NCBI RefSeq assembly: GCF_902506455.1
Contig: NZ_LR733844.1
Location: forward strand, 2,427,866-2,491,865
Reading direction: 5' to 3'
DNA length: 64,000 nt
DNA from: Sphingomonas sp. 8AM
GTDB lineage: Bacteria; Pseudomonadota; Alphaproteobacteria; Sphingomonadales; Sphingomonadaceae
In this document: positions 1 through 64,000 of the stretch, in pieces
How the letters are laid out: each line of letters begins with the position of its first letter
Position numbering within the stretch: position 1 is the stretch's first letter
The notes under the pieces: model-generated
Told to the model about the DNA's origin: nothing
The model's database searches: none
What the model saw: only the letters and a program-made list of their open reading frames with translations
Position numbers and translations under genes: made by a program

Positions 1-516
1 CCGCTGCTGATCGTCGCGATGTGCCGGACCTTGCCCGACTTCCCGATGCTCAACGCGCGTTACGACGACGAGGCGGGCGTGGTGACGCGCGCAGGGCGCG
101 TGCATGTCGGGATGGCGACGCAGACCGATGCCGGGCTGACCGTGCCGGTGATCCGCGACGCGCAGGACCGGAACGTCTGGCAACTCGCGACCGAGATCGC
201 GCGGCTGGCGGGCGCGGCGCGCGCCAGCAAGCTGACGCCGCAGGAACTGGGCGGGGGGACGATCACGGTCACCTCGCTCGGGCCGCTTGGCGGCATCGCC
301 ACGACCCCGGTCATCAACCGGCCGGAGGTGGCAATCATCGGCCCGAACAAGATCGTCGAGCGCCCCGTGTTCCGGGGCGACGACATCGTGCGTGCCAAGC
401 TGATGAACCTGTCGATCAGCTGCGACCATCGCGTCGTCGATGGCTGGGACGCGGCGAGCTATGTGCAGGCGCTCAAGACCTATCTCGAAACGCCGGTGCT
501 GCTGTTCGCGGATTGA
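1..516 (+). CDS. 2-oxoacid dehydrogenase E2 (lipoamide acyltransferase), C-terminal part
   Basis: This is the C-terminal catalytic domain of a dihydrolipoyl acyltransferase; the start lies before the window, and lipoyl and E1/E3-binding domains are not visible. The active-site motif DHRVVDGWDAA is near the C-terminus, and the segment TSLGPLGGIATTPVINRPE is typical of the family. The wording around NRPEVAIIGPNKIVERP is closest to branched-chain 2-oxoacid dehydrogenase E2 (BkdB-like) from memory, but pyruvate or 2-oxoglutarate E2 cannot be excluded without the rest of the complex. It would act in the cytoplasm, moving an acyl group from lipoamide to CoA. Confidence 0.9.
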   Translation, partial: PLLIVAMCRTLPDFPMLNARYDDEAGVVTRAGRVHVGMATQTDAGLTVPVIRDAQDRNVWQLATEIARLAGAARASKLTPQELGGGTITVTSLGPLGGIATTPVINRPEVAIIGPNKIVERPVFRGDDIVRAKLMNLSISCDHRVVDGWDAASYVQALKTYLETPVLLFAD

Positions 517-624
517 TGGCGAAGTGACCTGATCCGCGGATCGGCGTAGCGCTGGCAGAAGCATCAGCGCTTCCGGGTCAGTTGGTCATCGAACCGTCGT
601 ACGGGATGCTCTAGGCAGCCGGCC

Positions 625-1449
625 ATGCATCTCGATCTGATCCAGTCGCTCAGCCTGTGCGGCGACCTTTCCACGCCCAATGACGATCGTGCGGGGAGCG
701 GCGCGCGGCACGCCTGGGTGATCGACGGCGCGACCGATCTGTCGGCGCCGGGACTGCTCGGCGCGCAGGGCGGCGCGGCGTGGCTGGCGGCGACCGCCGC
801 TGCGGCGTTCGCGATGGCGGCAGCGGACGATCTGCGCGGCACCTGCGCGCAGGTCTTCGCGGCGGTCGAGGCGCGCTATGCGGCGGAACGCCAGCGGGAG
901 CCTGAGGGCGCGTGGGAATGGCCGCGGGCGTCGTTCGCGGCGGTGCAATTGGTCGACGACACGCTCGAGGTCGCGTGGGCGGCGGATTGTGCCGTGCTGC
1001 ATGCGTCCGGGCCGACAGTCGCGTGGTGCACGCCCGCACCCGATCGCGCGCGCGAGAGCGCGCAGGCGGCGGCGCTGGGGGCGGGGGTCGGCGCGACCAA
1101 GCTGCGCACCCCGGCGGTGCTGGCGGACCGGCGCGCGGCGCGGTCGCTGCCGGGACAAAGGGTGCTGGGCGTCGACGCCGGGGAGAGCGCGGGAGCGATG
1201 GAGATGGTGCGCATGGCGGTGGAGCCGGGCGACGATCTGCTGCTGATGAGCGACGGAATGGCGGCGCTGGTCGACTCTTACGCCGCTTACGATGCGGCGG
1301 GTCTGGTGGCGGCGATGCGGTCGCGGGGGCTGGCGGCGTTGGGCGGCGAACTCCGCGCCATCGAACGCAGCGACGCCACCTGCACCCGCTACCCGCGCTT
1401 CAAGTCGAGCGACGATGCGACTGCCTTGTGGGTGCGGGTGGGGGGCTGA
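625..1449 (+). CDS. PP2C-like serine/threonine phosphatase domain protein
   Basis: A 274-residue protein with the PP2C layout. An early WVIDGATDL supplies the metal-binding Asp-Gly, and a late DDLLLMSDGMAAL matches the conserved SDG motif. It appears to be a stand-alone catalytic domain with no signal peptide or membrane segment. It follows the E2 gene after about 110 bp, so cotranscription is possible but not shown. Sphingomonads carry similar orphan PP2C proteins of unknown target. The family call rests on motif order; the substrate is unknown. Confidence 0.7.
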   Translation: MHLDLIQSLSLCGDLSTPNDDRAGSGARHAWVIDGATDLSAPGLLGAQGGAAWLAATAAAAFAMAAADDLRGTCAQVFAAVEARYAAERQREPEGAWEWPRASFAAVQLVDDTLEVAWAADCAVLHASGPTVAWCTPAPDRARESAQAAALGAGVGATKLRTPAVLADRRAARSLPGQRVLGVDAGESAGAMEMVRMAVEPGDDLLLMSDGMAALVDSYAAYDAAGLVAAMRSRGLAALGGELRAIERSDATCTRYPRFKSSDDATALWVRVGG

Positions 1450-1450
1450 T

Positions 1451-1528
1451 CGTCATTGCGATCGTGGCGGAGCCATCCGGTGCCGGATCAGGGCGCCCTG
1501 GCTTGCTTCGCTACGCTCGCGATGACGG
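1451..1528. repeat. Intergenic palindromic repeat, family C copy 1
   Basis: An imperfect inverted repeat opening CGTCATTGCGATCG and closing CGCTCGCGATGACGG, with an inner GGATCAGGGCGCCCTGG. The same unit recurs at 6461-6538 and, as a short version, at 20976-21009. It sits between the PP2C gene and priA. No open frame of interest crosses it. Confidence 0.75.
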
Positions 1529-1566
1529 CGGGGCCGGGGGAGCGATCCCCGTTACTTCCCCTGGTT

Positions 1567-1648
1567 CGTCATCCCGGACTTGATCCGCGATCCCGCTTCT
1601 TTCCAACGCCGCAGAAGGAGCGGGGCTCTGGATCAGGTCCGGGGTGAC
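1567..1648. repeat. Intergenic palindromic repeat, family B copy 1
   Basis: Inverted repeat with left arm CGTCATCCCGGACTTGATCC and right arm GGATCAGGTCCGGGGTGAC. Related copies are at 3955-3983 (short), 18260-18335, 32660-32766 and 34643-34726. It lies between convergent genes (PP2C phosphatase and priA) and could act as a bidirectional stop or be a REP-like element. Confidence 0.8.
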
Positions 1649-1701
1649 TCAGAGAGCAGGGGGTCAGACGATCCGTCATGCCTCCTCGGAGGCGACGGGC
1701 C

Positions 1702-3873
1702 CTAAAGGAAGCTATACGGATCGACGTCGACTGCGACGCGCACCTTCGCGGGCCATTCGAGCCCGCCGAGCCAGTCGCGGATCACGTCCTGCACGTCGAG
1801 CGCGCGGCGCGCATGGACCAGCAACCGGAAGCGGCGCCGTCCGCGCAGCATCGCCAGCGGCGCGGGTGCGGGGCCATAGACCTCCATCCCGTCGACGCGC
1901 GGCGCGGCGCGGCCGATCGTGCGCGCGATGTCATGTGCTGCGCCCTGATCCTCGCTCGACACGATGATCGCGGCATAGCGGCCAAACGGTGGCGCGCCGG
2001 CATCCTCGCGCGCTTCGGTCTCGGCGGCGTAGAAGGTCTCGGCGTCGCCGGTGATCAACGCCTGCATCACCTGCGCCTTGGGGCTGTGCGTCTGGATATA
2101 GACATGGCCGGGCTTCGCGCCGCGCCCGGCCCGCCCCGACACTTGTCGGATCTGCTGGAAGGTCCGCTCGGCCGCGCGCAGGTCGCCGCCATCGAGCCCG
2201 AGATCGGCGTCGATCACCCCCACCAGCGTGAGATTGGGGAAGTGATAGCCCTTGGTCACCAATTGCGTGCCGACGACGATGTCGATGTCGCCCGCCTCCA
2301 TCCGCGCGACGAACTCGGCGGCCTTGGCGGGGCTCCAGATCGTATCGGAGGTGACGACAGCGGTGCGCGCCTCCGGGAACAGTGCTGCAACCTCGTCGGC
2401 AATCCGCTCGACGCCCGGGCCGCACGCGACCAACGTATCCTCGTTCTGGCATTCGGGGCATAGCCGCGGCACCGGCTCGATATGCCCGCAATGATGGCAG
2501 GCGAGCCGCCGCGTGAGGCGATGCTCGACCATCCACGCAGTGCAGTTCGGGCATTGGAAGCGATGCCCGCACGTCCGGCACAAGGTCAGCGGGGCGTAGC
2601 CGCGACGGTTGAGGAACAGCAAAGACTGCTCGCGGCGTTCCAGTGCTTCCTCCATCGCCTTCACCAGCCGCGGGCTCATCCAGCGGCCGCGCTCGGGCGG
2701 TTCGGCGATCAGGTCGATTGCCTCGATCGTCGGCATCTGCGCGACGCCAAAGCGACCAGGCAACTTCACCTCGGCGTACTTGCCCAGCGCGACCTGATGC
2801 CGCGTCTCGATCGCCGGGGTAGCGCTGGCGAGGATCACCGGGCATGCCTCGAACAGCCCGCGCATCACCGCGACGTCACGCGCATGATAATGGACGCCGT
2901 CCTCCTGCTTGAAGCTGGTCTCGTGCGCCTCGTCGACGACGATCAGCCCCAGGTTCGCGTAGGGAAGGAACAAGGCCGAGCGTGCGCCGACCGTCACCCG
3001 CGCCTCGCCGCTGGCGATCGCGCGCCACGCGCGGCGGCGCTGCGTGGCGCGCAAGCCGCTGTGCCACGCCACCGGCTCGCAGCCGAAGCGGTCGTGGAAG
3101 CGCTTGAGGAACGGTTCGGTCAGCGCGATTTCGGGGAGCAGTACCAGCACTTGCCTGCCCGAACGGAGCGCGGCGGCGACCGCCTCGAAATAGACTTCGG
3201 TCTTGCCAGACCCGGTCACGCCGTCGAGCAAGGTCGGGCGGAAGGCGGCGGCGGTGACGCCATCGACCAGCGTAGCGGCGGCGGCGCGCTGGTCGTCGGA
3301 CAAAGTCGGCGGTGCGTGATCGGGGTCGGGGACCGGATAGGGGCTGTCGATGTCGACCGGTACGCCTTCAAGCGCGCCGACCTTGACCAGCCCGCGGATC
3401 ACCGCGTCGCTGACGTCGGCGATCGTCGCCAGCTCGCGGGTCAGCCCCTGCCGGTCGCCGATCCGTTCGAGCGCCTGTTCGCGTTGGGCGGTCATACGCT
3501 CCGGGACATGGCCGGTGGCCCGATATTCGACGACGCTGCGCCCGCCTTCCAGCGCGGCGGTCGAGGATAGCGCCATCCGCACCACCGCGGCGGGCGGGGC
3601 GAGATAATAATCGGCGGTCCATTCGATCAGCCGTCGCAGCGGGGCGCGCAGCGGCGGCACGTCGGCGACCGCGAGCAGGTTGCGGAGGCGATTGTCGCCG
3701 ACCTCGGCATCGGAGGGCATCCGCTCCGCCTCCCATGCGACGCCGAGCAATTGGCGCGGGCCGAGCGGCGCGACCACCACCGATCCCGGCTCGACCGTCA
3801 TGCCGTGCGGCACCCGGTAATCGAGCGGGCCAAGGGCGGAGTTCAGGACGATGACGCGCGCGCGGGAGGACAT
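1702..3873 (-). CDS. priA: Primosomal protein N' (replication restart helicase PriA)
   Basis: This 723-residue superfamily 2 DNA helicase reloads the replisome at stalled forks. Visible parts are the N-terminal DNA-binding domain, Walker A in GVTGSGKTE, the DEAH box in VVDEAHE, and a cysteine-rich zinc insertion (CRTCG, CPNC, CHHC, CPEC) inside the helicase core. The length is normal for PriA. The ATG at 3873 is well placed, with the conserved N-terminal ALGPLDYRVP beginning about 12 residues in. It is flanked by family B repeats on both sides, so it is probably its own transcription unit. Confidence 0.97.
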   Translation of the reverse strand: MSSRARVIVLNSALGPLDYRVPHGMTVEPGSVVVAPLGPRQLLGVAWEAERMPSDAEVGDNRLRNLLAVADVPPLRAPLRRLIEWTADYYLAPPAAVVRMALSSTAALEGGRSVVEYRATGHVPERMTAQREQALERIGDRQGLTRELATIADVSDAVIRGLVKVGALEGVPVDIDSPYPVPDPDHAPPTLSDDQRAAAATLVDGVTAAAFRPTLLDGVTGSGKTEVYFEAVAAALRSGRQVLVLLPEIALTEPFLKRFHDRFGCEPVAWHSGLRATQRRRAWRAIASGEARVTVGARSALFLPYANLGLIVVDEAHETSFKQEDGVHYHARDVAVMRGLFEACPVILASATPAIETRHQVALGKYAEVKLPGRFGVAQMPTIEAIDLIAEPPERGRWMSPRLVKAMEEALERREQSLLFLNRRGYAPLTLCRTCGHRFQCPNCTAWMVEHRLTRRLACHHCGHIEPVPRLCPECQNEDTLVACGPGVERIADEVAALFPEARTAVVTSDTIWSPAKAAEFVARMEAGDIDIVVGTQLVTKGYHFPNLTLVGVIDADLGLDGGDLRAAERTFQQIRQVSGRAGRGAKPGHVYIQTHSPKAQVMQALITGDAETFYAAETEAREDAGAPPFGRYAAIIVSSEDQGAAHDIARTIGRAAPRVDGMEVYGPAPAPLAMLRGRRRFRLLVHARRALDVQDVIRDWLGGLEWPAKVRVAVDVDPYSFL

Positions 3874-3954
3874 TGCCGCCCATATGGGGCCGCGGCGAGT
3901 CGGAGGGAAGCGGCGGGACCAGATCGGCCTTCACCGCGCGCCCTGCCTTTTTGC

Positions 3955-3983
3955 CGTCATCCCGGATCACGTCCGGGGTGACG
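3955..3983. repeat. Family B palindrome, short copy
   Basis: CGTCATCCCGGATCACGTCCGGGGTGACG is a compact version of the family B repeat with no spacer between its arms. It lies between priA and the GGDEF gene, just upstream of the priA start. Confidence 0.7.
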
Positions 3984-4032
3984 ATAGATCACCGGATCGA
4001 CAACGACGACGATCCGCAGAAACGCTCCGGCG

Positions 4033-5478
4033 CTACGCGACCCGGCGGATATTGCGCGTGCCGACGCGGGCGCGCTTGGCGGTGTAGAGGATCGTGTCGG
4101 CGCGTCGCGCGAAGTCGCGCAGCGAGTGGCACTCATGGTCGAAGGTGGCGATTCCGACCGAGCCCGCGCTGGTCATCGTGACCCCGCCGACCTCGACCGG
4201 CACGCGCAACGTATCCTCCAGCCGCTCGCGGAGCCCCGCAACGTCACCGGCGAGCGACGGATGCTCGACGATCACCGCAAACTCATCGCCGCCGATCCGT
4301 GCCGCGACGCTGCCCATCAGCCACGGCTCGGACAGGGCGCGACCGGTCAGCCGCAAAACATCGTCGCCCGCGCCGTGCCCGAGCGTGTCGTTGATCGCCT
4401 TGAAACCGTCGAGATCGATCAGCGCGAGGTGAAGCGGCGTGTCACCGAGCCGGGCCCGCTCCATCGCGGCCTGCAACTCGCGATCGAAGGCGGCACGATT
4501 GGCGATGCCGGTCAGTGCGTCGGTATCGGCGGAATGGCGCAATTGCTGTTCGAGCGCATAACGCTGCGTTACGTCCTGGAACACGCCGACCATCGCCACG
4601 ACGCGGCCGTCGACGATCTCGGGATCGGCCATCGCGCGCACCCGTCGTTGCCGCCGGTCGGCGGTGATGAAGTCGGTCTCGATCGAGAAAGGGTGGCCAC
4701 GCCGGATCGCGTCGTCGAGCGACGCCTGCACGAGCGCGCGGCTGTGCTCCGGATAGAAGCGCATCGCATCGCGCAGCCGCGGCTTCTGCCCGATCGGCAG
4801 GCCATAGATGCGGTAGACGTTGTCCGACCAGTCGAGCGTGCCGTCGTCAATCGACAGCCGCCACGATCCGATCTCGGCGATCTGCTCGGCCTGACGGAAG
4901 ATCTGGTCCTGCCGCCCCAGCCGCGTCACCAGTTCCTCGCCGGTGGTGGCGATGTGGATCGCCTTCAGCGCGGTGCGTCGTGCCTCCAGCAGCGCTTCGG
5001 CCAGCGTGGCGAGATGCGCCAGTGCCGCCAGCGCGCGCGGATCGGCGGAGCGCGGGGCGGTGTCGACGACGCACAATGTGCCGACGGCGCGGCGAATACC
5101 GTCGGGATCGGCAACCCGCAGCGGCGCGCCGGCGTAGAACCGGACGCCGGCATCGGTGACGAGCGGGCTGTGACGGAACCGCTCGTCGGACAGCGTGTCA
5201 TCGATCACGGTGAGGCGGTCGTCAATCACGGTGCGGTCGCAAAAAGCCGTGCCGCGATCGAAGGTCATCGCGCCCGGCATGGTGCGCGCCTTGACGAACA
5301 ACCGGTCGTTGTCGACCAGATTGAGCAGCGCCGTCGGGCAACCGAGCAGTTCCGCCGCGAGCGCGACCAGCGCGTCGAACTCGCGTTCCGGCGCGGTGCC
5401 AAGCAGTGCCAGCGCCTGCAGCGCCGCGGCGCGCGCCGCTTCGCCATGGCGATCGTAGCCGGAGGGATCGGTCGTCAT
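4033..5478 (-). CDS. GAF-PAS-GGDEF protein, probable diguanylate cyclase
   Basis: About 481 residues with an N-terminal GAF domain (roughly 30-170), a PAS/PAC sensor (roughly 190-310) and a C-terminal GGDEF domain (roughly 315-475). The intact active-site motif RIGGDEF indicates c-di-GMP synthesis. No RxxD inhibitory site is present just before GGDEF, so product inhibition at the usual I-site is unlikely. There is no EAL or HD-GYP domain and no membrane segment. The ATG at 5478 is preferred; an in-frame GTG three codons upstream (5487) is possible. The gene is divergent from xerC. Confidence 0.9.
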   Translation of the reverse strand: MTTDPSGYDRHGEAARAAALQALALLGTAPEREFDALVALAAELLGCPTALLNLVDNDRLFVKARTMPGAMTFDRGTAFCDRTVIDDRLTVIDDTLSDERFRHSPLVTDAGVRFYAGAPLRVADPDGIRRAVGTLCVVDTAPRSADPRALAALAHLATLAEALLEARRTALKAIHIATTGEELVTRLGRQDQIFRQAEQIAEIGSWRLSIDDGTLDWSDNVYRIYGLPIGQKPRLRDAMRFYPEHSRALVQASLDDAIRRGHPFSIETDFITADRRQRRVRAMADPEIVDGRVVAMVGVFQDVTQRYALEQQLRHSADTDALTGIANRAAFDRELQAAMERARLGDTPLHLALIDLDGFKAINDTLGHGAGDDVLRLTGRALSEPWLMGSVAARIGGDEFAVIVEHPSLAGDVAGLRERLEDTLRVPVEVGGVTMTSAGSVGIATFDHECHSLRDFARRADTILYTAKRARVGTRNIRRVA

Positions 5479-5549
5479 GAGGCTCACTTAGTCGCAACAA
5501 CGTTAATTTTCATTTGCCAACCCCCTTCACGCGCGGGAGATGCGACAGG

Positions 5550-6452
5550 GTGAGCGATTTGTCGGCCCCGTTACCGCTGCCCGTCCTGTGGTCGATCCAT
5601 CTGGCGCGGAATCGTCGCCGTTCGGAGCATACCGTGCGCGCCTATCGCGCGACTGCCGAGCGCTTGTTGCTGTTTTTAAACGAGCATTGGGGCGAGATGG
5701 TCGACCGGGCGGCGTTGTCGCGCGTCACGGCGGGCGACCTGCGTGCCTATCTGACACAGCGGCGCGCGGCCGGATTGTCGAACGCTTCCGCTGCACGCGA
5801 GCTGTCGGCAGTGCGCGGATTTCTCGACTGGGCGGGCGGCGTTGGCGCGGCACCGCGGATGAAGGGGCCGCGCGTCAAGAAGGGCGTGCCGCGCCCGATC
5901 TCGCCCGATGAGGCGGTCGCGCTCGCAACCGACGTGATGGAGGAAAGCGACGAGCCGTGGGTGGCGGCGCGCGACTGGGCGGTGCTGCTGCTGCTGTACG
6001 GCGCGGGGCTGCGGATCGGCGAGGCGCTCGCGCTGACGGGCGCGGTGCTGCCGCTCGGCGAGACGCTGCGCGTCACCGGCAAGCGCGACCGGACGCGGAT
6101 CGTGCCGCTGTTGCCGCCGGTGCGCGCCGCGATCGAGGACTATGCGGCGCGCGTGCCGTGGCCGATGTCGCGCGACGCGCCGCTGTTCCGCGGGGTGCGC
6201 GGCGGTGCGCTGGACGGCGGGATCGTGCGGACGCGGGTGCGCGCGGCGCGCACGCGGCTGGGGTTGTCGGAGCGGACGACGCCGCACGCGTTGCGTCATA
6301 GCTTCGCGACGCATCTGCTCGGGCGCGGCGCGGACCTGCGCGCCTTGCAGGAACTGCTCGGGCACGCGAGCCTGAGTTCGACGCAGGTCTATACCGGGGT
6401 GGATGCGGCGCATCTTCTCGACGTCTATCGTTCGGCGCATCCTCGGGGGTAG
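5550..6452 (+). CDS. xerC: Tyrosine recombinase XerC-like
   Basis: A site-specific tyrosine recombinase of the XerC/XerD size class (about 300 residues) with an N-terminal SAM-like core-binding domain and a C-terminal catalytic domain. The catalytic residues are visible: Arg in GAGLRIGEAL, His and Arg in TPHALRHSFATHL, His in LLGHASL and the nucleophile Tyr in TQVYTGVD. It is expected to resolve chromosome dimers with XerD at dif. GTG at 5550 is chosen because GGGAG lies about 10 bases upstream; an in-frame TTG at 5514 would add 12 residues. No att sites or phage genes are nearby, so a phage integrase is less likely. Confidence 0.88.
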   Translation: MSDLSAPLPLPVLWSIHLARNRRRSEHTVRAYRATAERLLLFLNEHWGEMVDRAALSRVTAGDLRAYLTQRRAAGLSNASAARELSAVRGFLDWAGGVGAAPRMKGPRVKKGVPRPISPDEAVALATDVMEESDEPWVAARDWAVLLLLYGAGLRIGEALALTGAVLPLGETLRVTGKRDRTRIVPLLPPVRAAIEDYAARVPWPMSRDAPLFRGVRGGALDGGIVRTRVRAARTRLGLSERTTPHALRHSFATHLLGRGADLRALQELLGHASLSSTQVYTGVDAAHLLDVYRSAHPRG

Positions 6453-6460
6453 GTTCTCTC

Positions 6461-6538
6461 CGTCATTGCGAGCGTAGCGAAGCAATCCAGGCCCGGATCA
6501 GGACGCCCTGGATTGTCGCGCTTCGCTCGCACTGACGG
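6461..6538. repeat. Intergenic palindromic repeat, family C copy 2
   Basis: Inverted repeat opening CGTCATTGCGAGCGTAGCGA and closing CGCTTCGCTCGCACTGACGG, with the inner pair CAATCCAGG and CCTGGATTG. It fills the space between the convergent xerC and dedA genes and may serve as a terminator for both. Confidence 0.85.
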
Positions 6539-6542
6539 CGGG

Positions 6543-7142
6543 TCAGCCGCGCGGTTTCCACGTCGCCACCCGCCACGCGTACCAGCCGAGCGCGAGCACC
6601 GTCAGCGCGATCCCGACCGGGCCGACATAGCGATCCAGCTCGGCGAAGCGGCTGCCGAGGTAGAAGCCGGCCCCCGCCAGCACGCCGTTCCAGATGATGC
6701 TGCCTGCAAAGGTCATCAGCAGAAAGCGCGGCATCGGCATCGCCGCCATGCCAGCGGGCAGCGAGATCATCGTGCGGAACGTCGGCATGAACCGGAACAC
6801 GAAGATCACCCGGCCGCCGTGATCGTGGAGGAAGCCGCGCACGCGCTCGACGTCGCTCCATTCCATCGTCAGCCAGCGGCCGTGCCGCTCGACGAACGGG
6901 CGGAAGCGCGCATAGCCGATCCAACGCCCGATCGCATACCAGAAGACGTTGCCCGCGGTGGTGCCGGCGGTGCCCCATAGCAGCAAGGGCACGATGTCCA
7001 TCTGCCCGCGCGCGACCGCGATCCCGCCCAGCCCCATGATGACCTCGGACGGAATCGGCGGGACGATATTCTCCAGCGCCATCAGCAGGAAGATGCCGAG
7101 ATAGCCGCCCGCGACGATCCAGTGGATGATGAAGTCGGTCAC
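6543..7142 (-). CDS. DedA family membrane protein
   Basis: A 199-residue integral membrane protein of the DedA/SNARE-associated family. The family signature appears in PPIPSEVIMGLGG and in the later stretch FRFMPTFRTMISLPAGMA, with several hydrophobic helices around them. Known DedA proteins act in the inner membrane, for example in undecaprenyl-phosphate recycling or proton-dependent transport; the specific role here is unknown. The start is a GTG 19 bp after the gshB stop, so the two genes are probably cotranscribed. Confidence 0.9.
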   Translation of the reverse strand: MTDFIIHWIVAGGYLGIFLLMALENIVPPIPSEVIMGLGGIAVARGQMDIVPLLLWGTAGTTAGNVFWYAIGRWIGYARFRPFVERHGRWLTMEWSDVERVRGFLHDHGGRVIFVFRFMPTFRTMISLPAGMAAMPMPRFLLMTFAGSIIWNGVLAGAGFYLGSRFAELDRYVGPVGIALTVLALGWYAWRVATWKPRG

Positions 7143-7161
7143 ACCCGCGCAAACGGCTCCG

Positions 7162-8133
7162 TCAGCGCGCGCGTTCCTTCAGCCGGCGATCGACCGCATC
7201 CCAGATTAGCCCGGCGACATCGGTGCCGTCGAACTTCTCGATCGCGACGATCCCGGTCGGCGAGGTGACGTTGATCTCGGTGAGCCATTCGCCGCCGATC
7301 ACGTCGATCCCTACGAAGATCAGCCCGCGTTTCTTCAGCTCCGGGCCGAGCGCGTCGCAGATCTCGCGCTCGCGCGGGGTCAGTTCGGTCTTCTGCGCCG
7401 AGCCGCCGACCGCGAGGTTCGAGCGGATCTCGCCCTCGCCGGGCAGGCGGTTGATTGCGCCCGCCACCTCGCCGTCGACCAGCACGATGCGCTTGTCGCC
7501 CTTCGCCACGGCGGGGAGGAATGCCTGCACCATATGCGGCTCGCGCCACGTCTGGTTGAACACCTCGATCAGCGCCGACAGGTTCTCCCCCGCAGCGCGG
7601 ACGTGGAAGATCGCCTTGCCGCCGTTGCCGTGCAGCGGCTTGACGACGATCTCGCCATGTTCGGCGAGAAACGCGCGCGCCTCGTCGAGCGAGCGCGTCA
7701 CTAGCGTCGGTGGCATGAAGCGCGCGTAATCGAGCACGAACACCTTCTCGGGCGCGTTGCGGACGCTGACCGGATCGTTGACGATCAGCGTGCGGTCGGC
7801 GATCCGCTCCAGCAGATGCGTGGCGGTGATGTAGCCGAGGTCGAACGGCGGATCCTGCCGCATCAGCACCACATCGGCCTGCTCGCCGAGGTCGAGCGCG
7901 ACCGGATCGCCGAACGCGAAGTGATCGCCCGCCCCCGCTTTTTCCGGCCGCCGCACCGTCACTGGATGGGCCTTCGCCCACACCCGCCCGTCGCGATAGT
8001 TTAGCGCATCGGCGGTGTAGTGGAACAGTCGGTGTCCGCGGGCCTGTGCGGAGAGCATCAGCGCGAACGTACTGTCCCCCGCGATGTTGATCTGGTCGAG
8101 CGGGTCCATCTGAACGGCGACGGTGAGGGGCAT
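7162..8133 (-). CDS. gshB: Glutathione synthetase
   Basis: A 323-residue cytoplasmic ATP-grasp enzyme joining gamma-glutamylcysteine and glycine. Features include the N-terminal VQMDPLDQINIAGDSTFALM, the motif MRQDPPFD, the ATP-grasp segment VVKPLHGNGGKAIF, and the C-terminal NVTSPTGI. Length is typical. The ATG at 8133 is preceded by GGAGGACCC. A divergent glycosyltransferase gene and then yraN lie upstream; in related genomes gshB commonly follows yraN and rsmI directly. Confidence 0.97.
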   Translation of the reverse strand: MPLTVAVQMDPLDQINIAGDSTFALMLSAQARGHRLFHYTADALNYRDGRVWAKAHPVTVRRPEKAGAGDHFAFGDPVALDLGEQADVVLMRQDPPFDLGYITATHLLERIADRTLIVNDPVSVRNAPEKVFVLDYARFMPPTLVTRSLDEARAFLAEHGEIVVKPLHGNGGKAIFHVRAAGENLSALIEVFNQTWREPHMVQAFLPAVAKGDKRIVLVDGEVAGAINRLPGEGEIRSNLAVGGSAQKTELTPREREICDALGPELKKRGLIFVGIDVIGGEWLTEINVTSPTGIVAIEKFDGTDVAGLIWDAVDRRLKERAR

Positions 8134-8286
8134 GGGTCCTCCAGAAACGTTGATCCGTCAACTAGGCGCCGGTGGCGCGCTTGTCAGCAGCGGATGCGCG
8201 GCGGGTCGGCCACAAGCGTCTATAATGAAGCGTTCAACCGCCAGCGCGCTTCGCCGCGACGCATAATTCCTGCGAGGTCTTCCACC

Positions 8287-9246
8287 ATGTATGCTGCCGA
8301 GACGGCGGAGCGTGAATTCGTCGCCGAACTGACGGGGGAAGCAGGGCGGCGGCTGACCAGCCCCGAGCTTCACCGGATCGCGCTGCAGCTGTTCCTCGAT
8401 CATTGCGCCGAGGACGAGCCCAATGCGACCGGGCAGATGTTGCTGCGGATCGCGATCAAGGCATGTCCCTACGTCGCCAATATCGAGGACATTCTTGCGG
8501 CCGGTCGCGAGATCGCGCGTGGCCGCATCGCGCGCGAGCTGCCCGGGCTGACTGAGTGGGCCGCCGCGGTCGAGGCGCGGCAATTGCCGCTGCCAATCGT
8601 GATGTCGTGCGAGGCCTATCTCGACAAGGCGCGCGAGACTGCGCGCGCGGTGACCGACCGCTATTTCGGTGTACAGCCGGTCATCGTCACCGGCGGTGAT
8701 GGGCTGGTGTTCGAGCATGATGCGCGCGGGGCGGTGCTGCGGCTGCCGGTCAGCGATGTGTATGAGGATCTGCCCGCAAAGGTTTTCGAGACCTGGGTGC
8801 TGTTCGAGGCGCTTGGGGCGCGACATGGCGTGCTCAAGATCGACGACGACACGCGTGTGTTGCCCGACATCACGGCGGACATCGACGAAGCGCGCGCGGT
8901 CTTCGCGCAGGCCGACTACATGGGCGTCGCGATCAGCAGCCCGCTTCACGACCGATGTTGGCATCATGGCAAATGCGCGACCCTGGTCAGTCCGTTCTAT
9001 GGCAAACCCTTCGTCGCGCCCTGGGCGCGCGGCGCCCTTTACTTCCTCTCCAAGGGTGCGCTGACCGCCCTCACATCACATTATCTGCGTTTCCCCGCGT
9101 GCCTGAGCGGCGAGTTGTACGAGGACAAGGCAACCGCCGACATCTTGCATGCCCTAGGCGTGTCGACCTTCGACTTCGCGATCGAGTCGGTGTTCGGCCT
9201 CGACACCGACGCGCCGGAACGCGGAGTGGCGGCGGTGGAGCACTGA
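8287..9246 (+). CDS. Putative GT31-like glycosyltransferase
   Basis: A 319-residue protein whose C-terminal half resembles the beta-1,3-galactosyltransferase (GT31) fold. KIDDDTRV (residues 184-191) looks like the DxD-type metal/nucleotide-sugar motif; WARGALYFLS and then LYEDKATADIL follow in the order seen in that family (the latter corresponding to the acidic ED of the active site). The N-terminal 100 residues are helical with no recognised domain. There is no signal peptide or membrane helix. ATG 8287 is chosen because the upstream extension has no family resemblance. It sits on the opposite strand between yraN and gshB, as if inserted. Donor and acceptor are unknown. Confidence 0.6.
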   Translation: MYAAETAEREFVAELTGEAGRRLTSPELHRIALQLFLDHCAEDEPNATGQMLLRIAIKACPYVANIEDILAAGREIARGRIARELPGLTEWAAAVEARQLPLPIVMSCEAYLDKARETARAVTDRYFGVQPVIVTGGDGLVFEHDARGAVLRLPVSDVYEDLPAKVFETWVLFEALGARHGVLKIDDDTRVLPDITADIDEARAVFAQADYMGVAISSPLHDRCWHHGKCATLVSPFYGKPFVAPWARGALYFLSKGALTALTSHYLRFPACLSGELYEDKATADILHALGVSTFDFAIESVFGLDTDAPERGVAAVEH

Positions 9247-9283
9247 CGCGACGGGCGCTGGCCCAACCGCTCGGCCGCCTCCG

Positions 9284-9664
9284 TCAATACCCGATCCACG
9301 CATTCTCGATGTGGCGCGGGCGGGTGCCGGGAGCGAGCAGGATCACGTCGATGCGGATATCCTCTCCCGCAGTGGCGCAGCGAGTCATCAGCAGCTCGGC
9401 GGCGGCGGCGACACGCGCGAGCCGACGCTCGTCGATCGCGGCGTCCAGCTCGGCGGAGGAGCGGCGGGTCTTCACCTCGACGAACGCGATCAACGCACCG
9501 CGTCTGGCGATCAGATCGACCTCGCCGACTGGCGTGCGCACGCGTCGGTCGATGATCTGCCAGCCCTTCAGTCGCAGCCACCACCCTGCCAGCCGCTCGC
9601 CGCGCCGCCCGGCTTCCTCCGCGACGCGGCGGGTGGCGGTGGTGCGAGGGCGGGGCGGGCGCAT
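9284..9664 (-). CDS. YraN/UPF0102 family nuclease-like protein
   Basis: A 126-residue protein of the UPF0102 family with the restriction-endonuclease-like core: GEVDLIARRG, then FVEVKTRRS (the E-x-K of the fold). Members usually sit beside rsmI and gshB, but a role is not firmly established; a Holliday-junction-related nuclease function has been suggested for the family. Here rsmI is about 8.7 kb away on the same strand, which suggests an insertion in between. Confidence 0.9.
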   Translation of the reverse strand: MRPPRPRTTATRRVAEEAGRRGERLAGWWLRLKGWQIIDRRVRTPVGEVDLIARRGALIAFVEVKTRRSSAELDAAIDERRLARVAAAAELLMTRCATAGEDIRIDVILLAPGTRPRHIENAWIGY

Positions 9665-9774
9665 CGTGAGGCAACATGACGCCGGGCGCGGGTTGCGGCA
9701 AGCGGCGTATGGGCCATGACTCGCCGGTGCGGGGCAGCGGCGGTCGGTGTTGCGCCGACTGACGGGCGTATCGG

Positions 9775-10839
9775 CTACGCCCCCGGTGCCGCATCGGACT
9801 GGCGGACGACCAGCTCGTGCGGCAGCCGCAGATGGCGTAACGGCCGATCATCGTTCTCGTCGGCCTGCACCATTTCGGACAGCAACGTGACGCCGCGTTT
9901 CGCCATCTCGGCGATCGGCTGGCGGATTGTCGTCAGCTCCGGATAGATGGCGGTGGCGATCCAGCTGTCGTCAAATCCGCATATGGTGAGCTGCGACGGC
10001 ACGTCGAGGCCGTGTTGTCGCGCGGTCATGGTCGCCGCGGCCGCCATGTCGTCGTTGCTGGCGAAGATTGCGGTCGGCCGCTCCGCAAGCCCGAGCAACT
10101 GTTCGGCAGCGCGACGTCCGGAGGGATAGGTGAAGTCGCCCTGCACGATGAGCGCCGGGTCGAGCGCGATCCCGGCCGCTTCCAGCGCGGCGAGAAAGCC
10201 GGCCTTCCGTGCGTGACTGGCGGCGAGCACCGGCTCGCCGGTGACGAAGCCGATGCGGCGATGGCCGAGCGCGAGCAGATGCTGGGTCATTTGTCGCGCG
10301 GCGGCGGACTCGTCGATCGAGATCGACGAGAGATCGGTGGCGCTGCCGTCGGTCGATATCAGCAAACCCGGGATGCCCGAATTGCCCACCAGCTCGAGCA
10401 GCGCGGGTGAGTCACATAGCGGCGGGTTGAGGATGATCGCGTCGATCCCGCTGCTGATGAGGCTGTCGAGGATGACCGCATCGTCCTCGCCGAGCTGGCA
10501 GCCGCGCGCGATCAGCTGGACATCGGTCAGCGACGCCTGATCGATCGCCGCCATCAGGAAGTCGATGACGTAGGAGCTGCGCGGATTGTTGTAGAGCAAC
10601 CCGAAGCGCAGCTGACGCGCGCCGGACAGCATTCGTGCCGAGCGGTTCGGCGTATAATGCAGTTCGGCGATGATGCGTGCGACGCGTTCGCGGGTCTCTT
10701 CGCGAACGGTGGCCGGTGCGCTGATGACCCGCGACACCGTCATTTTCGAGACGCCGGCCAGTTGCGCGATGTCGGCGATCGTTACCGCTCCGCGATGCCG
10801 GGCGCTCGTTTTCTTGGGTTTGCGTGCCGTGCCAGCCAT
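9775..10839 (-). CDS. LacI family transcriptional regulator (first)
   Basis: A 354-residue LacI/GalR repressor. The helix-turn-helix is VTIADIAQLAGVSKMTVSRV and the hinge helix region is NRSARMLSG, followed by a periplasmic-binding-protein-like sugar sensor domain ending with GFDDSWIATAIYPELTTIRQP. ATG 10839 is chosen because the helix-turn-helix follows about 20 residues later. It is the likely controller of the adjacent TonB receptor and GH84 gene, by proximity. A candidate operator lies 67 bp upstream of its own start. Confidence 0.93.
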   Translation of the reverse strand: MAGTARKPKKTSARHRGAVTIADIAQLAGVSKMTVSRVISAPATVREETRERVARIIAELHYTPNRSARMLSGARQLRFGLLYNNPRSSYVIDFLMAAIDQASLTDVQLIARGCQLGEDDAVILDSLISSGIDAIILNPPLCDSPALLELVGNSGIPGLLISTDGSATDLSSISIDESAAARQMTQHLLALGHRRIGFVTGEPVLAASHARKAGFLAALEAAGIALDPALIVQGDFTYPSGRRAAEQLLGLAERPTAIFASNDDMAAAATMTARQHGLDVPSQLTICGFDDSWIATAIYPELTTIRQPIAEMAKRGVTLLSEMVQADENDDRPLRHLRLPHELVVRQSDAAPGA

Positions 10840-10905
10840 GCGGCCGCATTGGCCACTCGCCCAAAAGGGGTCAACCAACATCCACTGGTCATGATGGGTA
10901 TGATA

Positions 10906-10915
10906 ATACCGGTAA
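10906..10915. promoter_or_regulatory. Candidate LacI-type operator
   Basis: ATACCGGTAA contains the perfect palindrome TACCGGTA (10907-10914) with a central CG, the usual layout of LacI-family operators. It lies upstream of the LacI gene in the otherwise empty 281 bp before the ferritin-like pseudogene. Autoregulation is inferred only from position. Confidence 0.35.
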
Positions 10916-11120
10916 CGGCGGCTGCCGGGCCGGGGCAGACATCCACGACCTGTGGCGCGATCGACCGGATGCGCCGTCGGGAAAACGGTCAGCCGTCGCG
11001 GCGAGCACCGACGTGACGGCCGACGCACAACGAGCAATCTGTCCCGCACGACGTCGTGCCGTGCGTCGTCGCGGACGATGCGAATGTCCGGCCGCCACCG
11101 TCCGCAACGACCATTGCGGG

Positions 11121-12132
11121 CTAGCTGTTCAGACCGCTGTAACGGATCGTGCCATTCACCCCTGCCGGGAAAAAGGCACCGGACGCGGCGACTGAGGCAG
11201 TGGCATAGAGAATGCCCAACGCCTGCTCGGGCGTGCGCCGGACGGCGACGGAATTGCCGTCCACGATGGTGATGTTGGCGCTGACGCTCTTGGCTGATCC
11301 CGACCCGATCGACTGGTCACGTTCACCGGGACCATCGAACTGGTCGCGACCCTTGCTCATCGCCGCCGCGCGCCCGAAGAGCGAGAGCGCGGTGGAGGTG
11401 CTGGACAATGCATCCTGCGAGGCCATGACGAACAGCGCGTTGCGCAGCACGGCGTTGCCAGCTGCCACACCTGCCGCCAACGCCCCCATCGTGCCGCGGA
11501 GACCGGTCGCGTACAGCGGTGCCAGCTGGGCAGCCGAACTGGTCGCGATGGCGAACAACGCGACCGAGGCCAGCAGGAAATCGGCTTCCGACGCGTAGGG
11601 GTCGAAAAACGTTGTCGGCGCCGCCGCCGTGGAGAGTTGCGCGATCTTCTGAAATGGGCCGTCCTGTCCACCGGCGATGTTGATCGCCGGTTGCGCCGTC
11701 GCCGCGCTGCCGAGTGTTCGTCGCAGCAGTACGATCCGCGATGGTGGCCGTGGTGACTTCGCGGACCGCCGCCGTCAGCGCGGGCGTGGTGAAGAGGACG
11801 GCGCGGCCGCCGCTCACCTGCCCCGGCGTTCCCGCCCCGCCCGTCAGGTTCGCCGGCAAGCCGCTGCCGGTCAGCGCGCTCTGCAGGAAGCCCGCCAGCA
11901 GATAATGGATCTGAAGGGTGAAATTGGTGAGGTCGCTGTCGGTCGCTTCATAGGCGACCGGCGGCGTCGGCGTGGCTGTCGGTGTCGGTTCCGGCACCGC
12001 CTCGGCCCCCACGATGTCATCGTTGCAGCCCGCCAGCAACGTTACCCCTACGCCGGTCACTCCCGCGCCGACCGCCGTCAGAAAGGATCGGCGCGATGCG
12101 CGCCCGGCCAGTTCGATCGATTGCTTCTTCAT
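11121..12132 (-). pseudogene. Ferritin-like domain protein with Tat signal, frameshifted
   Basis: The N-terminal part starts at ATG 12132 with a twin-arginine plus lipobox-like signal (ASRRSFLTAVGAG...LLAGC) and a TPTPT-type linker, then ferritin-like helices. Near 11727 the frame changes: the first frame reads ...ATIADRT and then loses similarity, whereas the -1-base-shifted frame continues VLLRRTLGSAATAQPAINI, then FDPYASEADFLL, and ends RTPEQALGILYATASVAASG...FFPAGVNG. The total length is 3n+1, so one extra base explains it. Usual metal-binding glutamates of the first helix are not visible (QIHYLLAGF). A sequencing error is the main alternative to a true pseudogene. Confidence 0.75.
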
Positions 12133-12154
12133 CACGTCTCCCCCCTTTGCCCGC

Positions 12155-13108
12155 TCAGTTCGCCGCACTGCTGACGATCGCCCCGTTGATCCCGGTCGGG
12201 AAAAAGCCGCCCTGCGCCACCGATGCCGCTGTCATGAACAGCACGTTCAATGCCTGTTGCGGCGTCCGGCTGAGCAACAGCCCGTCCGCATCGGTAAACG
12301 TCAGGCGAGTGGCGGTTTGTCCCGACGGGTCGGTGACCGGGCTGAGTCCCACGTCGGTCGTCGGCGTACCGTCGATGCGGTCGCGCCAAGCCGCGAGCCG
12401 ATCGATGACGGTCAGGAGAGCCGGGTCGTCGACGGCGAGGCCGGACAGCATGGACCGGACAGTGACGAGGTCGGTGGCCGTCGCCGCCGCCATCGACGAC
12501 ATCGCCGGTGTCGCGATCTCGTCGGTCATGCTGGGCAGGATCCCGGCGTAGACCGAGGCCGTGACGCTGAGCAGCGTTTCCAGTGCCAGCAGACAGTTCG
12601 CCGGTGCGGCATAGGGATCGAAGGCTGCGTCCGGCGCGATCGCCCCCGAGAGGCGGAACATCGTCGAGAAGGTGCCCGGCGAATAGTCGATCGCCTTCTG
12701 CGCGGGCGCGTCGCCACGCAGGAAGCTGCGGATCAGGGACAGGCGGTTCTTGTGCTCGTCCGCCATCTCGCGCAGCCGCGGCCGGAGCGTTCGGTCGGTC
12801 GTGGAAAAGTCCACGACTTGCAGGCCAGTAGCGGCAATACCCGGCTTATCGGACAGTTCGCCGCCTTTAATATCCTGGGGCGCAAGCAGGCTTTTGTTCC
12901 CATAGGTCACCACCTGAAGATAGTTGGTGGTAAGATACTGTAGATTAAGGGCGAACTGGAGCGGAATGGTGTCGACCGACGAGACGACGTCCGCGCGCGC
13001 CGTTGCGGCACTGATCGTCGCCAGTGCTCCGCCGAAAAGCGCAACAAAGGCGACGCGGCGATTGAAGCCACCAACCGTACCTAAGACAAAATCCCGATCT
13101 CTTTCCAT
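12155..13108 (-). CDS. Ferritin-like domain protein, exported, degenerate metal site
   Basis: A 317-residue paralogue of the frameshifted downstream neighbour, intact. It has an N-terminal Arg-Arg plus hydrophobic stretch (FNRRVAFVALFGGALATISA) suggesting export. Family landmarks are FALNLQYLTTNYLQ, MADEHKNRLSLIRSFL, FDPYAAPANCLL and the C-terminal RTPQQALNVLFMTAASVAQGGFFPTGING. In this family the first helix normally reads like NLEYLEAEF; here the acidic residues are replaced, so iron oxidation is doubtful. It lies 22 bp upstream of its paralogue in the same direction, diverging from the TonB receptor. Function unknown. Confidence 0.7.
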   Translation of the reverse strand: MERDRDFVLGTVGGFNRRVAFVALFGGALATISAATARADVVSSVDTIPLQFALNLQYLTTNYLQVVTYGNKSLLAPQDIKGGELSDKPGIAATGLQVVDFSTTDRTLRPRLREMADEHKNRLSLIRSFLRGDAPAQKAIDYSPGTFSTMFRLSGAIAPDAAFDPYAAPANCLLALETLLSVTASVYAGILPSMTDEIATPAMSSMAAATATDLVTVRSMLSGLAVDDPALLTVIDRLAAWRDRIDGTPTTDVGLSPVTDPSGQTATRLTFTDADGLLLSRTPQQALNVLFMTAASVAQGGFFPTGINGAIVSSAAN

Positions 13109-13256
13109 CGGCCTCCCCTTCCATCAGTTATAAACAGTTGATGAAAAATGCTATTATCTTAAACACTACAAGAAAAAGGGTTAACTTGGTGAAAGCTCAC
13201 CTGTCCCACAGATAAAGCTATAACCCCGATCTTTTTTCATGGACAAGTGCAAAACG

Positions 13257-13262
13257 TATAAT
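13257..13262 (+). promoter_or_regulatory. Candidate -10 box for the TonB receptor gene
   Basis: TATAAT lies in an unusually AT-rich 233 bp between the divergent ferritin-like gene and the receptor, about 80 bp before the receptor start. A matching -35 is weak (T-rich around 13233-13239). The call rests on the perfect -10 hexamer and the base composition. Confidence 0.35.
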
Positions 13263-13341
13263 ATTATTTGTGGCGCTGATCGTCAGGTCGGCGGGGGAAT
13301 GCGCGCAACGATGCGCAATAAAATCGTGGGGAGGTTTGATG

Positions 13342-16170
13342 ATGTCGCCAAAGGGGAGCTTTATCGTCGGGGTCGGAATGGTGGCGCTGGCGTCGACAAT
13401 GACGACGAGCGAGGCCCTCGCACAGCAGGCGCAAGCCGCGAACACTGCATCCGGCAAGGCTCCGAAAAAGGCTGGGCGCTTGGCCAGGGCAAGAAAGGAT
13501 GCGGAGGCGTCTGCGCCGACGCAAACGAATATCGCCGCCGGATCAGGGGCCGCGACGTCGCAGCCCGAGGTCAACAACACGGACGGTCGCCTGTCGGGTG
13601 ATATCGTCGTCACCGGTCTGCGCGAGAATGTGAAGTCCGCGCGTAGCGCGAAACGGCGCGCGCATCAGATCGTCGACGTCGTGCTGGCGCAGGATATCGG
13701 CAAGCTTCCCGACAAGAACGTGCCCGAGGCGCTGGCACGCGTGCCCGGCGTACAATTGGAGCGCGACCGCGGCGAGGGTGGCAAAGTACTGATCCGCGGA
13801 CTTTCCGGCGCGATGACGACCGTCAATGGCTCGCCGACGTTTTCGGCGGGCGACCGGACGACGTATCTCAACGACATTTCATCAGATCTCGTCGCGGGCA
13901 TCGAGGTCTACAAGACCCGGACCCCCGATCAGGTGGAGGGTAGCCAGACCGGCGTCATCAACATCACGATGCGCCGACCGACCGATTTCAAAGAGGGTGC
14001 AACCTACGCCTTCAATGCGCGCGGCGACTATTCGGACCGGATCAAGAAGTTCAATCCCTATGTCAGTGCGATGATCGCGTACAATCACGACACCGACATC
14101 GGCAAACTTGGATTCATGGTTAACGGCACCTTCAACAGGGTGGCCTATAACGAGGGTATTCGCTTCAACGAGGCGCCTACGCGGCTGACGAGAATTCAGC
14201 AGTCGATCTCACCAAGTACCACTCCGGCCAACGTCTATGTGCCGTCCCGGGTCGGCTTCTCCGGCACCGACGGATGGTCCAAGCGCGCCGCCTTTCAGAG
14301 TTCGGCGCAATGGAAGCCCGACGATCATTGGACGGTGACGCTCGAGGGCGGCTTCAGCGACCAGAAGATGTTGTGGGCAGACAGCTCGATCTGGATTCCG
14401 GTTAGCTATTCTGAGAGCGCGTCGCCGCCGCCGTCGATCTCGAACCTCAAGCTCGCGGCGGACGGGCGGCTGGCGCAGTCACTCTCGCTCTACGGCACCG
14501 ACCCGATCGGGCCGGGACGCGATTCGTGGAAGCACAATACCAAAAACTATAACGGTCGCTTCCAGACCCAGTACGTAGACGATCGCATCGAGTTCAATGG
14601 CTGGATCAACTATCAACGCTCCAACAACTTTTCCAACGACCTACGACATTGGACGCGGTTTAGCCAGCAGCCGAAGGTCGACGTCGTCTTCAATGACCCG
14701 CATGATCCGCTGGGTGGCCCGAGTATTAATTTCAAGAACGTCGATCTGCTCGACCCGAAGAACTATATTTATGTCGATGGATTCAGCCAAGGCCGGATCT
14801 ATACCAAAAGCGCCGAGCGGGAGATCAAGGGGGATCTCAAGCTGAATACCTTCGCCGACTTCATCGACTATCTGAAGATCGGCTATCGCTTCGCGGTTCG
14901 CAGTTACAAGATGGAGCAGGGGTGGCGCGACCATGGCGGGTTGCGTGTGCCGATCAGTATGTTGCCGGATTACAAGCTCGAAGCGATCGGCGCGAACTAT
15001 CAGAAGGGATCGAACGCAAATTGGCTGATTGGCGATAGCGATTCGATCCGCAAGAGCTTCCCGCTGATGCGGAGCCTGCTGGTCGCCAACTATCCGGACC
15101 TGATAAATCCCTACCCGGAATATAGTCCCTTCAGTTCCTTCCACGGCCGCGACGGCAGCGTCGCGGCCTATGGCATGTTCCACTATAATGCGAAGCTGCT
15201 GTTCCCGATCGAGGGCGATATCGGCGCACGCCTCGTCAATTCTTTCTTCAGGCTGGGCGGACTGCAGCGGACCTATGTCGACGATGATACGTTCGACGAG
15301 AACCTGACCAGCAAGGGCAATTATCTCGACGTTCTGCCGAGCGCCAACGCGATCACGCACTTCACGCCGAAGCTGCAACTTCGTCTTGCCTGGACCTACG
15401 ACGTCGGCCGCCCGAGCGTCCAGACCATGAACCCGGTGCTTCAGGTCGATCTGAACAATCCGAGTTCCCCCTACGCGGTAGGAGGCAACGCCAAACTCGG
15501 GCCGACGACGACCAGCAAATATGATGCATCGCTCGAATGGTATTTCGGCACGACTGGCACCGCGAGCCTAGCGGCCTGGCAGTGGAACCAGGACGGGCTG
15601 GTCGGTTGGAGCTGGGAAGATGAGTATCTGAAGCAGTCATCCGAAACACCGGTGTCGGTCCAGCGGCCACGCAATCTCGGGCGCGGGAAATACAAGGGGA
15701 TCGAAGCGCAGGCGACAACGTTCTTTACCTTCCTGCCCGGGATCCTGAAATCGTTCGGCGGAACCGCTAACGGTACGTTGAACTTTACTCGTCAGGCGTT
15801 CCCGGGTCTAGACAAGGACGGAAATAAGACCTTTGTCTTCGGTCCGTACAGTCGGGTATCCAAGTACATCTACAATCTGACCGGCTTCTTCGAGCGGGAC
15901 GGTCTCAACATCCGGGTTGCCTACAACTGGCAATCGCGGCAGCAATGGGACAGAAATCTGTCGAACCCGTACTATAACCGCTTCCGTGATCCGGTTGAGC
16001 GCCTGGATGCCGCGATCAACTACGACATTAACAAGAGCCTGACGATCGGGCTGGAAGGATCGAACCTGACCCGATCCGGCAACCGATCCTATTGGGGATC
16101 GTACGACGTGCCGAACGAGGTGCGGTACTTCTCGCGCAACATCACCTTGTCGGCGCGTGCCCGCTTCTGA
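13342..16170 (+). CDS. TonB-dependent receptor, Caulobacter/Sphingomonas carbohydrate type
   Basis: A roughly 942-residue outer-membrane receptor. It has a signal peptide (GSFIVGVGMVALASTMTTSEALAQ), a TonB-box-like DIVVTGLREN, and a plug with IGKLPDKNVPEALARVPGVQ and RGLSGAMTTVNG. A long beta-barrel follows, ending in the terminal aromatic ARARF. Such receptors typically import oligosaccharides. ATG 13342 is favoured because GGGGAGG ends 7 bases upstream; an adjacent ATG at 13339 is possible. Its GC content is visibly lower than that of the neighbouring housekeeping genes. A GH84 enzyme lies convergent just downstream and a LacI regulator upstream, suggesting an amino-sugar polymer as substrate (inference). 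Confidence 0.93.
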   Translation: MSPKGSFIVGVGMVALASTMTTSEALAQQAQAANTASGKAPKKAGRLARARKDAEASAPTQTNIAAGSGAATSQPEVNNTDGRLSGDIVVTGLRENVKSARSAKRRAHQIVDVVLAQDIGKLPDKNVPEALARVPGVQLERDRGEGGKVLIRGLSGAMTTVNGSPTFSAGDRTTYLNDISSDLVAGIEVYKTRTPDQVEGSQTGVINITMRRPTDFKEGATYAFNARGDYSDRIKKFNPYVSAMIAYNHDTDIGKLGFMVNGTFNRVAYNEGIRFNEAPTRLTRIQQSISPSTTPANVYVPSRVGFSGTDGWSKRAAFQSSAQWKPDDHWTVTLEGGFSDQKMLWADSSIWIPVSYSESASPPPSISNLKLAADGRLAQSLSLYGTDPIGPGRDSWKHNTKNYNGRFQTQYVDDRIEFNGWINYQRSNNFSNDLRHWTRFSQQPKVDVVFNDPHDPLGGPSINFKNVDLLDPKNYIYVDGFSQGRIYTKSAEREIKGDLKLNTFADFIDYLKIGYRFAVRSYKMEQGWRDHGGLRVPISMLPDYKLEAIGANYQKGSNANWLIGDSDSIRKSFPLMRSLLVANYPDLINPYPEYSPFSSFHGRDGSVAAYGMFHYNAKLLFPIEGDIGARLVNSFFRLGGLQRTYVDDDTFDENLTSKGNYLDVLPSANAITHFTPKLQLRLAWTYDVGRPSVQTMNPVLQVDLNNPSSPYAVGGNAKLGPTTTSKYDASLEWYFGTTGTASLAAWQWNQDGLVGWSWEDEYLKQSSETPVSVQRPRNLGRGKYKGIEAQATTFFTFLPGILKSFGGTANGTLNFTRQAFPGLDKDGNKTFVFGPYSRVSKYIYNLTGFFERDGLNIRVAYNWQSRQQWDRNLSNPYYNRFRDPVERLDAAINYDINKSLTIGLEGSNLTRSGNRSYWGSYDVPNEVRYFSRNITLSARARF

Positions 16171-16257
16171 TGACCCCGCCGGCCGGCCGCCGTGGTGGCC
16201 GGTCATCAAAGCAGGCTGCTTGCGCCCACGCGGGAGCCTCGCCCGTTTCCCGCGACA

Positions 16258-18180
16258 TCATCGCGCGATCGTTGTCCCGATCAGGCCCGGCGCGTCGGCA
16301 ATGAAGCGGTCGAGGACGCCGTCGGCAATGCGGATCGGGCCATCGAAGCGCGTTGCGCCCGGGATCGTTCTCACCGCCGCAGCGTCGCCGGCCAGCCGGC
16401 GGGCGTCGGCGAAATAGCGCGCGGCGGCCGAGCTTGCCGCATCGGCGGCGGCGAGCCCGGCGGCGGTCTGTTGCAGCGCGCGGCCCCATAGCGCCAGCGC
16501 GTCGAACCACGGGCGCGCCTGTTCGACGAAGGTCGCGTCGGCCGCCCCGGCGCGGATCGTGTCGGGTGCGGCGGCAAGATCGTCGGCGACGCGGGTCAGC
16601 TCGGCGATTGCCTGCGTGCGGGTGGCGGCATCGCCGTTCGCCACTGCCTCACGAACCCGCGTCAGCACGGCATGGAGCCGCGGCGCCTGTTCCTGCCACG
16701 GCTGGCTGCCGAAGGTCGGCGCCATGTGCTGGGTGTCGAAGAAGGTCAGCAACGCGGCGGTCGCGCGTGCGTCGCCGCCGGCCAGCTCCCGCGCCGACCA
16801 ATGCCACGTCTGTTGCGCATCATAGGCTGTATCGTTCCACGCGAAGGCCAGCACGCCGGTGACCGCGACGCGGCTCGGCGCCTCCTGGTTCATCGGGTTC
16901 GACAGGATGCCGGTCAGCTCGCCCGCCAGCCCGGCTTCGCGGCGCGTGTAGGGTGCCATCAGCAACCGGCCGGTGGTCTGCGCATAATCGTTGACCGGAT
17001 AATTGTCCCACAACAGTGTCTTGCGCCCGAACGCCCGCGTCGCGGCCCTGGCGTCCGGGATCGAGATCGCAGGCGGCACGACATCGGTGCCGGTCCATTG
17101 CACCACCACCTTGGGATCAAGATCGTCGCGTAGCGCCGCCTTGTACGGCGTGTCCTTGGCGTCGTAATATTCGGTCGGCACCATGATGAGCGGTGGCGCC
17201 TTCGGGTCGCGGCGCGTCAAATCGGCCTGTACCGCGTTGAGCAACTGCGCCTGCGCCTTGCCGGCAGCGGCAGCGCCCGAGGGTCCAAACGCGGCCTGAT
17301 CGGCGTCGCAATTCCATTTCTTGTACTCGATATCGTCGAGCGCGACGTAGAAGCGGTGGATGCCGATCCCGCGCAGTGCGTCGAACTTGGTGCGCAACGC
17401 CTGCAGGTCGGCGGGTGCGGAGAAGCAGATCGTCGGCCCCGGCGAGATCGCATAGACGAAGTCGACATGGTTGCGTGCCGCCGCCGCCGCCAGCGTGCCG
17501 AGCTGCGTCAGCGTCGCCGCGGGATAGGCTTCGCGCCAGCGATCCCGCGCATAGGGATCGTCCTTGGGACTGTAGACATAGGTGTTGGCCTTCACCGTCG
17601 CGAGGAAGTCGAGATGGCGGGTGCGTTCGGCCATGGTCCACGGCTTGCCATAGAACCCCTCGATCGTGCCGCGCACCGGCATGGCGGGATGATCGCGGAT
17701 CATCAGCGCCGGGAGCGCGGGGCGCTGGACGAGCTGACGGAGCGTCTGCACCGCGTGGAACAGCCCGTCGCCGTCGCTGCCGGCCAGCGTGATCGTGTTC
17801 ACTGTCGGGGCAATGGTGATCGTGTAGCCTTCGCGCGCCGTGTCCGGCGTCTTGTCACCCAAAGCCGTCCGGACGAGTGTGGCATCGGCGAGGCCGAGGA
17901 CGATCTGGACCCTTGCCGGTACACGGTCGAGGCGGCGTGCGGCGGTGATCGTCTCGACGCCGGCGGCGCGAAGCACCTGCTCCGCGCGGGCGGCGGTGGC
18001 CGGGTCGGTGCCGGGCGCAGCGATCAGCACGACGTGGCGGCCGAGCGTCATCGTGCCGGCGCCGAGCGTCAGCTCGGCGGGCGCGGGGAAGATCGCCGGG
18101 CGCGTCGCGACCTGCGCGGCGAGCGGAGTGGGCGACAGGAGCGTGGCGGCCAGCAGGGGCAGGCCGATGCGGCGGGGCAT
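16258..18180 (-). CDS. Secreted GH84 beta-N-acetylglucosaminidase (hyaluronidase/O-GlcNAcase family)
   Basis: A 640-residue enzyme with a signal peptide ending near PLAAQ, an N-terminal GH20b-like alpha/beta domain (about 30-165), a GH84 TIM barrel (about 168-450) and a C-terminal helical domain. GH84 hallmarks are GFYGKPWT, YVYSPKDDPY, the catalytic Asp pair D282-D283 in ALDDIE, and WDNYPVNDY. It should release beta-linked GlcNAc by substrate-assisted catalysis, probably in the periplasm. ATG 18180 is preceded by GGAGAACGAC; the upstream in-frame extension lacks a signal peptide. It is convergent with the TonB receptor, which may supply its substrate. Confidence 0.92.
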   Translation of the reverse strand: MPRRIGLPLLAATLLSPTPLAAQVATRPAIFPAPAELTLGAGTMTLGRHVVLIAAPGTDPATAARAEQVLRAAGVETITAARRLDRVPARVQIVLGLADATLVRTALGDKTPDTAREGYTITIAPTVNTITLAGSDGDGLFHAVQTLRQLVQRPALPALMIRDHPAMPVRGTIEGFYGKPWTMAERTRHLDFLATVKANTYVYSPKDDPYARDRWREAYPAATLTQLGTLAAAAARNHVDFVYAISPGPTICFSAPADLQALRTKFDALRGIGIHRFYVALDDIEYKKWNCDADQAAFGPSGAAAAGKAQAQLLNAVQADLTRRDPKAPPLIMVPTEYYDAKDTPYKAALRDDLDPKVVVQWTGTDVVPPAISIPDARAATRAFGRKTLLWDNYPVNDYAQTTGRLLMAPYTRREAGLAGELTGILSNPMNQEAPSRVAVTGVLAFAWNDTAYDAQQTWHWSARELAGGDARATAALLTFFDTQHMAPTFGSQPWQEQAPRLHAVLTRVREAVANGDAATRTQAIAELTRVADDLAAAPDTIRAGAADATFVEQARPWFDALALWGRALQQTAAGLAAADAASSAAARYFADARRLAGDAAAVRTIPGATRFDGPIRIADGVLDRFIADAPGLIGTTIAR

Positions 18181-18259
18181 GTCGTTCTCCGGTACGCTAT
18201 TGGTATTAAGTGATGTCGTAGGAGGTTGCTCTCGCGGAGGCAATCGGGCCCGTTGCCGC

Positions 18260-18335
18260 GGTCATCCGGACTCGATCGAGGGCTCCGCTTCTTGCGTCTG
18301 TCGCCGGGAAGGTGCCCGGATCAAGTCCGGCGCGG
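18260..18335. repeat. Intergenic palindromic repeat, family B copy
   Basis: A degenerate family B unit: GGTCATCCGGACTCGATCG on the left and GGATCAAGTCCGGCGCGGCG on the right. It lies between rsmI and the GH84 gene, near the boundary of the inserted carbohydrate block. Confidence 0.65.
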
Positions 18336-18345
18336 CGGGGCGTGA

Positions 18346-19200
18346 TTACGCGTCTGTCTCGCCCTTCATTTCCAGCGCGCGGGCGTAGAGCGCTTTGCGG
18401 TCGACGCCGAATGCCTTGGCGACCTCGCCTGCCGCCTTGGAGGCGGGGAGGCGGGTGAGTGCTTCGGCGAGCGCCGCATCGGCGTCCTCGATCGCGGCGG
18501 GGGCGGGGGGCTCGGGCGGGGCGACGACGATGACGATCTCGCCCCTGGGCGGCGCATCGGCGTAGCGGGTGGCGAGCGTCGAGAGCGTGCCGGTGACCGC
18601 CTCCTCGAACCTCTTGGTGATCTCACGCGCCACGGCTGCCTCGCGGTCGCCGAGTCCGGCGGCGAGGGCCGCGAGGCAGGCAGACAGCCGCGGGCCGGAT
18701 TCGTAGATTACCAGGGTCGCGCGGATCGCCGCGACTTCGGCAATCGCGGTGGCGCGCGCCTGTTCCTTCGACGGCAGGAAACCGAGGAAGAAGAAGCGAT
18801 CGGTGGGCAGCCCGGCGAGCGTCAGCGCGGCGATGGCGGCGCACGGGCCGGGGATCGTCACGACCTGATGCCCCGCCGCGCGCGCATCGCGCACCAGCTT
18901 GTAGCCGGGATCGGAGATCAGCGGCGTGCCCGCGTCCGACACCAGCGCGATCACCTCGCTCGCCATCCGCGCGATCAGCTGCGGGCGGACATGCTCGGCA
19001 TTATGGTCGTGATAGGGGGTCATCGGACGTTTGGTGCCGATGTGGCGGAGCAATCCGGCGGTCACGCGCGTATCCTCCACGGCGACCACGTCCGCGCCCG
19101 CGAGCACCTCGGCCGCGCGGGGGGAGAGATCGCCGAGATTGCCGATCGGGGTGGCGACGATGTACAGGCCGGGGGTCAACGGGTTCACGGGAGTAGTCAT
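18346..19200 (-). CDS. rsmI: 16S rRNA (cytidine(1402)-2'-O)-methyltransferase
   Basis: A 284-residue tetrapyrrole-methylase-fold enzyme that methylates C1402 of 16S rRNA. Signature stretches are LYIVATPIGNLGDLSPRA, VEDTRVTAGLL, SDAGTPLISDPGY and TIPGPCAAIAAL. Length is typical. The ATG at 19200 overlaps by two bases the start of the divergent LpoA-like gene. In related genomes yraN and gshB usually follow directly; here the next same-strand gene is GH84. Confidence 0.97.
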   Translation of the reverse strand: MTTPVNPLTPGLYIVATPIGNLGDLSPRAAEVLAGADVVAVEDTRVTAGLLRHIGTKRPMTPYHDHNAEHVRPQLIARMASEVIALVSDAGTPLISDPGYKLVRDARAAGHQVVTIPGPCAAIAALTLAGLPTDRFFFLGFLPSKEQARATAIAEVAAIRATLVIYESGPRLSACLAALAAGLGDREAAVAREITKRFEEAVTGTLSTLATRYADAPPRGEIVIVVAPPEPPAPAAIEDADAALAEALTRLPASKAAGEVAKAFGVDRKALYARALEMKGETDA

Positions 19201-20401
19201 GGCAGAGGCGATCGGGCGTTCGCAATGGTCGAGCGCAATGTCGCGCGTCATCACGGTCGCGGGGGCGTTGTTGCTGGCGGCCTGTTCGACGGTGGTGCCG
19301 CGCGGGCCGGTGCAGCAGGCGCCGACCGCCCAACCGGCGCCGCCGCCGCGCGAAACCGCGCCGGAGGTGGTGACCGGGCTGCCACAGGACGCCGCGCGCA
19401 ACCGCGTCGCATTGCTGGTGCCGCTGACCGGCAGCAACGGCGGGGTCGGGCGCAGCCTTGCCAACGCCACGCAGCTCGCGCTGCTCGATACGCGCAACCA
19501 GCAGGTGCGGATCACCAGCTACGACACCGCGACCGGCGCGGGCGCTGCGGCGAGCCGCGCGATCCGCGAGGGCGCGCAATTGATTCTGGGGCCGTTGCTG
19601 GCCGAGGACGTCCGCGCGGTCGCGCCGATCGCGCGCGCCGCGAAGGTGCCGGTGCTGTCGTTCTCGAACGATACCGGCGTGGCGGGCAACGGTGCTTACG
19701 TGCTGGGCTATGCGCCCGCGCAGGCGATCGAGCGCGTCGTCGAATATGCGCGCGGGCGCGGGATCGACAATTTCGGCGGGATCGTCCCCAATGCGCTGTA
19801 CGGCAGCCGCGCGTCGACCGCGTTCCTGCGCGCGGTCGAGCAGGCCGGCGGGCGCGTCGTGGCGCTCCAGACCTATGACCGCGGGAGCGGTGCGCTGGGC
19901 AGTGCGGTGCAGCGGATGGCCAAGGATGCGCCGTTCGGCGCGGTGCTGGTCGCCGATAGCGCGGCGACCGCGACCGCGGCGGTGCCGCTGATCCGGCGCA
20001 ACAGCCCGTCGACGCAGATCCTCGGGACCGAGCTGTGGAATTCAGACGGCGCGTCGCGGTCGTCGGCGGTGCTGAACGGCGCGTGGTTCGCGAGCGTGCC
20101 GGACACCTTGTACCGCCAATATGCGCGCAATTATCGCACGCGCTTCAACGCCGCGCCGTACCGGCTGTCGAGCCTTGGGTACGACTCGGTGTTGCTGGTG
20201 GTGCGGATCGCGCGGGAGTGGCGTCCGGGCGCGCCGTTCCCCGAGAACCGGCTGCGCGACGCCGACGGCTTCGCCGGGATCGACGGCGCGTTCCGCTTCG
20301 GGCGCGACAATGTCGCCGAGCGCGCGCTGGAGGTGCAGGAAATCCGCGGCGGCGAGACGGTGACGGTGTCGCCGGCTCCGACCGGCTTCACCGGAAAATA
20401 G
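19199..20401 (+). CDS. Penicillin-binding protein activator, LpoA-like lipoprotein
   Basis: A roughly 400-residue protein with a lipoprotein signal (lipobox LLAAC), a proline-rich linker, and a type I periplasmic-binding-protein fold (NRVALLVPLTG, LILGPLLAEDVRAVAPIAR, VPVLSFSND). This matches the LppC/LpoA family that activates peptidoglycan synthases from the outer membrane. The start at 19199 has GGGAG five bases upstream; an in-frame ATG at 19238 would give a shorter, more canonical signal peptide. Head-to-head pairing with rsmI is a common arrangement for this family. Confidence 0.85.
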   Translation: MAEAIGRSQWSSAMSRVITVAGALLLAACSTVVPRGPVQQAPTAQPAPPPRETAPEVVTGLPQDAARNRVALLVPLTGSNGGVGRSLANATQLALLDTRNQQVRITSYDTATGAGAAASRAIREGAQLILGPLLAEDVRAVAPIARAAKVPVLSFSNDTGVAGNGAYVLGYAPAQAIERVVEYARGRGIDNFGGIVPNALYGSRASTAFLRAVEQAGGRVVALQTYDRGSGALGSAVQRMAKDAPFGAVLVADSAATATAAVPLIRRNSPSTQILGTELWNSDGASRSSAVLNGAWFASVPDTLYRQYARNYRTRFNAAPYRLSSLGYDSVLLVVRIAREWRPGAPFPENRLRDADGFAGIDGAFRFGRDNVAERALEVQEIRGGETVTVSPAPTGFTGK

Positions 20402-20448
20402 GCCGCGCGGGCTATGGCATGGCGGCGGTGGTCGTGTAGAGGATCGTG

Positions 20449-20967
20449 ATGCCGATCCTTACCGCCGTCACCCATGCCGATCTGATTGCCGATGTCCGGA
20501 CGCTCGCCGCGAAGATCGCGCGCGATACGACGTGGCGCCCCGACTGGCTCGTGGGGGTCGGACGCGGCGGGCTGGTCCCGGCGGTGTATCTGAGCCACGC
20601 GGCGGGGCTGCCGATGCAGTCGGTCGACTATTCGGCGCAGGACGACACCCGCGCCGCACCGGCGATCGAGCGGCTCGCAACGCTGACCCGCGAGGGGCAG
20701 AAGCTGTTGTTCATCGACGATATCAACGATTCGGGGCGGACGATCGCCAAGCTGCGCGGGCTGCTGGAGCAGGCAGGCGCGGTCGCCGGGGCGATGCGCT
20801 TTGCGACGCTGATCGACAATCGCGGCTCGGCGGCGAAGGTCGACCTTGCCGCACGGACGATCGACCGTTCGGTGACCAAGGACTGGTTCGTGTTCCCGTG
20901 GGAGGCGCTGGCGCCGGCGACCTCGATCGCGGCGGACGCCGCGGCGGTGCCGGAGCGGACGGCTTAG
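20449..20967 (+). CDS. Phosphoribosyltransferase (type I fold)
   Basis: A 172-residue PRTase. The PRPP-binding loop is LLFIDDINDSGRT (residues about 87-99), preceded by WLVGVGRGGLVPAVYLS, the usual substrate-hood strand. It resembles xanthine/hypoxanthine PRTases in length, but the base specificity cannot be read from sequence alone. It starts with ATG 20449 just after an in-frame GTG; GAGGA lies about 6 bases upstream. It follows the LpoA-like gene after 47 bp and may be cotranscribed. Confidence 0.85.
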   Translation: MPILTAVTHADLIADVRTLAAKIARDTTWRPDWLVGVGRGGLVPAVYLSHAAGLPMQSVDYSAQDDTRAAPAIERLATLTREGQKLLFIDDINDSGRTIAKLRGLLEQAGAVAGAMRFATLIDNRGSAAKVDLAARTIDRSVTKDWFVFPWEALAPATSIAADAAAVPERTA

Positions 20968-20975
20968 GCGTTTGA

Positions 20976-21009
20976 CGTCATTGCGAGCGTAGCTACGCCC
21001 GCAATGACG
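20976..21009. repeat. Family C palindrome, short copy
   Basis: CGTCATTGCGAGCGTAGC followed by TACGCCCGCAATGACG forms a compact hairpin. It lies between the convergent phosphoribosyltransferase and bactofilin-like genes, a plausible bidirectional terminator. Confidence 0.75.
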
Positions 21010-21018
21010 GACGCTCTT

Positions 21019-21261
21019 TCAGGGCAGCGTCACGATCCCCGTCACGTGCACGGTTGCGCCCTCGGCATGGACCGCGCCGTTGACGATGCCGGTGATCGTC
21101 ACCTCCGCGCCCGGCTCGGCGGTGACGTCGCCGCGCACCATGCCCGAGATCGTCACGCGGCAACCCGTCGCCACCGTGATATCCCCGCTGACGATCCCCG
21201 ATACGTCTGCATCGCTGTCGAGCCGGATCGCGCCGCTGATGATCCCCGCCAGATCCTTCAC
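21019..21261 (-). CDS. Small bactofilin-like beta-helical protein
   Basis: An 80-residue protein made almost entirely of short beta-helix repeats of the form GxIxGDVTxxxGxxVxIxG (for example SGIVSGDITVATGCRVTISG). This is the repeat style of polymer-forming bactofilins, but it is shorter than typical bactofilins and has no N- or C-terminal tails. Its ATG overlaps the stop of the upstream 2OG-Fe(II) oxygenase by four bases, indicating translational coupling. Function unknown. Confidence 0.6.
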   Translation of the reverse strand: MKDLAGIISGAIRLDSDADVSGIVSGDITVATGCRVTISGMVRGDVTAEPGAEVTITGIVNGAVHAEGATVHVTGIVTLP

Positions 21262-22226
21262 GGCTTGATGAGCCCGATCTCGACCAGCCGCTGGTGCAGA
21301 TAGCCATTGGCGGTGATCGGATCGGGATAGTGGTTCGGGTTCGCGGCGGTGATCGTCTGCGGCAGCGTCTCGATCAGGAAATCGGGCGCGGGGTGAAGGA
21401 AGAACGGCATCGAATAACGGGAATGGCCGCGGCGCTCGGGCGGCGGGTTGACGACGCGGTGCGTGGTCGAGGGCAGGACGTGGTTGGTCAGCCGTTGCAG
21501 CATGTCACCGACGTTGACGACCATCGCGCCCTCTGGCGGCTTGACCGCCAGCCACTGACCGGTGGCGCGGTCGAGCAGTTCGAGCCCGGCCTCTTCAGCG
21601 CCGAGCAGCAGGGTGATGAGGTTGATATCCTCATGCGCGCCGGCGCGCACGCCCTCCGCATCCGCCGGGATCGGCGGATAGTGGAGCAGGCGCAGCACCG
21701 AATTGCCGTCCTTCACCGCCGGGTCGAACCAGTCGGGCGCCAGGCCGAGATGCCGTGCGATCGCCGACAGCAGCCGGTCGCCGGCACGGTCGAAGGCGGC
21801 GAACAGCTCGATGAAGGTGTCACGAAACCCTTCGGGGCGCTCGGGCCAGATGTTCGGCGCCATCTCGCCCGCGTAGCGATGACCCTCCGGCAACTCGCGG
21901 CCGACGTGCCAGAATTCCTTGAGGTCGACGTGGCGCGCATCCTTGGCGATCTCGGTCTTGAACGGCGTATAGCCGCGCGCGCCGCCGCCGCCGGGCGTGT
22001 GATAGCGGCGCTTCTCTTCCTCGGGCAGCGCGAACAGCGCGGCGGTTTCCGCCCAGGCGCGGTCGATCAGCGGTTGCGGAACACCATGATCGGCGACAAT
22101 CGCGAAGCCGAACCGCTCGAACGAGCCGCCCAGCGCGGCGGCGAAGGCGTCGGGATCGCGCGCCTGATCGGCCAGGCTGAGCGTCGGGACGTCGGCGGTA
22201 TCGGGGGCGGCAGGGGTGTCGAGCAT
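21258..22226 (-). CDS. 2OG-Fe(II) oxygenase, isopenicillin N synthase family
   Basis: A 322-residue non-heme iron dioxygenase with the N-terminal DIOX_N region (FERFGFAIVADHGV) and a 2OG-FeII domain. Metal ligands are the HxD in GAHEDINLITLL and the distal His in STTHRVVNPP; RYSMPFFLHP supplies the 2-oxoglutarate-binding Arg-x-Ser. ATG 22226 is chosen because upstream sequence is divergent intergenic DNA. It is translationally coupled to a bactofilin-like mini-protein. The substrate is unknown. Confidence 0.88.
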   Translation of the reverse strand: MLDTPAAPDTADVPTLSLADQARDPDAFAAALGGSFERFGFAIVADHGVPQPLIDRAWAETAALFALPEEEKRRYHTPGGGGARGYTPFKTEIAKDARHVDLKEFWHVGRELPEGHRYAGEMAPNIWPERPEGFRDTFIELFAAFDRAGDRLLSAIARHLGLAPDWFDPAVKDGNSVLRLLHYPPIPADAEGVRAGAHEDINLITLLLGAEEAGLELLDRATGQWLAVKPPEGAMVVNVGDMLQRLTNHVLPSTTHRVVNPPPERRGHSRYSMPFFLHPAPDFLIETLPQTITAANPNHYPDPITANGYLHQRLVEIGLIKP

Positions 22227-22346
22227 GGGCAATCGTCCGTGATTCTGAACGTCATAGGTAAGCGTTACCGGCTCGGGACGCCAGCCGCCGGAACCGGCGG
22301 GGTGAGTCTGCCGTTCGTTCGCCGTAACGATGGGAGGAGCTGCGCG

Positions 22347-22685
22347 ATGGGCGGGCATCAGGTGTACGGTCAAGGCTCGGGCGACGACGGTTATGACGAG
22401 GAGGGTTATGACGAGAGTCAGCGCGCCGAAATCCTCGAGGCGACGCGCGACGGGCCGGGCGACGGGACGATCATCGTCGATCTCGATCCCGACATCGGCA
22501 GCGACGATGACGCTGAGGACGAAGACGAGCTGGTGATGACCGACGGTGAGGTCGCACGGCAGGACGGCGACGTCGACGCCGACGACGGCGATGTCGCCGA
22601 GGACGAGGTGCAGGCCGACTTCGACGACGGCAATGTCGCTGAGGACGATCTCGACGACCGCGACGATACCGCGCTGCGTCCCTGA
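22347..22685 (+). CDS. Small highly acidic hypothetical protein
   Basis: A 112-residue protein extremely rich in Asp and Glu, with an imperfect internal repeat (DGDVDADDGDVAEDEV and then FDDGNVAEDDL). There is no signal peptide or recognised domain. A very good ribosome binding site (GGGAGGAG, 22332-22339) precedes ATG 22347, which supports a real gene. It is divergent from the 2OG oxygenase. Low complexity makes homology calls unreliable. Confidence 0.55.
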   Translation: MGGHQVYGQGSGDDGYDEEGYDESQRAEILEATRDGPGDGTIIVDLDPDIGSDDDAEDEDELVMTDGEVARQDGDVDADDGDVAEDEVQADFDDGNVAEDDLDDRDDTALRP

Positions 22686-22742
22686 CACAAAACGGGAGCG
22701 GCCGATTGACCGCTCCCGTCCGGCCAGGCAGGATGGGCGGTA

Positions 22743-23240
22743 ATGCTGATCCTTGCAATTCTGCTTCAGGTCGCCGCTCCTGACGTGCCCGAACGGCGTT
22801 CGATCCTCGCACCGGTCGGCGACCAGCCTTGCGTCCGCACGACCGAGCGGAACGAAGTGGTGGTGTGCGCCGATCCCCTGCCGGCGCAGGCATTGCCCTT
22901 GCCAAACGAAGCGGAGTCGATCGGGCCGCGGCCGGTCAATCGCGATATGACCGGGATCGGTGCGCTACGGGCGGAGAGTGCGCCCTGTGCGGCACGGCTC
23001 GAAGGATGTCAGGTCGGCTTCAACATTCTCGGGCCGGCGGTAGCGCTCGTGCGTGGCGTCCAGAAGGCGGTCGCGCCAAGCAGCTGTTGCGAGCGGCCGG
23101 GCGAGGCGACCGATCCGTTGATGCTGATCGGCGACGCGGTGAAAGGCGTCGTGAAGGCCGGAAAACACAAGCCCGACTGGATGAGGCGCGTCGCGATCGA
23201 CCTCGACGATCCAGTGCTCGCGGGGCGGGTGCATCCCTGA
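22743..23240 (+). CDS. Hypothetical exported protein
   Basis: A 165-residue protein with a short hydrophobic N-terminus (LILAILLQVAA) that could be a signal peptide. It has six cysteines, including CVRTTE, CAARLEGC and the pair SSCCERP. I recognise no domain. It lies on the same strand 57 bp after the acidic protein gene. The composition and codon usage fit the genome. Confidence 0.5.
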   Translation: MLILAILLQVAAPDVPERRSILAPVGDQPCVRTTERNEVVVCADPLPAQALPLPNEAESIGPRPVNRDMTGIGALRAESAPCAARLEGCQVGFNILGPAVALVRGVQKAVAPSSCCERPGEATDPLMLIGDAVKGVVKAGKHKPDWMRRVAIDLDDPVLAGRVHP

Positions 23241-23368
23241 TGGAGAAAATTGTGCGTCACGATCCCGCGTCGCGTCGGGCCTGACACGGGGCCCTACTTC
23301 TCACGCAGGCGCAAAGAATAGATGCGATATCCCGATCAAGTCGGGACGGGGGCAAAGGATAGACCACC

Positions 23369-24391
23369 TCAGCGCAGTGGCGTCGACTCGCGCTCGACGA
23401 TCGCGTGCGGCACGATCATGTCGCTTGCCGCCTCGTCGCCGTCGCCGGTGCCGATCAGCCGTTCGGCGGCGCGGAACGCCATTTCCTCCGCGGGTTGTCG
23501 GACGGTCGTGAGCGGCGGCCAGATCCGCGCCGCCAGCGTGGTGTCGTCGAACCCGGTCACTGCGAGGTCGCGCGGCAGCACCAGCCCGTGGCGGTGCGCT
23601 TCGGCGATGACGCCGGCCGCCATATCGTCGTTGCTGCACATGATCGCATCAGGCCGGGTCGTGCCGGTCAGCAGCGCATGCGCGGCTTCCTCGCCCGAGC
23701 GGCGGTCGAATCGGCCCGCGATCACCAGCGCGGGATCCGCGGCGATCCCGTGTGCGGCGAGCGCGTCGTAATAGCCCTGCATCCGCGGCGCGCTGTCGGA
23801 ATGGCGGGGGTGGCCGGCGATCAGCGCGATCCGTCGATAGCGGCGCGCGATCAGCAGCGCGGTCAGCTCGGCCATGGCGGCGCGGTTGTCGATCCGCACC
23901 GTGGCGACGCCGGGCATGACATGGCCGGTCGCGATCGCGGCAACCGGTAGCGCGAGGTCGCGAAGTACGGGAGAGTCGCTCAGCAGCTCGGCAAAGGGCG
24001 GGACCAGCAACAGCGCGTCCGCACCGCCGCGTGCGAGCGAGCGCACGGCGGCCGCGGCGGCGTCGGGCGTACCCGGCGCTTCCTCATGGAGCAGCAATTG
24101 CAGCCCGCGCGCATTGGTGGCGCGTAGCGCGCCGACCAGAATCGCATCAAGGAACGGCGCGCGCGCGCCGCTGTAGAGCAGCCCGACGGTGGTGGCGCGG
24201 GCGCGCGCGAGCCGGCGCGCGACGACGTTGGGGACATAACCGAGTTCGGCGACCGCCGCATGGACCGCGGCGACCGTTGCAGGGCTGGCGCGTCCTGCCC
24301 GATTGATCACGTTGGAGACGGTCATCGCCGACACGCCGGCGCGCTCGGCGACCGCGCGGATCGTGACGCCCTGCCGGCGACGCTCGCTCAT
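23369..24391 (-). CDS. LacI family transcriptional regulator (second)
   Basis: A 340-residue LacI repressor with helix-turn-helix VTIRAVAERAGVSAMTVSNV and a sugar-sensing domain (GYYDALAAHGIAADPALVI, GFDDTTLAARIWPPLTTVRQP). It is the last gene of the sugar-oxidation locus on the same strand and is the obvious candidate regulator of it. Two short palindromes in that locus (29864-29875, 31378-31391) are candidate operators; neither has been tested. Confidence 0.93.
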   Translation of the reverse strand: MSERRRQGVTIRAVAERAGVSAMTVSNVINRAGRASPATVAAVHAAVAELGYVPNVVARRLARARATTVGLLYSGARAPFLDAILVGALRATNARGLQLLLHEEAPGTPDAAAAAVRSLARGGADALLLVPPFAELLSDSPVLRDLALPVAAIATGHVMPGVATVRIDNRAAMAELTALLIARRYRRIALIAGHPRHSDSAPRMQGYYDALAAHGIAADPALVIAGRFDRRSGEEAAHALLTGTTRPDAIMCSNDDMAAGVIAEAHRHGLVLPRDLAVTGFDDTTLAARIWPPLTTVRQPAEEMAFRAAERLIGTGDGDEAASDMIVPHAIVERESTPLR

Positions 24392-24426
24392 CGCGAAGCC
24401 CCGCGCCGTCCGTCACCACGCCTTTC

Positions 24427-24449
24427 GCGGGTGGAGCACCTCCACCCGC
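24427..24449. terminator. Strong hairpin between GMC gene and lacI
   Basis: Perfect 10-bp stem GCGGGTGGAG / CTCCACCCGC with a CAC loop. It lies between the end of the GMC oxidoreductase gene and the LacI gene downstream. There is no U-run, so it may slow or attenuate rather than terminate, or act as an RNA 3' end protector. Confidence 0.45.
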
Positions 24450-24483
24450 CCGGGTGCGATGACGGCGGCGGCAAGGCGCGGCC

Positions 24484-26163
24484 CTAGATGGTGCCGGCCT
24501 TCATCAGCTTGACCGCATTGTCGCAGGCACGCGCGGTCATTGCCATGAAGGTCAACGACGGGTTGACGCACGCCACCGATGCCATCTGCGCACCATCGGT
24601 GACGAACAGGTTCGGCGCGTCGTGCGCCTGGTTCCACTTGTTGAGCACCGAGGTACGCGGATCGGCACCCATCCGCGCGCCGCCCATCTCGTGGATCGCA
24701 TCGCCCGGGACATGCTCGCCTTCGTTGCTCTTCACGTCGGTCAGCCCGGCGCCGCGCAGCATCGCCTCGCCCTGTTCGCGCGCGTCGGCCATCATCTTCA
24801 GCTCGTTATCGCGGAAGGTGACGTTGAACACCATCAGCGGTACGCCGAAGCGATCGACCTTGGTCGGGTGCAGCGAGACACGATTGTCCTCGTACGGCAG
24901 ACATTCGCCGAACGCGGTCATCCCGAACTGCCAGCCGTTATACTTGCGCATCCCGTCCTTCATCGACTTGCCGAAGCCGACCGGACCGGCGGGCGAGCGA
25001 TAGGCCGAGCCCTGATAGCCATAGCCGCGCTTGAACCCTACGCCCTCGTCGCCGCCGACGTTGCGGAAGCGCGGGATGTAGACGCCACCCGGACGACGAC
25101 CGTATTCGATGTACTCGGTCATACCCGGGATGTTGCCGCCGATGCTGACGCGGAAGATGTGGTCCATCACATACTTGCCGAGCGTGTTGCTGCTGTCGAA
25201 CCAGCTGCGCCCGTCGGGACGCTTCGAGTTCATCATGATCTGCACCGAGGCCAGCGCCGAGGCGCACAGGAACACCATCCGCGCCTTGACGACCTGCGCC
25301 TGCCCGGTCTTGGCATCGATGTAGCGCACGCCCGTGACGCGCTTCTTGGTGGCATCATATTCGAGGTTGGTGACGACCGCGTCGGAGCGGAGCGTCAGCC
25401 GTCCGGTCGCGCGCGCCGCCGGCAGCGTCACCGCCTGCGTCGAGAAATACGCGCCGAACGAGCAGCCGTTACCGCATTGGTTGCGATACTGGCACTTCGT
25501 GCGGTTCTGGTCGGGCTTGTCCTCGGTCATGTTGGTGAGGCGCGTGTTGATGAGCTTGCGCCCCGGGAACTTGGACTCGAGCCGCGGCTTCACCCACTTT
25601 TCCGCGATGTTCATCTGCATCGGCGGCTGGAAGTCGCTGTCGGGCAGCTGCGGCAGATTCTCGCGCGAGCCCGAGACGCCGATATAATTCTCGACGTATT
25701 TGTACCAGGGCTCGACGTCCTCGTAGCGGATCGGCCAGTCGATCGCGACATTGTCGCGCTTGTTGGCCTCGAAGTCCTCCGGCGCCCAGCGGAACGTCCA
25801 GCGGCCCCAGATCAGCGACTTGCCGCCGACCGCGGCCGGGCGAATCCAGTAGAACTTGCTGCCCTCGTCATAGGCATAGGGGTTCAGCCGGTCGTCGTTG
25901 TAGAACTTGCGGTTGCTGGGCGTGACATAGCCGTGCTTGGTGATGAAGTAATCGCTCTCCATCACCGCGGGCGGCATCGAGTTGCGCGCTGGCACCTCGT
26001 AAGCGGGCTTGCCGTCGTAGGGGTAGCCCTCGCCATGCTCGACCATGATGCCGCGGTCGAGCATCAGGACGCGCAGGCCCTTTTCGGTCAGCTCCTTTGC
26101 GGCGAAACCGCCGCTGACGCCGGAGCCGATGACGATCGCGTCGAAAGTATCGGTCGCTGCCAT
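24484..26163 (-). CDS. GMC family FAD-dependent sugar/glycoside dehydrogenase, large subunit
   Basis: A 559-residue flavoprotein. The FAD-binding GSGVSGG is at residues 13-19, the GMC pattern AVGGKSLIWG at 111-120, and the catalytic His/Asn pair is H491 (HEMGGARMG) and N534 (NPSLT). A cysteine trio C224, C230 and C234 (KCQYRNQCGNGC) could hold an Fe-S cluster, as in FAD-dependent glucose dehydrogenase complexes. It has no signal peptide, so export would depend on the Tat-exported small subunit encoded upstream. By family analogy it oxidises a sugar or glycoside, possibly at C3. ATG 26163 is chosen because FAD-binding residues follow at once. Confidence 0.9.
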   Translation of the reverse strand: MAATDTFDAIVIGSGVSGGFAAKELTEKGLRVLMLDRGIMVEHGEGYPYDGKPAYEVPARNSMPPAVMESDYFITKHGYVTPSNRKFYNDDRLNPYAYDEGSKFYWIRPAAVGGKSLIWGRWTFRWAPEDFEANKRDNVAIDWPIRYEDVEPWYKYVENYIGVSGSRENLPQLPDSDFQPPMQMNIAEKWVKPRLESKFPGRKLINTRLTNMTEDKPDQNRTKCQYRNQCGNGCSFGAYFSTQAVTLPAARATGRLTLRSDAVVTNLEYDATKKRVTGVRYIDAKTGQAQVVKARMVFLCASALASVQIMMNSKRPDGRSWFDSSNTLGKYVMDHIFRVSIGGNIPGMTEYIEYGRRPGGVYIPRFRNVGGDEGVGFKRGYGYQGSAYRSPAGPVGFGKSMKDGMRKYNGWQFGMTAFGECLPYEDNRVSLHPTKVDRFGVPLMVFNVTFRDNELKMMADAREQGEAMLRGAGLTDVKSNEGEHVPGDAIHEMGGARMGADPRTSVLNKWNQAHDAPNLFVTDGAQMASVACVNPSLTFMAMTARACDNAVKLMKAGTI

Positions 26164-26189
26164 AAGTAAAATCCTCTCCGTCGGCGCGA

Positions 26190-27026
26190 TCAGAACGTCA
26201 GCTTGCGCAACGTGTTGAAGCTGGTGGTGATGTCGGGCAAATAGGGTGCCGGGCACTCGTCGTTCTCGACGTAGAAGTGCTTGACGCCCGCGACGCGGTT
26301 CATCTTGAAGATCGCGCCGAAGTCGATCTTGCCCTCGCCGACCGCGCACATACTGCCGTCGGCGCGCTTGTCCTTGACGTGATAGGCGTAGATGCGCCCC
26401 GCCAGCCGCCGGATCAGCGCCGCCGGATCCTGCCCGGCGGTGATCGCCCAGAACAGGTCGAGCTCGATCTTCACCAGCGCGGGGTCGGTTTCCTTGAGCA
26501 GGCGATCGTAGAGCGACACGCCGCCGGGCTTCACGGTGAACTCGAAATCGTGGTTGTGATAGGCGAACGCCAGCCCGGCCTTCTTCAGATCGCGCGCGAA
26601 GCGGTTGAAGTCCTTGAGCGCGGTGTTCCAGCTGGCCTCGTTGCGGTGCTGGTCGGTCATGTACGGCAGGATGACCGTGTCGGCCCCCAGCGTCCTGGCC
26701 ATCTTCACCATGCCGTCGAAGTCGGCGAGCAGCCACTCATAGGGAACGTGGACCGACGGCGCCTTCAGACCAAGCTTGTCCTGCGTGCGGCGCAGCGCGG
26801 CATGGTCCATCTTGTCATAGCCGCCACCACCATATTCGATCTCGCGGTAGCCGATCTTCGCGACCTTCTCGAGCGTGCCCATCGGGTCCGGCTGGAAGAT
26901 CTCGCGGATCGTGTAGAGCTGGAGCCCGATCGCGCCGAGCTGCGCGGCCTGGGCCGAGACCCCGAACAGCCCGAGCGCGGCGAGACCGCCGGCACCGGCG
27001 AGGACGTTGCGACGCGTGGCGATCAT
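26190..27026 (-). CDS. Exported sugar isomerase/epimerase-fold protein (AP endonuclease 2-like TIM barrel)
   Basis: A 278-residue TIM barrel with a twin-arginine-like leader (ATRRNVLAGAGGLAALGLFGV) ending near AQAA. Barrel features include IGLQLYTIREIF, GYREIEYGG, the metal-ligand strand VKIELDLFW and AYHVKDKRADG. Family members are metal-dependent isomerases, epimerases or, in glycoside catabolism, 3-keto-glycoside lyases. Export together with the GMC dehydrogenase suggests that it processes the oxidised sugar in the periplasm (inference). Its ATG overlaps the stop of the upstream subunit-3-like gene by four bases. Confidence 0.82.
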   Translation of the reverse strand: MIATRRNVLAGAGGLAALGLFGVSAQAAQLGAIGLQLYTIREIFQPDPMGTLEKVAKIGYREIEYGGGGYDKMDHAALRRTQDKLGLKAPSVHVPYEWLLADFDGMVKMARTLGADTVILPYMTDQHRNEASWNTALKDFNRFARDLKKAGLAFAYHNHDFEFTVKPGGVSLYDRLLKETDPALVKIELDLFWAITAGQDPAALIRRLAGRIYAYHVKDKRADGSMCAVGEGKIDFGAIFKMNRVAGVKHFYVENDECPAPYLPDITTSFNTLRKLTF

Positions 27027-27598
27027 GAGGAATAGACCTTGTTGACGTTGGAATAGGGGAAAGCGCCGTCATAGCTGCCGGGGACGGGCAGATATTCGCG
27101 CTCCTGCGTGATGCCGATCTCGGATGTGTAGTAACCGGCGATCACCATCTGGCGGAACGGGCCGAAGAAGGCCGCGCCGCCGGGCAGCTTGTCGTCCATC
27201 GCCAGCGTCAGCAGCGCGTCGTGCTGCGCGGGCGTGAGCTGGTTGGCAGTTTTCTTGTAATCGGCCTGCGCGCGCGCGGCGATCGCGTCGAGCCCGGCGA
27301 TGATCGGCACGCGATCGTCGGGGGTCGACCAGTCGGCGAGCAGCTTCTCGATATAGTCCGGCACGCCCGCGGCGACCGCGCCCGGCGTGTCGGTGGTCGG
27401 GATCACCCGGTCGCTGAGCGCGCTCATCAGCGCGCGTTGCGCCGGCGTGAACACCTGCGTGCTAGGCGGTCCCTCGCTGATGACGGGGATGCCACCGCCC
27501 TTTGCCGTCGCGGCGGTCGCCGCGCGTGCCAGCGGCGCGTACAAGGACGCCCCGAACATGGCGGCGATGCCGCCCAAGGCCTGTCGTCTGTCGATCAC
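27023..27598 (-). CDS. Gluconate 2-dehydrogenase subunit 3 family protein, Tat-exported
   Basis: A 191-residue small subunit with a twin-arginine leader (DRRQALGGIAAMFGASLYAP). It has the family core FTPAQRALMSALSDRVIPTTDTPGA and a C-terminal AFFGPFRQMVIAGYYTSE. Such proteins partner GMC large subunits, stabilising them and carrying them through the Tat system. The start is GTG 27598 with GGGAGAGGG upstream. It is translationally coupled to the downstream isomerase-like gene and lies two genes upstream of the GMC gene, the expected partner. Confidence 0.88.
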   Translation of the reverse strand: MIDRRQALGGIAAMFGASLYAPLARAATAATAKGGGIPVISEGPPSTQVFTPAQRALMSALSDRVIPTTDTPGAVAAGVPDYIEKLLADWSTPDDRVPIIAGLDAIAARAQADYKKTANQLTPAQHDALLTLAMDDKLPGGAAFFGPFRQMVIAGYYTSEIGITQEREYLPVPGSYDGAFPYSNVNKVYSS

Positions 27599-27632
27599 TC
27601 ACCCTCTCCCGTAATGCTGATGCTGCGCCGGC

Positions 27633-28541
27633 TCATGCCGCGTCGATCGCGCGATAGGCGGCGATCAGCCGCTCCTCGCCCGCGCGTCCCGGCTGCGATG
27701 TGCCATGTTCCATGCCGATCACGCCGCGGTAGCGGCGCTCGCGGAGGAAGCGCACGATATTGTTGAAATTGACTTCGCCGGTGCCCGGCTCCTTGCGGCC
27801 GGGATTGTCGCCGAACTGGATATAGCCGACCTCGTCCCAGATCATCCCGAGCGAGCGGATCAGGTTTCCCGACTGGATCTGCTCGTGATAGCAATCGGCG
27901 AGCACCTTGACCGCCGGGCTGTTCGCGCCGCGCGCCACCGCATAGCCGCCGGCGAACGAGCGCATATAGACGTTCGGATGGTCAGTGCGCGTGTTGAGCG
28001 GCTCCATGACCAGCGCCAGATCGTGCGGCGCGAGGATCTCGCCCGCGCGGCGCATCAGGTCGATGACGCGCCCGGTCTGGATCTCCATCGGCACCTTGTG
28101 GTCGACGAAGCCGGTGACAACGGTCATGTGCTTTGCGTTCAGCCGCTTGGCGACCTCGACCGAGGCGCGCACGTCGGCAAGGAACGCCTCGCGCTCCGCG
28201 CCGTCGTCGCTGCCGAAGATCGGGCGAAACGCCGACCATTTCGGCATCGACGCGACGAACACGCCCATCGTCATCCCGCGCTGTTGCAGCGCCTTGGCCA
28301 TCGCCTCCTGCTCGGCGACGCTGCGGCTGCGCGCCTCATTGTCTTCCCATGCACGGAAGCCCTGATCGGCGGCGAAGGCGATCTGCTCCAGCCGGTCGCC
28401 GCGGCTCGCGAAGCTGCCCTCGTGCGGGGCGTAGTTGAGCGAAAAGGTCGCGGCGTTGCTCACGCGGGCCTGGCCTTGCGCCGACGACGACAGCGCCGCG
28501 GCAGCGGCGCCCGCCAGAACCGTGCGCCGCGAGGGCGTCAT
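27633..28541 (-). CDS. Exported hydroxypyruvate-isomerase-like TIM-barrel protein
   Basis: A 302-residue protein with an Arg-Arg leader (SRRTVLAGAAAAALSSSAQGQA) and a TIM barrel of the Hyi type: LVMEPLNTRTDHPNVYM, YIQFGDNPGRKEPGTGEVNF and GVIGMEHGTS. Hyi enzymes interconvert hydroxypyruvate and tartronate semialdehyde in the cytoplasm; export here argues for a different sugar substrate. The ATG at 28541 overlaps the stop of the upstream MFS gene by four bases. Confidence 0.82.
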   Translation of the reverse strand: MTPSRRTVLAGAAAAALSSSAQGQARVSNAATFSLNYAPHEGSFASRGDRLEQIAFAADQGFRAWEDNEARSRSVAEQEAMAKALQQRGMTMGVFVASMPKWSAFRPIFGSDDGAEREAFLADVRASVEVAKRLNAKHMTVVTGFVDHKVPMEIQTGRVIDLMRRAGEILAPHDLALVMEPLNTRTDHPNVYMRSFAGGYAVARGANSPAVKVLADCYHEQIQSGNLIRSLGMIWDEVGYIQFGDNPGRKEPGTGEVNFNNIVRFLRERRYRGVIGMEHGTSQPGRAGEERLIAAYRAIDAA

Positions 28542-29848
28542 GCCGCCGCGACCGTCGCGCGACGGCGGCGCTCCGACAGCCAGATCGCCCCGAACACGAA
28601 CAGCAGCACGATCGGCACCAGCGCGAGCTTCGCGAAGGATTGCGAGGCGGCGGCGTCCTCGACCGAGCGCAGCGCCTCGCCGGTCAGCTGCTTGAAGGCC
28701 TCGGGTCCGCCCGCGAGCCGCACCTTGGCCTCGTCGAACATGCCGCCGAGCGCCGGGAGCACGAAGAAGCTGGCGAGCGCACCCGCCGACCCGACGAGCC
28801 CGAGCGCCCACGCCCCGCCGCGCGGATAGCGTTCGGCGACAGAGGCGAGCATCGTCGGCCACATCGCGCAGACGCCCAGCCCCCAGACGGTCGAGGCGAC
28901 CAGCGCCGCGACCGGCGACTGCGCGCGCGACAGCAGGAACAGCCCGATCGCGGCGAGCAGGCTCGAAATCCACAGCAGCCCCGGATTGGAAAGCTTGCCT
29001 GCCAGACGCCCCGCGAAATGGCGGAACACGAACATCAGCGCGCTGACATAAACGAGCAGCAGGATGCCGCGCATCCCGACGCGGTTGGTGAGCGCGACAT
29101 CGAGCCATTGGCCCGGCGCCAGCTCCGACGAGGCGGTGAGGAACATCGCGCCAAACCACACGAAGAAGCTCGGGCGGCGGAACACCTCGCCGATCATCGT
29201 CCCAAAGCTCTCGCCCTCGACCGCCGCCGGGGCAGGGGGGAAGGTCGTGGTGGCGCCGATGATGACCACGCCGATCGCGGGCAGGAACACCAGCCCCATG
29301 ATCGCCTGCCACGGCAGCACGTTGGCGAGGAACACGCCGGCCAGCCCGCCGATAATGAGCCCGCCCGGATACCAGGCATGGAGCACGTTCAGGCGGTGCG
29401 TGGTCTCCTCGGGATAGAGGCGCGCGGTCAGCGGGTTGATCGACGACTCGGCCAGCCCCCAGCCGATGCCGCTGAGCATCATGCCCAGCCAGACCAGCGA
29501 ATAGATCGTCATGCCGGTCGCGATCGCGCCTGCGCCGACGATCAGCGCGGTGCCGAGAATGAAGCAGATGCCCGAGCCGATCACGATCCGCTTCGCGCCG
29601 ATCTTGTCGAGCAGCGCGCTGGCGACGAACAGAGTGATGGCGAAGCCGAGGAACGCCGAGCCGAGCGCCGCGCCGATCAGCTCACCGGCCTGCACCGGCG
29701 CGATCGGATCGATCCATTCCGCCTTCAGGCTGCTGGCGATCGCTGCGCGCAGCGATGCGCTGACCGCCGCGGTGGTCAGCGCCAGCACGCTCAGCCAGAA
29801 CAAGCGGGACCGATGTTGTCCCGTAAACGCCGCTGCCTCTGTCTGCAC
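28538..29848 (-). CDS. MFS transporter, probable sugar permease
   Basis: A roughly 436-residue major facilitator with about 12 hydrophobic helices. Characteristic segments are FLGFAITLFVASALLDKIGAKR early on and WYPGGLIIGGLAGVFL mid-protein. The style recalls sugar-type MFS permeases. The start at GTG 29848 is preferred because AAGGGG lies 6 bases upstream; an in-frame TTG at 29854 is also open. It is followed by a 4-base overlap with the Hyi-like gene, so it begins a tight operon of transport, isomerase and dehydrogenase genes. Substrate is inferred from context only. Confidence 0.85.
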   Translation of the reverse strand: MQTEAAAFTGQHRSRLFWLSVLALTTAAVSASLRAAIASSLKAEWIDPIAPVQAGELIGAALGSAFLGFAITLFVASALLDKIGAKRIVIGSGICFILGTALIVGAGAIATGMTIYSLVWLGMMLSGIGWGLAESSINPLTARLYPEETTHRLNVLHAWYPGGLIIGGLAGVFLANVLPWQAIMGLVFLPAIGVVIIGATTTFPPAPAAVEGESFGTMIGEVFRRPSFFVWFGAMFLTASSELAPGQWLDVALTNRVGMRGILLLVYVSALMFVFRHFAGRLAGKLSNPGLLWISSLLAAIGLFLLSRAQSPVAALVASTVWGLGVCAMWPTMLASVAERYPRGGAWALGLVGSAGALASFFVLPALGGMFDEAKVRLAGGPEAFKQLTGEALRSVEDAAASQSFAKLALVPIVLLFVFGAIWLSERRRRATVAAA

Positions 29849-29863
29849 CCTCAACCCCTTTAA

Positions 29864-29875
29864 AACCGTACGATT
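29864..29875. promoter_or_regulatory. Candidate operator upstream of the MFS-dehydrogenase operon
   Basis: AACCGTACGATT is palindromic at 10 of 12 positions and sits 16 bp before the MFS start, in a 56-bp AT-rich gap. Its location suits repression by the LacI regulator at the end of the operon. It does not match the other candidate in this locus closely, so confidence is low. Confidence 0.3.
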
Positions 29876-29904
29876 CTTTTATCTGATTTTTGCAGTCTGG
29901 CCGA

Positions 29905-30948
29905 TCAGTCGAGCCCGAGCAAGCGCCGGTTCGCGGCCGGATCGGAGCCGCCCGCGAAATCGTCGAAGGCGCGCTCGGGGCGACGGATCATGTGCGCAGC
30001 GATGAACGGTGCGCCTTCACGCGCGCCGTCCTCGGGATGCTTCAGGCAGCATTCCCATTCGAGCACCGCCCAGCCGCCATAGCCATATTGCGTCAGCTTC
30101 GAGAAGATACCGCCGAAATCGACCTGCCCGTCGCCGAGCGAGCGGAAGCGGCCCGGGCGATCGACCCAGTCCGAATAGCTGCCGTACACGCCCGCCTTGC
30201 CGGTCGGGTTGAACTCCGCGTCCTTGACGTGGAACATCCGGATACGGTCGTGATAGAAGTCGATGAACTGGAGATAGTCCATCGCCTGCAGCACGAAGTG
30301 GCTGGGATCGTAGAGGATATTGGCGCGCTGGTGCCCGCCGACCGCGTCGAGGAACCGCTCGAAGGTGGTGCCGTCGTGCAGGTCCTCGCCGGGATGCAGC
30401 TCGAAGCAGAGATCGACGCCTTCGTTCTCGAACGCGTCGAGGATCGGGGTCCAGCGCTTGCCGAGTTCGGCGAACGCGTCCTCGACCATGCCAGCCGGGC
30501 GCTGCGGCCACGGATAGACGAACGGCCACGCGAACGCGCCCGAGAAGGTGGCGTGCGCGTCTAGCCCCAGCCGGCGGCTCGCCTTGGCGGCGAGCTTGAG
30601 CTGATCGACCGCCCATGCCTGCCGCTCGGCGGGCTTGCCGCGGAGTTCCTCCGGCGCGAACACGTCGAAGGCGGTGTCGTAGGCGGGGTGGACCGCGACG
30701 AGCTGGCCTTGCAGGTGCGTCGACAATTCGGTGATCGCGACGCCCGCCTCGCGGCAGCGCCCGACCAGGTCGTCGGCATAATCCTGGCTCTCGGCGGCGA
30801 GTTTCAGATCCATGCATCGCTCATCGCGGGTCGGGATCTGCACGCCTTCGTAGCCGGCGTCGGCCATCCAGCGCGCGGCATTGTCGAGTGTGTCGAACGG
30901 CGCGGCGTCCCCCATGAACTGCGCGAGGAAGACACCCGGGCCGCGCAT
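29905..30948 (-). CDS. Sugar isomerase/epimerase-fold protein (cytoplasmic)
   Basis: A 347-residue TIM barrel without a leader peptide. The likely metal ligands follow the family order: Glu in CFELHPGED, Asp in LYDPSHF, His in MFHVKDAEF and Glu in AVLEWECC. This is the same superfamily as inosose dehydratase and 3-keto-glycoside cleaving enzymes. It would handle the oxidised sugar after uptake. It sits 14 bp after the cytochrome c gene and 56 bp before the MFS gene, so cotranscription with cytochrome c is likely. Confidence 0.85.
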   Translation of the reverse strand: MRGPGVFLAQFMGDAAPFDTLDNAARWMADAGYEGVQIPTRDERCMDLKLAAESQDYADDLVGRCREAGVAITELSTHLQGQLVAVHPAYDTAFDVFAPEELRGKPAERQAWAVDQLKLAAKASRRLGLDAHATFSGAFAWPFVYPWPQRPAGMVEDAFAELGKRWTPILDAFENEGVDLCFELHPGEDLHDGTTFERFLDAVGGHQRANILYDPSHFVLQAMDYLQFIDFYHDRIRMFHVKDAEFNPTGKAGVYGSYSDWVDRPGRFRSLGDGQVDFGGIFSKLTQYGYGGWAVLEWECCLKHPEDGAREGAPFIAAHMIRRPERAFDDFAGGSDPAANRRLLGLD

Positions 30949-30962
30949 GGTGCCGCCGCCGC

Positions 30963-31343
30963 TCACTTGGCGGTCTCGGACTTCAGATAGGCGATGATCG
31001 CGGCGCGCTTGGCGGGATCGGGAGTCGCGATCGGCATCCGCGTCCCCGGCACCTTCTTCTGCGGCGCGGCGAGAAATTCGCTGAGCGACGCATCGTTCCA
31101 CTTCAGCTGCGCCTTCTTGAAAGCGGCCGAGTAATTGAAGCCGGGTGCCGAGGCGGGGGCGCGCGTGAACAGCCCGTTCAGGTTCGGGCCGATGCCGTTG
31201 CGGCCACCCTTGTCGACCGTGTGGCACGCCTTGCACGCGGCGAACGCCTGTTGCCCGTTCTGTTGTGCCGGCGCGGGCGCCGACACGACCAGCGCGACAA
31301 TGGCTGCGACTGGCGCAGCGGCCAGACCGGCGATCAACTTCAT
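30963..31343 (-). CDS. Class I cytochrome c, periplasmic
   Basis: A 126-residue protein with a signal peptide (LIAGLAAAPVAAIVALVV...PAPAQ). The heme-binding motif CKACH is followed by KGGRNGIGPNLNGLF, and a methionine ligand lies in TRMPIA. It is the natural electron acceptor for the GMC dehydrogenase in this locus, passing electrons to a terminal oxidase. LacABC-type dehydrogenases include a cytochrome c subunit in the same way. It is the first gene of the minus-strand run, facing the Gfo/Idh/MocA gene. Confidence 0.93.
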   Translation of the reverse strand: MKLIAGLAAAPVAAIVALVVSAPAPAQQNGQQAFAACKACHTVDKGGRNGIGPNLNGLFTRAPASAPGFNYSAAFKKAQLKWNDASLSEFLAAPQKKVPGTRMPIATPDPAKRAAIIAYLKSETAK

Positions 31344-31377
31344 CGCATACTCTCCAAACCCGAATTGATTGCCGCCA

Positions 31378-31391
31378 GTTTACCGCTAAAC
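31378..31391. promoter_or_regulatory. Candidate operator in the divergent promoter region
   Basis: GTTTA-CCGC-TAAAC is a perfect 5-bp inverted repeat with a 4-base spacer, centred in the 115 bp between the divergent cytochrome c and Gfo/Idh/MocA genes. A single bound repressor could control both directions. The size and symmetry fit a LacI-family site; binding is not shown. Confidence 0.4.
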
Positions 31392-31458
31392 CGGGCGATA
31401 GCAAGGCGGCTGACGTTACGGTCTTCGTAATGCCGGTATGCGGATGACGGGAGGATGA

Positions 31459-32619
31459 ATGGCGCGGGTAGAACCACTTAAGCTTGGTATGGTCGGCGGC
31501 GGCGAAGGCGCGTTCATCGGCGCGGTCCATCGGATGGCGGCGGGCGTCGACGGCGACTGGCGGCTGGTCGCGGGCGCGTTCAGCACCGACGCGGGGCGCA
31601 ATTCGCGCACCGGCGAGCTGCTCGGTATGGATGCGGGACGCGCTTACGGCTCAATTGATGAGCTGCTTTCGGCCGAGCGTGCGCTGCCGGAGGCCGAACG
31701 GATCGACGCGGTGGCGATCGTGACGCCGAATCACCTGCATGCGCCGATGTCGATCGCGGCGCTCGACGCCGGCTTCCACGTCATCTGCGAGAAGCCGATG
31801 TCGCTGAACCTGGAGGAAGCGCAGGCGATCGCGGCGGCAGCCGAGCGGAGCGGGCGGCATTATGCGCTGGCCTTTACCTACAGCGGCTATCCGCTGGTCG
31901 AGGAAGCACGCGCGCGGGTGGCGCGCGGCGACTTCGGCGCGATCCGGCTGGTGCAGGTCGAATATTCGCAGGGCTGGCTCAGCAGCGCGCTGGACCGCGA
32001 GGGCAATCGCCAGGCCGAGTGGCGCACCGATCCGGCGCGCGCCGGGCTGGGCGGGTGCCTTGGGGATATCGGTACGCACGCCTTCCAGCTTGCCGAGCAT
32101 GTCAGCGGCCTGCGCGTCGACTCGCTGTGCGCCGATCTGACGACGCATGTGCCGGGGCGGCGGCTCGACGACGACGTCAGCGTGCTGCTGCGCTTCGAGG
32201 GCGGCGCGCGCGGCGTGCTGAAGGCGACGCAGGTCGCGGCCGGCGACGAGAACGGCTTGCGGCTGCGCATTCACGGCGAGAAGGGCGGGCTCGACTGGGC
32301 GCAGATGGAGCCCAACACGCTGACGCTCCGCTGGCTCGACCGGCCGGGCGAGGTGGTACGTACCGGCGGGCCGGGGCTGGCCGAGACGACGCTGGGCCGC
32401 ATCCGGACGCCGGCCGGGCATCCGGAAGGATATATCGAGGCGTTCGCGAACATCTATCGCGCGGTCGCGGCGACGATCCGCGGCGGCGATGCGGTCGCCG
32501 GGCGCGGCGCGGCGGCGTGGTTCCCGGGGACCGATGACGGCGTGCGGACGATGGCGTTCGTCGAGGCGGTGGTCGCCAATGCGGCGTCGGATCAGAAGTG
32601 GAGCGGGTTGGCGGGGTAG
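31459..32619 (+). CDS. Gfo/Idh/MocA family NAD(P)-dependent oxidoreductase
   Basis: A 386-residue cytoplasmic dehydrogenase with an N-terminal Rossmann fold (MVGGGEGAFIGAVHRMA), the family signature CEKPMSLNLEEA and the C-terminal domain motif LGDIGTHAFQLAEHVSG with its catalytic-region His. Relatives act on sugars and inositols, including 3-dehydrogenation of glycosides and reduction of keto-sugars. It has a clear GGGAGGAT ribosome binding site. Divergence from the cytochrome c/dehydrogenase operon across a shared palindrome suggests it belongs to the same pathway. Confidence 0.9.
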   Translation: MARVEPLKLGMVGGGEGAFIGAVHRMAAGVDGDWRLVAGAFSTDAGRNSRTGELLGMDAGRAYGSIDELLSAERALPEAERIDAVAIVTPNHLHAPMSIAALDAGFHVICEKPMSLNLEEAQAIAAAAERSGRHYALAFTYSGYPLVEEARARVARGDFGAIRLVQVEYSQGWLSSALDREGNRQAEWRTDPARAGLGGCLGDIGTHAFQLAEHVSGLRVDSLCADLTTHVPGRRLDDDVSVLLRFEGGARGVLKATQVAAGDENGLRLRIHGEKGGLDWAQMEPNTLTLRWLDRPGEVVRTGGPGLAETTLGRIRTPAGHPEGYIEAFANIYRAVAATIRGGDAVAGRGAAAWFPGTDDGVRTMAFVEAVVANAASDQKWSGLAG

Positions 32620-32659
32620 CTCCCGGCATTGCTGGCCTGGCCAGCCACTTGCCTCATCC

Positions 32660-32766
32660 CGTCATCCCGGACCCGTCGGCAAGCTCAGGAGAGCCTTGAT
32701 CCGGGATCCCGCTTCTTACGTCGGTCGCCAAGAAGAAGCGGGGCCCCGGATCAAGTCCGGGGCGAC
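32660..32766. repeat. Intergenic palindromic repeat, family B, with inserted spacer
   Basis: Left arm CGTCATCCCGGACCCGTCGG, then TTGATCCGGGATCCCGCTTC, and right arm GGATCAAGTCCGGGGCGACG. Compared with 34643-34726 it carries extra bases between CCCGGA and TTGATCC. It lies between the convergent Gfo/Idh/MocA and hemW genes. Confidence 0.8.
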
Positions 32767-32786
32767 GGAGGGTAGGGTGTCGATCC

Positions 32787-33989
32787 CTATCGCACCACCT
32801 TCGGCAGGATCGCGTCGAGCAGGATCATCCCCGCCTCGGTGACGCGCAACCGCGAGCCCTCGCGCACGATCAGTTCGGGCAGCGCGGCGATCGCGGCGAG
32901 GTCGACGATCTCCTCGACCCGCATCCCCGCTGCCGCCGCTATGCCCTCGACATCGACGCCCTCGCGCAGCCGCAGCCCCATCAGCAACGCCTCGCTGACG
33001 CGCGTCGCGGCATCCAGCGGCTCCTCGCTCTCCAGCCCGTGGCCGTTGCGCGCGACGGCGGCGAGCCAGTTCTCGGGCTTCTTGCGCCGGAACGTCGCGA
33101 GATGGTCGCGCCGCCCGTGCGCGCCCGGGCCGATGCCGGCGTAATCGCGGTAGCGCCAGTAAGCGAGATTGTGGCGACTCTCCGCGCCGGGGCGGGCGTG
33201 GTTGGAGATCTCATAGGCGGGCACCCCCGCCGCCGCGGTGCGTGCACGGGTGAGTTCGAACAGATCGGCGGCAGTGTCGCCGTCGGGGATCGTCAGCCGC
33301 CCCGCCGCCGCCTCGGTCGCGAAGCGCGTGCCGGGCTCGATCGTCAGCTGGTAGAGCGACAGGTGCTCGGTCCCGAATGACAGCGCGCGTGCCAGCTCGG
33401 CATCCCACGCCGCCTGCGTCTGGCCGGGGCGGGCGTAGATCAGGTCGAAGCTGACCCGCGCGAAATGGTGCTGCGCCACTGCCAACGCCCCGAGCCCCTC
33501 GTCGACGCCGTGCGCCCGTCCCAGAAAGCGCAGCGCGGCATCGTCGAGCGCCTGTAATCCCAGCGAAACGCGATTGACCCCCGCCGCCGCCAGATCGGCA
33601 AAGCGCGCCGCCTCGACTGACGACGGATTGGCCTCCAGCGTGATCTCGACATCGCCGAGCGGCGCCCATGCCTTCGTCGCCGCCTCGATCAGCGCGGCGA
33701 CGGTGGCGGGTGGCATCAGCGAGGGCGTGCCGCCGCCGAAGAAGATCGATCCCAACCGCCGTCCCGGCAGCAGCGCCGCCTCGTGCGCGAGATCGGCGAG
33801 CAGCGCCTCATGCCACTCCGCCTCGTCAACGGTGGCGCGGACGTGGCTGTTGAAGTCGCAATAGGGGCATTTCGAAACGCAGAATGGCCAATGGATATAA
33901 AGCGCGAGCGGCGCGGCAGCGCGCGCGGCGCGGTCCTGCGCGGCGGGGTCGCGGGAGACGAGGTCGATCATGCCCATGATCGCGGTCAT
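32787..33989 (-). CDS. hemW: Radical SAM heme chaperone HemW
   Basis: A roughly 400-residue radical SAM protein of the HemN-like heme chaperone group. The cluster motif is CVSKCPYCDF near residue 37, with IFFGGGTPSLM and LEANPSS following; the C-terminus carries the HemN_C-like domain. It lacks the N-terminal extension of true oxygen-independent coproporphyrinogen oxidase, as HemW does. ATG 33989 is used; in-frame ATGs at 33977 and 33971 are equally possible. It follows rph-rdgB in the same direction, a common sphingomonad order. Confidence 0.92.
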   Translation of the reverse strand: MTAIMGMIDLVSRDPAAQDRAARAAAPLALYIHWPFCVSKCPYCDFNSHVRATVDEAEWHEALLADLAHEAALLPGRRLGSIFFGGGTPSLMPPATVAALIEAATKAWAPLGDVEITLEANPSSVEAARFADLAAAGVNRVSLGLQALDDAALRFLGRAHGVDEGLGALAVAQHHFARVSFDLIYARPGQTQAAWDAELARALSFGTEHLSLYQLTIEPGTRFATEAAAGRLTIPDGDTAADLFELTRARTAAAGVPAYEISNHARPGAESRHNLAYWRYRDYAGIGPGAHGRRDHLATFRRKKPENWLAAVARNGHGLESEEPLDAATRVSEALLMGLRLREGVDVEGIAAAAGMRVEEIVDLAAIAALPELIVREGSRLRVTEAGMILLDAILPKVVR

Positions 33990-34080
33990 ATGGCGGCTCG
34001 TCGCAGCAAACGCCACTGTCACCGCACCGGGAGAAAACGGACGTTGCGCATCCGTAACGACTTTGGCATCAGACCCGACG

Positions 34081-34629
34081 ATGGTTTTCCGGTTCGCCGC
34101 GTTGCTGCTCGCCCTGATTCTCTCCGCGCCAACAATGGCCGCCGGGGTTGAATGGCGGATGAACCGCGTCACGCCCGCGCGCGACGGATCGCTGCTCCAG
34201 CGGGCGGTGCTCGACGCGCACAACCGGGAACGCGGTGCGATCGGGCTTGCCCCGTTGCGGTGGAGTCCGACGCTGGCAACGGCCGCGGCGCGCCATGCGG
34301 AGGTGCTGGCCCGCGCCGGGCAGCTTTTTCACGCCGATCCTTCGAGCCGCGGCGGCTGGCAGGGCGAGAACCTGTTCGCAGGGACGCGCGGCGGCTATGA
34401 CTATGACGAGATGGTGCGCTATTGGCTCGACGAGCGCCGCAACTTCCGCAATCGCCCAAGCCCGCGCTTCAGCCGCACCGGGCGTGCGCAGGACGCCGCG
34501 CATTATGCGCAGATCGTGTGGCGGACCACGACCGAGGTCGGCTGCGCGCTGGAGAGCGGGCAGACGCAGGACTTCCTCGTCTGCCGCTACAATCCCGGCG
34601 GTGAACTGGCGGGGCAGCGGGCGTATTGA
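34081..34629 (+). CDS. CAP-domain (SCP/PR1-like) secreted protein
   Basis: A 182-residue protein with a signal peptide (FRFAALLLALILSAPTMAA) and one CAP domain. Family motifs are HNRERGAIGLAPLRW, GENLFAG, HYAQIVWRTTTEVGC and FLVCRYNPGG. It is exported and its function is not known in bacteria. It lies on the plus strand inside the otherwise minus-strand rph-rdgB-hemW group, between rdgB and hemW. Confidence 0.88.
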   Translation: MVFRFAALLLALILSAPTMAAGVEWRMNRVTPARDGSLLQRAVLDAHNRERGAIGLAPLRWSPTLATAAARHAEVLARAGQLFHADPSSRGGWQGENLFAGTRGGYDYDEMVRYWLDERRNFRNRPSPRFSRTGRAQDAAHYAQIVWRTTTEVGCALESGQTQDFLVCRYNPGGELAGQRAY

Positions 34630-34642
34630 AGAAGCCTTCTTC

Positions 34643-34726
34643 CGTCATCCCGGACTTGATCCGGGATCCCGCTTCCCACCGCGATCGCGAAGAAGAAGCG
34701 GGGCCCCGGATCAAGTCCGGGGCGAC
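34643..34726. repeat. Intergenic palindromic repeat, family B, best copy
   Basis: The clearest family B unit: CGTCATCCCGGACTTGATCC on the left and GGATCAAGTCCGGGGCGAC on the right, with an inner GGGATCCCGCTTC / GAAGCGGGGCCCC pair. It separates the convergent CAP-domain gene and rdgB. Confidence 0.9.
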
Positions 34727-34735
34727 GACGCCGCC

Positions 34736-35377
34736 TCAGAAGACCGCCGCGACCATTTGCCGGAACGCATCGCCGCGATGGCTGATCTCGTTCTTGGCGG
34801 GTTCGTCCATTTCCCCGAAAGTGACGTCGTGCCCGACCGGCTGGAACACCGGGTCATAGCCGTGCCCCTTGTCGCCGCGCGGCGGCCAGACCAGCGTGCC
34901 GTCGACACGCCCCTCGAACCATTCGACGTGGCCGTCGGGCCACGCCAGCGCGAGCGCACAGACGAAATGCGCATCGCGCGGTGCGTCGGGGGTTTCCGCG
35001 AGCTTGTCCTCGACCAGCCGCATCGCATGGTCGAAGTCCTTGTTCGGTCCGCCCCAGCGCGCCGAGAAGATACCGGGATCGCCGCCCAGCGCATCGACGC
35101 ACAAGCCGCTGTCATCGGCGAGCGCGGGTAGTCCCGAAAGGTCCGCTGCCGCGCGCGCCTTCAGCTCGGCATTCATCACGAAGGTGGTGCCGGTCTCCTC
35201 CGGCTCGGGCAGATCGAGCGCCCCCGCCGAGACGATGTCGAGCCCGCGGCCTTCCAGCAGCGCGGCGATCTCGCGCACCTTGCCGGCATTGTGGCTGGCG
35301 ATCACCAGCTTGCCGGGCTGGAGCTTGCGGATCGCCTGCGGCTCGTTACCCCCATCCTCGTCAAAGGCGCCGCTCAT
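34736..35377 (-). CDS. rdgB: XTP/dITP diphosphatase (non-canonical purine NTPase)
   Basis: A 213-residue Ham1/RdgB pyrophosphatase that removes inosine and xanthosine triphosphates. Motifs include [46 protein letters not shown] and [11 protein letters not shown]. Its ATG overlaps the stop of rph by four bases, so the two are coupled. Confidence 0.97.
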
Positions 35378-36087
35378 GCGATCGCGCGCGCCTGCGCGGC
35401 GAAGATCTCGTTGCAGCCGATCCGCGCGAGGCGGAGCAGGCGCAGCAGCGCTTCCTCGTCATAGGTCGCGTGTTCGGCGGTCGCCTGCGCCTCGGCGATA
35501 TGACCGTTTTCGAGCAGCACGAAATTGGCGTCGGCGTCGGCGTTCGAATCCTCGTCATAATCGAGGTCGAGCACCGGATTGCCCTGATAGATGCCGCACG
35601 ACACCGCCGCGATCTTCTGTTTGATCGGGTCGGCGGTCAGCTTGCCCGAGGCGAGCAGCCCATCGACCGCCAGCCGCAGCGCGACCCATGCGCCCGAGAT
35701 CGACGCGGTACGCGTGCCGCCATCAGCCTGGATCACGTCGCAGTCGAGCGTGATCTGCCGCTCGCCGAGCAATGTCAGGTCGGTGACCGCGCGCAAGCTG
35801 CGCCCGATCAGCCGCTGGATCTCCTGCGTGCGCCCGGATTGCTTGCCCTTGGCGGCCTCGCGGCTGCCGCGCGTGTGCGTGGCGCGCGGCAGCATCCCGT
35901 ATTCGGCGGTCACCCAGCCCTGGCCCTTGCCGCGCAGGAACGGCGGCAGACGCTCCTCGACCGAGGCGGTGACCAGCACCCTGGTATCGCCGAAGCCGAT
36001 CAGCACCGAGCCTTCGGCGTGGCGGGTGAAGCGCGGCTCGATGGTTATCGGGCGCATCTGGTCGGGGGTGCGGCCGCTGGGGCGCAT
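35374..36087 (-). CDS. rph: Ribonuclease PH
   Basis: A 237-residue phosphorolytic 3'-5' exoribonuclease that trims tRNA precursors. It begins with [17 protein letters not shown] and contains [30 protein letters not shown] and [19 protein letters not shown], all family hallmarks. It is complete at the C-terminus, unlike the frameshifted E. coli K-12 gene. It is first in the rph-rdgB pair, close to the hrcA-grpE operon that runs the opposite way. Confidence 0.97.
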
Positions 36088-36166
36088 TCAACTCTCCTCA
36101 AGGTCGGATCGCCCACGCCCCTAGCGGGGTTGGTGCGGCGGCGCCAGCGACTTACAGGAGGATGCG

Positions 36167-36664
36167 ATGCGGGTGATGATGGCGATGCTGGTGCTGGCGG
36201 CGGGATGCACGCCCGTTGAGCTGCGCGCGCCGGCGGCGGCGGGCACGCCGATGGCGATCGAAGGCGACTCGATCAGCTATGCGACGGGGCCGTGCCATGG
36301 CACCTGCCCGGTCTACAAGGTGACGGTCCGTCCCGACGGCACGGGGACGTTCGAGGGCGAGCGCTTCACCGCGGTGACGGGCAGCCGGGCATTCCGGGTG
36401 ACGCCGGACGACTATCGCCGCTTCGCCGCCGCGCTCGAACCGTATCGGCCCGACGGCGACCGGCGGGTCGAGATGGGCTCGCCCGATTGCGGCCCCGCGC
36501 CGACCGACATGCCGAGCGTCGACGTCAACTGGGCAATGGCGAGCGGCGGGGCAGGGCATCTGCATTTCTATTACGGGTGCCGGGTCGGGAATGCAGCGAT
36601 GGCCGAGGTGCTGCAGGAGGCACCCAAGCGGCTGCCGATCGCGGGGTTGATCGGGAAACGCTGA
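36167..36664 (+). CDS. DUF6438-like lipoprotein
   Basis: A 165-residue protein with a short lipoprotein signal (MMAMLVLAAGC). It carries the motif GPCHGTCPVYKVTVRPDGTG, which I associate with DUF6438-type proteins, and further paired cysteines downstream (PDCGP, YGC). Function unknown. A ribosome binding site (ACAGGAGG) lies just upstream of the ATG. Confidence 0.65.
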   Translation: MRVMMAMLVLAAGCTPVELRAPAAAGTPMAIEGDSISYATGPCHGTCPVYKVTVRPDGTGTFEGERFTAVTGSRAFRVTPDDYRRFAAALEPYRPDGDRRVEMGSPDCGPAPTDMPSVDVNWAMASGGAGHLHFYYGCRVGNAAMAEVLQEAPKRLPIAGLIGKR

Positions 36665-36695
36665 CCGGGATGACGGACGGTTTGCCCCGAACCCG

Positions 36696-36826
36696 GTCGC
36701 CCCTGCGCAGGCAGGGGCCCATGGCTGTGTCGTATCGTAAAAAGTTCGACACATAGGCGACGTGACCTGTGTCAGGCCGCCGATCCCGACGACACAGCCA
36801 TAGGCCCCTGCCTGCGCAGGGGCGAC
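36696..36826. repeat. MITE-like palindromic element, family D copy 1
   Basis: A 131-bp unit with inverted ends of about 37 bp: GTCGCCCCTGCGCAGGCAGG on the left and CCTGCCTGCGCAGGGGCGAC on the right, extending inward to GGCTGTGTCG / CGACACAGCC. The interior is non-palindromic. A related unit in the opposite orientation is at 47517-47644. Confidence 0.85.
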
Positions 36827-36846
36827 GGCGTATGAGGCGTGCGCCC

Positions 36847-37197
36847 CTATTCCACCACCCATCCGCGTGCCGCGGCGGCGTCGTCAAACAACCGCATATA
36901 CGACTGCGTCATCACCCGGCGCACCTGCCCGCGCAATACGGCGCTGATCGCGACGATCGCGATGCGGCTTGCTTTAGGGAACGGCCCCATATGCTGTGCC
37001 AGCGCCGCGAGCGTCTCCTGCGCCTGCGGCCCGCACGCGCTCATGTCGATCATCAGGCGATAACCGGGGCGGAAGTGCGCGGCGAGAAACTGGCGCATCA
37101 CGTCGCGGGTATAGGCGACCACCTCGTCGGGGGTGAAGATCCGGTGCCAGCGGATCGCCAGCAATTGCGCGTCATGGTCGAATGAAACGTCGTACAT
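36847..37197 (-). CDS. STAS/SpoIIAA-like small protein
   Basis: A 116-residue cytoplasmic protein with alternating strands and helices: FDHDAQLLAIRWHRIFTPDEV, YRLMIDMSACGPQAQETLAAL and AIVAISAVLRGQVRRVM. The pattern resembles the SpoIIAA-like/STAS fold found in many alphaproteobacterial hypotheticals, but no phosphorylatable serine motif is convincing. The ATG at 37197 follows an in-frame GTG; GAGGAA lies upstream. It diverges from hrcA. Confidence 0.55.
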   Translation of the reverse strand: MYDVSFDHDAQLLAIRWHRIFTPDEVVAYTRDVMRQFLAAHFRPGYRLMIDMSACGPQAQETLAALAQHMGPFPKASRIAIVAISAVLRGQVRRVMTQSYMRLFDDAAAARGWVVE

Positions 37198-37291
37198 CAC
37201 TGATCTTCCTCATTTCCGTCTTTGCGCGCGTCAGGTTGCGGAAAGGTGAAAGACGGAGCGGTTGAGCCGGGCGGCGCGGGCGCATACATCT

Positions 37292-38341
37292 ATGCACGTG
37301 ACCCGTTCGCCGCCCATCGCCGAGCTGACCGACCGCGCCCGCGATATCTTCCGCCGCGTCGTCGACGGCTATCTGGAGAGCGGGCAGCCGGTCGGGTCGC
37401 GGACGCTGGCGCAGGCGGGACTCAACCTGTCGCCCGCCTCGATCCGCGGGGTGCTGGCGCAGCTCGAGATGGCCGGGCTGCTCACCGCGCCGCATACCTC
37501 GGCGGGACGGATGCCGACCGAGCGCGGGCTGCGGCTGTTCGTCGACGGGATGATGCAGGCGCACGAACCCAGCGACGAGGAGCGCCAGCAGATCGAGGCG
37601 CGCGCGGGAACCGGCGGCCCGGTCGAGGAAGCGCTGGCGGCGACCACTGCCGCGCTCTCCGGGCTGTCGGCGTGCGCCGGGCTGGTGATGGTGCCCAAGC
37701 GCGAGGCGGTGCTGCGCTCGATCGGCTTCGTCCCGCTCGGCCCCGCGCAGGCGCTGGCGGTGCTGGTCGGTGAGGATGGTGCGGTCGAGAATCGCGTGAT
37801 CGACCTGCCCGTCGGGATCGCGCCGGGCGCGCTGGTAGAGGCGGGCAATTTCATGACCGCGACGCTCGCCGGACTGACGCTCGGCGAGGCGCGCGCACGG
37901 CTGGAGCGCGAGCTGTCGCAGGGACGATCAGCGCTCGACGCGGCGGCGCGCGCGCTGGTCGAACGCGGGCTGGCGGTGTGGAGCGAGGATGGCGCGCGCC
38001 GCCCGGTGCTGATCGTGCGCGGTCACGGGCGGCTGCTCGACGACGCGGCGACCGCCGACCTCGAGCGGGTGCGTGCGCTGCTCGACGACCTCGACGGCAA
38101 GCAGGAGGTCGCCGCATTGCTCGACTCGGCGCGCGCGGGCGATGCGACGCGCATCTTCATCGGGGCGGAGAACAAATTGTTCACGCTCAGCGGCTCGTCG
38201 GTGATCGCGAAACCGTTCCGCGGTCGCGACGGCCGCGTGGTCGGCGTGGTCGGCGTGATCGGGCCGACGCGGTTGAACTACGCCCGCGTCGTGCCCATGG
38301 TGGATTTCACGGCCGCGACGCTCACCCGGTTGCTCGGGTGA
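37292..38341 (+). CDS. hrcA: Heat-inducible transcription repressor HrcA
   Basis: A 349-residue repressor of heat-shock genes. It begins with a winged-helix region (LTDRARDIFRRVVDGYLESG, VGSRTLAQAGLNLSPASIRG, HTSAGRMPTERGLRLFVD) and ends with NYARVVPMVDFTAATLTRLL. ATG 37292 is preferred over an in-frame TTG at 37262. No CIRCE-type TTAGCACTC repeat is visible in the 95 bp upstream, so its own promoter is probably not HrcA-controlled through a canonical site. grpE follows after 35 bp. Confidence 0.95.
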   Translation: MHVTRSPPIAELTDRARDIFRRVVDGYLESGQPVGSRTLAQAGLNLSPASIRGVLAQLEMAGLLTAPHTSAGRMPTERGLRLFVDGMMQAHEPSDEERQQIEARAGTGGPVEEALAATTAALSGLSACAGLVMVPKREAVLRSIGFVPLGPAQALAVLVGEDGAVENRVIDLPVGIAPGALVEAGNFMTATLAGLTLGEARARLERELSQGRSALDAAARALVERGLAVWSEDGARRPVLIVRGHGRLLDDAATADLERVRALLDDLDGKQEVAALLDSARAGDATRIFIGAENKLFTLSGSSVIAKPFRGRDGRVVGVVGVIGPTRLNYARVVPMVDFTAATLTRLLG

Positions 38342-38376
38342 GGCGCGGCTTTCCGACGTAGAAGAACAGGACGGAT

Positions 38377-38928
38377 ATGACCGACAACGCCACCCCCGCC
38401 GACGACCTGCGCGACGCCACCGCCGAGGCCGCCCCCGAGGTCGCGGAACACGATGCCTCGGCGGCCCGCATCGCCGAACTCGAAGAGCAACTCGCCGCCG
38501 CACGGCAGGAGACGCTCTATGCGCAGGCCGATATCCAGAACGTCCGCCGCCGCGCCGAGAAGGACGCCGCCGACGCACGCGCCTATGCCGCGACCGGCTT
38601 TGCGCGCGATGTGCTGTCGGTCGCCGACAACCTCGAACGCGCGCTGGCCGCGATCCCGGCGAGCCTGCGCGAGGACGAGAAGTTCAAGGGGCTGGTCGTC
38701 GGCCTTGAGGCGACGGGGCGCGAATTGGCGAACGTCTTCGGCCGCCACGGGCTGACGAAGATCGAGGCACTCGGCCAGCCGCTCGACCCGAACAAGCATC
38801 AGGCGATGGTCGAGATGCCGAGCGATGCCGAGCCGGGCACCATCGTGCAGGAGATGCAGGCGGGCTGGATGATCAAGGACCGTCTGCTCCGCCCGGCGCT
38901 GGTCGGCGTCGCGAAGAAGCCGGACTGA
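38377..38928 (+). CDS. grpE: Nucleotide exchange factor GrpE
   Basis: A 183-residue DnaK cochaperone. An acidic N-terminus leads into the long coiled coil (IAELEEQLAAARQETLYAQA, IQNVRRRAEKDAADARAYA), then the beta domain with ANVFGRHGLTKIEALGQPLD, NKHQAMVEM and the end GWMIKDRLLRPALVGVAK. It follows hrcA, with AGGACGGAT before its ATG. A strong hairpin terminator lies about 140 bp downstream. Confidence 0.97.
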   Translation: MTDNATPADDLRDATAEAAPEVAEHDASAARIAELEEQLAAARQETLYAQADIQNVRRRAEKDAADARAYAATGFARDVLSVADNLERALAAIPASLREDEKFKGLVVGLEATGRELANVFGRHGLTKIEALGQPLDPNKHQAMVEMPSDAEPGTIVQEMQAGWMIKDRLLRPALVGVAKKPD

Positions 38929-38950
38929 AGAGTCGCGCCACAAGCACTAC

Positions 38951-39046
38951 CGTCATTCCCGCGAAGGCGGGAATCCAGAACCTCTGACGTGGCGCCTCTA
39001 GCTATAGACCTTCGCGTCTGGATCCCCGCCTCCGCGGGGATGACGG
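38951..39046. repeat. Palindromic repeat, family A copy 1
   Basis: A 96-bp unit opening CGTCATTCCCGCGAAGGCGG and closing CCCGCCTCCGCGGGGATGACGG, with an inner AGAACCTC and CGTCTGGAT. Copies are at 51130-51214 and, inside a gene, at 55299-55395. It lies downstream of grpE. Confidence 0.85.
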
Positions 39047-39067
39047 CCGGCAAATTGCCCCGATGGG

Positions 39068-39117
39068 AAAAGGAAAGGGCGGGTCGTGGTCTCCACCACG
39101 CCCGCCCTTTTCCTTTG
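39068..39117. terminator. Bidirectional intrinsic terminator between grpE and MFS gene
   Basis: A long GC-rich stem, GGAAAGGGCGGG with GTGG continuing to CCAC and CCCGCCCTTTTCC, closed by a short loop, and flanked by A-runs on the left and T-runs on the right. It lies between the convergent grpE and MFS symporter genes and would stop transcription in both directions. Confidence 0.8.
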
Positions 39118-39134
39118 GCAAAAGCCGCCGCGCG

Positions 39135-40463
39135 TCAGTCCAGACGCCGCGCGAGTTCCACGTTCAGCCCCAGCGCGATCAGCGTGCCGAGCGCGCCCGA
39201 CAGCAGATACCCGCCCGCCGCGACCAGCCCGAACGCCTGCGTCAGCGCCAGCGCCGCCAGCGGCGCGAAGCCTGCGCCGAACAGCCACGCCAGATCCGAG
39301 GTCAGCGCCGCGCCCGTATAGCGCGCGCGCTTCGGGAAGTTGCTGGTCACCGCGCCCGACGACTGGCCGAACGAAATGCCGAGCAACAGGAAGCCCATCA
39401 CCATGAACAGGATCTCGCCCGCCCGCCCGCCGCCGAGCAGCTGCGGCGCGAAGCCGCTGAACGCTGCGATGCCCGCCGCCGTGTAGCCGAGCACGCTGCG
39501 TCGCCCGATCCGGTCGGCCAGCATGCCCGACAGCACGATCGCGCCCAGCCCGACAACACCGCCCAGCACCTCGATCATCAGGAAGGTCGAGATATCCTCG
39601 CGGGTATACAGCGCCACCCACGACAGGGGGAACACCGTCACCATGTGGAACATGGCGAAGCTCGCCAGCGGCGCGAACGCGCCGATGATGATGTTGCGCC
39701 ACTGCGCCTTGACGGTCGCAGTGACGCGCGACGGGGTCAGCTCGCGGCTATGGAACAGTTCGCTATATTCGGGGGTGACGACGATGCGCAGACGCGCGAA
39801 CAGCGCGACGACGTTCAGCGCGAACGCCACGAAGAACGGATAGCGCCAGCCCCAGGAGATGAAGTCCTCGGGCGCCAGCGTTGACAGGAAGAAGGCGAAC
39901 AAGGCGCTCGCCACGATCAGCCCGAGCGGCGCGCCGAGCTGCGGGACCATCGCCCACCAGCCGCGCTTCTTCTCCGGCGCGTTGAGTGCCAGCAGCGACG
40001 GCAGCCCGTCCCACGCGCCGCCCAGCGCGATCCCCTGGCCAACCCGGAACAGCGCCAGCAGGATCGCCGATGAGGAGCCGATCGTGTCGTAACCGGGCAG
40101 GAAGGCGACCAGCACCGTCGAGGTGCCGAGCAGGAACAGCGCGATCGTCAGCTTGGTGCCGCGACCGTAGCGGCGGTCGAGCTTCATGAAGATTTGCGTG
40201 CCGATCGGGCGGGCGATGAACGCCAGCGGGAACAGCGCGAATGACCACAGGGTCGCGGCGATCGGCTGCATGTACGGGAAGATCACCGCCGGGAAGACGA
40301 GCACCGAGGCGATCGCATAGACGAAAAAGTCGAAGAACTCGGACGTGCGCCCGATAATGACGCCGATTGCGATCTCACCGGGGCGCACATCGTGATCCCC
40401 TCTGCTATGGAGAGCGCGAGCATCCTGCTCTAGCGACGTGGACGAAGCGGTGGCCATATTCAT
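39135..40463 (-). CDS. MFS transporter, metabolite:H+ symporter (MHS) type
   Basis: A 442-residue transporter of the MHS subfamily that includes ProP- and ShiA-like proteins. Signature pieces are IGRTSEFFDFFVYAIASVLVFP at the start, FIARPIGTQIFMKLDRRYGRG and LALFRVGQGIALGGAWDGLP. About 12 hydrophobic helices are present. The substrate (often an organic acid or osmolyte) is unknown. It is divergent from the cyo operon. Confidence 0.88.
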   Translation of the reverse strand: MNMATASSTSLEQDARALHSRGDHDVRPGEIAIGVIIGRTSEFFDFFVYAIASVLVFPAVIFPYMQPIAATLWSFALFPLAFIARPIGTQIFMKLDRRYGRGTKLTIALFLLGTSTVLVAFLPGYDTIGSSSAILLALFRVGQGIALGGAWDGLPSLLALNAPEKKRGWWAMVPQLGAPLGLIVASALFAFFLSTLAPEDFISWGWRYPFFVAFALNVVALFARLRIVVTPEYSELFHSRELTPSRVTATVKAQWRNIIIGAFAPLASFAMFHMVTVFPLSWVALYTREDISTFLMIEVLGGVVGLGAIVLSGMLADRIGRRSVLGYTAAGIAAFSGFAPQLLGGGRAGEILFMVMGFLLLGISFGQSSGAVTSNFPKRARYTGAALTSDLAWLFGAGFAPLAALALTQAFGLVAAGGYLLSGALGTLIALGLNVELARRLD

Positions 40464-40527
40464 TCCCGATCGGTCGGACGGACGGTTTCCGGCGGAGCCC
40501 TACCCTAAACCATTCCGCGCGTGGATG

Positions 40528-40540
40528 GGACAAAATGTCC
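40528..40540. promoter_or_regulatory. Candidate operator upstream of cyoA
   Basis: GGACA-AAA-TGTCC is a perfect 5-bp inverted repeat 38 bp before the cyoA start, between cyoA and the divergent MFS gene. It does not match the FNR consensus TTGAT-N4-ATCAA. It could be a site for a redox or iron regulator; only the symmetry and position support it. Confidence 0.35.
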
Positions 40541-40578
40541 TATTCCGCTGCGCCGCAGCAAAGCCTAGCTCGCGCCGC

Positions 40579-41739
40579 ATGACCCGTCGTCCCGCCCCCC
40601 GTCGTTCCACCCGACCTGCGCCCGGCCGCACGCCCCTCGTCCGTCACCTCGCCGCGGCGGCGGCGCTAGTCGCGCTCGGCGGGTGCAACACCGTCGTGAT
40701 GCGTCCCGCCGGTGATGTTGCGGTGCAGGAATCCAGCCTGATCGTATGGTCGGTCGTGCTGATGCTGCTGATCATCGTGCCGGTTATGGCATTGGTGGTG
40801 CTGTTCGCATGGCGTTATCGCGAGTCGAACACCGAGGCGAGCTACGAGCCCGACTGGGATCACTCGACCGGGCTGGAGCTGGTGATCTGGTCTGCGCCGC
40901 TGCTCATCATCATCGCGCTTGGCGCGCTGACCTGGGTCGGCACGCATACGCTCGACCCCTACCGCCCGCTGGCGCGCACCGCGCCGGGCAAGCCGGTGGC
41001 CGCGAACGTCAGGCCGCTTGAGGTGCAGGTGGTCGCGCTCGACTGGAAATGGCTGTTCATCTACCCCGAACAGGGTGTCGCAACGGTCAACGAGCTGGTC
41101 GTGCCGGTCGATCGCCCGGTGAAGTTCACCATGACCTCGTCGAGCGTCATGAACGCTTTGTGGGTGCCGACGATGGCGGGCATGATCTACACGATGCCGG
41201 GGATGGAGACGGTGCTGCACGGCGTGCTGAACCGCACCGGCAAGTTCGAGGGCCGCTCGGGCAATTATTCCGGCGCCGGCTTCTCGCATATGACCTTCTG
41301 GACGCATTCGGTGACCCCGGCGCGCTTCGACCAATGGGTCGCCGGGGTGAAGCGTAACCGCTGGCAGCTCGACAACGCCACGTATCTGAAGCTGGCCAAG
41401 CCGAGCGAGAAGGTGCGGCCGATCGGGTTCAGCACGGTTGACCCCGCATTGTTCAAGCGCGTCGTCGCGATGTGCACGAAACCGGGCACCAGCTGCATGC
41501 AGAACATGTCGCACGCCGGCCCGGCGGTGAACGACCGGCCGCAGCGCACCGACGAGCCCGAAGGCGCGCTGACCCGCGATCCGTCGCAGAAGGGCGAGAG
41601 CCCGCACTCGACCGCGCCGCAGGGCTCGGCACCGGGCTCGAACGATCCGGGGGCGGGGAACCGCGATATGACCATGCTCGATAAACCCGGGCTCGATATT
41701 CCCGCGCTGCGGCGCGCCAACGCCTCCAAGGGGGCTTGA
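40579..41739 (+). CDS. cyoA: Ubiquinol oxidase subunit II
   Basis: A 386-residue subunit of the bo3 quinol oxidase, anchored by a lipoprotein signal (LVALGGC) and two membrane helices ([40 protein letters not shown]). The cupredoxin domain follows, with [22 protein letters not shown], but the CuA-binding Cys/His ligands of cytochrome oxidases are absent, as expected for quinol oxidases. The C-terminal tail is long and rich in Pro, Gly and Ser. ATG 40579 gives the proper lipoprotein signal; upstream in-frame sequence is not signal-like. Confidence 0.95.
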
Positions 41740-41746
41740 GGACATC

Positions 41747-43747
41747 ATGTCGGACGACCTCATCAAGACGATCTTCGGGCGGCTGACGCTCGAGAGCTTT
41801 CCGATCCACGAGCCGATCCTCGTCGGGACCTTTGTCATGGTCGCGATCGGCGGCGCCGCGGTGCTGGGCGCGCTCACCTATTTCAAACTGTGGGGCTATC
41901 TCTGGAAGGAGTGGTTCACCAGCGTCGATCACAAGAAGATCGGCATCATGTACATCGTGCTGGCGCTGGTCATGTTCCTGCGTGGTTTTGCCGACGCGTT
42001 GATGATGCGCGCACAGCAGGCGGTCGCCTTCAACGGCAGCGAGGGCTTCCTGCCCGCGCACCATTATGACCAGGTGTTCACCGCGCACGGCGTCATCATG
42101 ATCTTCTTCGTGGCGATGCCGTTCGTCACGGGGCTGATGAACTATGTCGTCCCGCTCCAGATCGGCGCGCGCGACGTCAGCTTCCCGTTCCTGAACAATT
42201 TCAGCTTCTGGATGACGGTCAGCGGCGCGATCACGGTGATGATGAGCCTGTTCGTCGGCGAGTTTGCGCGGACCGGCTGGCTGGCGATGGCGCCGCTGTC
42301 GGGGCTCGATTACTCGCCCGATGTCGGTGTCGACTATTACATCTGGGCCTTGCAGATCGCCGGCGTCGGCACGCTTCTGTCGGGCGTCAACCTGCTGGCG
42401 ACGATCATCAAGATGCGCGCGCCGGGCATGAGCCTGATGCAGATGCCGATCTTCACCTGGTCGGCGCTGGTCACCAACGTCCTGATCGTCGCGGCTTTCC
42501 CGGTGCTGACCGCCGTGCTCGCGATGCTCAGCCTCGACCGCTACGTCGGCACCAACTTCTTCACGAACACCGGCGGGGGCAACCCGATGATGTACGTGAA
42601 CATGATCTGGATCTGGGGCCACCCGGAGGTCTACATCCTGATCCTGCCCGCGTTCGGCGTGTTCTCGGAGGTCGTCTCGACCTTCTCGGGCAAGCGGCTG
42701 TTCGGCTATACGTCGATGGTCTACGCGCTGATCGTCATCTGCATCCTGTCGTATCTGGTGTGGCTGCACCACTTCTTCACGATGGGCTCGGGCGCCAGCG
42801 TCAACAGCTTCTTCGGCATCACGACGATGATCATCTCGATCCCGACGGGTGCGAAGATCTTCAACTGGCTGTTCACGATGTATCGTGGGCGGATCCGGTT
42901 CGAGCTGCCGATGATGTGGGCGGTCGCGTTCATGCTGACCTTCGTGATCGGCGGGATGACCGGCGTGATGCTGGCGGTGCCGCCGGCCGACTTCCAGTTC
43001 CACAACTCGCTGTTCCTGATCGCGCACTTCCACAACGTCATTATCGGCGGCGTGCTGTTCGGGATGTTCGCGGGCGTGAATTACTGGTGGCCGAAGGCGT
43101 TCGGGTTCAAGCTCGACAAGTTCTGGGGCACGATCAGCTTCTGGTGCTGGGTCGTCGGCTTCTGGGTCGCGTTCACCCCGCTCTACGTGCTGGGGCTGAT
43201 GGGCGTCACCCGCCGCCTGCGCGCCTTCGAGGATCCGTCGCTGCAGATCTGGTTCGTGATCGCCGCGATCGGTGCGCTTATCATCGCTGCCGGGATCGGC
43301 GCCATGCTGATGCAATTCTACGTCAGCATCCGCGACCGCGAGAAGCTGCGCGATTTCACGGGCGATCCGTGGAACGGGCGCACGCTGGAGTGGGCGACCT
43401 CGTCGCCGCCGCCGGCCTATAACTTCGCCTTCTCGCCGGTCGTTCACGATCTGGACGCGTGGCACGACATGAAGTCGAAGAAGGCCGAGCGTCCGACCGC
43501 CGGGTTCCGCGCGATCCACATGCCCAAGAACACCGGCGCCGGGGTGATCCTGGCCGGGCTGTCGACGGTCTTCGGCGTGGCGATGATCTGGTACATCTGG
43601 TGGCTCGCCGCGCTCGCGTTCGTTGCGCTGATCGCGACCGCGATCGGGCACACCTTCAACTATGACCGCGACTTCCACATTCCCGTCGAGGATGTCGTCA
43701 ACAGCGAGGATGCGCGCACCCGCGCGCTCCAGCAGGCGGGGGTGTGA
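41747..43747 (+). CDS. cyoB: Ubiquinol oxidase subunit I
   Basis: A 666-residue heme-copper oxidase core with about 15 helices. Heme and CuB ligands occur in [36 protein letters not shown] (the His-Tyr cross-link site), [10 protein letters not shown] and [13 protein letters not shown]. It pumps protons while reducing oxygen with quinol electrons. GAGGACATC precedes the ATG. The next gene overlaps it or begins within nine bases of its stop. Confidence 0.98.
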
Positions 43748-43752
43748 GCACG

Positions 43753-44385
43753 ATGAGCACGACGACGCAGACGGCACCGGGCGCCGCGGCCCCGTCCTAT
43801 TACGATCTGGACGAGCACGAGCATCCGCCCGGTGCCAGCACGATGCTGGGCTTCTGGCTGTACCTGATGAGCGATTGCCTCATCTTCGCGATGCTGTTCG
43901 CGGCATACGGGGTGTACGGCGGCAGCTACGCCGGCGGGCCGGGGCCCAAGGAGCTGTTCGAGCTGCCGCTGGTCGCGGTGAACACGACTGCGCTGCTGCT
44001 GTCGTCGATCACCTATGGCTTCGCGATGATCAACGCCGACGAGCAGAACAAGGCCGCGACCCTGCGCTGGCTCGCCATCACCGGCGTGTTCGGCGCGGCG
44101 TTCCTGTCGATCGAGTTGTATGAGTTCAGCAACCTGATCCACGAGGGCGCGGGCCCGTGGCGTTCGGCGTTCCTGTCGTCGTTCTTCACCTTGGTCGGCA
44201 CGCACGGGCTGCACGTCACCTTCGGCATCATCTGGCTGGTGACGCTGATGGTGCAGGTCGCACGTCGCGGGCTGGAGCCGGCCAACATCCGCCGTCTACA
44301 GTGCCTGTCGCTGTTCTGGCACTTCCTCGACGTCATCTGGATCGGCGTCTTCACCTTCGTCTATCTGCTGGGAGTGCTCCGCTGA
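43753..44385 (+). CDS. cyoC: Ubiquinol oxidase subunit III
   Basis: A roughly 210-residue subunit III with five hydrophobic helices: TMLGFWLYLMSDCLIFAML near the start and the final FLDVIWIGVFTFVYLLGVLR. The family motif GTHGLHVTFG is present. ATG 43753 lies six bases after the cyoB stop; a GTG at 43744 would overlap cyoB and give three more residues. Its stop codon overlaps the cyoD start. Confidence 0.96.
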   Translation: MSTTTQTAPGAAAPSYYDLDEHEHPPGASTMLGFWLYLMSDCLIFAMLFAAYGVYGGSYAGGPGPKELFELPLVAVNTTALLLSSITYGFAMINADEQNKAATLRWLAITGVFGAAFLSIELYEFSNLIHEGAGPWRSAFLSSFFTLVGTHGLHVTFGIIWLVTLMVQVARRGLEPANIRRLQCLSLFWHFLDVIWIGVFTFVYLLGVLR

Positions 44386-44795
44386 TGAGCGCCGATACGC
44401 ACGGCCACGGCCACGATTCCGCGCACGGGCATCACGACGCGCATGATCATCATGGCGGCGCGCCGCACGGCTCGCGTCGCGAATATTGGATCGGCTTCAT
44501 CCTCTCGGTGCTGCTGACCGCGCCCGCGTTCGGGCTGGTGATGACCGGGGTGATCTCCGATCCGCGCGTCACCGCCGGGATCGTGATGGCGCTGGCGATG
44601 GTGCAGATCGTGGTGCACATGATCTACTTCCTGCACATGAACACCAAATCCGAGAACGGCTGGACGATGCTGGCGCTGATCTTCACCGCGATCATCGTGC
44701 TGATCGTGATCGCCGGGTCGCTGTGGGTCATGTACCACATGAACCTCAACATGATGCCGGGCATGGGCGGAGAGATGTCGAGCGGCGGCATGTGA
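44385..44795 (+). CDS. cyoD: Ubiquinol oxidase subunit IV
   Basis: A 136-residue subunit IV with three helices (IGFILSVLLTAPAFGLVM, VMALAMVQIVVHMIYFLHM, LALIFTAIIVLIVIAGSLWV). Its N-terminus is unusually His-rich (HGHGHDSAHGHHDAHDHHGG), which could bind metals such as copper or may be merely a local expansion. It shares one base of overlap with both cyoC and the SURF1 gene. Confidence 0.95.
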   Translation: MSADTHGHGHDSAHGHHDAHDHHGGAPHGSRREYWIGFILSVLLTAPAFGLVMTGVISDPRVTAGIVMALAMVQIVVHMIYFLHMNTKSENGWTMLALIFTAIIVLIVIAGSLWVMYHMNLNMMPGMGGEMSSGGM

Positions 44796-45472
44796 TGCGC
44801 GCGCGCTGGGCCCTCGCCGGCGTCGCGCTGCTGCTGGCGGCGGTGCTGGCGGGGCTCGGCGTCTGGCAGGTCGAGCGGCGCGTGTGGAAGCTTGCGCTGA
44901 TCGACCGTGTTGAGGCGCGGCTCGCCGCGCCCGCCGAACCCGCCCCGCCGCGCATGCGCTGGGCCAGGATTACGGATGACGACGCCTACCGGCGCGTCAC
45001 GGCGACCGGCACCTGGCGCGCGGCCCCGCCGGTGTTCACGCAAGCGGTCACCGACTTCGGTGCGGGTCACTGGGTTCTTTCGCCGCTGGACACTGCGGGC
45101 GGCACGATCCTCGTCAATCGCGGCTTCGTACCTGCCGGTGATCGCAGGACGATCGCGCAGCCGAGCGGTCCGGGGCGCATCACCGGCCTGTTGCGCGTCA
45201 GCGAGCCCGACGGCGGCTTCCTCCGCGACAACGACCCCGCCGACGACCGCTGGTATTCGCGCGACACCGCCGCGATCGCCCGCGCCCGCCGGCTGGGGTC
45301 GGTCGCCCCTTACTTCATCGACGCCGAGGCGGTGCCGGGGACGCAATGGCCGCGTGGCGGGCTGACGGTGGTCCGGTTCCGCAACAACCACCTCGTCTAC
45401 GCGCTGACATGGTTCACGCTCGCGGCAATGATGGCGTATTTTTCGTGGCGGCTCGCGCGCGGACGGGGTTAG
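44795..45472 (+). CDS. SURF1 family oxidase assembly protein
   Basis: A 225-residue protein with a membrane helix at each end (LAGVALLLAAVLAGLGVWQV; LVYALTWFTLAAMMAYFSWRL) and the SURF1 motifs GTILVNRGFVP and RNNHLVYALTWF. SURF1 proteins help insert heme into terminal oxidases. Coupled to cyoD by a single-base overlap, it most likely serves the bo3 oxidase. Confidence 0.93.
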   Translation: MRARWALAGVALLLAAVLAGLGVWQVERRVWKLALIDRVEARLAAPAEPAPPRMRWARITDDDAYRRVTATGTWRAAPPVFTQAVTDFGAGHWVLSPLDTAGGTILVNRGFVPAGDRRTIAQPSGPGRITGLLRVSEPDGGFLRDNDPADDRWYSRDTAAIARARRLGSVAPYFIDAEAVPGTQWPRGGLTVVRFRNNHLVYALTWFTLAAMMAYFSWRLARGRG

Positions 45473-45682
45473 CCCGGACACGCATCAGGGCTGCGCGGCG
45501 ACGCGGTGCCGCGCGTGGCTGTCCTACATCCCCGGTTTCCGCTAGACTGGCGCAAGCCGGACTGCATCGTTGCGCCGGGCGTGCCGCTCAGATGGCCATT
45601 ATGCGCAAACTTCGCCAACTTTGCCGCCCCTGGTCGCTCTCCACGATAGCGCATCCGACCCGATCCGCCGTAAGGACAGCCG

Positions 45683-46981
45683 ATGCCTGCGTCTGACATC
45701 ATCGCCGGAACCGGGCTGCGCGAGGACGCCGGGCGGCGCAACGTGCGGTTGTTGTCGATCCTGCGCTGGCTCGCGGTCGGCGGGCAGCTCGCGACGATCC
45801 TGTTCGTCCATTTCGTCGTCGGTGTGCACCTGCCGCTGGTCGCGATGCTCGGCGCGGTCGCGGTGCTGGTCGCGCTCAACCTTGCGATCGCGCAGATCGT
45901 CGGGCGGCGGCCGATCACCTATGGCGCGCTGTTCGCGACGCTGCTGGTCGATGTCGCCTGCCTGACGACGCAATTGTATCTCAGCGGCGGGGTCAGCAAC
46001 CCGTTCGTCACCCTGTATTTGCTCCAGGTCGTGATCGCCGCGCTGCTGCTGCGCGATCATGCCAGCTGGGCAATGGTGGCGCTCAGCAGCGCGTTGTTCG
46101 CGTGGCTCGCGCACGCCGCGCCGCCGTTCGCGCTGCCGCGCGGCTGGGCCTCGACGCTGTCGACACCGTATATCGCGGGCAGCTGGTTCAATTTCACGCT
46201 TACCGCCACATTGCTCGCGCTGTTCGTCACCCGGATCGTCCGCAACGTCTCCGAACATGACGCGCGGCTCGCTGCGCTCCGCCAGCGCGCCGCCGAGGAG
46301 GAACATATCGTTCGCATGGGGCTGCTCGCCAGCGGGGCGGCGCACGAACTCGGCACACCCCTGTCGTCGATCGCGGTGATGCTGGGCGACTGGCGGCGTG
46401 AGCCCGCGATCGCCGCCTCGCCGGCGCTGCTCGCCGATCTCGACGACATGCGCACCGAGGTGACGCGCTGCAAGGACATCCTCAGCCAGGTGCTGCTCGC
46501 CTCGGGCGAAGTGCGCGGGATGGGGCCGGTGCGCACAACGCTCAAGACCTTCCTGTCGGGGCTCGTCGGTGACTGGCGCGGCAAGACGCAGGTCGCCGCT
46601 GCCTACGAACATCTGATGACCAGCGACCCGCGAATCGTCGCCGACAAGGCGCTGGCGCAGACGATCACCAATTTGCTCGACAATGCGCTGGAGGCGGGCG
46701 GTCGCACGATCGCGCTATGCGCGTGGTGGGACGGCGACCGGCTGGTGCTGTCGGTGCGCGACGACGGGCGCGGCTTTGCGCCCGCGATCCTCGACGGGCT
46801 CGGCAAGCCTTATATGAGTACCAAGACGCGCCGCGGCGCCGGGCTGGGATTGTTCCTCGCGGTCAATGTGTTGCGGACGCTTGGCGGGACCGTGTCGGCG
46901 CGCAACCGCGAGGGCGGCGGGGGCGAGGTGACGCTGACGCTGCCGATCGCGGCGATCTCGATCCCGGAGGACGGCGCATGA
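45683..46981 (+). CDS. regB: Redox-sensing histidine kinase, RegB/PrrB/ActS type
   Basis: A 432-residue membrane kinase with about six N-terminal helices. The quinone-sensing heptapeptide GGVSNPF is at 102-108, the phospho-accepting H221 is in AHELGTPLSS, and a redox-type cysteine C263 is in TRCKDILS, matching the conserved Cys of RegB. The ATPase domain has NLLDNALEAG and GLGLFLAVNVLR. Known RegB kinases respond to the ubiquinone pool. The adjacent response regulator overlaps by four bases. Confidence 0.93.
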   Translation: MPASDIIAGTGLREDAGRRNVRLLSILRWLAVGGQLATILFVHFVVGVHLPLVAMLGAVAVLVALNLAIAQIVGRRPITYGALFATLLVDVACLTTQLYLSGGVSNPFVTLYLLQVVIAALLLRDHASWAMVALSSALFAWLAHAAPPFALPRGWASTLSTPYIAGSWFNFTLTATLLALFVTRIVRNVSEHDARLAALRQRAAEEEHIVRMGLLASGAAHELGTPLSSIAVMLGDWRREPAIAASPALLADLDDMRTEVTRCKDILSQVLLASGEVRGMGPVRTTLKTFLSGLVGDWRGKTQVAAAYEHLMTSDPRIVADKALAQTITNLLDNALEAGGRTIALCAWWDGDRLVLSVRDDGRGFAPAILDGLGKPYMSTKTRRGAGLGLFLAVNVLRTLGGTVSARNREGGGGEVTLTLPIAAISIPEDGA

Positions 46982-47508
46982 GCGAGCGGCGGCTGCTGAT
47001 CGTCGAGGATGACGAGGTGTTCGCGCGCACGCTGGCGCGCTCGTTCGAGCGGCGCGGTTATCAGGTGCGCGCGATCACCGATCCCGACGATCTGGACGCG
47101 GCGGTGGATGCGCTGAAGCCCGATCACGCAGTGGTCGACCTGCGGCTCGGCAACGCCTCGGGGCTGACATGCGTGGCGCGGCTCCATGCGCTCGATGCGC
47201 AGATGCGGATCGTGGTGCTGACCGGCTTTGCGAGCATCGCCACTGCGGTCGAGGCGGTGAAGCTGGGTGCGACCAACTATCTGTCGAAGCCGGCCAATTC
47301 CGACGATATCGAGGCGGCGTTCCAGGCGAGCGGCGAGGGCGATGCCAGCGTCGAGCTGGTCGCGCCGCCGACCTCGCTGCGCACGCTGGAATGGGAGCAT
47401 ATCCACCAGACGCTCGCGGATTGCGGGTTCAACGTGTCCGAGGCGGCGCGCCGATTGGGGATGCACCGGCGGACCTTGGCGCGGAAGCTCGGCAAGCGGC
47501 ATTTGTGA
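46978..47508 (+). CDS. regA: Response regulator RegA/PrrA/ActR type
   Basis: A 176-residue two-domain regulator. The receiver carries D54 (VVDLRLGNASG) with the family motif VVLTGFASIATAVEAVKLGA. The C-terminal Fis-type helix-turn-helix (FNVSEAARRLGMHRRTLARK) is very close to the highly conserved RegA DNA-binding helix. The ATG overlaps the kinase stop. In related bacteria RegA controls oxidases, photosynthesis and nitrogen genes; here the neighbouring cyo operon is a likely target. Confidence 0.95.
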   Translation: MSERRLLIVEDDEVFARTLARSFERRGYQVRAITDPDDLDAAVDALKPDHAVVDLRLGNASGLTCVARLHALDAQMRIVVLTGFASIATAVEAVKLGATNYLSKPANSDDIEAAFQASGEGDASVELVAPPTSLRTLEWEHIHQTLADCGFNVSEAARRLGMHRRTLARKLGKRHL

Positions 47509-47516
47509 TGCGTGCC

Positions 47517-47644
47517 GTCACCCCTGCGGAGGCAGGGGCCTATGTCTTTGTCGTGCTGCGGTACACTGACACACGGGGGTCATTCATGTGTCAGACCTAT
47601 CGCAACATTTGACAGAGATGGGCCCCTGCCTGCGCAGGGGCGAC
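47517..47644. repeat. MITE-like palindromic element, family D copy 2
   Basis: A 128-bp unit with ends GTCACCCCTGCGGAGGCAGG and CCTGCCTGCGCAGGGGCGAC. Compared with 36696-36826 it lies in the opposite orientation: both, read in the matching direction, give a similar interior with the same short peptide pattern (MC-RT/QT). It sits between regA and the glutaredoxin-MauE gene. Confidence 0.8.
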
Positions 47645-47646
47645 GA

Positions 47647-48390
47647 TCATCGAGCCGCCATCCACACCGCCATCGCGACCATCATGACATTTTCGGTCAG
47701 TGAGACGAACCCCAGCGGCACCCGCGTCGCGCCGCCGACACAGGCGCATTTCAGCTCGCGCCTGTCGATATAGACCGCCTTGAACACCGACACCGCGCCG
47801 ACCGTCCCGATGAACAGCGCGAGCGGAACTGACAACCAGTCAGCGACATGCGCGGTCATCAGCAGGCCCGCCAGCCCCTCCGCGAACGGATAGACATAGC
47901 CGTAGCGTACCCAGCGTTTCGCCAGCAGGTCGTAATTGAGGAACATTGTCGAGAAGGTCTCGAGATCCTGCAGCTTGAGCAGCGCGAGCACGCACATGCT
48001 GAACGAGATGAACCACTCGGCGGCGCGCAGCGTCAGCGGGGTGCCGAACGCCGCCATGCTCGCCGCGAGCGCCATCAGCGCGGTCATCGCAAACACCGCC
48101 AGCACCGGGCGGTAGCTCGTCTCGCCGGGCGCAGGCACGTGGATGCCGAGGAAGCGGCGCAGATCGTCATAGCCGCCGATCCGCTCGCCATCGATGAACG
48201 TCTGCGGCGTCGTCTTGACGCCGTGCTCGGCCTTGAAGGCGTCGGTCGCTTCGCGGGTCCGCAGCAGCTGATCGTCCACCATGTAGCCGCGCCGCTGCAG
48301 CAGGTCCTTCGCCTTCACGCCATATGGGCAGGTGTGCGTCGGCATCACCATCCGATAGAGCGTGGCGCGCTTCTCGGTCGTTCCGGTCAT
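47647..48390 (-). CDS. Glutaredoxin fused to MauE/DoxX-like membrane protein
   Basis: A 247-residue fusion. Residues 1-85 form a glutaredoxin with active site CPYG and TTPQTFIDGERIGGYDDL. After a linker come four hydrophobic helices (about 95-245) of MauE type, ending with KAVYIDRRELKCACVGG and PLGFVSLTENVMM. MauE-like proteins relate to disulfide or methylamine dehydrogenase maturation. The fused pair suggests membrane delivery of reducing power, but this role is inferred. Confidence 0.82.
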   Translation of the reverse strand: MTGTTEKRATLYRMVMPTHTCPYGVKAKDLLQRRGYMVDDQLLRTREATDAFKAEHGVKTTPQTFIDGERIGGYDDLRRFLGIHVPAPGETSYRPVLAVFAMTALMALAASMAAFGTPLTLRAAEWFISFSMCVLALLKLQDLETFSTMFLNYDLLAKRWVRYGYVYPFAEGLAGLLMTAHVADWLSVPLALFIGTVGAVSVFKAVYIDRRELKCACVGGATRVPLGFVSLTENVMMVAMAVWMAAR

Positions 48391-48409
48391 ACAGCCAAGA
48401 TAGGTCGGA

Positions 48410-49414
48410 TCAGCCGAGAATGCGCCGGTACAGCGCGATATATTCGTCAGCCATCCGGGCGACGCTGAACCGCGCGGCGACCGCGCGTCGGCACGCCGCG
48501 CGATCGATATCGCCTGCGCGTTTGATCGCCGCCACCGCTTCCTCGGGTGTGTCGACCAGAAAGCCGGTGACGCCGTGCTCGATCAGTTCGGGCATCGAGC
48601 CGCGGCGCGTGGCGATCACCGGCGTCCCGCACGCCATCGCCTCGATCACCGACAGCCCGAACGGCTCGTCGAAGTTGATGAGGTGGAGCAGCGCCCGCGC
48701 CTTCCCCAGCGCCGCGACCCGCGCCTCCCCGCCGACCGCGCCATGATAGCGGATGCGATCGTCGAGCGCGGGCGCGACAGCACGGTCGTGATAGCCCTGA
48801 TCCTGCACGATTCCGTAGAGGTTCAGCGCGCGCCCGGTCGCCCGCGCCGCCGCGATCGCCTCGGCCGCACCCTTGTCGGGATGGAGCCGCCCGAAGAACA
48901 GCAGATCGTCGCTACCCTCGGCGTCGAAGCGGAAATCGTCGAGCGGGATGCCGTGGTGGATCGTCGCCGCGTACCGCAGGTCGGGGTGCCGATCGGCGTC
49001 GCTGATCGCGACATAGTGCACGCGGTCCGCATAGGGCGCGTACATCGGCAGGATACGGTCGGACGAAAAACCGTGGATCGTCGTGACGATCGGCCTGTCG
49101 ATCAGCGGTGCGAAGGCGTGCGCCGGAAAGTCGGCCTGGTTGTGGATCAAGTCGAAGCGATCGGCCTGCGCGAACACATGGCTGAGATGGCGATATTCCC
49201 ACACCTTCGCGTCGATGCGCGGATCTTCTGAGTAAGGCGCGGGCACCACGCCATCAAGCGTGGCGGTCGTGATGCTGTCGAGCGTCGCGAAGAGAGTGAC
49301 GTCGACACCGCGCTCGACCAGCGCCTCGGTAAGCAGGTGCGTGACGAGTTCCCACGGGCCGTAATGGCGCGGCGGGGTGCGCCACGCGATCGGGGCGAGC
49401 ATGGCGATCTTCAT
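48410..49414 (-). CDS. Family 4 glycosyltransferase
   Basis: A 334-residue GT-B enzyme. It begins MKIAMLAPIAWRTPPRHYGP, with IVTTIHGFSSDRIL mid-way and the retaining GT4 signature EPFGLSVIEAMACGTPVIAT. It has no signal peptide. The ATG at 49414 follows an in-frame TTG; the ATG is chosen. The acceptor is unknown. It is located 74 bp downstream of a GH13 alpha-glucosidase on the same strand. Confidence 0.88.
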   Translation of the reverse strand: MKIAMLAPIAWRTPPRHYGPWELVTHLLTEALVERGVDVTLFATLDSITTATLDGVVPAPYSEDPRIDAKVWEYRHLSHVFAQADRFDLIHNQADFPAHAFAPLIDRPIVTTIHGFSSDRILPMYAPYADRVHYVAISDADRHPDLRYAATIHHGIPLDDFRFDAEGSDDLLFFGRLHPDKGAAEAIAAARATGRALNLYGIVQDQGYHDRAVAPALDDRIRYHGAVGGEARVAALGKARALLHLINFDEPFGLSVIEAMACGTPVIATRRGSMPELIEHGVTGFLVDTPEEAVAAIKRAGDIDRAACRRAVAARFSVARMADEYIALYRRILG

Positions 49415-49488
49415 CAACGATGGTCCTTGGTCATGGCGCGCCCGGGCGCAGCGATTGGTCGCTACGCCGGTGCAAGTCTCGGAGACGG

Positions 49489-51066
49489 TTAGCGGAAGAT
49501 CACGCCTTCGTCCCCGCGCAAATAATCGCTCGCTGCGCCGGGCAGCGTCGACAGCAACATCGTGCCCGCAAATGGCAGCGGGCGCGCTTCACCGGTCAGG
49601 TTCAGCGCCACCCGCAGCTGCTCGCCGCCATGCCGGCGCTCATAGGCCAGCACCCCGTCCGCGGCGTCCAGCAAGCGGAAGTCTCCGACCGACAACGCCG
49701 CCCGCTCGCGCCGCAGTGCGAGCAGGCGGCGGTAGAGTGTCAGCATCGAGCCCCCGTCCTGTTCCTGCGCGGCGACGTTGCGGGTCGGCCAGTCGGGGTT
49801 GAGCGGCAACCACGGCTCGACGGTCGAGAAGCCCGCGAAGGATGAGGCGTCCCACGGCATCGGCGTGCGCGAGCGGTCGCGGCCGATGCCGATGCCGGGC
49901 TGGCGAAGCTCCTGCGGATCGCGGACGCGGTCGGCGGGGATGTCGACCTGGCCGATGCCGAGTTCGTCGCCCTGGTAGAGCGTCGGCGTGCCGCGCAGCG
50001 TGAGCAGCAGCATCGCGGCGACGCGCGCCTGCGCCTCGCCGATCCGCGCGGCGATCCGCGGCGCGTCGTGGCTGCCGATCACCCAGTTGGGCCAGCCGTG
50101 CGGCGGGAGGCTCGCCTCATAGGCGGCGATCATGTCGCGCAAGGTCGCGGCATCCCACGCATTTTCGATGAGCTGGAAGTTGAACGGCAGATGCACCTGC
50201 GGGCGTTCGGGCGTGCCGTACCAGCGCGCGTGACGATCGTTGGGGAGGAAGATCTCGCCGATCAGTACGCGCCCCTGCCCATCGGCACCGTAGCTGTCGG
50301 CGAGCGCGCGCATCTCGGCGGCGATCGCGTGCGCCTCGGGTTGATCGGTCGAATGTTGCTGGATCAACCGGTCGCGCTCGGTGATGCCGGGGCGCCAATA
50401 GGGGTTCGGCGGATTGTCCGGGAAGCCTTCGGCCTTCACGATGTGCCACAACACGTCGATGCGGAACCCGTCGACGCCGCGATCGAACCAGAAGCGCATC
50501 GCATCCAGCATCGCCGCCTTCAGCGCGGGGTTGCGCCAGTTGAGATCGGGTTGCTGTTTCAGGAAGGCGTGGAGATGATATTGGCCGCTGTTGGCGTCAT
50601 ATTCCCACGCCGAGCCGCCGAAATCGCTGATCCAGTTGTTCGGCGGGCCACCATCGGGCGCCGGATCGCGCCAGATATACCAGTCGCGTTTCGGGCTGTT
50701 TCGCCCGGAGCGGCTTTCGACGAACCACGGGTGCTGGTCGGAGCTGTGGTTCGGCACGAAATCGAGCAGCAGCTTCAGCCCGCGTGCGTGGATGGCGGCG
50801 AGCAACCGGTCGAACGCCGCCAGATCGCCGAACAGCGGCTCGACTCCGCAATAATCGGCGACGTCATAGCCGAAGTCGGCCATCGGCGACGGGAAGATCG
50901 GGGACAACCAGATCGCGTCGACGCCCAGTGCGGCGACATGGTCGAGCCGCCGCTCGATCCCGGCGAGATCGCCGACGCCGTCGCCGTCGCTGTCCTGAAA
51001 GGAGCGCGGGTAGATTTGATAGACGGTGCCGCGTTCCCACCACGGGTGACTGGTTTGGTTGCTCAT
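49489..51066 (-). CDS. GH13 alpha-glucosidase
   Basis: A 525-residue glycoside hydrolase of family 13, subfamily like oligo-1,6-glucosidase or alpha-glucosidase. The TIM barrel carries VVYQ-type start TVYQIYPRSFQDSDGDGVGD, the nucleophile D204 (GFRIDVLW), acid/base E271 (GEIFLP) and transition-state Asp D334 (GSHDAPR). There is no signal peptide, so it should hydrolyse imported maltose or isomaltose-type sugars in the cytoplasm. Confidence 0.93.
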   Translation of the reverse strand: MSNQTSHPWWERGTVYQIYPRSFQDSDGDGVGDLAGIERRLDHVAALGVDAIWLSPIFPSPMADFGYDVADYCGVEPLFGDLAAFDRLLAAIHARGLKLLLDFVPNHSSDQHPWFVESRSGRNSPKRDWYIWRDPAPDGGPPNNWISDFGGSAWEYDANSGQYHLHAFLKQQPDLNWRNPALKAAMLDAMRFWFDRGVDGFRIDVLWHIVKAEGFPDNPPNPYWRPGITERDRLIQQHSTDQPEAHAIAAEMRALADSYGADGQGRVLIGEIFLPNDRHARWYGTPERPQVHLPFNFQLIENAWDAATLRDMIAAYEASLPPHGWPNWVIGSHDAPRIAARIGEAQARVAAMLLLTLRGTPTLYQGDELGIGQVDIPADRVRDPQELRQPGIGIGRDRSRTPMPWDASSFAGFSTVEPWLPLNPDWPTRNVAAQEQDGGSMLTLYRRLLALRRERAALSVGDFRLLDAADGVLAYERRHGGEQLRVALNLTGEARPLPFAGTMLLSTLPGAASDYLRGDEGVIFR

Positions 51067-51376
51067 CGACGGCGGTAACGGCGGGGCGGGGGATGCGATC
51101 CCGCGTGCGTGTCGTCATCCCGCCCCCTTCGTCATTCCCGCGGCCAGAACCTCGGACGTTTCGGTCATCACGAAGACCTGCGCGTCTGGATACCCGCCTG
51201 CGCGGGAATGACGGGGTGGCCAGCAACACAACGTCACCGTCGAAGCAGGAACAAAGCGACCGCGCGGCTCTTAACGTAGGATAGCGCAGGGGGCGGCGAT
51301 TTTCGGTTCGGGGCGGCAATCCGCATTCACGACTTTTGGTAGCGAAGCGGCGTGGCTGGCCGGGCTGACCGGCTGG
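51067..51376. other. 310-bp intergenic region with family A repeat and probable missing N-terminus of CtaC
   Basis: The space between the GH13 start and the annotated CtaC start. It contains the family A palindrome (51130-51214). From 51275 the frame of CtaC is open and encodes QSAFTTFGSEAAWLAGLTGW, which resembles the conserved start of mature subunit II (QSALDPAGP...), so coding probably extends here. No ATG, GTG or TTG in that frame precedes 51377; a TAA closes it at 51272. Confidence 0.6.
51130..51214. repeat. Palindromic repeat, family A copy 2
   Basis: Opens CGTCATTCCCGCGGCCAGAA and closes CCCGCCTGCGCGGGAATGACGG, with an inner CGTCTGGAT as in the copy at 38951. It sits upstream of the caa3 oxidase operon and divergent GH13 gene. 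Confidence 0.85.
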
Positions 51377-52225
51377 ATGGTGCTGGGCGCGGTGGTCATC
51401 GCCGGGGCGCTCGGTGCGCTGATGGTCGTTGCGCAGCGCAGCCGCGAAGGCGCGATCACGCATCGGCAGGGGATGCGGCTGGTGCTGTGGGCGGGCGGCG
51501 TGGTGCCGACCGTGGTGTTGCTGACGCTGCTGATCTCCACCTTGCCCGCGATGCGTCCGATCGCCGTCAAACCCGACGACCTGCGGATCACCGTTACCGG
51601 CGAGCAATTCTGGTGGCGGGTCCGCTACCAGCCGGCGGGGCAGCCAGCGGTCGGCGATGCGAACGAGCTGCGCGTGCCGGTCGGGCGCGACGTCGAGCTG
51701 CTGCTCGAGGCAGGTGACGTGCTGCACAGCTTCTGGGTGCCGGGGCTGGCGGGCAAGCTCGACATGGTTCCGGGGCGGACGAACAGGCTGGTCGTCCATG
51801 CCACGCGCGCCGGGCGGTTTCGCGGGCAATGCGCCGAATTCTGCGGGTTGAGTCACGCGCTGATGGCGTTCGACGTGGTGGCGATGGAGCCGGCCGCGTT
51901 CGACGCCTGGCTGGCGGCGCGCCGCACGCCCGCGCCGGTCGGCGGTGACGTCGGCGGTGAGGGGGCGAGGCTGTTCGCGGCGAATGGCTGCGGTGGCTGC
52001 CACAGGGTCGCAGGCCTGTCGGATGCGACGATCGGGCCGGACCTGACGCATCTTGGGAGCCGCCCGTCGCTGGGTGCGGGAATGCAGAAGCGGACGCACG
52101 CCAATCTGGTGCGTTTCATCCGCGAGGCACCGACGGCGAAGCCCGGTGCGCGGATGCCCGCCTATCCGCAGATGACGAACGAGGATGCGGCGACGATCGC
52201 GCGCTGGCTGGAGCAATCGAAATGA
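51377..52225 (+). CDS. ctaC: Cytochrome c oxidase subunit II, caa3 type
   Basis: A 282-residue subunit with a CuA domain and a fused C-terminal cytochrome c. CuA ligands are in HSFWVPGLAGKLDM and CAEFCGLSHALM; the heme motif CGGCH is near residue 201. Two helices precede (VLGAVVIAGALGALMVV; VVPTVVLLTLLIST). Conserved sequence seems to continue upstream of this ATG to about 51302 without a standard start codon, so the true N-terminus, including a signal peptide, may be missing, frameshifted or start at an unusual codon. The stop overlaps ctaD by four bases. Confidence 0.85.
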   Translation: MVLGAVVIAGALGALMVVAQRSREGAITHRQGMRLVLWAGGVVPTVVLLTLLISTLPAMRPIAVKPDDLRITVTGEQFWWRVRYQPAGQPAVGDANELRVPVGRDVELLLEAGDVLHSFWVPGLAGKLDMVPGRTNRLVVHATRAGRFRGQCAEFCGLSHALMAFDVVAMEPAAFDAWLAARRTPAPVGGDVGGEGARLFAANGCGGCHRVAGLSDATIGPDLTHLGSRPSLGAGMQKRTHANLVRFIREAPTAKPGARMPAYPQMTNEDAATIARWLEQSK

Positions 52226-54747
52226 GCCTCCATGCGCAGGACGATCCTGCCCTTCGCGCCGCGCAGGAAGAACGGCTCCGCGCGGTGTGGAAGCCGCCGA
52301 CCGGCTGGTTCTTCCGCTGGACCGATACCAACAACAACCAGGTCGGCGTCTGGTACACGCTGACCGCGTTCGGTTTCATGCTGTTCGCGGGCGTGCTGGC
52401 GATGATCATGCGCGCGCAGCTCGCCGTCCCCGAAAACGACCTCGTCAGCCCTGCGACCTTCAACCAGCTGTTCACGCTGCACGGGTCGATGATGATGTTC
52501 CTGTTCGCGGTGCCGATGTTCGAGGCGGTCTCGATCATCCTGCTGCCGCAATTGCTGGGCGCGCGCGACCTGCCGTTTCCGCGGCTGTCGGCGTTCGGAT
52601 ACTGGAGCTTCCTGATCGGCGGCGTGTTCGTCTCCGGATCGATCTTCTTCAACGTCGCGCCCGATGGCGGCTGGTTCATGTATCCGCCGTTCACGACCCG
52701 CACCGATCTGTCGGGGCTGGGCGCGGACATCTGGATGCTGGGGCTCAGCTTCATCGAGGTGTCGTCGGTGGCCGCCGCCGTCGAGCTGATCGTCGGCGTG
52801 CTGAAGTGCCGCCCGCCCGGCATGCGGCTGAACCTGATGCCGCTCTACGCCTGGTACATCCTGGTCGTGGCGGTGATGATCCTCTTCGCCTTCCCGCCGC
52901 TGATCGCGGGCGACGTGCTGTTCGAGATGGAGCGGCTGCTCGGCTGGCCGTTCTTCGATCAGGCCAAGGGTGGCGATCCGATCCTGTGGCAGCACCTGTT
53001 CTGGATCTTCGGCCACCCCGAGGTCTATATCGTCTTCCTGCCGTCGATCGCGCTGTTCGCGATGATCGTGCCGACCTTCGCGCGGCGGCATCTGCTCGGC
53101 TATCCGTGGATCGTGCTCGCGGCGGTCGGGACGGCGTTCCTGTCGTTCGGGCTGTGGGTCCACCATATGTTCACGACCGGGCTGCCCAAGATCAGCCTCG
53201 CGTTCTTCTCGGCGGCGTCCGAGGCGGTGGCGATCCCGACCGGTATCCAGATCTTCGCGTTCATCGCCACGCTTTGGGCGGGGCGCGTCGTGTGGTCGAC
53301 GCCGTTGTTGTACGTCACGGGCTCGCTCGCGATCTTTGTGATCGGCGGGCTGACCGGCGTGATGGTGGCGATCGCGCCGTTCGACTGGCAGGCGCACGAC
53401 ACCTATTTCATCGTCGCGCATCTGCACTACGTGTTGATCGGCGGGACGCTGATCCCGTTGTTCGGCGGGCTTTACTATTACTGGCCGCTGATCACCGGCA
53501 AGAAGCTGTCCGACCGGATGGGGCGCACCGCCTTCTGGTTCCTGTTCGCGGGCGCGAACCTCACCTTCTTCCCGATGCATTTCTCCGGCTTGCTCGGGAT
53601 GCCGCGGCGCGTGTTCACCTATCCCGCCGAACTGGGGATCGGCGGGCTGAACCTCGCATCGACGATCGGGTCGTGGGTGTTCGCGGCGGGCGTGGCGATC
53701 GTGTGCGTCGATCTGGCGCTGAGCCCGCGGCGGAGCAAGAGCCGGCGCAATCCGTGGGACGCCGGGACGCTCGAATGGCTCGCGCATCCCGATGACGAGG
53801 ATTGGGGCATCCGCTCTGTGCCGCTGATCGAGAGCCGCTATCCGATCTGGGACCAGCCGGACTTCGTGAAGAAGGTCGACGAGGGTCGCTTCTTCCTGCC
53901 CGATGCCGAGGAGGGCCGCCGCGAGACGATCATCACCAGCGTGCTCGACGCGCGGCCGGTGCAGGTGGTGCGGCTGGGCGGGCCGAGCATCAAGCCGATG
54001 CTGACCGCGATCGCGCTGGGCAGCGTGTTCATCCTGACCACCTATCACCTCTATTGGGCAGCGCTGGTCGGCGCGGTGGCGACGTTGTGGATGGTGCTGT
54101 GGTGGCTGTGGACCGGCACCGCGGAGATCCCGGAGAAGGACTGCAAGCCGATCGGGCATGGCATCGAGCTGCCGCTCTACATCTCGGGCGCATCGGCGAG
54201 CGGGTGGTGGGCGATGTTCATCACGATGATGGCGGATGCGACCGCGTTCTCGGGGCTGGTGTTCGGTTACTTCTTCTTCTGGACGCGGCATGAGGATTTT
54301 CCACCGGGCGGCGCGGGGCTCGACGGACCGGGGGCGTTCTGGCCGATGGTCGCGCTGGCGGTGTCGCTGGCGGGCTGGCTGATGACGATCGCGGCGCGCG
54401 AGACGAACCGTCGCGGGCTGGTCGGGGCGGCGCGGGCGTTGCTGGCGCTGGGGGCGGTCGCGTCGCTGGCGGCGATCGGCGCGGGGCTGGCGGGGCCGTG
54501 GCTGTCGGGGCTGGCACCGAAGCTGCACGTCTATCCCGCGATCGTCTGGACATTGGTGATCTGGACCACCGCGCACGCCGGCGTGGGGGCGATCATGCAG
54601 CTCTATACGCTGGCGCGCAGTTGCGCGGGGAAGATGACGCCGAAATACGATGCCGACGTCCGTAACATCACCGTCTACCAGCATTTCATGGCGCTGACCG
54701 CGGTGGTGACCTACGCCACGATCGGCCTGTTCCCGGGGGCGGCATGA
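52222..54747 (+). CDS. ctaD: Cytochrome c oxidase subunit I fused to subunit III
   Basis: An 841-residue fusion. Residues up to about 530 are a subunit I core with FTLHGSMMMFLFAVPMFE, WIFGHPEVYIVFLPSIALFA, VHHMFTTG and FIVAHLHYVLIGG supplying heme and CuB ligands. From about 560 a subunit III domain with several helices follows (for example ISGASASGWWAMFITMMADA). Such fusions are typical of caa3-type oxidases. It overlaps both neighbours by four bases. Confidence 0.95.
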   Translation: MSLHAQDDPALRAAQEERLRAVWKPPTGWFFRWTDTNNNQVGVWYTLTAFGFMLFAGVLAMIMRAQLAVPENDLVSPATFNQLFTLHGSMMMFLFAVPMFEAVSIILLPQLLGARDLPFPRLSAFGYWSFLIGGVFVSGSIFFNVAPDGGWFMYPPFTTRTDLSGLGADIWMLGLSFIEVSSVAAAVELIVGVLKCRPPGMRLNLMPLYAWYILVVAVMILFAFPPLIAGDVLFEMERLLGWPFFDQAKGGDPILWQHLFWIFGHPEVYIVFLPSIALFAMIVPTFARRHLLGYPWIVLAAVGTAFLSFGLWVHHMFTTGLPKISLAFFSAASEAVAIPTGIQIFAFIATLWAGRVVWSTPLLYVTGSLAIFVIGGLTGVMVAIAPFDWQAHDTYFIVAHLHYVLIGGTLIPLFGGLYYYWPLITGKKLSDRMGRTAFWFLFAGANLTFFPMHFSGLLGMPRRVFTYPAELGIGGLNLASTIGSWVFAAGVAIVCVDLALSPRRSKSRRNPWDAGTLEWLAHPDDEDWGIRSVPLIESRYPIWDQPDFVKKVDEGRFFLPDAEEGRRETIITSVLDARPVQVVRLGGPSIKPMLTAIALGSVFILTTYHLYWAALVGAVATLWMVLWWLWTGTAEIPEKDCKPIGHGIELPLYISGASASGWWAMFITMMADATAFSGLVFGYFFFWTRHEDFPPGGAGLDGPGAFWPMVALAVSLAGWLMTIAARETNRRGLVGAARALLALGAVASLAAIGAGLAGPWLSGLAPKLHVYPAIVWTLVIWTTAHAGVGAIMQLYTLARSCAGKMTPKYDADVRNITVYQHFMALTAVVTYATIGLFPGAA

Positions 54748-55151
54748 AGAACGAGGCGCCGCATGGCCCCGAGCGGCGCGGGCTGCGGCACCGGCTGCGC
54801 GAGGTGCGCGTCACCTTGTGGACGCTGATCGTCCCGCCGAGCGTGTGGGCGGTGCATTTCCTGTTCTGCTATCTATGGGCGGCGGTGAGTTGCGCCAGGC
54901 TGGGCGAGCTGCCGCGCTTCACGGTGGCGTTCGTGATCGGGACGGTGGTGGCGGAGGCGATCATCCTGGCCTCGGGCTGGATCGCCTGGGTGCAGACGCA
55001 CACGCCCGGCGACCCCGCACCGCACGATCAGGGGACCGACATCGACCGGTTGCGCTTCCTGGCGGTGTCGACGTTGTTGCTGGCGGGGCTCAGCTTCGTG
55101 GCGGTGATCTTCACCGCGGTGCCGGCGCTGATGCTGACGGATTGCCGATGA
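54744..55151 (+). CDS. Small membrane protein of the caa3 operon
   Basis: A 135-residue protein with three hydrophobic helices (VTLWTLIVPPSVWAVHFLF; FTVAFVIGTVVAEAIILAS; FLAVSTLLLAGLSFVAVIF). No recognised domain, but its position between subunit I-III and CtaG with four-base overlaps on both sides suggests a role in oxidase assembly or stability. Confidence 0.7.
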   Translation: MKNEAPHGPERRGLRHRLREVRVTLWTLIVPPSVWAVHFLFCYLWAAVSCARLGELPRFTVAFVIGTVVAEAIILASGWIAWVQTHTPGDPAPHDQGTDIDRLRFLAVSTLLLAGLSFVAVIFTAVPALMLTDCR

Positions 55152-55807
55152 TGCTGGCGGGGGTCTTGCTGGCGCTGGCGGCGACGGTGCTGGGGTTCGC
55201 CGGGCTCGGGATGACCGGGCATATGGCCGCGCATATGGTGGCGGTGGCGGTGGCCGCGCCGGTGCTGGCGTGGGGCATGACCAATCGTCAGCCACATCCG
55301 TCATTCCCGCGTAGCCGGGAAACCAGACGCGCAGGTTTTTCGATCGAGCCGCGGAGGTCCGGGGTTCTGGATTCCCGCCTGCGCGGGAATGACGGTGGGG
55401 CGGGTGGGCCGCTGGCGTGGGCGACGGTGGAGTTCGTCGTCGTCTGGGCATGGCATGCACCGGGGCTGCGCGGGCTGGCAGACATGCATCCGGCAGTCGC
55501 GCTCATCGAGCAGGCGATGTTCCTCGGTGTCGGCATCGGATTGTGGCGCGCGGCGGTCGCGCATCCGGCGGGCGGGGTCGCGGCGCTGTTGCTGACGTCA
55601 ATGCACATGACGTTGCTCGGCGCGCTGATCGGGCTCGCGCCACGGCCGCTCTACGCGATGATGGCGATGCATCCTGCGCCGGGGCTGGACGCCCTCGCCG
55701 ACCAGCAACTGGGCGGAGTGGTGATGCTGGTGGTCGGCGGGGTGGCTTATTGTCTGGGCGGGCTGGCGCTGCTCGGCCCGATGTTGAGGGAGCGCGCGGC
55801 GGCATGA
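55148..55807 (+). CDS. ctaG: CtaG-type cytochrome oxidase assembly protein with in-frame repeat insert
   Basis: A 219-residue membrane protein resembling the caa3_CtaG family involved in copper delivery to the oxidase: VEFVVVWAWHAPGLRGLAD, FLGVGIGLWRAAV and LLLTSMHMTLLGALIGLAPR. Residues of about 51-83 (starting SFPRSRE and ending LDSRLRGNDGG) come from a family A palindromic repeat that has inserted in frame between the second helix and the WATVEF segment. The remainder appears intact. Overlaps neighbours by four bases on each side. Confidence 0.83.
   Translation: MMLAGVLLALAATVLGFAGLGMTGHMAAHMVAVAVAAPVLAWGMTNRQPHPSFPRSRETRRAGFSIEPRRSGVLDSRLRGNDGGAGGPLAWATVEFVVVWAWHAPGLRGLADMHPAVALIEQAMFLGVGIGLWRAAVAHPAGGVAALLLTSMHMTLLGALIGLAPRPLYAMMAMHPAPGLDALADQQLGGVVMLVVGGVAYCLGGLALLGPMLRERAAA
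55299..55395. repeat. Palindromic repeat, family A copy 3, inside ctaG
   Basis: A 97-bp unit opening CGTCATTCCCGCGTAGCCGG and closing CCCGCCTGCGCGGGAATGACGG. It matches the intergenic copies at 38951-39046 and 51130-51214 but lies within coding sequence and keeps the ctaG frame open. Confidence 0.85.
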
Positions 55808-56871
55808 CGATCCGGCTGACATGGAAGCGCGCGGTCGCCGGGTTGCTCGGGATCGTGCTGGCGGGGCTGCTGTTCGCCTGGTCGGGGGTGTTCAACATCG
55901 CCGCCTCGTCGGGGCATTGGGCGGTGACCGAGTGGTTCCTGCACTGGACGATGCGCAACTCGGTCAGGACGCACAGTTTCTTCGACTCGCCGAAGGATCC
56001 GATCGCGACCGATGGCGGGCTGGTCAGCGCCGCGGGGCATTTCGCCGCCGCCTGCGCGAGCTGTCACGGCGCGCCCGGGCAGCGTCCCTCGCCGGTGATG
56101 CAGAAGGCGATGCCGCCCGCCCCTGATCTGGCGATCAATGCGCGGCAATGGACCGACGGGCAGCTGTTCTACATCCTGCGCCACGGCGTGAAATATTCGG
56201 GGATGCCGGCCTGGGCCGGGGCGAAGCGCGACGGCGAGATCCGGCGGATGGTGGCGTTCGTCCGCCGCCTGCCCGACATGACCCCGGCGCAATATCGCGC
56301 GCTGAGCGGGCAGGCGCAGGGTGCGGGGACCGCCGACGTCCGCGCGCTGGGCAGCAACGTGCTGGCCGGGTGCGTCGCCTGTCACGGGACGGACGGGCGC
56401 GGGCGCGGGCAGCCGGATATTCCGATCCTCGGCGGGCAGCACCCGCGCTATCTGGAAGCGGCGCTGGCTGCCTATGCCGACGGGCGACGGGCGAGTGCGG
56501 TGATGGCGAATGCCGCCGCGATCCTTACCGCCGACGAGCGGCGGGAACTGGCAGCGCATTTCGCCGCGCTGCCGGGCTTGCGCGCCGACGCCGTACCGCG
56601 CGGCGACCCGCGCGCGCGGGTGATCGTCGAGCGCGGGCTGCCCGAACGCCAGCTTCCCGCCTGTGCGAGCTGCCACGGCGCCGGCAAGCCGCAGCCGCTG
56701 CTGGTCGGGCAACGCGCGACCTATATCGCCACACGGCTGCGCTACTGGAAGGGCGACGGCAAGGAGATCGACGCGCGCCTCCCACAGAACGTAATGCCGG
56801 TGATCGCGCGGCGCATTCCCGAGGAGTTGATCGACCCGCTGGCGCGCTACCTGGCCGGCGAGGCACGTTAG
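55804..56871 (+). CDS. Triheme cytochrome c of the caa3 operon
   Basis: A 355-residue membrane-anchored protein with an N-terminal helix (AGLLGIVLAGLLFAWSGVF) and three heme motifs: CASCH, CVACH and CASCH. Each is in a c-type cytochrome domain with Met-ligand candidates such as YSGMPAW. It likely passes electrons to the oxidase. It overlaps ctaG by four bases and closes the operon. Confidence 0.9.
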   Translation: MTIRLTWKRAVAGLLGIVLAGLLFAWSGVFNIAASSGHWAVTEWFLHWTMRNSVRTHSFFDSPKDPIATDGGLVSAAGHFAAACASCHGAPGQRPSPVMQKAMPPAPDLAINARQWTDGQLFYILRHGVKYSGMPAWAGAKRDGEIRRMVAFVRRLPDMTPAQYRALSGQAQGAGTADVRALGSNVLAGCVACHGTDGRGRGQPDIPILGGQHPRYLEAALAAYADGRRASAVMANAAAILTADERRELAAHFAALPGLRADAVPRGDPRARVIVERGLPERQLPACASCHGAGKPQPLLVGQRATYIATRLRYWKGDGKEIDARLPQNVMPVIARRIPEELIDPLARYLAGEAR

Positions 56872-56990
56872 ACGTTAGGATCGTTTCGGAGGAAAGCGTC
56901 ATTCCGGGTCGCTAACGGCAGCGGATTGGTCCACAACCATCACTGTCCACGGCCGCGCCCGCGCTGCGACCGGCAACCGGCTAGGAGGCG

Positions 56991-58550
56991 GTGGTGAAGG
57001 CCGAGACACATGACGAAACCGACCTTCTGGAAACGCTGGCGCGCAAGAACGCCGTGCTGCAGGCGATCAACCGCATCTTCCACGAGGCGCTGGGTGCCAC
57101 GACCGACGAGGCGCTGGGCCGGCTGTGTCTCGCCGTCGCGGAGGATCTGACCGGCGCGTCGTTCAGCTTCATGGCGGAACTGACCCCGGCGCGCGACCGG
57201 CTGCACGATCTGGCGATCAGCGACCGTGCATGGACGGTGTTTCGTCAGGCGTGGCCGGACGGCGCCGAGCAGCACGTCCCGACGCATCTCGATCTGCACG
57301 GGCTATATGGTCGCGTCATTCACGACGATGCCTGCCTGATCGCCAACGACGCTGGGGCGCACCCCGATGCGATCGGCACGCCGCATGGCCATCCGCCGCT
57401 GACGTCGTTTCTCGGCGTTCCCTTGCGTCGGCAGGGGCGGGTGATCGGCGTGATGGGGCTCGGCAATCGTCCCGGCGGGTTCCGCGACATTGATCGCGAG
57501 GCGGCGGAGGAGCTGGCACCGGCGGTCGTTCAGGCGCTGGGCGGCAAGCGCGCCGAAGTGGCGCTGCGCGACAGCGAGGACATGCGGCGGGTGAGCATGG
57601 AACTCGTCCCAGCGATGCTGTGGCGCACCGACCAAAGCGGCAACAACAAGATGAGCGAAAGCCAATGGGCCGATCTGACCGGACAGGATGAGCGCGAGGC
57701 CGCCGACTGGGGATGGCTTGATGCGGTTCACCCCGAGGATCGCGCGAGCACCGAGGCGGCGTTCCGGCGCTCCTATACGGACGGCGAATCGCTGGAACTG
57801 CAATTGCGGCTGCGCGACCGCTATGGCGAGTATCGCTGGTTCCTGATGCGGCAGGTGCCGCGCCGCGCCGAAAGCGCCTCGGTGACACACTGGTTCGGCG
57901 CGGCGACCGACGTGCATGAAATGCATCTGCTTGAACAGCGCCAGCGGCGACTGGTCGCTGAACTGCAGCACCGCGTCCGTAACATCCTGACCGTGGTGCG
58001 CTCGGTTTTCTCGCGCACCGTCGAGGCGGGCGGTACGCTGGACGATGTCGCGGACCATTTCCGGGGGCGGCTCGACGCGTTGGCGCGGACGCAGACGATC
58101 GTGACGCAGACGGCGAGCGGCGACGTCGACCTGCAGAACCTGATCCGCGACGAATTGCTGAGCGTCGGCGTCGCCGATGGCGAGGCCGTGACGATCGCAG
58201 GCCCCGATGTGCCGCTGCCGCCACGCGCTGCCGAGGCGATCGGCCTGGCCGTCCACGAGCTCGCGATCAATTCGGTCAAATATGGCGCGCTCAAACGCCC
58301 CGGCGCGGTGCTGCACGTCGCGTGGTCGACCTATGACGACAAGGATGGTAAACCGGGCGTTCGGCTGAGCTGGACGGAGAAAGGCGTGCCTGCACTGCCG
58401 ATTTCCCCTTGCCGTCAAGGCTTTGGGACGGAATTGATCTGCGAGGCGTTGCCATATCAATATGGTGCGGAAACGCAGTTGACGTTCGTGGGCGGCGGGG
58501 TGCGGTGTGAAATCGCCCTGCCGCTGCAAGAGGAAGGACGACCATTCTGA
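56991..58550 (+). CDS. GAF-PAS sensor histidine kinase, HWE type
   Basis: A 519-residue soluble kinase. A GAF domain (about 20-185) is followed by a PAS/PAC domain (about 200-310; LTGQDEREAADWGWLDAVHPED). The HWE kinase core has the phospho-accepting His in LVAELQHRVRNIL, the N-box HELAINSVKYGALKRPG and the Trp-x-Glu motif LSWTEKG. It starts with GTG after TAGGAGGCG. The response regulator that follows overlaps its stop codon. Confidence 0.9.
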   Translation: MVKAETHDETDLLETLARKNAVLQAINRIFHEALGATTDEALGRLCLAVAEDLTGASFSFMAELTPARDRLHDLAISDRAWTVFRQAWPDGAEQHVPTHLDLHGLYGRVIHDDACLIANDAGAHPDAIGTPHGHPPLTSFLGVPLRRQGRVIGVMGLGNRPGGFRDIDREAAEELAPAVVQALGGKRAEVALRDSEDMRRVSMELVPAMLWRTDQSGNNKMSESQWADLTGQDEREAADWGWLDAVHPEDRASTEAAFRRSYTDGESLELQLRLRDRYGEYRWFLMRQVPRRAESASVTHWFGAATDVHEMHLLEQRQRRLVAELQHRVRNILTVVRSVFSRTVEAGGTLDDVADHFRGRLDALARTQTIVTQTASGDVDLQNLIRDELLSVGVADGEAVTIAGPDVPLPPRAAEAIGLAVHELAINSVKYGALKRPGAVLHVAWSTYDDKDGKPGVRLSWTEKGVPALPISPCRQGFGTELICEALPYQYGAETQLTFVGGGVRCEIALPLQEEGRPF

Positions 58551-58930
58551 GCAACGCGACCACTCTGGACGGCCAACGGCTGCTGATCGTCGAGGACGAA
58601 TATTTCATCGCCTCGGATCTGAAGCGCGCGCTCGAGGCGCACGGCATGGTGGTCGTCGGGCCGGTCGGGCGCGTGGCCGACGCGCTGGCGTTGATCGAGC
58701 GCGAGCAGATCGACGTGGCGACGCTCGACGTCAATCTGGGGACCGCGATGTGCTATCCGATCGCCGAGCAATTGCGCGCGCGCGGCGTGCCCTTTCTGTT
58801 CCTCACCGGCTATGACGGCTGGACGCTTCCCGAATGGCTGCGCGACGTGCCATTGCTTATCAAACCCTTCGACAGCGCAGCGGTGGTTGCCGCGGTACGC
58901 GCCTTGTGTGGACTGGAGAAAGTATCATGA
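58547..58930 (+). CDS. Single-domain response regulator with a non-AUG start
   Basis: A receiver domain of about 127 residues: LLIVEDEYFIASDL, the phospho-acceptor in TLDVNLG, FLFLTGY and LLIKPF. The first ATG in frame (58646) would remove the strand and acidic pair needed for activity. Translation must begin earlier; the only options after the stop context are CTG at 58547, overlapping the kinase TGA, or ATT at 58544, both with AGGAAGGA (58531-58538) upstream. No output domain. Likely receives phosphate from the HWE kinase. Confidence 0.8.
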   Translation: MSNATTLDGQRLLIVEDEYFIASDLKRALEAHGMVVVGPVGRVADALALIEREQIDVATLDVNLGTAMCYPIAEQLRARGVPFLFLTGYDGWTLPEWLRDVPLLIKPFDSAAVVAAVRALCGLEKVS

Positions 58931-59643
58931 TCCGAGCACAGCCGCGCAGCGACTCGCCCGGTATGGCGATCACGCGCCTGATGGCGCTGGCGCCGCTTGA
59001 CGCGGAGGCCATCGCCGCGCTGGAACAGGCGATGGAGGATACGCGCGCGGTGCGCGTCCGCCGCGACATCATCACCGAAGGGCGCGAGATCGTACAGGCG
59101 CAGCTGCTGCTGTCTGGCTGGGCCGCGCGGGTCCGGCTGCTGCCCGACGGGCGCCGGCAGTTCCTGAGCTTCCTGTTGCCGGGTGACCTGATCGGTGCGT
59201 GCGACCATCCCCATGCGCTGGCGGTGTCGACCGTCGTGGCAATGTCCGACGTGCTGGTCTGCCCGTTGCCGCCAGCGTCGGCGGGCTCGCCGCTACATGT
59301 CGCCTATGCGATCAGCCGCGCGATGGATGAGGGCCATCTGCTCGCACAGATTACCCGGCTCGGGCGGTTGAACGCGCAGGAGCGGATCAGCGACCTGTTG
59401 CTGGAGCTGCACGAGCGCCTGACGCTCAACGGCAGCGCGAGCGGCACCGGCTTCGACCTGCCGCTAACGCAGGAGACGCTGGCGGACGCGCTGGGGCTCA
59501 CCTCGGTCCACGTCAATCGCATGTTGCAGCAGGCGCGACGCGAGGGCGACCTGCAATGGCGGGTCGGGCACGTGAAGCTGACCGATCCCGCCGGGCTGGC
59601 GCGCAAGATCGGGCATGTGCCGGTGCGTGTCGCGGCCAAGTGA
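58927..59643 (+). CDS. Crp/Fnr family transcriptional regulator
   Basis: A 238-residue regulator with a cyclic-nucleotide-binding-like domain (LLLSGWAARVRLLPDGRRQF) and a winged helix-turn-helix (LTQETLADALGLTSVHVNRM). It lacks the N-terminal cysteine cluster of oxygen-sensing FNR, so it does not carry a classic [4Fe-4S] sensor. It overlaps the response regulator gene by four bases. Confidence 0.9.
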   Translation: MIRAQPRSDSPGMAITRLMALAPLDAEAIAALEQAMEDTRAVRVRRDIITEGREIVQAQLLLSGWAARVRLLPDGRRQFLSFLLPGDLIGACDHPHALAVSTVVAMSDVLVCPLPPASAGSPLHVAYAISRAMDEGHLLAQITRLGRLNAQERISDLLLELHERLTLNGSASGTGFDLPLTQETLADALGLTSVHVNRMLQQARREGDLQWRVGHVKLTDPAGLARKIGHVPVRVAAK

Positions 59644-59679
59644 TCGGGCCAGCGCGGCGCTGACCGGTTCATAGGGCTG

Positions 59680-60255
59680 ATGACCGATGACACAATGGCC
59701 GGCGCTCGCGCGATGCGGCGCGACGCGATGGCGCGGCGTGGGGCATTGATCGAGGCGGCGCGCGCCTGTTTCGCGCGGTCGGGCTATTTCGTCCCCCTGG
59801 AGGAAGTGGCCGATGCCGCCGGGGTGGGGCGCGGCACCTTCTACCGCAACTTCAAGGACCGCATGGCGCTGGCGCTGGCGGTGTTCGAGCGTGAGATCGA
59901 CCGGATGGCGCCGCTGATCGACGCGACGTTGCCGCTCGACCGCGCGGTCGCCAAGCTGGTCGTGGAAGGGCGGGAGGCGACGGCATTGTTCGCGCGGCTG
60001 GCGATCGACATGCCGCTCGACGGCGAAAATCGCACCGCGTTCGACGATCTGCGCGCCCGGCTCGAACGGCTGCTGGTGCCGCTCGCCGAGCGGGCGCATC
60101 GCGACGGCACGCTGGCGCCGACGATGGGCGCGCACGAACTGGCGATCGCGATGCGGATGCTGGGGGCGTTGATCAATCCCGCGCCGGTCTGCCGCCGCCA
60201 GACGATGCTGGAGGAGGCGCTGGCGCTGGTGATGGCGGGATTACGGCCGCGTTGA
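59680..60255 (+). CDS. TetR family transcriptional regulator
   Basis: A 191-residue TetR protein with helix-turn-helix FVPLEEVADAAGVGRGTFYRNF. The C-terminal ligand-binding domain is helical with no recognised specificity. It is convergent with, and overlaps by 15 bp, the end of an efflux operon on the opposite strand, which it may regulate (inference). Confidence 0.88.
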   Translation: MTDDTMAGARAMRRDAMARRGALIEAARACFARSGYFVPLEEVADAAGVGRGTFYRNFKDRMALALAVFEREIDRMAPLIDATLPLDRAVAKLVVEGREATALFARLAIDMPLDGENRTAFDDLRARLERLLVPLAERAHRDGTLAPTMGAHELAIAMRMLGALINPAPVCRRQTMLEEALALVMAGLRPR

Positions 60256-61686
60256 CCCCGCCGGGTCGGTCCATCCGAGCCCAAGGCTTTTCTGCACCGC
60301 GATGTAATTGTTGGTGAGCTGCGCGCGCCCTTGTTCGGCGCCGATCGCGGCGGACAGGCGCTGGCGCTCGATATCGAGCTGATCGACCAGCGTGCTGGTG
60401 CCGGCGTCGACGCGCTGCGCGTTGAGCGTGGCGGCGCGGGTCGCGGATTGTTCGGCGAGCAGCAATTGCGCGAGTTGCTGGCGCGCATTGCCGAACCGCG
60501 ACAGGCTGGTCTCGGCATCCTGCAACGCCTCCAGCACGGTCTGGCGATATTGTGCGTCGGCGGCGTCGCGCTGCGCCTCGGCCTGACGGACGGCGGCGCG
60601 GTTGCGGCCGAAATCGAGGAACGACCAGTTGAGCATCGGCGCGGCGACCGTCGCCAGCTTCGACGGATCGAGCACGTCGCCGATGCCGGTGCCGCCGAGC
60701 CCGAGGATGCCGAGCAGGTTGAGCGACGGGAACTTGCGCGCGGTGGCGACGCCGATCTGCGCATTGCCCGCCGCCAGCGCGCGCTCGGCGGCGCGGATGT
60801 CGGGGCGATGCTGGATCAGCGCGGCGGGGTCGCCGATCGGGACCTGTGCGGGCGGGAGCGGCACCGCGACGACGGTGGCGAGCGTCGCATCGAGCGCGCC
60901 GGGGGCGCGGCCGGTGAGCACCGCGAGCTGGCCCTTGTATTCGTCGATCTGCGCGGCGAGCGGGATGGTCTGCGCATCGGTGCTGTTGAGCTGGTTGCGC
61001 AGCCGCTCGACCTGAAGCTGCGAGGCGGTGCCGGCGGCGTAGCGCTGCTCGAGCAGCGTCAACTGGCGGCGTTGCAGCGCGCTCGACTGCGCGTTCAGGC
61101 GCGCGCGGGCCTGCGCGTCGCGGAGCGCGACATAGGCCTGTGCGACCTGCGCCGACAGCGTGACCTGCGCGTCGGCGAGCTGTGCGAAGCGTTGCCCTTC
61201 GGTGGCGCGCTGCTGTTCGAGCGTGCGGCGGGCACCGCCGAACAGATCGGGCTCCCACGATGCCATCGCGCCGAGATTGTAGAAGTCGAGCGTGGTGTCG
61301 CTGTCGCCGCCGCCCTGCTGCGCGCCGCCGAGATTGGTGCCGGGCAGCCGCGCGTTCAGGTAGACCGCGCTGGCGCTGACCGAGGGCAGGCGGGCGGCGC
61401 GTTGCTGGCGATATTGCTCCTGCGCGATGCGGAGGTTCGCCTGCGCCGCGTCGATCGTCGGGCTGTGCGCCAGCGCATCGTCGACAAGGGCGTTCAGCGT
61501 CGGATCGGCGAGCGTCTCCCACCAGCGCGCGAGCCCCGGTGCGGAGGTCAGCGCCGGATCGGCGGCGCGGACGAACGTGCCGCGCGTCACCGCGTCGGAG
61601 GCGACGGCGGGCGGTCCCTTGTAATCGGGGCCGACCGTGCACGCGCCGAGCAGCGCAAGAGCGAGGAGTGGAAGAGCGTGGCGCAT
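60241..61686 (-). CDS. Outer-membrane efflux lipoprotein, OprM/NodT type
   Basis: A 481-residue outer-membrane factor. Lipobox LLGAC is followed by TVGPDYKGP, typical for the OprM/NodT group. Two repeats of helical and beta elements appear (SPTIDAAQANLRIAQEQYRQ, RPDIRAAERALAAGNAQIGV). It forms the exit duct for the inner-membrane transporter encoded just upstream, overlapping by one base. Confidence 0.93.
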   Translation of the reverse strand: MRHALPLLALALLGACTVGPDYKGPPAVASDAVTRGTFVRAADPALTSAPGLARWWETLADPTLNALVDDALAHSPTIDAAQANLRIAQEQYRQQRAARLPSVSASAVYLNARLPGTNLGGAQQGGGDSDTTLDFYNLGAMASWEPDLFGGARRTLEQQRATEGQRFAQLADAQVTLSAQVAQAYVALRDAQARARLNAQSSALQRRQLTLLEQRYAAGTASQLQVERLRNQLNSTDAQTIPLAAQIDEYKGQLAVLTGRAPGALDATLATVVAVPLPPAQVPIGDPAALIQHRPDIRAAERALAAGNAQIGVATARKFPSLNLLGILGLGGTGIGDVLDPSKLATVAAPMLNWSFLDFGRNRAAVRQAEAQRDAADAQYRQTVLEALQDAETSLSRFGNARQQLAQLLLAEQSATRAATLNAQRVDAGTSTLVDQLDIERQRLSAAIGAEQGRAQLTNNYIAVQKSLGLGWTDPAGSTRP

Positions 61687-63269
61687 CAGTGCATCGCCGC
61701 CGGCGCGGCGCCTCTGGGAAGCGGACGAAGGAAGAAGACGAGCGGGAGGACGACCAGCGTGCCCATGCCCATGATCCAGAAGATGTCGTTGTAGGTCATG
61801 ACCAGCGCCTGCCCCTGGATCTGCTGCCCCAGTGCGCGGACCGCGGTCTGCGGTCCGCCGAGCGACCCGGCGGTCGCGGCCATATAATCCTGCACGCGCA
61901 CCGAATTGGCGTTGAGCGATTCCTCGATCCGCCGCGAGTGGAACCACGACCGCTGGTCCTGAAGGATCGCGATCCCGGCGAGCGCGAAGCTGCCGCCGAG
62001 GTTGCGCATCGCGCTGAACAACCCGGAGGCGTCGCCGGCCTCGGCAGGCGGGACCGAGCGGATCGCGGCTTGGCTGAGGAACAGCATCGCGAGGATCTGC
62101 CCGACGCCGCGCAGCAATTGCGATTCGGTGAAATCGCTGCCGACCGAATCGATGGTCAGACGGGCGTCGAGCAGCGCCGACGCGCCCATGATGAGCAACC
62201 CCGCGCCGACCGCCAGCCGGATGTCGACGCGCACCAGCAGGATGGGGACGATCGCCATCATGAACAGGCTGGGGATGCCGGCGAGCAGCACGACCTTGCC
62301 CGATTGCAGCGCGTTGTAATTGGCGATCGCGGCAAGGAATTGCGGGATCGCATAGGAGGTGCCGTAGAGCACGACGCCGAGCACCAGCCCCATGACCGCC
62401 ACCGAGCCGAACTGCCGGTCGAGCAGCAGCCGCAGCTTGATGACCGGCCGGCGCGCGACGAACTGCCCCGCGAGCAGCAGCCCGAACCCCAGCACCGTCA
62501 CCGCGAACATCCAGCGGATCAGCTCGGACGAGAACCATTGCTCGCGTTGCCCTTCCTCAAGGAAGACGGTCAGCCCGCCGAGGCCGAGCGCCAGCCCGGC
62601 GATCCCCAGCCAGTCGGCCTCGCGGAACAGGTGCAGCCGCGACGGTTCGTGGCGCAGCCCGATCAGCAGCAGCAGCACGAGGATGCCGCAGATCGGCACG
62701 TTGAGGAAGAAGGCGTAATGCCAGCTGATGTTCTCGGTCAGCCAGCCGCCGATCAGCGGGCCGAGCACCGGCCCCATGATCGCGGTCATGCCGAACGCGG
62801 CGATGCCGATCGGCTGTTGCGAACGCGGCAGGCGCTGCGCGATGATGGTCTGCGCGGTCGGGATCATCGCGCCGCCGGTGAAGCCCTGGCCGATCCGGCC
62901 GACGATCATCAGCGTCAGCGTGTCGGCCGAACCGCAGATGACCGAGAAGATCGTGAACAGGATCGCGGCGATCAGGAGGAAGGTGCGCAGCCCCAGCAAC
63001 CGCTCCAGCCACGCCGCCATCGGGATGATGACGATCTCGGCGACCAGATAGGCGGTGGCGATCCACGTGCCTTCGGTGCCGCTCGCGCCGATCTCGCCCT
63101 GGATCGTGGGAAGCGCGGAATTGACGATCGAGATGTCGAGCGTCGCCATGAACGCGCCGAGCGTCCCGGCCGCGACCGCGAGCCATGCGCCGAGGTCGGC
63201 GCGCTCCGCCCCGCCCGCGGGCAGGTCGCTGCGCTTCGCGGCCGAAGCGCCGGGGGCCGCGCTGGCCAT
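61686..63269 (-). CDS. DHA2 family MFS drug exporter, EmrB type
   Basis: A 527-residue 14-helix transporter. It shows AAGTLGAFMATLDISIVNSALP (the DHA2 motif D1 region), GRIGQGFTGGAMIPTAQTII and PVLGPLIGGWLTENISWHY. It follows the HlyD/EmrA-type adaptor by 2 bp and overlaps the outer-membrane factor gene, giving a complete tripartite pump for toxic compounds. Confidence 0.95.
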   Translation of the reverse strand: MASAAPGASAAKRSDLPAGGAERADLGAWLAVAAGTLGAFMATLDISIVNSALPTIQGEIGASGTEGTWIATAYLVAEIVIIPMAAWLERLLGLRTFLLIAAILFTIFSVICGSADTLTLMIVGRIGQGFTGGAMIPTAQTIIAQRLPRSQQPIGIAAFGMTAIMGPVLGPLIGGWLTENISWHYAFFLNVPICGILVLLLLIGLRHEPSRLHLFREADWLGIAGLALGLGGLTVFLEEGQREQWFSSELIRWMFAVTVLGFGLLLAGQFVARRPVIKLRLLLDRQFGSVAVMGLVLGVVLYGTSYAIPQFLAAIANYNALQSGKVVLLAGIPSLFMMAIVPILLVRVDIRLAVGAGLLIMGASALLDARLTIDSVGSDFTESQLLRGVGQILAMLFLSQAAIRSVPPAEAGDASGLFSAMRNLGGSFALAGIAILQDQRSWFHSRRIEESLNANSVRVQDYMAATAGSLGGPQTAVRALGQQIQGQALVMTYNDIFWIMGMGTLVVLPLVFFLRPLPRGAAPAAMH

Positions 63270-63271
63270 CG

Positions 63272-64000
63272 TCAGCGCTCCTGCCGGTTGGCCCTGCGTT
63301 GTTCGTCGCGCAGCCGCTCGATCTCGTCCTTGGCCGAGCGGGTGTCGACCGTCACCTCGACCGACAGGCCGGGGACGAGCAGGCGGCGGGTCTGCGGCGT
63401 CGCCTCCAGCGCGATCCGCACCGGCACGCGCTGCGTGATCTTGGTGAAATTGCCGGTCGCGTTCTGCGGCGGCAGCAGCGAGAATTGCGCGCCGGTGCCG
63501 GGCGAGAAGCTGGCGACGCGGCCCTTCAGCTTGATCCCGTCGAGCGCATCGACCTTGATCTCGGCCGGTTGCCCGGGACGCATCAGCGCGAGCTGCGTCT
63601 CCTTGAAATTGGCGGTGATGTAGAGCTTGTCGAGCGGGACCAGCGACATCAGCCGCGTGCCGGTGCCGGCATATTGGCCGACGTTGACGGTCTTGTCGCC
63701 GACACGCCCGTCGATCGCGGCGCGGATCAGCGTGGCGTTGAGGTCGACGCTGGCGGCGCTTTGCTGCGCGCGCGCGGCCTGTGCCTGCGCGAGCCCCTGT
63801 TTGATCTGCGTCTCGAAGGTGGCGACGCGGCGCTGCTGCATCGCGACCGCCGCTTCCTGTGCGCGCACCGCCTGCGCGGATTGCTGCGCGGCGAGCTGCA
63901 GTTGCGCGAGTTGCTGGCGCGTTTCCGCGCCCGAGGCGGCGAGCGGGCGATAGCGCGCGACCTCGGCGGCGTCGTGCGCGGCCTTGTCGCGTGCCGAGGC
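63272..64000 (-). CDS. HlyD/EmrA family periplasmic adaptor, C-terminal part
   Basis: The gene continues beyond the window end. Visible parts are a helical hairpin rich in Gln and Ala (QQLAQLQLAAQQSAQAVRAQ) and a beta-barrel domain with LIRAAIDGRVGDKTVNVGQY, LYITANFKETQLALMRPGQP and GTGAQFSLLPPQNATGNFTK, all EmrA-like. It connects the EmrB-type pump with the outer-membrane factor. Confidence 0.93.
   Translation of the reverse strand, partial: ASARDKAAHDAAEVARYRPLAASGAETRQQLAQLQLAAQQSAQAVRAQEAAVAMQQRRVATFETQIKQGLAQAQAARAQQSAASVDLNATLIRAAIDGRVGDKTVNVGQYAGTGTRLMSLVPLDKLYITANFKETQLALMRPGQPAEIKVDALDGIKLKGRVASFSPGTGAQFSLLPPQNATGNFTKITQRVPVRIALEATPQTRRLLVPGLSVEVTVDTRSAKDEIERLRDEQRRANRQER

Follow-up and report, generated by a model that had tools for sequence, protein, structure and literature searches.

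An in-frame palindromic REP dimer in ctaG is shared by one Sphingomonas clade and differs in orientation between species

We examined a 64,000-nucleotide stretch of the Sphingomonas sp. 8AM genome (the window) in which ctaG, a gene for a Caa3_CtaG oxidase assembly factor, contains a 97-bp palindromic element that is an insertion relative to the ctaG genes of relatives. The genomes that carry the element form one clade, the reading frame runs open through it and the body of the gene is under purifying selection; among the carriers the element differs in orientation and in one it has been trimmed in frame. Several lines of evidence suggest that this is a single, inherited REP dimer insertion into a tolerant loop of CtaG, an account that we consider highly probable. 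An ancestor of the S. phyllosphaerae/S. endophytica group would have received a head-to-head CGTC-1 REP dimer in the loop that follows the second predicted helix, at roughly the stage when the CGTC REP family multiplied in that group, and the dimer would have been passed on as an essentially neutral loop extension, with a change of orientation and, in some species, in-frame trimming coming later.

The gene lies in a row with a COX1-containing oxidase gene and overlaps by four bases both the preceding ORF (54744–55151) and the next gene, for a cytochrome c, whose ATG is at 55804 (Table 1). Its product matches the Pfam family Caa3_CtaG (PF09678) with 66.1 bits against a cut-off of 27.7 over residues 3–214, which places it in that family. 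An earlier, sequence-only reading of this DNA had proposed that the repeat is read through in frame, that related palindromes lie near 38951 and 51130 and that the overlaps with both neighbours are retained, and in each respect we find the same: the element would be read in frame as SFPRSRE...LDSRLRGND within 219 codons free of stops, two further copies lie in the window, and both overlaps can be read from the sequence. The insert peptide is probably translated along with the rest of the protein. The palindrome folds strongly, as a single long hairpin, with a fold z score of -6.4 for positions 55280–55410 as DNA and with -69.9 kcal/mol (z -6.1) for positions 55290–55405 as RNA; none of 200 shuffles was as stable in either case.

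Table 1 Features of the window that bear on the ctaG insertion.
Feature	Position	Strand	Remarks
Palindromic element, head-to-head CGTC-1 REP pair, 97 bp	55299..55395	+	ctaG codons 51-83
Left REP unit	55299..55325	+	CGTC tag, 8-bp stem with two mismatches, 4-base loop, CCA tail
Asymmetric centre of element	55326..55367	+	Marks orientation; from comparison with sister-species copies
Right REP unit	55368..55394	-	CGTC tag, stem ATTCCCGC/GCGGGAAT, loop GCAG, tail CCA; exact
Further copy	38950..39046 (G000:C2:2466815-2466911; L013)	-	82% identical to ctaG copy; not coding both sides
Further copy, one half degenerate	51130..51214	.	Outside the site census
ctaG (Caa3_CtaG oxidase assembly factor)	55148..55807	+	219 aa, open across repeat
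COX1-containing oxidase gene, same row as ctaG	52222..54747	+	PF00115

Di Nocera 2013 (PMC3733652) describes CGTC-1 REPs as having a CGTC tag, an 8-bp stem, a 4-base loop and a CCA tail, and CGTC REPs as mostly alphaproteobacterial, arranged in head-to-head dimers and without an associated transposase gene. Judged by its sequence, the ctaG element is a head-to-head CGTC-1 REP dimer under this definition, having the tag, an 8-bp stem that begins with AT, the 4-base loop and the tail. An Rfam search returned a weak match to MIR8622 (26.8 bits, far under the gathering score of 197), which we rejected as chance.

We searched 295 genomes of the genus for CtaG, and 24 of them match at E 1e-50 or better; the loop was readable in 114 of the 116 CtaG loci (L121 and L126 were dropped), which represent 86 distinct sequences. 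Between the chosen anchors the loop is 44–52 residues long in 78 of the 86. It has 54 residues in one sequence, from the metagenome-assembled genome G020, 68 in one from S. jinjuensis (G016) and 73–82 in six, which are the five full carriers and Leaf412 (G164). The full 97-bp element is present in ctaG of strain 8AM (G000), S. phyllosphaerae FA2 (G144), S. endophytica DSM 101535 (G213), G060 and G282, and the loop of G020 holds an in-frame copy trimmed to 53 bases. The insert had been proposed to be absent from related CtaG proteins, and indeed its residues are not common to the orthologues. The nearest neighbours of the carriers, G105 and G231, are without a recognisable element in the loop: 67 and 663 of 1000 shuffles, respectively, match the five elements as well as their loops do. 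NS334 (G059) may retain a scrap, as its loop has TCCCGCCTTCGCG exactly in common with S. phyllosphaerae (G144), and 8 of 1000 shuffles of this loop match the five elements as well as the loop itself does.

We built a tree from 2904 columns of flanking DNA of 19 of the 20 genomes, omitting G016. It unites the six carriers in one clade (100/100) with NS334 as the next branch (97/98), and on it the presence of the element needs one change. The upstream part by itself gives a concordant tree, with 95/97 for the carriers; the downstream part again unites the six (100/100) but places NS334 outside G105 and G231.

The orientation of the element can be told from its asymmetric centre. The centre in G000 is 62–76% identical to those of the other four full copies (G144, G213, G060 and G282) as the reverse complement and 38–51% forward, whereas those four are 71–88% identical to each other forward; the trimmed copy of G020 has the G000 orientation (score 67.9 vs 33.0). 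The partner of G000 on the tree is G144 (85/97) rather than G020, and topology tests gave a p-AU of 0.04 for G000 and G020 as one clade and of 0.03 for the other four carriers as one clade. The orientation has therefore changed at least once, perhaps twice. As to how the element moved and turned, the change may have come about by inversion in place, by conversion by another copy or by a second insertion; because G000 and G213 have in common both GGCATGAC upstream of the element and the right junction TGGGGCGGGTGGGCCG, inversion in place or conversion is favoured.

Turning is also compatible with the reading frame. In all five full ctaG elements (5/5) the frame that the gene uses is free of stops whichever way the element lies, and the peptide begins with SFP and finishes in ...GND; one of the other frames always has a stop at its end. 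Turning the element would thus keep the frame and nearly the same peptide ends. That the frame is open both ways offers a simple explanation, open to test, of why the insert can be tolerated. The REP family is not generally built for coding, since among 70 oriented copies elsewhere in the 8AM genome the frame used in ctaG is open in only 30, and the other frames in 37 and 35.

Instead of one inherited insertion, several independent REP insertions could have struck the CtaG loop in different species. This would explain the opposite orientations of G000 and G020 and of their four relatives directly, and it draws on the left junctions, which differ between carriers, and on Leaf412 and S. jinjuensis, whose CtaG loop other repeats have entered. 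The element sequences are likewise without a sign of common descent. Element identity failed as proof of inheritance: the G000 ctaG copy is as close to copies outside ctaG (best 86.6%, within its own genome) as to the ctaG copies of relatives (80.6–83.7%), and the relatives' other copies match the G213 ctaG copy as well as or better than their ctaG copies do. Independent insertions nevertheless sit poorly with the single clade formed by all carriers and with the upstream sequence and right junction common to G000 and G213, and fewer insertions have to be assumed if a single one was later inverted or converted. We regard them as unlikely.

The other repeats in the loop are of a different kind. 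Within their own genomes, the ctaG loop DNA of Leaf412 has 17 matches and that of S. jinjuensis 51, each count including the loop itself. Their likeness to the REP element is at chance level (199 and 300 of 500 shuffles as good, respectively), and between the two there is a weak similarity, equalled by 24 of 500 shuffles; we therefore dropped the idea of two separate families, and one broad family of Leaf412 and S. jinjuensis repeats is possible. At least two kinds of repeat have entered the CtaG loop, in three lineages and in frame each time. Such repeated entry fits tolerance of the loop, and there may also be a preference for it as a target. A wider reading, which we put at somewhat less than an even chance, is that the loop is a recurrent landing site that at least two, perhaps three, unlike families of palindromic repeats entered independently in Sphingomonas and always in frame, and in which the REP can turn in place with frame and peptide ends unchanged. 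If so, palindromic repeats would be a source of new protein loops that is safe for the reading frame and can be inverted.

Over the 170 codons outside the loop, dN/dS is 0.08–0.24 in the 15 pairs among the six carriers, indicating that purifying selection acts on the remainder of ctaG, in keeping with the earlier suggestion that the gene is functional. His, Met and Trp residues that are invariant or almost so in the alignment are retained. In an AlphaFold2 prediction made from an alignment of 36 sequences (mean pLDDT 86.5), most blocks outside the insert exceed 90 and the insert falls in blocks of pLDDT 52–71 between helices 21–45 and 88–101. The insert should thus add a floppy, low-confidence loop between confident helices. 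Given the order of the helices, this loop should lie on the membrane face opposite the conserved His residues, because H25, H29 and H103, conserved in the same alignment, are at or near the far ends of these two helices. With an open frame, a loop predicted to lie opposite the conserved His residues and a protein under selection, the element is most likely a tolerated, near-neutral insertion and would have been inherited as such.

Alternatively the insert might have a function, its Arg-rich loop or strong mRNA hairpin tuning CtaG itself or expression across the gene row; it has been kept in frame in six species and its RNA fold is strong. Among the four same-orientation copies, however, pN/pS of the insert is 0.23–0.87 (six pairs, with few changes), looser than the gene body, the element has been trimmed in G020, and the nearest neighbours do without a recognisable copy, so that a function seems improbable. 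That ctaG is instead a decaying pseudogene, open by chance, might be thought from the size of the insert in a conserved gene and from a second Caa3_CtaG frame in the genome, but the low dN/dS, the retained His, Met and Trp residues, the intact gene overlaps and a TAG near the end of that second frame make this very improbable indeed. The second frame (L187 812–1831; G000:C2:1270311-1271330) scores 139.6 bits and its in-frame TAG stands just ahead of the end of the family profile; redundancy of ctaG is uncertain for this reason.

CGTC REPs are numerous in the 8AM genome: allowing up to 3 mismatches, the REP unit has 115 half-sites, whereas the pattern in reversed letter order has 0. A search with the whole element scored 40 of 86 candidates and gave at least 80 matches, counting both strands. 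From 100 of the 115 half-sites, as listed, and the 40 scored candidates we drew an incomplete census of 62 sites, of which 46 are dimers longer than 70 bp and 16 are single units as listed; the genome thus has the many copies, mostly head-to-head dimers, that are a trait of CGTC-1 REPs. Coding was judged from the codon usage of the 150 bases on each side of a repeat. In control runs, with each of 33 genes withheld from training in turn, 600 of 660 positions within these genes scored as coding on both sides; of 1000 positions drawn at random from the window, 558 did. Among the 62 sites both sides code in one frame at one, the ctaG copy, one side codes at 14 and neither at 47. This count of the repeat within coding sequence had been suggested by the sequence-only reading. 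In S. phyllosphaerae (G144) both sides code in one frame at none of 41 other listed copies, a list that does not hold the ctaG copy and from which 2878071-2878166 was dropped. The family is therefore mostly outside genes, another CGTC-1 trait, and is kept out of them at the sites seen, with ctaG as the exception.

We looked for a second intragenic case among ten other long frames over or beside repeats of the 8AM genome and rejected it: Pfam matches occur in one of them only (L010; NMO and FMN_dh), and these lie in residues beyond the repeat. A repeat in an 894-aa open frame of G144 was likewise rejected as intragenic, not scoring as coding.

The abundance of the family follows the tree. With the G213 element as query in ten genomes, both strands counted and up to 40 candidates scored in each (so that rich genomes are undercounted), there were at least 83 matches each in G144, G213 and G060, at least 86 in G282, at least 67 in NS334 and at least 25 in G020, which is 79% complete, compared with 3 in G105, 2 in G231, 2 in Leaf412 and 0 in G005. 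The family is abundant in the carriers and NS334, while the neighbours G105 and G231 have almost none of it. Because carriers and NS334 are rich and the others poor, multiplication of the REP and its insertion into ctaG would fall in about the same part of the tree. A transposase search limited to the Y1 (REP-type) family, PF01797, found none in G000 or in eight relatives (G144, G213, G060, G282, G059, G020, G105 and G231); the same search matched in 5 of 14 control genomes.

E. litoralis and S. alaskensis are sphingomonads. Both are among several species for which Di Nocera 2013 (PMC3733652) reports intragenic REPs; the same source has some units wholly within ORFs, dimers or grouped units encoding 20–30 residues, and different REPs at approximately the same recB site in two Xanthomonas species, and among CGTC REPs it includes the Rickettsia elements RPE-4 and RPE-6. 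The in-gene repeat is for these reasons of a known kind: tag, stem, loop, tail, dimeric arrangement and location in an ORF all resemble the CGTC-1 intragenic REPs, and what sets the present case apart is the turned and trimmed forms that sister species have at a single site. The main text of that paper names neither ctaG nor cytochrome, and a supplementary entry is possible. We found no prior report of a palindromic repeat in Sphingomonas ctaG in the open-licence literature. More generally, REPs are said to overlap coding regions seldom (RepRanger 2025, PMC12306157). The ctaG case is a well-documented new example of an intragenic REP.

The likeness to Rickettsia palindromic elements, drawn by the earlier reading, proves close. 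RPE-4, RPE-6 and RPE-1 are also palindromic and lie in frame within genes, and kinship of the first two with the ctaG element would follow from the classification of Di Nocera 2013 (PMC3733652). Genes with RPEs stay functional, an RPE-bearing guanylate kinase of Rickettsia being translated and active (Delihas 2007, PMC2229807), whereas for ctaG the signs are an open frame and purifying selection, known here from sequence. The RPEs, moreover, belong to another genus and hit many genes, in contrast to one of 62 examined sites here. REPINs with RAYT transposases are similar in that two inverted REPs fold together into a long hairpin, but they have a GTAG tag; with a CGTC tag and no PF01797 match in nine genomes the ctaG element does not belong among them.

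Beyond the sequence-only reading, the insert is common to a clade, its orientation differs by species and other repeats occupy the same loop. Specialists may wish to follow the succession of states of this site, the difference in orientation and the use of the loop by further repeats; empty, filled, reversed and trimmed forms of a single site offer a stepwise view of the taming of a repeat in a conserved membrane protein.

Other repeats were seen near ctaG and in the window. S. jinjuensis has two more copies of its repeat at and up to about 140 bases before the ctaG start (L047/L074; G016:C4:253982-254119), where the frame reads SPSPSGGGLGW. Another palindromic repeat family of 73 bp occurs in the window at 32695–32767 and 34655–34727 (92% identical), with a related half at 1567–1601, and a further inverted-repeat family with arms of 41–59 bases at 36684–36838 and 47514–47644. 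Finally, a 32-base repeat is present at 1497–1528 and 6460–6491, about 4.9 kb apart, in opposite orientation and 94% complementary.
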